A stretch of DNA of 21,749 nt from a virus: IMG/VR virus record IMGVR_UViG_3300027896_002719, positions 1 to 21,749 of that record. One strand, 5' to 3'. Numbering within the stretch: the first letter of the stretch is position 1; each line of letters starts with the position of its first letter. The position numbers and the translations under genes were made by a program. Below the pieces are notes generated by a model. It had not been told where the DNA came from, ran no database searches, and worked only from the letters and a program-made list of their open reading frames with translations. Positions 1 through 21,749 of this stretch are shown one piece after another.

Positions 1-1524
1 GCTGTAAAAGACCTGCTTGCCCCTGGCCCCCCAGATGCGGCCGAAAGCATAAACGAAGTGCGTGAACCCCGGGGGAGGCTGTACCATGAAGGACGGTAGG
101 GGCTTCATCCACGGACTCTGAGCGGAGACCACCCCGCCAGAGACGGTGGCCAGGAACAACTTCTCACCGTTGGGCTGCGTGATCCAGCACAGGGCCCCGG
201 CAGGTAGATTGCGCAACAGGATCCCCTGGGCTCCACCTTCCCACTTGATTCGCACCAGGGGGCCGTTGCCACCGAGACGGCCCCCTATTACGTTAGTGTA
301 GGTGAGCGAATATGTGCCTGGCGGCAGGTCTCCCTCTACCAGGGTGATGTTCGGGGCGGGCGGAAGAGGCACACCCCAGGACGACACCGCTCCTGTCGCG
401 AGGTCATAGGTAGCCCTCCAATAAGGATTTGACGCATAGATCACGTTATTGATTTCGACGTAATTGACGATGGCCTGGGGGCCGGCGACCTCACAAAGTT
501 CTGTGGCTACCTGTCCTTCAACATGCCAAAGCGAAGCGACCGACGTGGTTGCCGGTTTGGCCTCCATAGCCCATGTGACCGTATTAATGAATAATTGTCT
601 AAAGTTACGATCACTTAACTCGTCTAGTCCCAGGCAGTTGGCAAATTGAGCGACCTTCCCGGCGCCGTAAGTCCGGCCCATCAAGCCAGGGGCGCCGCCT
701 ACCGCAGAGCTACTGTAAAAAATATCTACCCCATTGGCCGGGGTCAGTTGCGATTCGGTTCCCGCAAAATCCGTCATGGGGAAAGTGAATTCTGTGGGCA
801 GGCCTTGGTTGATCTGAGCGTTGGCCGTTACTTGGGTGAAAGTGGTAGAGAGGCTTTCGTCAAAATCACCCCCCGGGTCTGAACCACAAAAAACGTCCTT
901 GAGGATGCCGAAGAAAGAGTCCTCAAGGCCAAAGCCATTTTGCGTGTACAAGACCCATTCACCGGTTATTAACCCGCCGCCAGCCGCTATAAAATTTTTG
1001 AGAGCCGTCTGGCCAGCTTCGGGCATTGGGTCCACGATCCCTGCCAACAGCACGACAAGGCTATACTGGCTCAAATCAACTGAGCCATCAAAATCAGTGA
1101 GATAAACCCCGACCGTGACCTCTCCCAGGGACGAAAGAATCTCGACCATCTTGGCGTCTTGAGCAGCGAAGACCTCTTGAGTGACTCCCCCACCTTGGCT
1201 GATCCACAAAGCAAGGATATCGGGGTTCCATCCTGGCATGAAATAGATTTTCGGTTTCCTGTCCGCCACACAAAGCATGGTGCTCAAACCGTTATCTTCG
1301 CCTGTAAGAGAGTGGCAGTTGGCCATGTCCTTCGTCAGCGTATAACCACGACGGGACCGGATTACTCCGCCGTCGGTTACATCCGCGTTAAGGATAATTT
1401 GAGGGGTGATCTGCCGTTCCCGGTCCAACAACTTGGCAGCCGCTTCTGGCAAGTTGTTCATGCCCTTGAACCCAAAAGCGGCAACAGGTTCCCCTATCTT
1501 GGATTTTTTAGCGGTTGTAGCCAC
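1..1524 (-). CDS. Nozzle-like phage tail beta-propeller protein with an inserted GATase1-like domain (3' end off window)
   Basis: The frame is open for 508 codons from a GTG at 1524 to the window edge, so the C-terminus is missing. The GTG is chosen because GGGAG lies 8 bases upstream; it overlaps the end of the adaptor gene by 17 bp. Residues 20-87 (GMNNLPEAAA, DVTDGGVIRSRRGYTL, LCVAD) and 335-508 (EINNVIYASNPYW, WGVPLPPAP, LPPGTYSLTY, FGRIWGARGKQVFYS) resemble the repeated strands of phage nozzle or tail-hub beta-propellers, usually encoded beside the adaptor. Residues about 88-320 do not fit that fold. They read like a class I glutamine-amidotransferase-like Rossmann domain (SLVVLLAGIVD, FIAAGGGLITGEW, and GAGKVAQFANCLGLDELSD near its end). 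No obvious catalytic Cys sits at the expected elbow, so an enzymatic role is doubtful. The structural role is inferred from position and motifs. Confidence 0.65.
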   Translation of the reverse strand, partial: MATTAKKSKIGEPVAAFGFKGMNNLPEAAAKLLDRERQITPQIILNADVTDGGVIRSRRGYTLTKDMANCHSLTGEDNGLSTMLCVADRKPKIYFMPGWNPDILALWISQGGGVTQEVFAAQDAKMVEILSSLGEVTVGVYLTDFDGSVDLSQYSLVVLLAGIVDPMPEAGQTALKNFIAAGGGLITGEWVLYTQNGFGLEDSFFGILKDVFCGSDPGGDFDESLSTTFTQVTANAQINQGLPTEFTFPMTDFAGTESQLTPANGVDIFYSSSAVGGAPGLMGRTYGAGKVAQFANCLGLDELSDRNFRQLFINTVTWAMEAKPATTSVASLWHVEGQVATELCEVAGPQAIVNYVEINNVIYASNPYWRATYDLATGAVSSWGVPLPPAPNITLVEGDLPPGTYSLTYTNVIGGRLGGNGPLVRIKWEGGAQGILLRNLPAGALCWITQPNGEKLFLATVSGGVVSAQSPWMKPLPSFMVQPPPGFTHFVYAFGRIWGARGKQVFYS

Positions 1525-2227
1525 TATAGAATCTCCCAGGACCTATAGGGTCCCGGCCACCGTGCCGCCGGGGACCGCCCCTGAGCTTGGCAAGATAATT
1601 GACCAAGCCGATATCTCCCCGGGGTTCGCCATACAACCCCCGACGATAAAGCTCCTCCCAATAGGTGAGGCTCTTCATGGGGCCATCCTCAATGGCATCC
1701 GTGAATAACCGGAAGTTTTTGAGGATGGTTTTGACCACGATCACCCGGTAATGGTACTCGGGGGGTATGCAGTCGGGAATGTCGGCCGGTTTCACCAAGA
1801 TGGCAGGCTTCCGGTAGAACCAAAGCTCCAGGACATCTTGGGTCAGGGGAAGGGGGTAAATGCCCAGATACCAGTCTTCCCCCTGCATGGCCGTGGCTAC
1901 CACATGCACATGGTCGGCCATAGTATCGTGCGCCATGTTCTGGCGAGTCAGGCCTTCAATGTCTCGGTGAATATGAATGTGACCCCAAGGAGTCAGGCTA
2001 CTGTTGGCTACCCGGAAAAGTTTCTTGTGGAAGCTGTCCGGCATGGGCCAGAGCCACTTGGAGTCATCCACCGTCAAAGGAACCGGATCCAGGAGCTTGA
2101 GCGCCGGCAACTCAAAGTCGCCGGCCAACTCAAGGATGGTGTCGTTGAGTTTTTGGGTAAAGCTCAAGGCCAGACGAAAATCCTGCACCACCTCTGTCAG
2201 CGCCGCCAACATCTCATCGAGGTCCAT
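1508..2227 (-). CDS. Phage head-tail adaptor protein
   Basis: This 239-aa protein probably forms the ring that docks under the portal and joins the head to the short tail. It begins MDLDEMLAALTEVV. The mid-region holds LWFYRKPAILVKPADIPD followed by IPPEYHYRVIVVKTILK. That pairing, a 'YRKPP.L...D.P.IPEEYH' element followed by a helix, is typical of SU10-like and other podoviral adaptor proteins. The C-terminus is Gly/Arg-rich. GGGAGG lies 10 bases before the ATG. The start lies within the end of the upstream zinc-ribbon gene (14-bp overlap), and its own end overlaps the nozzle-like gene, so the three are probably translationally coupled. The adaptor call is family inference from motifs plus location between capsid and tail genes. 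Confidence 0.7.
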   Translation of the reverse strand: MDLDEMLAALTEVVQDFRLALSFTQKLNDTILELAGDFELPALKLLDPVPLTVDDSKWLWPMPDSFHKKLFRVANSSLTPWGHIHIHRDIEGLTRQNMAHDTMADHVHVVATAMQGEDWYLGIYPLPLTQDVLELWFYRKPAILVKPADIPDCIPPEYHYRVIVVKTILKNFRLFTDAIEDGPMKSLTYWEELYRRGLYGEPRGDIGLVNYLAKLRGGPRRHGGRDPIGPGRFYSGYNR

Positions 2228-2378
2228 CGTCTTCTGGCCTCCCTATCGAGGGCGGGGGTTGAGAAAGATCGGCCCCGCACTTGGGACAATATTTATCGCC
2301 ACCACGATAAATCTGCGGATCGGGCTTGAAAACTATCCCACACTGCGGATTCGGGCAGTGGACGATATATTCGGTCAT
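2214..2378 (-). CDS. Small zinc-ribbon protein (54 aa)
   Basis: A short frame starting at ATG 2378 encodes 54 residues beginning MTEYIVHCPNPQCGI. Two cysteine pairs, CPNPQC (residues 8-13) and CPKC (about 31-34), are spaced as in a zinc ribbon. The tail is proline-rich (QPPPSIGRPED). It starts 3 bases after the stop of the upstream gene and ends 14 bases inside the adaptor gene, so it is likely translated by coupling; its own ribosome binding site is weak. Tiny zinc ribbons are common between phage head genes, but their role is unknown. The four cysteines and the tight fit between neighbours are the evidence that it is real. Confidence 0.6.
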   Translation of the reverse strand: MTEYIVHCPNPQCGIVFKPDPQIYRGGDKYCPKCGADLSQPPPSIGRPEDDGPR

Positions 2379-2381
2379 AAC

Positions 2382-3041
2382 CTACGCCGTCGCCTGGGCC
2401 GCCTGCGCCAGAGGGGCGGTTGATGTCTTGGGGGCGCTGGTCTTGGCTTGCCCCTTGGTCTTCCCCTTGCCTGTACCCTTCTTGGTCCACATGGGATGAG
2501 GCTTTTTCTCATCCTTAGCCTGGACTGGTTGTGCTACCTCGTGCTCCTGAGTCGGCGGGGGTGTTGCTGGCGCAAAGACCGGTTGGGCGGCTTCGGTCTC
2601 TGTCAAAGCCTTGCGCCGTTCGGCCAATCCTACGATGGCGGCCGTCATGACGGGGCCCGGCTTCAGGCATTGATAGATTTCATCCTCCGTGGCCAGGTAG
2701 GTTCCGTCCGCATACTTGGGAAACCCATTGGCATCGAAGCTGATTTCCGGGATCGCCGCCGCTTCGTTTTCATGGCGATGCTCGAACCATTCCAAGGAAT
2801 CGGCCAAAACCATTTCCATTCCCCGGATGATATTGCCCTGATAATCACAGAAAACGGAGCGGAGTTCGTCCGGGGAATTGATGGGCAGACCGCTCATGTG
2901 ACAGTAGGCCCCGTTGACCAGGAGGGCGACATGCCCGCCTTGCTGAATCGGCTCACCTTCCGGGCCGTTCTTTTGGGCCACCTGCCAACTGCGGTCTACC
3001 TCGATCACGCCGTAATTCTTGGTTCCGATAAATTGGGCCAT
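2382..3041 (-). CDS. Hypothetical virion-region protein with a low-complexity tail
   Basis: This 219-aa protein starts MAQFIGTKNYGVIEVDRSW and I do not recognise its family. Residues 1-150 look like a compact folded domain. From about residue 150 to the end it is low-complexity, rich in Ala, Pro, Lys and Thr (QPVFAPATPPPTQEHEV, KKGTGKGKTKGQAKTSAP), consistent with a flexible tail. It lies between the minor head protein and the adaptor-zinc ribbon pair, separated by 37 bases upstream and 3 downstream, so it belongs to the head-completion operon. Purine-rich AAGGAAG elements precede the ATG, which is reached through a run of six T. A structural or head-completion role is inferred from position only. 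Confidence 0.6.
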   Translation of the reverse strand: MAQFIGTKNYGVIEVDRSWQVAQKNGPEGEPIQQGGHVALLVNGAYCHMSGLPINSPDELRSVFCDYQGNIIRGMEMVLADSLEWFEHRHENEAAAIPEISFDANGFPKYADGTYLATEDEIYQCLKPGPVMTAAIVGLAERRKALTETEAAQPVFAPATPPPTQEHEVAQPVQAKDEKKPHPMWTKKGTGKGKTKGQAKTSAPKTSTAPLAQAAQATA

Positions 3042-3078
3042 TAAAAAACCTATCTTCCTTTCTTCCTTTGAGTTTGGG

Positions 3079-3417
3079 TTATTTGCCCACCACGAACAGC
3101 ATCATGCTGAGGGCAGGGACGGCCACATGGCCGAGTTCCACCATAGGGGCACCGGCTCCGGCGCATTGGTAAATCCGGATGGTGTTGTAGGTTGCGTCAT
3201 AAACACACATATACCCAGAGGCCATGACCGGCGGCACATAGCCGACAGCCTGTTTCATGCCGAACAGACCGTCAGGCATGGGAACGCCATGGGTCGGGTA
3301 CGTCTTGGCCCCGTTCCCGAAGGCTACCACCGGGAAACTCAAGGTAACGGGCAGGGGCGGGGAGAACCGCGCCAGAGGGCTCAGGGTTACGGTGACATCA
3401 GTTTTTGCCAGATCCAT
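3079..3417 (-). CDS. Small beta-rich virion protein, possible capsid decoration
   Basis: The preferred start is the ATG at 3417 (MDLAKTDVTVTL), because GGAGG at 3426-3430 lies 8 bases upstream. An in-frame ATG at 3423 would be only 2 bases from it. The 112-aa product is beta-rich and Gly/Pro-rich, with LSFPVVAFGNGAKTYPTHG and VPMPDGLFGMKQAVGY. The 'FG.GA.TYP.GGVPLP...FGM' pattern recurs in small proteins encoded near capsid genes of environmental podoviruses and siphoviruses. No enzyme motif or membrane segment is visible. With its neighbour at 3485 it sits directly after the major capsid gene, where decoration or head-fibre proteins are usual. The function is inferred from context. Confidence 0.6.
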   Translation of the reverse strand: MDLAKTDVTVTLSPLARFSPPLPVTLSFPVVAFGNGAKTYPTHGVPMPDGLFGMKQAVGYVPPVMASGYMCVYDATYNTIRIYQCAGAGAPMVELGHVAVPALSMMLFVVGK

Positions 3418-3484
3418 GTTCATATCCTCCAAATCGGCCCCCGGCCAAGTCAAGCACCGGGAGCCGCCGGGTTAGATGTCTCGA

Positions 3485-4054
3485 TTAAGGGTTCTCTCCG
3501 GTTTCAGCCGCGGCGACATTCCAGGTCACCGCGGTCTTCTCCGGGGTCCGGTCGATCATGTGCGGCTGGTTGCCCGCATCTTCCGCCCGGGGGTGATAAC
3601 AGAAGAACGGCTGAAATGCACCGAGGACATAGGCATCGCCAACGCCCTGAGTGGTGATCTCGATCACCACCTGGTCACCGGCCTGCAGGTCACAGGTGCC
3701 GTAGGGGACCAGGCCGGTGTAAGGCGCCACCGCCGCCACCGGCTTGTTGTCCAGGTCCACGAAGGGGCAGTCGCCAACGGCATCGCCATCCTTCAGGGTG
3801 ATGGCGCCCAGGAGCACCTTGTTGGCCGCGACGCCCCCCGGGTACTTATAGATACCCAGCACCCCCTCGGTCGTCTTGGTGTGGTACTGGAACAACTCGG
3901 TGACTCTGTAGCCGAAACGAGTCACGGTGATGGGTTGCTCGAAGCTCTTGGTAAGAATGGCCCCGGTAGCCGCTTCCATTTCGATAGCCGTAGCCATCCC
4001 ATGATCGTCGCCGGCGCTATTCACCAGATAATGGTCGTCTTGAGAGTAGGGCAT
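3485..4054 (-). CDS. Hypothetical minor head protein downstream of the capsid
   Basis: The start is set at ATG 4054 (MPYSQDDHYLVNSAGDD), which has AGGAGG 8 bases upstream; the frame extends further upstream but without a ribosome binding site. The 189-aa product looks beta-rich: TAIEMEAATGAILTKSFEQ, TVTRFGYRVTELFQYHT, GVLGIYKYPGG, and LQAGDQVVIEITTQGVGDA. No known catalytic motif is visible. It is encoded 41 bases after the major capsid gene. A receptor-binding, decoration or spike-like role would suit its position but cannot be shown. The upstream gap carries a tandem 9-bp repeat (AAGAACAGC twice on the coding strand). Confidence 0.6.
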   Translation of the reverse strand: MPYSQDDHYLVNSAGDDHGMATAIEMEAATGAILTKSFEQPITVTRFGYRVTELFQYHTKTTEGVLGIYKYPGGVAANKVLLGAITLKDGDAVGDCPFVDLDNKPVAAVAPYTGLVPYGTCDLQAGDQVVIEITTQGVGDAYVLGAFQPFFCYHPRAEDAGNQPHMIDRTPEKTAVTWNVAAAETGENP

Positions 4055-4095
4055 ATTAAGTTCCTCCTGCTGTTCTTGCTGTTCTTGGCGCCGGC

Positions 4096-5067
4096 TTACA
4101 GAGAGCCGATGCGAATGATCTTGGCCCAACCGTCATCGGGCACGTCGTAGACCGATCCGAACCCGAGAATCCCGTACCACGCCGCCGCCTTCATGCGGCC
4201 AAAATCACCGCTATAGTTGGCATCGTAGCGCAGGTGTGGGGTTTCGGCTTCCAGGCGGGCGACCGCCTCGTCCCCAAAGACCACGCCTTCACCCAGGTAG
4301 GCGGAATTACCGGCCACATTGGAGAAGGCCAGGGCACGATTGCACTCGACCCACCGGATGCGCTCGGTCATGCCCATCTCACCCTTGAACACGAAGTCAC
4401 CCTTGGACAGGTACTTGTGCCACTCCTGCCAGTACCGGTCATTCTTCAGAGACCGCATGTTCTTGTTGCAGGTGATACCGACGAAGTTGTCACCTTCAAA
4501 CGGCGGGCAATGGATGGTGTCCCGCAGGTAGTCAGCGATCATGCAGCAGTGATCGAAGGTGAGGCCCGCGGTGGCCAGGGCTGCCGCTGTGCCGTTGGTG
4601 GCCCAGGAGCCGGTGGTCAGACTGGTGGGGGTGAACACCACCATTACCGCGTCGGAGTCCATAAACGCCTTGGCGGTCGCCGTGTCCAGGGCCTCCTCCA
4701 TCTGCACTTTCAGCGCAGCCTGCAGTTGGTCCATGGGGTTGAAAACCGACAACTGCTCCGCCAGGTTGGTGACCTCAACGCCTTCCCCGTACTCAATCAC
4801 CTTGATCTGGCGATTGCCGTAGGCCTGCTTACGGATGGGGATACGGTTGAACTCATTCAGAGCGGAAGAGGGGCTGTTGGGCAGCCGCTCAACCCGCATA
4901 ATGTTGATATACTGCCCGGCATGGGCCTTGAAGCCGATCCCATAATCCCGGGCGAAAGGCGCCACAATACAGGATCCGGCGGCAGCTTTCCGTAACTTCT
5001 TGGAAATCTGGTGGTTCTTTTGAACCCCCACCTCTGCATCAAATGTCCAGTTGGAAGCATCAGGCAT
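4096..5067 (-). CDS. Major capsid protein, N4-gp56/P22-coat-like
   Basis: This 323-aa protein forms the icosahedral shell. It follows the scaffold gene by 12 bases and has a strong AGGAGG 8 bases before its ATG. Supporting features are the length, the position after portal and scaffold, and capsid-like segments: GFKAHAGQYINIMRVERLP near the N-terminus, KVIEYGEGVEVTNLAEQLS (residues about 88-106), a long helix LQAALKVQMEEALDTATAK, and the C-terminal VARLEAETPHLRYDANYS then GRMKAAAWYGILGFG. The 'Y...VE.T...E' strand followed by a helix with a 'D.A.A' run matches the N4-gp56 family, an HK97-fold group. The family call is by eye; major capsid by context is firm. Confidence 0.82.
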   Translation of the reverse strand: MPDASNWTFDAEVGVQKNHQISKKLRKAAAGSCIVAPFARDYGIGFKAHAGQYINIMRVERLPNSPSSALNEFNRIPIRKQAYGNRQIKVIEYGEGVEVTNLAEQLSVFNPMDQLQAALKVQMEEALDTATAKAFMDSDAVMVVFTPTSLTTGSWATNGTAAALATAGLTFDHCCMIADYLRDTIHCPPFEGDNFVGITCNKNMRSLKNDRYWQEWHKYLSKGDFVFKGEMGMTERIRWVECNRALAFSNVAGNSAYLGEGVVFGDEAVARLEAETPHLRYDANYSGDFGRMKAAAWYGILGFGSVYDVPDDGWAKIIRIGSL

Positions 5068-5079
5068 GACTTAATCCTC

Positions 5080-6135
5080 CTATGCCATCGTTCGCCCTTG
5101 ACGAATTTCAGCGAAATCCGACCCGAGCGAACCGAGGTCTCCGTCTTTCGGAGACGTTTTTGTCGGTTTGACGCCGCCTCTTCCGAGGACGCCGTTTTCA
5201 TTTTGCGCTTTGCGCGCCACTTCCTCACGTTCCGCGGCAGTTTGGGCCGCCTTGCCGGTACGCTTCCGAACCTCGGCAGCCACCCACTCGACCTGAGCCT
5301 CCAGGGTTCCCTTGTCATAAACTTCCTGAGGGATTTGCCTGGCCATCCGGTCCCAGATGATTGAATCGGCCGATTCGGGGTCAGCCAGGGCGAGGCCTGC
5401 TTTGGTCCCCAATTCCCTGGCTTTGGCCTCGATACGGGCCCCCTCTGCCGCCTCGTCCTTCTTGCGCTGTTCTTCCCGAGTGGCCTTGTCGGCTTCTCGT
5501 TCAGCCGCGAGCGTCGTTTTGACCTGCTCGGCGACCATCTTGCCGACGGCCTCCGGTGAAACACCGCCGATGCCGGCTTCAAGGAGAGCTTCGGTATTGG
5601 CTTCGGCCCAGGCCCCAGCTACCTGATCCTGGTAATCCGGATCGGTGCGGTCGAGTTCCCCGATTTTTTCCAGAGCCTTCTTGTTGGCTATCCGGGCCAC
5701 CGACATCAGCCGGGCCTTTTGCTCATCCCGGGTAGCGAGTTTCGTTTCCGCGGGTTCTTCGGCAGGCTTCTCCGGAGGTTTCGAGGCTTCTTCCAGCTTT
5801 TGCCGGAGTTCATCACGCTCGCGCTCGGCGGCCTCCCGGGTTTCTCTCTCCCGCTTGGCCTCCTCCGCTTTCTCTGTGGCGAACCGTTGATGTTCCCGGG
5901 CCCCCTCTTCGGCTTCCTCGTGAGTCTTGTACTTCTTCTCAGGAGGAGACGCTGGGGGCTTTACTTCCTCGGCTGGAACTTCATCTTTGTCGCCTTCCGG
6001 AACAGGTTCATCTTCCGGCATGGCCGGGTCACCGGTAATCTGAAAACCGGGGCGTCCGCCGAAATCTTCAGCTAACGTCCCCGCCTCAGTGTTTTTCGGG
6101 CCGGTTTGAACCCTTTCTTCTTCTGTGCCTGCCAT
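5080..6135 (-). CDS. Capsid scaffold (assembly) protein
   Basis: The start chosen is ATG 6135 (MAGTEEERVQTGPK), preceded by AGGAG about 6 bases away; 13 extra upstream codons lack a ribosome binding site. The 351-aa product is highly charged and nearly all helical. A long central coiled coil (about residues 75-230) is rich in Glu, Lys, Arg and Ala: EKAEEAKRERETREAAERER, AEREADKATREEQRKKDE. The acidic, proline-rich N-terminus (EDEPVPEGDKDEVPAEEV) and the region before the basic end look disordered. This composition and the location between portal and capsid genes are typical of phage scaffolding proteins, which template procapsid assembly and then leave. No protease is encoded nearby. Confidence 0.78.
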   Translation of the reverse strand: MAGTEEERVQTGPKNTEAGTLAEDFGGRPGFQITGDPAMPEDEPVPEGDKDEVPAEEVKPPASPPEKKYKTHEEAEEGAREHQRFATEKAEEAKRERETREAAERERDELRQKLEEASKPPEKPAEEPAETKLATRDEQKARLMSVARIANKKALEKIGELDRTDPDYQDQVAGAWAEANTEALLEAGIGGVSPEAVGKMVAEQVKTTLAAEREADKATREEQRKKDEAAEGARIEAKARELGTKAGLALADPESADSIIWDRMARQIPQEVYDKGTLEAQVEWVAAEVRKRTGKAAQTAAEREEVARKAQNENGVLGRGGVKPTKTSPKDGDLGSLGSDFAEIRQGRTMA

Positions 6136-6203
6136 GACCTTCTCCTTTCTGCGGTGGGAATCCTTGCGGGCCACCGTACTGCTTTATTCTGAGCCGGAAT
6201 CCC

Positions 6204-6596
6204 TTATGGGGCGGCTTCAGTTTCAACCAAACGTGCTAACTGCGGCCCCAGGCGGCGGATGGCTTCCCTCTCCGCCATGACGGGCTTGACTTCCAAAGTT
6301 TCCCGGATGGCCCGGATTGGGGCCTCCAGGGCTTGAAGCTGTCCAACTTTCCTGCTAAGAGACGTGGTATCCGTAGGATCAGTGTTCAATAAGCTCACCA
6401 AGAGATCCCGGTACTGCTCCAGGAAAAGCCGAAGGATGACCTTGTTCTCGTGGAGTTCGGCGGAGATGGCCCAGGCATCCTGGACCGCCGCCTCAAACCG
6501 GTGCATTGTCTTGGCTCGCTGTTCCTCGGGCTTCGGCGGACCTGTAGGCCTTCCGGTCCTCATGTCAACATCGGTGCCACCGGGTCCCATTGGCAT
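6204..6596 (-). CDS. Hypothetical helical protein between portal and scaffold
   Basis: This 130-aa product has a Gly/Pro-rich N-terminus (MPMGPGGTDVDMRTGRPTG) followed by helices (HRFEAAVQDAWAISAELHEN, ILRLFLEQYRDLLVSLLN, VGQLQALEAPIRAIRETLE). Its ATG shares one base with the portal stop codon (TAATG), so translation is coupled to the portal. I do not recognise the family. Its length, helicity and fixed place between portal and scaffold suggest a head-assembly accessory protein, but nothing in the sequence proves it. Confidence 0.6.
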   Translation of the reverse strand: MPMGPGGTDVDMRTGRPTGPPKPEEQRAKTMHRFEAAVQDAWAISAELHENKVILRLFLEQYRDLLVSLLNTDPTDTTSLSRKVGQLQALEAPIRAIRETLEVKPVMAEREAIRRLGPQLARLVETEAAP

Positions 6597-8602
6597 TACT
6601 GCACCCCTCCTTGGACTTCTCCGCCATAGCCTGGAGCCTCCGGCGGCTGTACGGCACCGGCCTGGGCCTCGAACAGCCCGGCCTGGGCGGTGTTAGCCGC
6701 GGCCTCAGCCCTGGCCTTGTCGGCCTCGCCTCCCTTGTGGTCCGCAATGGCCCCGGCCTGGGCAGCTTCCCCAGCCTGTTGTCGGCCCTGCATCTCAATG
6801 GCCTGCTCCTGCTGCTGCTGCTGAGCGTCGTCTATCCTCTTGGCATCATCTTCGGTCACGACGATCCCCTCGTCCTGGAGGTTAAGGCGACGCTCGATGG
6901 ACTTGAGCAGGCTGAAATTCTTGATGTACGGTGCGAACAGGTTGCCATATTTCCCCTGGTCCAGTAACGGCAGAACCAGGGTGGCGATGGAGTTGACCAC
7001 CTCCTGATTTCTCAGGAGAGTGGACACCCCGGAGACCTTGAAGGAGCCGCTTGTCAGATCCGGGAGTTTAAGGCCGGTGGGGGCGGACTGGTCAGCGTAC
7101 TTGTCCGCCACCTCCTGCCCCATCCAGGTGGCCAATTCCTTATAGGTGATGTTGATGCGCACCGTCTCGTAGGCGGCCTGAATGGCATAAAGAGCCCCGT
7201 CCTCCAGGTTCTCGCCCATGAGACCCACGATGGTAGTAGACTGCTCCAAATTTTGAGCGGACTCCCGGGCGGTTACTTCAGCCCGAAATCCCGGAAGACC
7301 TTGAAGGGCGTAAGAAACCATACCGCCATTCTGGAAAGTCTGGTCGAACCAATTTTGCTGGGCCAGCACATCACCGACGTTGCTTTTCCGATCCACGGTG
7401 CGCACGGCCTGGTTACCTTGCGGAGTGCCGTGGGTGAGATACTGCTTCCCGGGATAGTCGTCAATGTCACCTTGGTCCACCAGGGAAGTAATGTCGATCT
7501 CAGAAGGCGGGTTCACGATCCAGTTGAGATTGTCAACGTGCAGGGCCAGCATGGAGCACATGGCATACCAAAGACTTTTGATGCCCTGAATGAGCGGCCG
7601 GCCATCATACCGAAGCAAGTCGGGCAGAGGGCTGAATCCGGTTCCCGGCCACCGAAGGCTGGGGTACTGACTGGTTTTGGGAAGCCTGGCCACCCGATCT
7701 CCCACCACCGTAAAAGTGGCCTTGGGCATAAGCAATTCGCCCCGCTTATCAACGATGGTGCCCCAAAACTCGCGGGTCAGAACCTTGGATCTGAAGGCTG
7801 ACTGCTCGTAAATCATGCCCCGGCGACGCTTGAGTTCTTCCTGTGTGAGACCTGAATCATCCTTGGGATTGCCCCAATTACTGCCTGGGCCACAGTTGGG
7901 GATGTTTCTTAGGATGCCGTCTTTCTCTTGCTGTTTCAGATCATAATAATCAAGCCATTCCTGGTGAATCCAGTACATTCCGGATTGTGGCCGGCGGCTG
8001 AGAGAGTCTGGGTCCCGGTGAATCTTCCAAGGCTCGATGAGGTCCCATTCCAAGCCACGGCCAGCGCGCCATTGGGGGATCATTTCCATGCTCTGCCCCA
8101 CCGCGGTCCCCATGCCGGTAGCGTCTGTGAAGTTGATCGGGAAATTGGATTGAGTCCGGGAGAGCACCAGAGTCATAAGTTTCTGAATAAAATCGGCGGC
8201 GTCCTGGTCCTGCTCATTTTCTATGCTGAGGAACTGCGGGTCAAAGGCCTTGCGTACCATGGCCAGGAAGGTCTGCACATAGGCGTAGGGCTTGGGAATA
8301 ACCACCCTTGACTGCCACGCTTCCTTGAAGGCAAAGCCAGGCGGCTCCTTTTCAAGGTAAACATCGTAGCACTCATATTGCTGGTCACGGATGTCCTTCA
8401 TGGTCCTGACCGACGTGTCTACGCAGTCTTCCATCCACCGCACGAAATGGTTCTCGTCTTCACCGGCGTATGCCTGGGCCGCCTCTTCGCGCTCCGCGAG
8501 TTCCTTCCCGTCCAACTCCGGCTCGGCGCTCTTGATCTCCAGCTTATTGCGGAGCTTCAGTGCCTCGGCCGTTGGATCGGCCATGGGTGGATTAATGGCC
8601 AT
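6596..8602 (-). CDS. Portal protein
   Basis: This 668-aa protein forms the dodecameric ring at one capsid vertex through which DNA enters and leaves. Its size fits podoviral (P22- or SU10-like) portals. Recognisable parts are the N-terminal helical region (HFVRWMEDCVDTSVRTMKDI, ESRVVIPKP-like segment at AWQSRVVIPKPYAYVQTFLA), the wing with DLIEPWKIHRDPDSLSRRPQ, the GFSPLPDLLRYDGRPLIQGI segment leading to the crown, and the stem and helix region GVSTLLRNQEVVNSIATLVL. The C-terminal about 80 residues are a Gln/Ala/Glu-rich barrel-like coil (AQQQQQEQAIEMQGRQQAGE). It starts directly after the stop of the 57-aa gene and its stop overlaps the next ATG. Its position after the terminase block supports the call. 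Confidence 0.88.
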   Translation of the reverse strand: MAINPPMADPTAEALKLRNKLEIKSAEPELDGKELAEREEAAQAYAGEDENHFVRWMEDCVDTSVRTMKDIRDQQYECYDVYLEKEPPGFAFKEAWQSRVVIPKPYAYVQTFLAMVRKAFDPQFLSIENEQDQDAADFIQKLMTLVLSRTQSNFPINFTDATGMGTAVGQSMEMIPQWRAGRGLEWDLIEPWKIHRDPDSLSRRPQSGMYWIHQEWLDYYDLKQQEKDGILRNIPNCGPGSNWGNPKDDSGLTQEELKRRRGMIYEQSAFRSKVLTREFWGTIVDKRGELLMPKATFTVVGDRVARLPKTSQYPSLRWPGTGFSPLPDLLRYDGRPLIQGIKSLWYAMCSMLALHVDNLNWIVNPPSEIDITSLVDQGDIDDYPGKQYLTHGTPQGNQAVRTVDRKSNVGDVLAQQNWFDQTFQNGGMVSYALQGLPGFRAEVTARESAQNLEQSTTIVGLMGENLEDGALYAIQAAYETVRINITYKELATWMGQEVADKYADQSAPTGLKLPDLTSGSFKVSGVSTLLRNQEVVNSIATLVLPLLDQGKYGNLFAPYIKNFSLLKSIERRLNLQDEGIVVTEDDAKRIDDAQQQQQEQAIEMQGRQQAGEAAQAGAIADHKGGEADKARAEAAANTAQAGLFEAQAGAVQPPEAPGYGGEVQGGVQ

Positions 8603-8776
8603 CTACTGCCCCTTCTCCTTCTTGGGCCTATCGCCTCCAAAAGCCTGCTTAATCACATCGCCCGTCGGATGAGGCATGAAACCGCCAAGGGCGCCAGTCC
8701 CTTTCTCTGGGTGGGCGCCGGCCTTTTGCTCTTTATGACTTCTGGGGGGACTACCCCGCTTTCCCTGTCTGCCCAT
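8603..8776 (-). CDS. Tiny basic protein with an internal PTG motif (57 aa)
   Basis: The start at ATG 8776 (MGRQGKRGSPPRSHKEQ) has GGAGG 6 bases upstream; the longer frame upstream overlaps the previous gene and lacks a ribosome binding site. The 57-aa product is strongly basic and Gly/Pro-rich, so probably disordered. It contains HPTGDVIKQAF followed by GGDRPKKEKGQ. That PTG-containing segment resembles the C-termini of the next two upstream proteins. The stop codon directly abuts the portal ATG. No family is recognised. It may be a minor virion or portal-associated protein, by location only. Confidence 0.55.
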   Translation of the reverse strand: MGRQGKRGSPPRSHKEQKAGAHPEKGTGALGGFMPHPTGDVIKQAFGGDRPKKEKGQ

Positions 8777-8786
8777 GATAGCCCTC

Positions 8787-9014
8787 CTAAAAAGGCTTTT
8801 TGGTAAGGTCGCCCGTCGGGGTCGCCTTGACTTCAATCCCTTTACCGCGGTTGACAGCTTCCTGCCTGGCAGCATCTCCCCGGGCCGTGGCCGCCTTCAG
8901 CCCGGTCGGATCAGATTCAGGGGCCGGGGCCACCGCCTTCCCAACCTCTCGGCTTGCTGGCCGTAAGGGTTGAGCAATGTCGAGAGCCTTTTTAATCCCG
9001 CCAAGAATGTCCAT
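8787..9014 (-). CDS. Small Ala/Lys-rich protein with a C-terminal PTG tail (75 aa)
   Basis: This 75-aa product begins MDILGGIKKALDIAQPLRP and ends ATPTGDLTKKPF. The N-terminal 20 residues could form an amphipathic helix; the rest is rich in Ala, Lys, Pro and Gly and looks unstructured. It starts 2 bases after the stop of the DUF3008-like gene and ends 10 bases before the next ATG. Its last 11 residues closely match the tail of that upstream gene product (TPTGKLSKRNF). I do not recognise the main body. Shared tails and near-identical start contexts (TAGCTATG) hint that these tiny genes arose by duplication or share one partner. Confidence 0.55.
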   Translation of the reverse strand: MDILGGIKKALDIAQPLRPASREVGKAVAPAPESDPTGLKAATARGDAARQEAVNRGKGIEVKATPTGDLTKKPF

Positions 9015-9016
9015 AG

Positions 9017-9220
9017 CTAAAAATTCCTTTTGGACAACTTCCCGGTCGGGGTCTTCTTTTCCGGCAGCCCCGCGTGTTTGGTGCTGGCGAAATCTTTGGC
9101 ACTCTTCTTGCTCATGCCCTTGGCGGCTGCCGCTACTTCCGGGCTGGCGGCCTTCTCGCCCGTCTGGGCGGCATGAACCATCCCCATAAACTTCTGTTGG
9201 GCTTTGCTTTTGGCAGGCAT
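9017..9220 (-). CDS. DUF3008-like small protein with an added PTG tail (67 aa)
   Basis: The sequence MPAKSKAQQKFMGMVHAA followed by VAAAAKGMSKKSAKDFAST and KHAGLPEK matches what I know of DUF3008 proteins (MPAKS.AQ...M......KG, then KH.GLPEK). These are short basic proteins of unknown function found in bacteria and phages. Known members usually end shortly after LPEK. This one continues with KTPTGKLSKRNF, which repeats the tail motif of the neighbouring 75-aa protein. AGGAGG sits a few bases before the ATG (GGAGGTAGCTATG). It lies between the sugar-modification cassette and the portal group. Family assignment is by eye and fairly confident; the function is not known. Confidence 0.75.
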   Translation of the reverse strand: MPAKSKAQQKFMGMVHAAQTGEKAASPEVAAAAKGMSKKSAKDFASTKHAGLPEKKTPTGKLSKRNF

Positions 9221-9229
9221 AGCTACCTC

Positions 9230-9760
9230 CTATTTGTCCACATACCAGAGGGAACCTGGCCCGTGGGCCACCTTCCCTCGGCCGAAGAACTCGTTCAAGG
9301 CCTTCTCAACCCCAGGGGTGTTGGGGCTAAAATCATGGCCACAAACCATCTTTCTGGTCCGAAGATCCCAGGTGTTGAGGTCATCCAGAACCGACTCATA
9401 AGCGTGGTCCCCGTCGATGAACACCACGTCCACCATGGACGGGATGAGGTCAGAAACGGCGGCCTCCGCAAAATTCATTTCAAGAGCGGTCAGGTTGGGG
9501 AAATGACCAACGGCTTGGTCGAACTCAGGGCGGGTGTGCTGGGCCTCGCCCTCAAAGGGATACATGGTGCCGCACCAATGACAGTCAACTGCGTAGACCT
9601 TACCAGGACAGCCGGCGCACAGGACATAGGTACTCCGGCCCCGGTGGCACCCAAGCTCCACGATAGAATCCATGCGTTTGGCAACTTCATAAAGCCATTC
9701 GAGTTCGGCCCGATTCATCCAACCGAGTATTGTTTGCGCCTTTTCAACTGGATTATCCAT
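9230..9760 (-). CDS. Class I SAM-dependent methyltransferase (FkbM/Methyltransf_24-like)
   Basis: This 176-aa protein likely transfers a methyl group from S-adenosylmethionine, probably to a sugar or small molecule given its neighbours. Motif I is VELGCHRGRST (residues 34-44), followed by the acidic strand end VYAVDCHW (about 55-62). The later VDVVFIDGDHAYESVLDDL matches the 'FIDG.H.Y..V..DL' signature of Methyltransf_24-type enzymes, and VCGHDFSP with GVEKALNEFF follow as in that family. It overlaps the upstream glycosyltransferase gene by 8 bp (ATGGATAA). That makes it the last enzyme of a cassette with an acetyltransferase and a double glycosyltransferase. The substrate is inferred. Confidence 0.8.
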   Translation of the reverse strand: MDNPVEKAQTILGWMNRAELEWLYEVAKRMDSIVELGCHRGRSTYVLCAGCPGKVYAVDCHWCGTMYPFEGEAQHTRPEFDQAVGHFPNLTALEMNFAEAAVSDLIPSMVDVVFIDGDHAYESVLDDLNTWDLRTRKMVCGHDFSPNTPGVEKALNEFFGRGKVAHGPGSLWYVDK

Positions 9761-11648
9761 GGACCCTCTCTATAACGGCGCTGATTTCTCCCCAAAACTG
9801 CTGCGGGACTTCCTTGAGCCAGGCCCGTAGAACCTGCTGGTCAGTCAGGTCCTTCTCCCAGGACAGGGCCTCAACGATCTCGCCGGCCACCACCTTGCAG
9901 CCGCACAGGGCCGCCTCATAGATCACCCGGTCACAGGGCCATTTCTTCTGGGGGAAGTGGGCAAAATATTCGTACTGCGAATAGAGGGCCGGCATCTGAT
10001 CGTGGGGCACCTTCCGATCCAGCACCTCGACCTTGAGGTTCGGATTTTCCTTGATGTAGTTCTTCAGGATCTCCGGGGCCCACTTCCCGGGCACGGCTAT
10101 CAGGGCCGTGTTCGGATTCCTCTTGATGCCCTTGACCGGCACGAACATCTCGGTGTCGAGCGGTTCAGGGATGCAAATGCCATCTCCCAGGGCAGCGTAG
10201 TCAGCTTGGTGCGCCGGCGAGACGAAGATGTTGAGGGCCGATTGACCGTAAATCTTCTTGGCGTAATCGGCCTGGGGCCACTTCCCCAGGGCCTTCCCGC
10301 CCAGGCCATCATGATCGTGCTCGTATTTAACGTAGGGCACGGTGCGGATAACCTTCATGATGATGTTCATGGCCGCATCGCTGAACCGCCAGATGTTGGA
10401 CAGGATGATCAGGTCGTAGCCGTAGAGGCCGCAAAACTGATCGAGGGGTGTGTCATTATCGAAAACCCGGATGCTGTACCCCATCTCCCGGCCGGCCTTC
10501 ACCATACCTTTCGTGGTGATCTCGGCCCCACCGACGTAGGTCAACGAGGTGTCATGCAGGTAGGCGATGCGTTTCCCGTTGTAAAAGCTACGGAAGGCCT
10601 CGCTGATCCTATCCGGCGTCATCAGCCTCATACACTCTGCACCGAATTGCTTCTTCGGCAGCGGCGTACAGGGGATGCTCCGGTCGTTACACGGAACACA
10701 GGGCAGTTCCTTCGCGCTCGGCTGTATCGCTTTCACGGTGGGGTAGAAGTCGGAGAAGTTCTTGGGGTTGTTGTTACCCATGACAGCCAGGCATTTAATC
10801 CCCAAGGCCCCGGCGATGTGCATGGTGCCCGTATCCGGGCTGATCATGGCGTCCATCAGGGAACACGCAGCTATCAGTTCATTAACTTCCAGGGTATCGA
10901 CCAAGTTAACGACGTTGGGCATTTTGAGGTCGGCCAGAGGTTTGCTCCAACTGGTCGTCTTGCCCAGCAAAACGACTGTGCCGCCATAGTCTGCCTGGAT
11001 CTTCTTGACCAAGGGTTCCACATATTCAGGGGGGATGGTACGCACCGGGGAGTTGCAGGTTGGCGCCACGCCGATCAGGGGCCGCTTGCACCAGCCCAGG
11101 GTGACCTGCATTTTGTTCAGGGCAGCCGGGTCAATGGGCAGGGGGAACTTCTCGGCCCCACCTTTCACCCCGAGCAGTTGAGCAAAAATGTCGGGCCGGG
11201 ATTTTGACAGATAATCCTTTACGGGCAATTTCCCGCCACATTCGGTCTCGACGGCATGGCACAAATCATAGGTGCGGTAAAAATTGGCGTGTTCATATTG
11301 GTCTTTGGGTAACTGCGCATCCAGATACTCAGCGCCGGACAGGACGCCATAAAGCTCTGGCCGGGTCACCAGCACCAACGGCCTTCCCGGTTCCTTCTGC
11401 TTGAGGGCATGGAGGGAGGCCGACAGCATCACCAGATCCCCCAGGGCGTAGTCGCGAATAACCCCAATCGCCTCCTTTACCTCAAGGGATTCAGGGCGTT
11501 CTGCAACCTTAGCTTGATGGCCCCGATCCATGGCCTGCAGCCGATATTCTATGGCGTCCAGGTGATCTGCCGTGGTAGGAAATGGTTGAAGACCCTGCTT
11601 GCAGTACCAGCAAGGCTCGACAACATGATGATTGGGGCATCGGGGCAT
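9753..11648 (-). CDS. Two-domain glycosyltransferase (GT9-like plus GT-B/GT4-like)
   Basis: This 631-aa protein appears to fuse two sugar-transfer modules. Residues 1-20 hold a Cys/His cluster (C4, H7, C13, C16) that could bind zinc. Residues about 60-355 resemble GT9 heptosyltransferases: VIRDYALGDLVMLSASLHAL at the N-terminal nucleotide-fold entry, LIGVAPTCNSPVRTIPPEY, and the GT9 signature ISPDTGTMHIAGALGIKCLA (269-288). Residues about 358-600 are a second GT-B-like unit starting IAYLHDTSLTYVGGAEITTK, with ALIAVPGKWAPEILKNYIK and DRVIYEAALCGCKVVAGE, the last resembling the donor-binding 'E....G' region of GT4 enzymes. It overlaps the acetyltransferase stop by one base and the methyltransferase start by 8. 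The likely target is a surface glycan or virion protein; this is inference. Confidence 0.8.
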   Translation of the reverse strand: MPRCPNHHVVEPCWYCKQGLQPFPTTADHLDAIEYRLQAMDRGHQAKVAERPESLEVKEAIGVIRDYALGDLVMLSASLHALKQKEPGRPLVLVTRPELYGVLSGAEYLDAQLPKDQYEHANFYRTYDLCHAVETECGGKLPVKDYLSKSRPDIFAQLLGVKGGAEKFPLPIDPAALNKMQVTLGWCKRPLIGVAPTCNSPVRTIPPEYVEPLVKKIQADYGGTVVLLGKTTSWSKPLADLKMPNVVNLVDTLEVNELIAACSLMDAMISPDTGTMHIAGALGIKCLAVMGNNNPKNFSDFYPTVKAIQPSAKELPCVPCNDRSIPCTPLPKKQFGAECMRLMTPDRISEAFRSFYNGKRIAYLHDTSLTYVGGAEITTKGMVKAGREMGYSIRVFDNDTPLDQFCGLYGYDLIILSNIWRFSDAAMNIIMKVIRTVPYVKYEHDHDGLGGKALGKWPQADYAKKIYGQSALNIFVSPAHQADYAALGDGICIPEPLDTEMFVPVKGIKRNPNTALIAVPGKWAPEILKNYIKENPNLKVEVLDRKVPHDQMPALYSQYEYFAHFPQKKWPCDRVIYEAALCGCKVVAGEIVEALSWEKDLTDQQVLRAWLKEVPQQFWGEISAVIERVHG

Positions 11649-12220
11649 CAGTCATTCCCTCGATATTTCTCGACAAACCCCTTAATATTTTCGGAAAGCA
11701 ACAATGGTAACGACTCTTGGATTTTTGCCATGGGCCAATCCCACCAAGCTATCCGTTCGAGTTCTTCGATAACGTCCACATGAAACCTGAATCGAATCCG
11801 CTTCGCCGGGTTCCCCACGACAACAGAATATGGGGCGACATCCTTGGCGATCACAGCGCCGGCGCCGATGACAGCCCCGTTCCCGATGGTGACCCCCGAC
11901 AGAATCAAGGCGTTGCGGCCGATCCAAACGTCGTTACCCACGATAATGTCGCCCTTGATCTTCCTGTGGGAAGTCTGATTGTCCGCGAACGGGAAGAAGG
12001 CATTGAGCGGATAGGTGGTCACCATGTCCATGCGGTGCTCACCGCCCAACAAAAAAACCACACCGTCGGCGATGGAACAAAACTTCCCGATCTTGAGCTT
12101 GACGCCCTCCCCGTAACAGACCACCGCGGGGAGCCCGTAAGTCCAGTCACCTATTTCGTGCTGGGCATAATTGGGGTTCCGGTTGGTGACCGGGACAAAA
12201 TCACAGATTTTGTGAGGCAT
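11648..12220 (-). CDS. Left-handed beta-helix O-acetyltransferase (CatB/xenobiotic-acetyltransferase-like)
   Basis: This 190-aa protein belongs to the hexapeptide-repeat acetyltransferases, which use acetyl-CoA to acetylate sugars or antibiotics. Hexapeptide repeats run from about residue 38 to 140: VKLKIGKFCSIADGV, IIVGNDVWIGRNALILSGV, TIGNGAVIGAGAVIAKDV, then the closing SVVVGNPAKRIRFRF. The insertion GGEHRMDMVTTYPL contains the expected catalytic His (H62) and matches the XAT subgroup. The C-terminal helix contains WWDWPMAKI, also typical. It overlaps the 46-aa gene upstream by 20 bp and the glycosyltransferase ATG downstream. The sugar-enzyme neighbours point to O-acetylation of a glycan rather than drug resistance; this is inference. 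Confidence 0.85.
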   Translation of the reverse strand: MPHKICDFVPVTNRNPNYAQHEIGDWTYGLPAVVCYGEGVKLKIGKFCSIADGVVFLLGGEHRMDMVTTYPLNAFFPFADNQTSHRKIKGDIIVGNDVWIGRNALILSGVTIGNGAVIGAGAVIAKDVAPYSVVVGNPAKRIRFRFHVDVIEELERIAWWDWPMAKIQESLPLLLSENIKGFVEKYRGND

Positions 12221-12341
12221 TGGCTACCACCACTCGCCAGTCATAATCTGGTTTCGACTTCTTCTTTTTGGGATCCGGCTCCTCAAACAATTCAGCGAAG
12301 GGGATCAGGCTCTCCCAAAGTTTTGCCCGCCACAGGCACAT
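12201..12341 (-). CDS. Small hypothetical protein (46 aa)
   Basis: The ATG at 12341 shares its first base with the TGA of the upstream gene (TGATG), with GGGAG a few bases before. The 46-aa product MCLWRAKLWESLIPFAELFE ends with a lysine cluster (DPKKKKSK) and VVVANASQNL. The N-terminal half may be an amphipathic helix with several Trp and Leu residues. It overlaps the acetyltransferase gene by 20 bp. The tight coupling on both sides supports it as a real gene. No family is recognised. Confidence 0.5.
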   Translation of the reverse strand: MCLWRAKLWESLIPFAELFEEPDPKKKKSKPDYDWRVVVANASQNL

Positions 12342-12607
12342 CAACTCCCGCTCTGATGGCTGTCCGACGCCCACTTGATTCCCTCGTACCCCTTCCGGTA
12401 GGCGTCCGACACATGGCGGACGCAAGCCAGGTCGCCGGTCGGCGCCGGCGGCTCTCCGTTCCACCCATCCCTTGGCCTATATAACTGCCCGGTGACGATG
12501 TTCCGGAAGCCCTCATCGCCCACCATCTGGCCGTCTTTGTCCTTGCCCTCGAACGCCTTGACTTCCTTCCAGCCATTGAAGCCGGAGGTGTTGCTGTCCA
12601 TGGCCAT
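12341..12607 (-). CDS. Hypothetical protein downstream of the large terminase (88 aa)
   Basis: Starting at ATG 12607, which shares one base with the terminase TAA (TAATG), this frame encodes 88 residues beginning MAMDSNTSGFNGWKEVKAFE. A second in-frame ATG at 12601 could also serve. It contains VTGQLYRPRDGWNGEPPAP and LACVRHVSDAYRKGYEGI; I recognise no domain. Its stop overlaps the next ATG (TGATG). Coupling at both ends places it in the packaging operon; its role is unknown. Confidence 0.55.
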   Translation of the reverse strand: MAMDSNTSGFNGWKEVKAFEGKDKDGQMVGDEGFRNIVTGQLYRPRDGWNGEPPAPTGDLACVRHVSDAYRKGYEGIKWASDSHQSGS

Positions 12608-14052
12608 TACACTCGCCCCCCGGTAGCATAGCTCTGTGCCCGGCGCCGGAGCTTGGCGGCCTGGGCACGGTGGTTACTTTTCTTGATATTCGAGAGTTTG
12701 GTCGGCATGAGGACGCAGACCGCGGCCGCCCATGCGTCGCAGTAGTGACTAGCCTCGTCTTTGACCGGGGAGGTGCTGGTGCGCTTACCCTGGGCGTTGA
12801 TGTGGTAGTGCCAGCCACCGGACAGGGCCTTATCCAGGAGCTTGTTGTCGGCTGAGAGCAGGATCCTCGGCTCCCCCCGGTGGTCCGATTTGTTTAGCGC
12901 CCACTTAATATGGTTCTGAATCATTGACCATGCCGTGGGCCCCGGATCAAAATATGACCCGAAATACTTCTCGACCACCTTTGCCGCGCTGGTCAGCTTG
13001 TTCGACTGGTCCATGTTCCTCATGGTCGGATCGCCACCTGTCTTCCAGGACTTGGCCTTGCCTTTCCAACGAGGGCTCTCCAGGAGGGGGATTACCTGGG
13101 TTTCGATGAGAGTTTCGATGTCAGAGCCTTCCAGGCGCAAGGTGTCAATGAAGATCAGGCGATTGTACTGAGTGATCTGACCAAGGACGCAAGACGGGTT
13201 CGACCAGGAATCGAAGAAGGCGAAGGAGACCAGCCCAGGGGCGGGAATCAGGGAGGCCTTGGCCAGGTGGCGTTCCCGATTATAAGTCGGGGTAACGGCT
13301 GGCCCTTTGTAAACCTTGGCGAATTGCCCCAGAACATACCGAGCATAAGAGGCTTCGTCGTCTTTATAGGCGGCACGGACGGCTTGGCGGGAAACTTCCG
13401 AAGCGTGGACGTTTTCCCCGTAGGGGACCCGAAAAATCGCCTTGGTGATCAGGGGATTTTCTGGGTCGATCATGTCTTCTTCGATGAATCGCCGGTAAGT
13501 CCAGTGGTCTTCGTCGGCCGGGTTCATGTCCACCTGCAGCCGGGCCTTGGTACCCTTCTGCCGGGCGCACCGGACCAGGGCTGCGTTGAAAACCTCCTCC
13601 GAGAGACCGGCGCTTATCCGCTCTGAATCGGACATGGGGGCCGGCTCATTAAGCCAGATCAGGGCATATTCAGGCCCCTGCAGTTTTGAAAGGGAGGCAG
13701 GGTCATCTATCCCGAACAAGTCGGCCGTAATGGTGAGTGCCCTCTTATTCTCATCTTGAAGGTAGATCGTGAGTTTTTTGAAGCCATCCCAAAAACGATA
13801 GGCGCTTGGGCTTGATTGGAAAAATTCTTCGATAGAACGAACGACGGAAGATTTGAGGTTTTCGAGGGTATCCCTAACAATAGCTATGCGAATGGGCTTG
13901 CCACACCGATAAGCGTGTTCCAAAATCGCCCTGATACAGGCCCATGTTTTCCCTTCACCGGTATTGCTATAAATAACATTGACTACCGCTTCCGACTTAA
14001 TAAAGGCTAATTGAGTCGGGGTAGCCATGGCCTTGAATCGAAGGTCTGCCAT
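12607..14052 (-). CDS. terL: Terminase large subunit (packaging ATPase-nuclease)
   Basis: This 481-aa protein pumps DNA into the procapsid and cuts the concatemer. The start is taken at ATG 14052 (MADLRFKAMATPTQLAF); a TTG two codons earlier is possible, and neither has a strong ribosome binding site. Walker A is SNTGEGKT (residues 29-36), the adenine region is RIAIVRDTLENLKSSV, and Walker B with its catalytic acid is YALIWLNEPAP (129-139). The RNaseH-like nuclease domain shows AFFDSW (D281), TGGDPT (D341) and KDEASHYCDAW (D432 and D439), the usual three-acidic-residue layout. It begins just after a terminator, and the matching small subunit is encoded about 4.2 kb away, an uncommon separation. 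Confidence 0.92.
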   Translation of the reverse strand: MADLRFKAMATPTQLAFIKSEAVVNVIYSNTGEGKTWACIRAILEHAYRCGKPIRIAIVRDTLENLKSSVVRSIEEFFQSSPSAYRFWDGFKKLTIYLQDENKRALTITADLFGIDDPASLSKLQGPEYALIWLNEPAPMSDSERISAGLSEEVFNAALVRCARQKGTKARLQVDMNPADEDHWTYRRFIEEDMIDPENPLITKAIFRVPYGENVHASEVSRQAVRAAYKDDEASYARYVLGQFAKVYKGPAVTPTYNRERHLAKASLIPAPGLVSFAFFDSWSNPSCVLGQITQYNRLIFIDTLRLEGSDIETLIETQVIPLLESPRWKGKAKSWKTGGDPTMRNMDQSNKLTSAAKVVEKYFGSYFDPGPTAWSMIQNHIKWALNKSDHRGEPRILLSADNKLLDKALSGGWHYHINAQGKRTSTSPVKDEASHYCDAWAAAVCVLMPTKLSNIKKSNHRAQAAKLRRRAQSYATGGRV

Positions 14053-14071
14053 GACCAAGGAATACTGCTAT

Positions 14072-14105
14072 AAAAAAAAAATACAAGGGCCTTTTTGGCC
14101 CTGTA
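14072..14105 (-). terminator. Rho-independent terminator on the minus strand
   Basis: Read on the minus strand, TACAGGGCC, loop AAAAA and GGCCCTTGTA form a stem with one bulged base, followed almost at once by a run of ten T (14081-14072). This is a strong intrinsic terminator for leftward transcripts arriving from the transglycosylase region. It lies 20 bases before the large terminase ATG. In the rightward direction the hairpin is followed only by a short T run, so it would work poorly that way. Confidence 0.75.
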
Positions 14106-14165
14106 CTTTTGGAAAACCCTTGGTTATTCTGCACAAAATTCATAGGTTGTTTGTGGTGTAATCAC

Positions 14166-14354
14166 ATGGGCAAAAAAATGCAAAAAAAAGTGCGACCGGC
14201 AGTAAAAAAGTTGGTGGCCATTAAGGGGTCATGCTATCTCTGCCTTCCCAAAAAGTTTGTTGATTTCTACGGGATGAGGGCTGGAGATTCCGTTGCCCTC
14301 GTGCCTGGGGTAGAGACCATAAGCCTTTTGCCAATGAGGGGGGATTTAAAATGA
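14166..14354 (+). CDS. AbrB/MazE-type swapped-hairpin DNA-binding protein (62 aa)
   Basis: This 62-aa protein reads opposite to its surroundings. After a basic N-terminus (MGKKMQKKVRPAVKKL) it has the SpoVT/AbrB pattern: VAIKGSCYLCLPKKFVDFYG then MRAGDSVALVPG and ISLLPM. The 'LPK.F.d..G...GD.V' core is what antitoxins and transition-state regulators of this fold use to dimerise and bind DNA. ATG 14166 is chosen because it precedes the domain; the ribosome binding site is weak. Its stop overlaps the next gene by four bases (ATGA), so the pair is an operon. It could be a small regulator or the antitoxin half of a pair, but the partner does not resemble a known toxin. Confidence 0.7.
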   Translation: MGKKMQKKVRPAVKKLVAIKGSCYLCLPKKFVDFYGMRAGDSVALVPGVETISLLPMRGDLK

Positions 14355-14620
14355 CGAATGTGGTCTGTAAGTTTTGCGGAGCCAAGCCCAGAAGGGCATG
14401 GCGGGATTTTGTTATTTTCGAGTGCGGATCCCGCCTCAATGATTTGAGACCATCCACGATGGCCTGCTGGGCCGGCTTCGTCTGGAATCTTCAAGAGAGA
14501 ATCGCCGCCCTGGAAGGAATCGTGAAGAAAAAGAAGCCCACGACCGTCAGAGAGATGGCGATTGCCGGCGGGTGGCACCCAGAGATTAAGAATGGTTTGG
14601 CAAAAACGGAACCAAGTTAA
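14351..14620 (+). CDS. Small Cys-rich (zinc-binding-like) protein (89 aa)
   Basis: It is coupled to the AbrB-like gene by an ATGA overlap, with GGGGGGA 6 bases before its ATG. The N-terminus MTNVVCKFCGAKPRRAW carries a CxxC pair (residues 6 and 9), followed by FECGSR and a further Cys near residue 39, together suggesting a small zinc-binding fold. A helix (FVWNLQERIAALEGIVKKKK) follows and could be a short coiled coil. Its last 35 bases overlap the 3' end of the minus-strand gene at 14586. I do not recognise the family. The second position of a regulator operon suggests a linked role, but none is shown. Confidence 0.55.
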   Translation: MTNVVCKFCGAKPRRAWRDFVIFECGSRLNDLRPSTMACWAGFVWNLQERIAALEGIVKKKKPTTVREMAIAGGWHPEIKNGLAKTEPS

Positions 14621-14810
14621 GTGAAATCGGCACCGGCGCCTCCCCGATCAGGCCCACCGCCAATTCTCCGAATATCTCCACGGCCCGGTCCAGAGGGAGA
14701 ACCCAGGGGAAAACCCCGATCAGTTTTTCCGCCGGGGCGATGGTGATAAACACCGGTGAATCATCACAAGGGTTTGCGATGGTGATGCGCCAAGCTATCA
14801 AGTTCATCAT
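14586..14810 (-). CDS. Hypothetical protein downstream of the transglycosylase (74 aa)
   Basis: This 74-aa frame begins ATGATG, overlaps the transglycosylase stop (ATGA), and has GGGAG upstream. The product MMNLIAWRITIANPCDDSPV continues VFITIAPAEKLIGVFPWVLP and DRAVEIFGELAVGLIG, with two moderately hydrophobic stretches but no clear membrane helix. Its end collides with the plus-strand gene ending at 14620 (35-bp overlap of opposite genes). It could be a lysis accessory protein because of its coupling, but no spanin or holin signature is visible. Confidence 0.5.
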   Translation of the reverse strand: MMNLIAWRITIANPCDDSPVFITIAPAEKLIGVFPWVLPLDRAVEIFGELAVGLIGEAPVPISLNLVPFLPNHS

Positions 14811-15262
14811 TCACTCCCTTTCTTGGCCTGCCGCCATGCCTTCATGACCTCCCGAGAGTAGGCGCCAGTGTCCGTGGGGTTATATTTCTTGAGGATCTGC
14901 CGCTTGTCCCCGCCGTATCGCCGCTCCAGCCGGCCGAGGATGCGGGTCCCAGCCCGGATGTTCTGGTCAGCGTCGAAGGGGTCTGTCACTCCCAGGCCCC
15001 GGGCCACATCCTTCTGAAGCTGCATGAGGCCGTAGCAGCGATACCGGCGATTGATAGCGAAGCGGTCATAGCGACTTTCGATCACCATGACAGCCGAAAC
15101 CCAATAGGGGTCGACCCCGTTCTCCTTGGCCACGTCCTTGACAATTTCCCACCAGGGCGCCGGCATGGTCAGGTGGCCGATCTTGGGAGGGCCGTCTGCC
15201 CGGGCGAGGCCGGTCCATAAAAGCACGATGATAAGCAGGATTGGTAGTTTCCATGACCTCAT
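14807..15262 (-). CDS. Lytic transglycosylase (SLT domain) with signal peptide
   Basis: This 151-aa protein cleaves peptidoglycan glycan strands in the periplasm. It starts MRSWKLPILLIIVLLWTGLA, a clear N-terminal export signal with cleavage likely near ARADG. The SLT domain follows: ENGVDPYWVSAVMVIESRYD with the catalytic Glu in VIES, then RCYGLMQLQKDVARGLGV, DADQNIRAGTRILGRLERRY and ILKKYNPTD. This order matches goose-lysozyme-like transglycosylases (ES, GLMQ, N...G, and YN motifs). The ATG directly follows the DNA-methyltransferase stop codon. It may be the phage endolysin or an entry enzyme; it is too far from the head genes to decide. Confidence 0.88.
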   Translation of the reverse strand: MRSWKLPILLIIVLLWTGLARADGPPKIGHLTMPAPWWEIVKDVAKENGVDPYWVSAVMVIESRYDRFAINRRYRCYGLMQLQKDVARGLGVTDPFDADQNIRAGTRILGRLERRYGGDKRQILKKYNPTDTGAYSREVMKAWRQAKKGSE

Positions 15263-15847
15263 TCATTTACCTCTCTTCTTGAGAACCCAAAAAAAACTGT
15301 GGAACTTCCGGGCGTGTTTCTGGACCTTGTGAGTCGGGTCCCTCATGCGGTGCTTCGCAAGCAAGATGAAAAGGTCCACCGGCTGGAAACCCAGGCAGGC
15401 GGCCATGTCGTAAATCTCGCAATGGGTGAAGTTGTTCCGCCCTGATAAAACCCCGTCCTGGCACTTGAAGATGAGCCAGCCGCCGGGGGCCAGGACCCGG
15501 TGAATCTCCAACATGCCCAGATAGTAAAACTTCCAGAGGTCTATCATGTTCCCTATCTGGGACCCGAATCGCTCCTTGAGTTTTGCCCCGGGCCCCGTCT
15601 TGATTAAGAACGGCGGGTCGAACATCACCGACCGCAGACACCCGCCCCGGAGGGGTAGCCGGCAGACATCGGCGGCGATCACCCCCGGGACCCGGGGCGC
15701 CAGGTCGGAATAGAACGTCGGCCGGGAAATGGCCTTCTTGTAGAAGCACCCGGATCCAAAAGTCACGTCCGCCTGAATCGGCCCGGTGTGCAGGTCAACG
15801 ATGTGCTGCAAGATCTCATCCTGGGAGAAAGAGATTGACTTGATCAA
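15263..15847 (-). CDS. Short DNA methyltransferase-like protein (N6-adenine/N4-cytosine type)
   Basis: This 194-aa protein resembles the amino-methyltransferases that methylate adenine N6 or cytosine N4 in DNA. DVTFGSGCFYK (residues 27-37) resembles the SAM-binding loop, VMFDPPFLIKTGPG carries DPPF (77-80), the catalytic motif IV, and HRVLAPGGWLIFKCQDG follows as in motif V-VI. No separate target-recognition domain is evident, so it is a minimal or diverged member. The start is a TTG at 15847 that overlaps the upstream stop (TTGA) and has GGGAGGG just before it. No restriction endonuclease is next to it, so host-mimicking or anti-restriction methylation is likelier than a restriction-modification system. 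Confidence 0.72.
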   Translation of the reverse strand: MIKSISFSQDEILQHIVDLHTGPIQADVTFGSGCFYKKAISRPTFYSDLAPRVPGVIAADVCRLPLRGGCLRSVMFDPPFLIKTGPGAKLKERFGSQIGNMIDLWKFYYLGMLEIHRVLAPGGWLIFKCQDGVLSGRNNFTHCEIYDMAACLGFQPVDLFILLAKHRMRDPTHKVQKHARKFHSFFWVLKKRGK

Positions 15848-16053
15848 TTTCCCTCCCGTCTCTCCTGCGGCGGGTCCGGCCCCTCCACCGGCAAAATGTT
15901 ATACCGAACCAGCCCGCACCCTATCGGATCTGCCCAGACCCGGACCCCACAGTTTATGCAGGTGTACGTCTGGCGCTCGTCCTTAACCATCACTGAGTCA
16001 CAGTGCGGGCAGGGGGCCGTGTCATGGAGGTCTTTAAGCCAGGTCCTCTTCAT
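15844..16053 (-). CDS. Small zinc-ribbon protein (69 aa)
   Basis: The ATG at 16053 begins 2 bases after the stop of the KTSC gene, with GGAG 11 bases upstream; a GTG at 16077 would overlap that gene instead. The 69-aa product contains CPHCDS and CINCGVRVW, a two-knuckle zinc ribbon, after MKRTWLKDLHDTA. It overlaps the methyltransferase-like gene by four bases (TTGA). The close coupling suggests it may assist that enzyme, but zinc ribbons are common among tiny phage genes and no partner is proven. Confidence 0.6.
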   Translation of the reverse strand: MKRTWLKDLHDTAPCPHCDSVMVKDERQTYTCINCGVRVWADPIGCGLVRYNILPVEGPDPPQERREGN

Positions 16054-16055
16054 GT

Positions 16056-16274
16056 TTACGAAGTCTCCTTGATGCACTCGTACTGCTTTTTCACGTTCAT
16101 CAAGAAGAAATGCCCCACCGACGGCACCTCCATCAGGGCGTCATAGACCGGCCGGGTGACCCCCCGGTAGATGTACGTCCCGCCTTTATGGAACTGGACG
16201 TGAAGCTCTTCTTGCGCTTCGTCATAGCCAACGGCTTTGATGAGGGATGAGGTTACAGGGGTCAACTCAGTCAT
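16056..16274 (-). CDS. KTSC-domain protein (72 aa)
   Basis: This is a nearly complete KTSC domain. After MTELTPV come SSLIKAVGYDEAQEELHV, FHKGGTYIYRGV, VYDALMEVPSVGHFFLM, and VKKQYEC. The SS.I...GYD....L.V.F..G..Y.Y..V......L..A.S.G..F match runs almost end to end. KTSC proteins are small and widespread in phages and bacteria, and some are fused to DNA- or RNA-binding domains; the biochemical role is unproven. It overlaps the RyR-domain gene upstream by four bases (ATGA), so the two are co-translated. Confidence 0.85.
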   Translation of the reverse strand: MTELTPVTSSLIKAVGYDEAQEELHVQFHKGGTYIYRGVTRPVYDALMEVPSVGHFFLMNVKKQYECIKETS

Positions 16275-16621
16275 GTCAGCATCCCCCTCAAGCTATCGAC
16301 CACCGCTTTAAATAAGTGGTCTTTTGCCCGTTGTTCCGGAGGAAGGGCCGCAAAAGGCATCATGCACGGGTGCTCCTTCTTCTCGGCGTTCTTCATGGGG
16401 CCGTACTTCCAACCGTCCGCCGTCTTCATATCCCGCCACGATTCATGCGATGCCCGCGGCGGAGCGTCCGGGTTCTCCAGGTGAAATTTCACGCCGGCCC
16501 GGTTAACGTCCTTCTGCCACTCCGGGGCCGAATCCCAGGGGCCGAACGAACGATCCCCCAGGGCCTCGCAGTACGCCCGGTTCACGTTATAGGTGGTTCT
16601 GGCAATGTCCTCTCTGGTCAT
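16271..16621 (-). CDS. RyR-domain protein (116 aa)
   Basis: This 116-aa protein is essentially a single RyR domain, named from ryanodine receptors but common in phage and bacterial small proteins. It shows PEWQKDVNRAGVKFHLENP, ASHESWRDMKTADGWKYGP, KNAEKKEHPCMMPFAALPP and EQRAKDHLFKAVVDSL, the expected 'W.......GW.YG...D...K.HP....Y..LP......D..F...V' progression. GGAGG lies 6 bases before ATG 16621. Phage and bacterial RyR proteins are proposed to bind nucleotide-derived ligands such as cyclic dinucleotides or ADP-ribose products; that is an idea from the literature, not shown here. It is coupled by ATGA to the KTSC gene downstream. Confidence 0.85.
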   Translation of the reverse strand: MTREDIARTTYNVNRAYCEALGDRSFGPWDSAPEWQKDVNRAGVKFHLENPDAPPRASHESWRDMKTADGWKYGPMKNAEKKEHPCMMPFAALPPEQRAKDHLFKAVVDSLRGMLT

Positions 16622-16857
16622 GATGTTCCTCCTTTGACAAGATAGACCGGCGCCAACGATTCGATCATGTGCGCCAGGTCCGGGTCGATCTTTCGCATGG
16701 CCTGGATCAGGCGAAGTTCTGAAATCCTGGTCGGGGCAGGGGGAATCGAACCCCCGGCTTCCGGCTCCCAGGGCCGGCGCTCTACCTCTGAGCTACACCC
16801 CGATTTAGGGGAATTGCCCAACTCCATCGCTCGCCGGGCAAATTTGCCAATGGTCAT
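16618..16857 (-). CDS. Doubtful 79-aa ORF that contains a tRNA gene
   Basis: A frame from ATG 16857 to TGA 16618 is coupled by ATGA overlap at both ends (to 16854 upstream and to the RyR gene downstream). It opens MTIGKFARRAMELGNSPKSG and closes ISELRLIQAMRKIDPDLAHM, then ESLAPVYLVKGGTS. Both ends look protein-like. Its middle third, however, is the tRNA-Pro gene at 16728-16802 read in frame. Either the real gene is only the short 3' part (for example from ATG 16698, 26 aa), or the tRNA landed in an older gene without breaking the frame. The ATGA links argue that some product is made. I cannot choose between these. Confidence 0.35.
   Translation of the reverse strand: MTIGKFARRAMELGNSPKSGCSSEVERRPWEPEAGGSIPPAPTRISELRLIQAMRKIDPDLAHMIESLAPVYLVKGGTS
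16728..16802 (-). tRNA. tRNA-Pro (UGG) with encoded CCA and C33
   Basis: On the minus strand the 75 bases fold as a complete cloverleaf. Acceptor stem CGGGGTG pairs with TGCCCCG (two G-U pairs), D stem GCTC with GAGC, anticodon stem CCGGC with GCCGG, and T stem GGGGG with CCCCC around TTCGATT. Discriminator A73 and CCA follow, so the 3' end is encoded. The 7-base anticodon loop is CCTGGGA, giving anticodon TGG and G37. The C1-G72 pair and G37 are proline hallmarks. Position 33 is C where nearly all tRNAs have U. No dedicated promoter is seen; it is probably cut from the operon transcript. Confidence 0.88.
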
Positions 16858-17063
16858 ACCTTCCCCTCGTCCTCCAAGGTCGCCAGCTTCGTCGCCAGGT
16901 TCCTGATCTCTTTCGTTAGATGGTCCATCGACAGTTCGACGCCCCGTGCTGCCTCTCCCGGCGTCATCGACATCCAGATCAACTTCAGCCGGGCCAGAGT
17001 GTCCGTCAAGGCCTCCAGGTTCTTCCGCCCTTCTTTCTGGTGGTCCCGGAAGGGTGGGCTCAT
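16854..17063 (-). CDS. Small helical hypothetical protein (69 aa)
   Basis: The start is taken at ATG 17063, which overlaps the stop of the upstream gene (ATGA) and has GGAGAGGGGG before it; a longer frame to 17237 lies inside that gene. The 69-aa product (MSPPFRDHQKEGRKNLEALT and LTKEIRNLATKLATLEDE) is helical with a likely C-terminal coiled coil. It is coupled to the following tRNA-containing ORF by ATGA. No family is recognised. Confidence 0.5.
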   Translation of the reverse strand: MSPPFRDHQKEGRKNLEALTDTLARLKLIWMSMTPGEAARGVELSMDHLTKEIRNLATKLATLEDEGKV

Positions 17064-17704
17064 GCCCCCTCTCCTTCCATCCGGGTGTATCCCCTCTCGA
17101 AGGCCTCCGCCGGCGACCAGGACTCGAAACCATCCTCGTACCTGACGTAATAGCCGCCCAAGGACGACAGCCCCTCGGGAACCCGGTGAGCAAGTTCCAA
17201 AGAAACCGGGACTGAGGCCCCACAGAGCAAATCCCAATGGCCGGTCATTGACGGTGATTCATCACAGACCGCTACGATCTTGTCGGCCCCCACAACCTTG
17301 TGGCTCTGCCACCGGGGGAGTTGCACCATATTCGCAAATCTTGTCTTTGCCTCCATCATCAGTATCGTGCACCATTTCTCTCTCTCCTCGGCCCGCAGCC
17401 GCCGCTCCAGTTCCGCCAGAATCAATGCGCCGGCCCGTACCAAGTCCCAGATGGGAGCCTTGGGTTTCATGTCCCAACCCATCTCCTGTACAGCCCCCAA
17501 CAGATGATCATACAGCCCTCCACCAACACCAACGACCTCCCGGCTCGACAACGCATAAGCCGCCGCCAACACAGCCAACTGGCCCGCAGTATGCTTATCG
17601 TCGTGGCCCAGGGTGTAGCCTTTGCCCATCAGTATGTCCTGCTGGCGACATCGCTCTTCAAGGACCAACTCAACAGCCACAAGGGGAATCGGTTTGTCAG
17701 TCAT
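17060..17704 (-). CDS. Hypothetical protein with a phage helical N-domain (214 aa)
   Basis: ATG 17704 is preceded by GGAGG 5 bases upstream. The N-terminal half, VELVLEERCRQQDILMGKGY then GHDDKHTAGQLAVLAAAYAL and LVRAGALILAELERRLRAEE, matches a common phage and bacterial family whose pattern is 'ER.RQ....G...EHDD.H..G.LA.AA..YA....R..L..AGALI.AE'. It resembles MazG-like nucleotide pyrophosphohydrolases in its all-helical acidic pattern, but I cannot confirm catalysis. The C-terminal half (QSHKVVGADKIVAVCDESPS through YTRMEGEGA) looks like a separate domain that I do not recognise. It overlaps a micro-protein upstream by 8 bp and the 69-aa gene by four. Confidence 0.6.
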   Translation of the reverse strand: MTDKPIPLVAVELVLEERCRQQDILMGKGYTLGHDDKHTAGQLAVLAAAYALSSREVVGVGGGLYDHLLGAVQEMGWDMKPKAPIWDLVRAGALILAELERRLRAEEREKWCTILMMEAKTRFANMVQLPRWQSHKVVGADKIVAVCDESPSMTGHWDLLCGASVPVSLELAHRVPEGLSSLGGYYVRYEDGFESWSPAEAFERGYTRMEGEGA

Positions 17705-17798
17705 CGTCTCCTCCAGAACACATCTGCAAAAACCCAAAGAGCAAGAGCGCCGCCAAGAACCACACCACCATCCCTATATAAAAGGCTATCCAGGGCAT
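17697..17798 (-). CDS. Single-pass membrane micro-protein (33 aa)
   Basis: ATG 17798 has GGAGG within GAGGAGGGGGT directly upstream. The 33-residue product is MPWIAFYIGMVVWFLAALLL then FGFLQMC and an acidic tail SGGDDD: one clear transmembrane helix spanning residues about 3-25. Its stop overlaps the start of the next gene, so expression is coupled. It is the first gene after the promoter at 17820-17848. It could be a small holin- or antiholin-like or an exclusion-type protein, but no family is recognised and no lysis enzyme is adjacent. Confidence 0.5.
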   Translation of the reverse strand: MPWIAFYIGMVVWFLAALLLFGFLQMCSGGDDD

Positions 17799-17819
17799 AC
17801 CCCCTCCTCATCTGACCAC

Positions 17820-17848
17820 ATCTTCAGACATATTGTCAGTTTTGTCAA
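17820..17848 (-). promoter_or_regulatory. Sigma70-like promoter for the small accessory operon
   Basis: On the minus strand an exact -35 box TTGACA (17848-17843) is followed after 17 bases by GAAGAT (17825-17820), a weak -10 matching TATAAT at three positions. It lies 22 bases before the first ORF, the micro-protein at 17798. The -35 box falls inside a 16-base motif that recurs inverted 211 bases away. The weak -10 suggests low or activator-dependent strength. Confidence 0.5.
17833..17848 (-). repeat. 16-bp motif, copy 1 (operator candidate)
   Basis: The minus strand reads TTGACAAAACTGACAA. It contains two TGACA units 10 bases apart and overlaps the -35 box of the promoter. A plus-strand copy at 18044-18059 (TTGACAGAATTGACAA) differs at only two of 16 positions. 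Two inverted copies in one gene-free stretch look like operator sites for a regulator. Confidence 0.4.
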
Positions 17849-18240
17849 GGGGAAAATGAAGGAATGTGTTGGCCCACCCCCTCTGCCCGCCTCTCGCTCC
17901 CCTCACCCCGGCCTGCTACCCCTCCCCAGCGCCTATCTCTCAGGAGAAAGCGTGTGGCGCTTCCCTGCAGGGTGTTCAAGCAGGGGACATAGGGAGATTT
18001 TCGAGGTGAAATTTTTGGGGGATCGAATGATAGGGGGGGGGTGTTGACAGAATTGACAAGTAGGAAATCGGGAAAAATTTGTGGAGGAAGTATTGCATCT
18101 CGCAGGGGGGGTATCCGCCGTCCCGGGTTTTGCACATTGGGCCAAAAAACTGGTGGACCTGGTGGGGGCATGGGCAGGGCCAGGCAGGGGTGAACGTGAC
18201 AAGTGATTGAGGCATGATAGGCAGGTGGCAGGGGTAGGGG
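17849..18240. other. Gene-free region with skewed G/C runs
   Basis: No convincing gene is visible between the promoter and the repeats at 18241. Long frames here encode only Pro/Cys/Leu-rich low-complexity strings without ribosome binding sites. On the plus strand the sequence is C-rich up to about 17935, then G-rich with runs of nine G (near 18033-18041) and seven G. A potential hairpin pairs AGCGCC (17928-17933) with GGCGCT (17956-17961), enclosing TCTC and GAGA arms. CCCTGCAGGG (17964-17973) is a perfect palindrome. TGATAGGCAGG occurs twice near 18217 and 18243. The role may be regulatory or a replication or packaging site; none is proven. Confidence 0.4.
18044..18059 (+). repeat. 16-bp motif, copy 2 (operator candidate)
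   Basis: The plus strand reads TTGACAGAATTGACAA, 14 of 16 identical to the copy at 17833-17848 in opposite orientation. No good -10 box follows at 16-18 bases, so it is probably a protein-binding site rather than a promoter. Confidence 0.35.
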
Positions 18241-18273
18241 CCTTGATAGGCAGGCATGGCGCACCTATCAAGG
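18241..18273. repeat. 10-bp perfect inverted repeat
   Basis: CCTTGATAGG (18241-18250) and CCTATCAAGG (18264-18273) are perfect inverted copies separated by 13 bases. It lies next to the larger hairpin at 18278 and could be a binding site for a dimeric protein or part of a branched RNA. Confidence 0.55.
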
Positions 18274-18277
18274 CTTG

Positions 18278-18305
18278 AGGTCCACATATAGGTATATGTG
18301 GACCT
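18278..18305 (-). terminator. 12-bp perfect hairpin at the end of the small terminase gene
   Basis: AGGTCCACATAT (18278-18289), a 4-base loop and ATATGTGGACCT (18294-18305) form a perfect 12-bp stem. Its outer end overlaps the TAG stop codon of the gene at 18304. No T-run follows on the minus strand, so it is not a classical intrinsic terminator. It may stabilise the mRNA 3' end or bind a protein such as terminase. Confidence 0.45.
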
Positions 18306-19071
18306 ATTTAGTTATCATTATAGGCTTGGTTGAGGTAGGGAGCGCCTTAATCTCCCCCTGGCTGGGCGGCAGGGGCGGCGCACCTGGTAGGCTGGCCGTG
18401 GTTCCTGGCTGACCATGGCCTTCGAAGATGATAGTTACCCCTCCGGCACCTTCAAGCTGTTCTTTGGTGAGACCAAGGATTTTCGCTATCTGAGTATAGG
18501 CATTGAGGCGGACCATATCGGACCTGGACGTTTTTGCTAACTCAATCAATCCATTAGCGACAAAGACCTCGCCCGCTCCCATTGCCCGGAAGATAATTCG
18601 ATGATCCTGTGCCTGTGATTCATACCTTTGCACCAGATTTCTTCCCAACCTGTAAAGATAGGCCTCACTATATTCCACATAACCAGCTAATATCATTGAC
18701 TGAATCATAGAATTTCCCCCTACCAGATAATTACTAATGAACCTAAGTTCTCTATCGGTAAGGATATCCTTTAACTTACTGGAATCATTACTATTATAGA
18801 CAATATTGATATATACTTTCTCCGATTCATTAAAATTATCAATAGGTTGGGCAGGTTGGGCGACGGTTTCAGGTTGAGGTTTTAGCTTTTTGTCGGGCAA
18901 GTTATTGGAATTATTAAGAGATTTTGATATATTGGGTAATTTACCTAATGGTTTTATGTACTTAGGCAGTTTAGGTGCAAGAGCTTGGGCGATTGCTTCA
19001 CGGGTAGAAACCTTTCCTTTCTTGTTTTTACCATCTAACCAATTAGATTTATTACCTTTCTTATCTTTCAT
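18304..19071 (-). CDS. terS: Terminase small subunit-like protein
   Basis: This 255-aa protein probably recognises viral DNA for packaging. The N-terminal 85 residues are a low-complexity, basic, Asn/Lys/Pro-rich linker (KGNKSNWLDGKNKKGKVST). A helix-turn-helix-type region starts at residue 105: LTDRELRFISNYLVGGNS, SMILAGYVEYSEAYLYRLGR, matching the 'LT..E..F...Y......A...AGY' start of many small terminases. Then come helices with LIELAKTSRSDMVRLNAYTQ, IAKILGLTKEQLEG, and the closing beta segment GVTIIFEGHGQPG, again typical. GGGGGGAG lies 6 bases before the ATG. The gene is conspicuously AT-rich in its middle compared with its neighbours, and it lies 4.2 kb from terL. The family call is moderately firm. 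Confidence 0.65.
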   Translation of the reverse strand: MKDKKGNKSNWLDGKNKKGKVSTREAIAQALAPKLPKYIKPLGKLPNISKSLNNSNNLPDKKLKPQPETVAQPAQPIDNFNESEKVYINIVYNSNDSSKLKDILTDRELRFISNYLVGGNSMIQSMILAGYVEYSEAYLYRLGRNLVQRYESQAQDHRIIFRAMGAGEVFVANGLIELAKTSRSDMVRLNAYTQIAKILGLTKEQLEGAGGVTIIFEGHGQPGTTASLPGAPPLPPSQGEIKALPTSTKPIMITK

Positions 19072-19109
19072 GATAGGCTCCCCCCAGGGAATATATAGAG
19101 ATATTAGAT

Positions 19110-19126
19110 ATTTATATATTATAAAT
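19110..19126 (-). promoter_or_regulatory. AT palindrome and -10-like box upstream of the small terminase
   Basis: ATTTATA, spacer TAT and TATAAAT form a perfect 7-3-7 palindrome. Read on the minus strand, TATAAT (19123-19118) is a perfect -10 box about 47 bases before the terS ATG, but no good -35 box lies 17 bases upstream. It is a candidate leftward promoter needing an activator, or an operator. Confidence 0.4.
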
Positions 19127-19263
19127 CTCGCCCGCGTAAAGTAGATATGACTATATGACAGGGATATGTGGGGGAATTATGGTGTGTAAGTTGCTGTAAT
19201 TGATAGGGATACAATTATTTTTAAGGAAAGTGAAAATATATTGATTTTAGGGGTTCTGACACC

Positions 19264-19292
19264 TTGACAGATATATACGGAGTATATAAAAT
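19264..19292 (+). promoter_or_regulatory. Sigma70-like promoter with palindromic operator, upstream of the MoxR gene
   Basis: TTGACA (19264-19269), a 17-base spacer and TAAAAT (19287-19292) match the sigma70 consensus at 6/6 and 5/6. The spacer holds the perfect palindrome TATATAC GGA GTATATA (19272-19288), which touches the -10 box, as expected of a repressor site. Transcription would start near 19299 and give a leader of about 340 nt before the MoxR gene. Confidence 0.65.
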
Positions 19293-19298
19293 AAGCAT

Positions 19299-19641
19299 AA
19301 CGATTAACAATAACAACTTGCTCAACTTGTTCATTGACAAATAGGGAAGCGGCGGGACCGGGAGAGTAACAAAGGCATCAAGGCGGAGACGGCGCAAGGC
19401 AGGCAGGCCGAGAAACCTTGAAGGCGGACCGGGAGCAAAGCGGACCTTATACAGACAAGGTGGACCCGGGAGAGGAGCGAAGACCCTACGGGACGGACAA
19501 AACACCTTGTAACTAACCCCTGGGAAAGTGGCCAGGGCCGGGAGGACCAGGTTTTTGACTTTCACCATGTCCAGGCTTTGCTTTATCCCCTGGCCATGGA
19601 TGAGCGCCAAAAATCAGATTATGGAAAGGGAGGGATAAGCC
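19299..19641 (+). promoter_or_regulatory. Long structured 5' leader of the MoxR gene
   Basis: No convincing gene lies in this stretch; with the AT-rich 19072-19263 it makes a 570-bp divergent intergenic region. It contains several inverted repeats: TCAAGG/CCTTGA (19378-19383, 19416-19421), ACAAGGTG/CACCTTGT (19455-19462, 19503-19510, perfect 8 bp), and TGGCCAGGG/CCCTGGCCA (19529-19537, 19588-19596, perfect 9 bp). Up to four degenerate copies of an element like GCGGACCGGGAG occur at about 19353, 19383, 19424 and 19460. It may act as a regulatory RNA, or be processed into one. Confidence 0.45.
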
Positions 19642-20637
19642 ATGAAACCAAGTCAATTAACTGCATTATTGGCTAAGACGATACCGGGGCGGAAACCTGT
19701 ATTGATTAAAGGAGCGCCGGGAATTGGAAAGACGGACGTTGTAACCCAAGCGTGCCAAGCGGCGGGAGCTAACCTCATCGTTTCTCACCCCGTGGTAAGT
19801 GACCCGATTGATTTCAAGGGTATGCCATTTGTTTCTGACGGCCGCGCCGACTTCTTGCCATTTGGCGACTTGCGGAAGCTGATTGAAGCGCAAACCTCAA
19901 CCGTCTTTTTCCTTGATGATTTAGGCCAGGCTCCCCCGACCGTACAAGCGGCGGCTATGCAGTTGATACTTGCCAGGCGAATCAACGGCCATAAGGTGGC
20001 GGACGTGGTGACGTTCATTGCTGCCACGAACCGGAAGCAGGACAAGGCCGGGGTGAGCGGGATACTTGAGCCCGTAAAATCCCGGTTTGCGACCATTATT
20101 GAGTTGACCCCTGATTTGGAAGATTGGGTAAGCTGGGCACTCAGGGCAGGTTTGCCGACTGAGTTGATCGCCTTTATCCGATTCCGCCCGGCATTGCTTC
20201 ACAATTTCACCCCGACCGCAGATATCACTAACACCCCTTGCCCGCGGACCGTGGCCAACGTGGGCGGGCTCATGGGTTTGGGGCTCACCCCTGACCTGGA
20301 ATTTGAAGCGTACTCCGGGGCGGCTGGCGAGGGATTCGCGGCGGAGTTGATGGGCTTCTTGCGGATTTTTCGGAACCTCCCGAACCCCGACGCGGTGTTA
20401 CTGAATCCAGAAACGGCGGACGTGCCCACGGCCCCCGCGACCTTGTACGCGCTGGCCGGGGCACTCGCCCGGAAAGCATCAGAAAACACCATGGACCGAT
20501 TGACCCGGTACGCGCTCAGGTTACCGGCGGAATTCCAAGTGCTCTTGATCCGGGACGCGGTGCGGCATGATGGGCAGGTGGTAAATACCAGGGCTTTTAT
20601 AGACTGGGCATCGAAAAACACTGAAGTCCTCATCTAA
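19642..20637 (+). CDS. MoxR-type AAA+ ATPase
   Basis: This 331-aa protein is a MoxR-family AAA+ ATPase, a chaperone-like motor that usually works with a VWA-domain partner to activate or remodel protein complexes. Walker A is GAPGIGKT (residues 24-31), Walker B is VFFLDDLGQAP (88-98), sensor 1 is FIAATNR (125-131, N130), and an arginine-finger region reads EPVKSRF (144-149). The HPVVSDPIDFKGMPF insert before Walker B is a MoxR hallmark. GGGAGGGA precedes the ATG. Phage versions often stand beside a VWA/CobT-like gene; here the next genes are a small unknown protein, an HNH nuclease and a truncated conserved-looking protein, so the partner may lie beyond the window. Confidence 0.88.
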   Translation: MKPSQLTALLAKTIPGRKPVLIKGAPGIGKTDVVTQACQAAGANLIVSHPVVSDPIDFKGMPFVSDGRADFLPFGDLRKLIEAQTSTVFFLDDLGQAPPTVQAAAMQLILARRINGHKVADVVTFIAATNRKQDKAGVSGILEPVKSRFATIIELTPDLEDWVSWALRAGLPTELIAFIRFRPALLHNFTPTADITNTPCPRTVANVGGLMGLGLTPDLEFEAYSGAAGEGFAAELMGFLRIFRNLPNPDAVLLNPETADVPTAPATLYALAGALARKASENTMDRLTRYALRLPAEFQVLLIRDAVRHDGQVVNTRAFIDWASKNTEVLI

Positions 20638-20641
20638 ATGG

Positions 20642-20670
20642 TTGACATCCTCTAATGAAAAAAATATTAT
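20642..20670 (+). promoter_or_regulatory. Near-consensus sigma70 promoter
   Basis: TTGACA (20642-20647) and TATTAT (20665-20670) are 17 bases apart, a 6/6 and 5/6 match. It begins 5 bases after the MoxR stop codon. Transcription should start near 20677, giving a leader of about 155 nt before the 68-aa gene, which contains the branched RNA at 20744-20820. Confidence 0.7.
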
Positions 20671-20743
20671 GGAGTTGTCGAAACAACCTTACCGGGAGGC
20701 CCCCCGCAATGGGCGCTTTTTGTTTATCCACCAAAACTAAAAT

Positions 20744-20820
20744 GTCCCGAGTGTCCCGGTGTCCGCGAGGTCCGGGGAGGTGTGTAAGGCACCTTGACAG
20801 CACTCGGGACTTTTCTTTTT
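20744..20820 (+). promoter_or_regulatory. Three-way-junction RNA with a T-tract (attenuator/terminator-like)
   Basis: The closing stem is a perfect 10-bp pair, GTCCCGAGTG (20744-20753) with CACTCGGGAC (20801-20810). Inside it are two hairpins: CCCGG/CCGGG (20755-20759, 20772-20776) and AGGTG/CACCT (20778-20782, 20790-20794) with a 7-base loop. TTTTCTTTTT (20811-20820) follows directly, and GGAGG for the next gene comes right after. The layout is that of a branched intrinsic terminator or attenuator just upstream of a coding region. No known riboswitch class is recognised. Confidence 0.6.
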
Positions 20821-20830
20821 GGAGGATGTC

Positions 20831-21037
20831 ATGGAAAAGAAGACCCCTGCATTAAGTCTGGAAGTCTCATCTAAAGTCGGCAATTCCTTAAATCTCATCA
20901 AAGCTCTGGGTGATTCCCTGGTTTGTATCGGAATCGCCAAGAACCAAGCCAGCTTACTTGATGGCACCCTTCAAAACTTGGGGCTCCTCATCATCGACCA
21001 GGTGAATGAGTTGGGCTCATCCCTGGGGGTGATCTGA
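20831..21037 (+). CDS. Small hypothetical helical protein (68 aa)
   Basis: ATG 20831 follows GGAGG by 5 bases and lies just beyond the T-tract of the structured leader. The 68-aa product (MEKKTPALSLEVSSKVGNSL, then LNLIKALGDSLVCIGIA and LDGTLQNLGLLIIDQVNELG) is helical with regular Leu/Ile spacing, perhaps a small bundle. No family is recognised. Its stop overlaps the HNH gene start by one base (TGATG). Being the first gene behind a strong promoter and an attenuator-like element suggests tightly controlled expression. Confidence 0.6.
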   Translation: MEKKTPALSLEVSSKVGNSLNLIKALGDSLVCIGIAKNQASLLDGTLQNLGLLIIDQVNELGSSLGVI

Positions 21038-21591
21038 TGCAAGATGAAATCTGGAAAACTCACCCGTACCATACTGACTATGAAATCTCTAACCTTGGCC
21101 GCGTTAAAAGACGCACCCCAGCTAAAGGAACGCGGCCGGGGCTCATCATGCGTCAAACAACAAACCGATTCGGCTACCGCAAAATAGGGTTAATGGTGAA
21201 CGGAAAGCAGAAACTTATAAGCGTCCATACCCTTGTACTTGAAACCTTTGTGGGTCCGAAACCTGACGGCTATATCTGTAACCATAAGGACGGCGTAAAA
21301 GCCAAAAATCAAGCATCAAACCTTGAATGGGTAACTTATGCTGAGAATACCAAACACGCCATTACCACAGGCTTAAAACCGATTAATCCTGATGCAGTAT
21401 ACCGGCAGCCTAAGAAGGGCAGGCCAACGGGCGAACGAGTTGGAACAGCCAAACTCACAAATGAGGACGTACTACAAATAAAAGAACTTTTGGCTAAAGG
21501 ATTTTCTCAACGGAAAATCGCCAAAATGTTCAAGGTTGCTCAATGCACCATTACTGACATCAATAAAAAGAGGACTTGGCAACATATTTAA
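21037..21591 (+). CDS. HNH endonuclease with NUMOD4 and C-terminal helix-turn-helix (homing-type)
   Basis: This 184-aa protein is a homing-type nuclease that cuts DNA to spread its own gene. Residues 1-50 form a NUMOD4-like DNA-binding segment (WKTHPYHTDYEISNLGRVKR). Residues about 60-105 form the HNH_3-type nuclease (SVHTLVLETFVG with H64, YICNHKDGVKAKN with N82-H83, SNLEWVTYAENT). The C-terminal part is a helix-turn-helix (KLTNEDVLQIKELLAKG, SQRKIAKMFKVAQCTI). Its ATG is coupled to the upstream gene by TGATG overlap. It stands between the MoxR module genes and looks like an inserted selfish gene that may have taken over that start site. Confidence 0.88.
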   Translation: MQDEIWKTHPYHTDYEISNLGRVKRRTPAKGTRPGLIMRQTTNRFGYRKIGLMVNGKQKLISVHTLVLETFVGPKPDGYICNHKDGVKAKNQASNLEWVTYAENTKHAITTGLKPINPDAVYRQPKKGRPTGERVGTAKLTNEDVLQIKELLAKGFSQRKIAKMFKVAQCTITDINKKRTWQHI

Positions 21592-21605
21592 AGGAGACAA
21601 AGACC

Positions 21606-21749
21606 ATGAGCGCAAATCTGACAGAAAAGGCCATGCTGGTTAAGTTGTCAATCTCCAAGTGGAGCGCCCGGAAATACGACAAGAAAGTCAGCGCGGAGGT
21701 GGCGGACCAGTACGGGACCGACCAGGAACGCGGCCGTTATAACAAGGTC
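21606..21749 (+). CDS. Conserved-looking phage protein next to the MoxR module (5' part only)
   Basis: The frame starts at ATG 21606, with GGAG 10 bases upstream, and runs off the window with 48 codons visible. It begins MSANLTEKAMLVKLSISKWS and continues ARKYDKKVSAEVADQYG then ERGRYNKV. The 'MLVKLSIS.W..RK.DK' opening resembles DUF3150-type proteins that accompany MoxR and CobT/VWA genes in phages. That match is from memory and rests on few residues, so it is tentative. Its place after MoxR and HNH fits the module. Confidence 0.5.
   Translation, partial: MSANLTEKAMLVKLSISKWSARKYDKKVSAEVADQYGTDQERGRYNKV

Follow-up and report, generated by a model that had tools for sequence, protein, structure and literature searches.

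The record IMGVR_UViG_3300027896_002719 is a 21.7-kb virus record in IMG/VR, and the whole of it, positions 1-21,749, is the window analyzed here. Its minus strand carries head and packaging genes, and a rightward module begins at about 19.2 kb. This module includes a gene for a MoxR-like AAA ATPase (19642-20637, plus strand; phrog_1297, E 1.6e-67; Pfam AAA_5), which lies directly upstream of the cassette of interest. Two genes make up the coding part of the cassette, a small ORF of 68 aa (20831-21037, plus strand; ATG at 20831, TGA at 21035-21037) and an HNH endonuclease gene (21037-21591, plus strand) whose product combines NUMOD4 and HNH_3 domains with a helix-turn-helix end. The stop codon of the first and the start codon of the second overlap as TGATG. 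The GC content of the HNH gene is 44%, compared with 55-59% for most of its neighbors. Protein searches with the small ORF found no relatives in IMG/VR, in phages, in genomes or in 22 related records. Beyond the HNH gene lies the next gene of the module, whose start alone is inside the window (21606-21749, plus strand). In the structural half, the minus strand also holds a tRNA gene (16731-16802), identified by an Rfam match and overlapped by mechanically called ORFs, and a gene for a phage RyR-domain protein (16271-16621; Pfam PF02026, E 5.7e-10).

An initial annotation of this DNA had proposed a promoter with 6/6 and 5/6 hexamer matches upstream of the small ORF. We found this promoter at 20642-20670 on the plus strand, a few bases past the ATPase stop codon, as the sigma-70-type sequence TTGACA-17-TATTAT with a spacer of 17 nt; judging from the spacing, transcription would be expected to start at about 20677. 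Sites matching at least 11 of the 12 consensus positions are rare, with only two in the whole window, at 19264 and 20642, both on the plus strand, against a mean of 0.09 in shuffled sequence. The other near-consensus promoter, TTGACA-17-TAAAAT (19264-19292, plus strand), precedes the ATPase gene, from which it is separated by a 350-nt untranslated leader without unusual structure (z -0.16), and it would supply read-through transcripts into the cassette. The motif (A/C)CCGGGAG recurs in both leaders (19357-19472 and 20691-20698), and the window contains 7 motifs of the CCGGGAG type versus 3.1 expected, a mild enrichment only. A small inverted repeat, GTTGT-CGAA-ACAAC (20674-20687), spans the expected transcription start and is possibly an operator.

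The branched hairpin and its T-tract

Between the promoter and the small ORF lies a three-way-junction hairpin (20744-20810, plus strand), in which a perfect 10-bp closing stem, GTCCCGAGTG / CACTCGGGAC (20744-20753/20801-20810), encloses two inner hairpins. The T-tract TTTTCTTTTT (20811-20820, plus strand), 9 of whose 10 nt are T, follows directly 3' of the closing stem, and a ribosome binding site comes next. All of these parts had been described beforehand and all are present, with one amendment, in that the stem is longer than the 10 bp first recognized. The fold of 20740-20820 has a predicted energy of -40.4 kcal/mol (z -5.2). When the fold is extended to 20725-20828, the stem reaches 25 bp, including pairing of the T-tract and of the Shine-Dalgarno (SD) sequence through AAAA/TTTT, CCAAAA/TTTTGG and TATCC/GGATG, and the energy is -52.4 kcal/mol (z -6.4), with 0 of 200 shuffles as good.

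We scanned the record in 104-nt windows, and the leader was the best window on the plus strand (z -6.0). The sole site with a better score was a double hairpin near 18240 on the minus strand. There, at 18202-18341, two consecutive long hairpins form the most over-structured 104-nt window of the record (z -6.9); the first is a 28-nt near-palindrome, AGGTCCACATATAGGTATATGTGGACCT, that overlaps the end of the gene at 18304-19071, and the second is GCCTTGATAGG...CCTATCAAGGC.

A GC-rich stem followed directly by a U-tract is the arrangement of an intrinsic terminator. The d-score, a d'Aubenton Carafa-type score, was +22, favoring termination, and the T-tract score was 4.55. A simple terminator scanner misses the hairpin because it allows only loops of 3-8 nt. 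The leader shares with intrinsic, and in particular bidirectional, terminators the GC-rich stem, the T-tract, a complementary 5' A-tract and stable folding of both strands, its minus strand also folding stably. It differs from simple intrinsic terminators in that the hairpin is 67 nt long and branched and its stem continues into the SD. As a prediction, the earlier suggestion that a branched intrinsic terminator precedes a small gene is well supported by the fold z-score and the d-score. If termination takes place here, the 3' end of the RNA would be expected at about 20815-20820, giving a product of about 140 nt, and the short abundant RNA offered in the initial annotation as an alternative is possible.

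Two segments complementary to the Shine-Dalgarno sequence

The SD of the small ORF, GGAGG (20821-20825, plus strand), was predicted to be paired both in transcripts from the cassette promoter and in read-through transcripts from upstream. Its partner within the leader is a 5' arm, AAAACTAAAA (20725-20742, plus strand), which consists of the anti-SD (T)ATCCACC and an A-tract and pairs with 20811-20828: ATCCaCC (20726-20732) pairs with the SD segment GGaGGAT (20821-20827), and the A-tract pairs with the T-tract. Taken alone, this outer part is weak, with 102 of 5000 shuffles as good, modestly better than chance and not significant when the whole leader is considered.

A second anti-SD, overlooked in the initial annotation, was found further upstream. 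This is TGACATCCTC (20643-20652, plus strand), part of which falls in the -35 hexamer. It is perfectly complementary to GAGGATGTCA (20822-20831), which covers the SD and start, and the two form a 10-bp inverted repeat. The duplex of the upstream arm with the segment 20811-20833 had a predicted energy of -22.7 kcal/mol versus a shuffle mean of -9.4, and 1 of 5000 shuffles was as good. Because transcripts from the cassette promoter would start at about 20677, this arm should be carried only on read-through RNA from upstream.

We modeled transcripts starting at 20500, 20560 and 20630, and in all three the SD had a pairing probability of about 1. The predicted cost of opening the SD was about 11 kcal/mol in own-promoter and read-through transcripts alike, with a pairing probability of about 1 in both. 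Which helix wins on read-through RNA varies in the model with the chosen ends, and with longer upstream context the in-leader helix is favored over the read-through helix. The opening cost for the small ORF ranks third among the 28 putative gene starts of this GC-rich window, so SD burial alone is no proof of control.

The inverted repeat could also be read at the level of DNA, as the 10-bp terminal repeats of a small mobile element or as a pair of operators bound by a repressor, since its perfect arms flank the promoter and leader. We consider this extremely unlikely, given that both arms already serve as -35 region or SD, that there is no clean target duplication, and that no copies were found among phage or plasmid records. 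The sole exact match to the inverted repeat in IMG/VR, in record L050, was rejected as chance, because one of its arms falls within an unrelated coding gene and the sequence between the arms differs.

Searches for relatives and for an attenuator

No relative of the leader was found in IMG/VR, in phage or plasmid records, or in the loci that we fetched, and an exact-stem search gave no match in IMG/VR or in 84,980 bacterial and archaeal genomes. Relatives of the HNH gene in IMG/VR (9 loci) had no similar leader in the 450 nt upstream, and neither did the downstream gaps of 14 close relatives of the ATPase gene. A single-sequence covariance model matched the window itself only; models of this kind pick up no more than close homologues, and an empty result says little without a positive control. 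The searches for relatives as a group reach close DNA or exact peptide stretches only, so an undiscovered relative is possible.

These results bear on the proposal that the leader belongs to an undescribed class of riboswitch or attenuator, in which an antiterminator form would be stabilized by a ligand, a protein or a tRNA. The order of promoter, structured leader, terminator and gene is the one seen in attenuators and riboswitches that end in an intrinsic terminator, and an alternative pairing between ACCGGGA (20691-20697) and TCCCGGT (20754-20760) dominates modeled partial transcripts that still lack the 3' arm. That alternative fold nevertheless yields to the terminator once the 3' arm has been made (-39.7 to -52.7 kcal/mol). 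As long as the 3' arm is missing, the available fold is no more stable than those of shuffled sequence (z -0.48), which means that no evolved antiterminator is visible and that a mutually exclusive antiterminator fold beyond chance was not found. In Rfam 15 only the tRNA elsewhere in the window exceeded the gathering threshold, and the best match in the leader scored 18.8 bits versus 55. Compared with known attenuators and riboswitches, the leader matches no aptamer family, lacks an antiterminator fold of any significance, and shows no conservation or covariation in the collections searched. The gene downstream of it, an orphan ORF with a coupled HNH endonuclease gene, is neither metabolic nor of any other kind that would suggest a ligand. 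The expectation that the same stem layout would stand upstream of homologues was not borne out in the searched collections, and the riboswitch proposal falls short at this point because relatives are absent and not because relatives contradict it. We consider regulated attenuation of this kind very unlikely, and the locus adds no riboswitch class.

A candidate control leader for the endonuclease cassette

The reading that we favor, with moderate confidence, is that this region serves as the control leader for an inserted phage endonuclease cassette extending from 20638 to about 21600. The best account of the modeled pairings is a leader that combines a terminator with masking of the ribosome binding site, which would keep the HNH cassette mostly off and leave a 140-nt RNA or thereabouts. 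The strong sigma-70 promoter would make a leader whose long branched stem acts as an intrinsic terminator, and most transcripts would end near 20815-20820 as the short RNA. A polymerase that passed the terminator would produce a message in which the SD is paired to the anti-SD at the base of the stem. Transcripts of the ATPase operon would carry the second anti-SD, the stronger of the two, since the cassette promoter's -35 region is complementary to the segment covering the SD and start. By default, the small ORF and its coupled HNH gene would be off or translated at a very low level, and such silence, which may serve to quiet a homing endonuclease, would limit harm to the surrounding operon. 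The gate might be opened by RNase III cleavage, by translation of a leader ORF, or by a phage antiterminator. Counting against this reading, the output of a strong promoter placed before a strong terminator would be wasted unless the short RNA is useful or the terminator leaky.

A rival reading is that the locus is a stand-alone phage small RNA gene, whose RNA of about 140 nt acts in trans or binds a protein and whose downstream gene is incidental. The promoter at 20642 and the terminator at 20810-20820 do form a complete intergenic unit, and its RNA is much more stably folded than chance would give. An independent RNA would have no need, however, of an SD inside its stem or of a second anti-SD in its -35 region; the searches found neither a known family nor relatives for it; and neither the small ORF nor the HNH gene would then have a strong promoter of its own, there being no other site of at least 11/12. 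We regard a stand-alone RNA as possible, though rather doubtful.

Control by translation of the leader was considered separately. A leader ORF of 48 codons (ATG at 20709, stop at 20853-20855, plus strand), preceded by the SD GGGAGG (20694-20699), crosses the whole stem and ends shortly past the start codon of the small ORF, and ribosomes translating it could unfold the terminator and so expose the small ORF's SD. Open frames of 48 codons are common by chance, the SD of the leader ORF is itself predicted to be paired, and relatives and codon evidence are lacking, so we think it very improbable that the leader works in this way. A more elaborate form of the control leader, which we consider unlikely, would be doubly locked: a segment of the leader and the -35 region would compete for pairing with the 20-nt segment comprising the T-tract, SD and start, so that transcript origin, termination and masking of the ribosome binding site would be integrated in one element, possibly opened by a phage-specific factor.

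Known endonuclease genes offer an analogy for the control leader that we favor. In T4 I-TevI, I-TevII, I-TevIII and segB and in Aeh1 mobE, RNA structures mask the ribosome binding site on upstream transcripts, and an internal promoter is placed so that the gene's own transcripts omit the 5' arm (PMC2988022, PMC3014915). As in those cases, an endonuclease gene (here NUMOD4/HNH_3) is embedded in a foreign phage operon, the SD is paired on modeled upstream transcripts, and a promoter of the cassette's own sits at the 5' arm of the structure that hides the SD on them. The masked SD here belongs instead to the preceding small ORF, to which the HNH gene is coupled; the leader adds a terminator-like three-way junction with a T-tract; and the promoter is sigma-70-like, unlike a T4 late promoter. 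Because the SD also stays paired in the modeled own-promoter transcript, where the in-leader anti-SD is predicted to hide it, we regard the leader as analogous to the T4/Aeh1 hairpins and do not claim membership in that type.

The phage leaders of lambda N and T7 0.3 are freed by RNase III cleavage. They resemble the present leader in that a long stem covers the SD or lies immediately upstream of it; they differ in that the T-tract here sits within the stem.

If the control leader is real, this would be a case of an endonuclease cassette with its own promoter and a silencing RNA in a phage that, to judge from its genes, is not T4-like; the -35 region would encode an anti-SD, and the mask would include a terminator. 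Quieting of endonuclease genes by RNA structure would then not be peculiar to T4-like phages. We give the finding modest weight despite the strong structure and neat arrangement, because only one sequence is at hand and analogues of it are known.

Support for insertion of the cassette came from the same locus in other records. In four relatives (L005, L006, L013 and L016) a homologue of the ATPase gene (48-55% identical) lies about 25-70 bp from a homologue of the 21606 gene, and in other relatives different small ORFs occupy this gap. Against it, both the sizes and the contents of the gap differ among relatives, as at a variable locus and not at a single clean empty site. The short gap in four relatives, the different small ORFs in others and the low GC content of the HNH gene together suggest that promoter, leader, small ORF and HNH gene arrived as a unit. 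No Intron_gpI match was found around the HNH gene (20600-21610), and the ATPase gene ends before the cassette. In another relative, L025, an HNH gene (1140-2000; protein 41% identical) interrupts the ATPase gene near the conserved DPxDxKG motif, from which it appears that HNH genes of this kind visit the locus repeatedly. A sub-threshold group I intron match of 18.8 bits lies at 1927-1955 of that record, and the insert is probably an intron in the ATPase gene.
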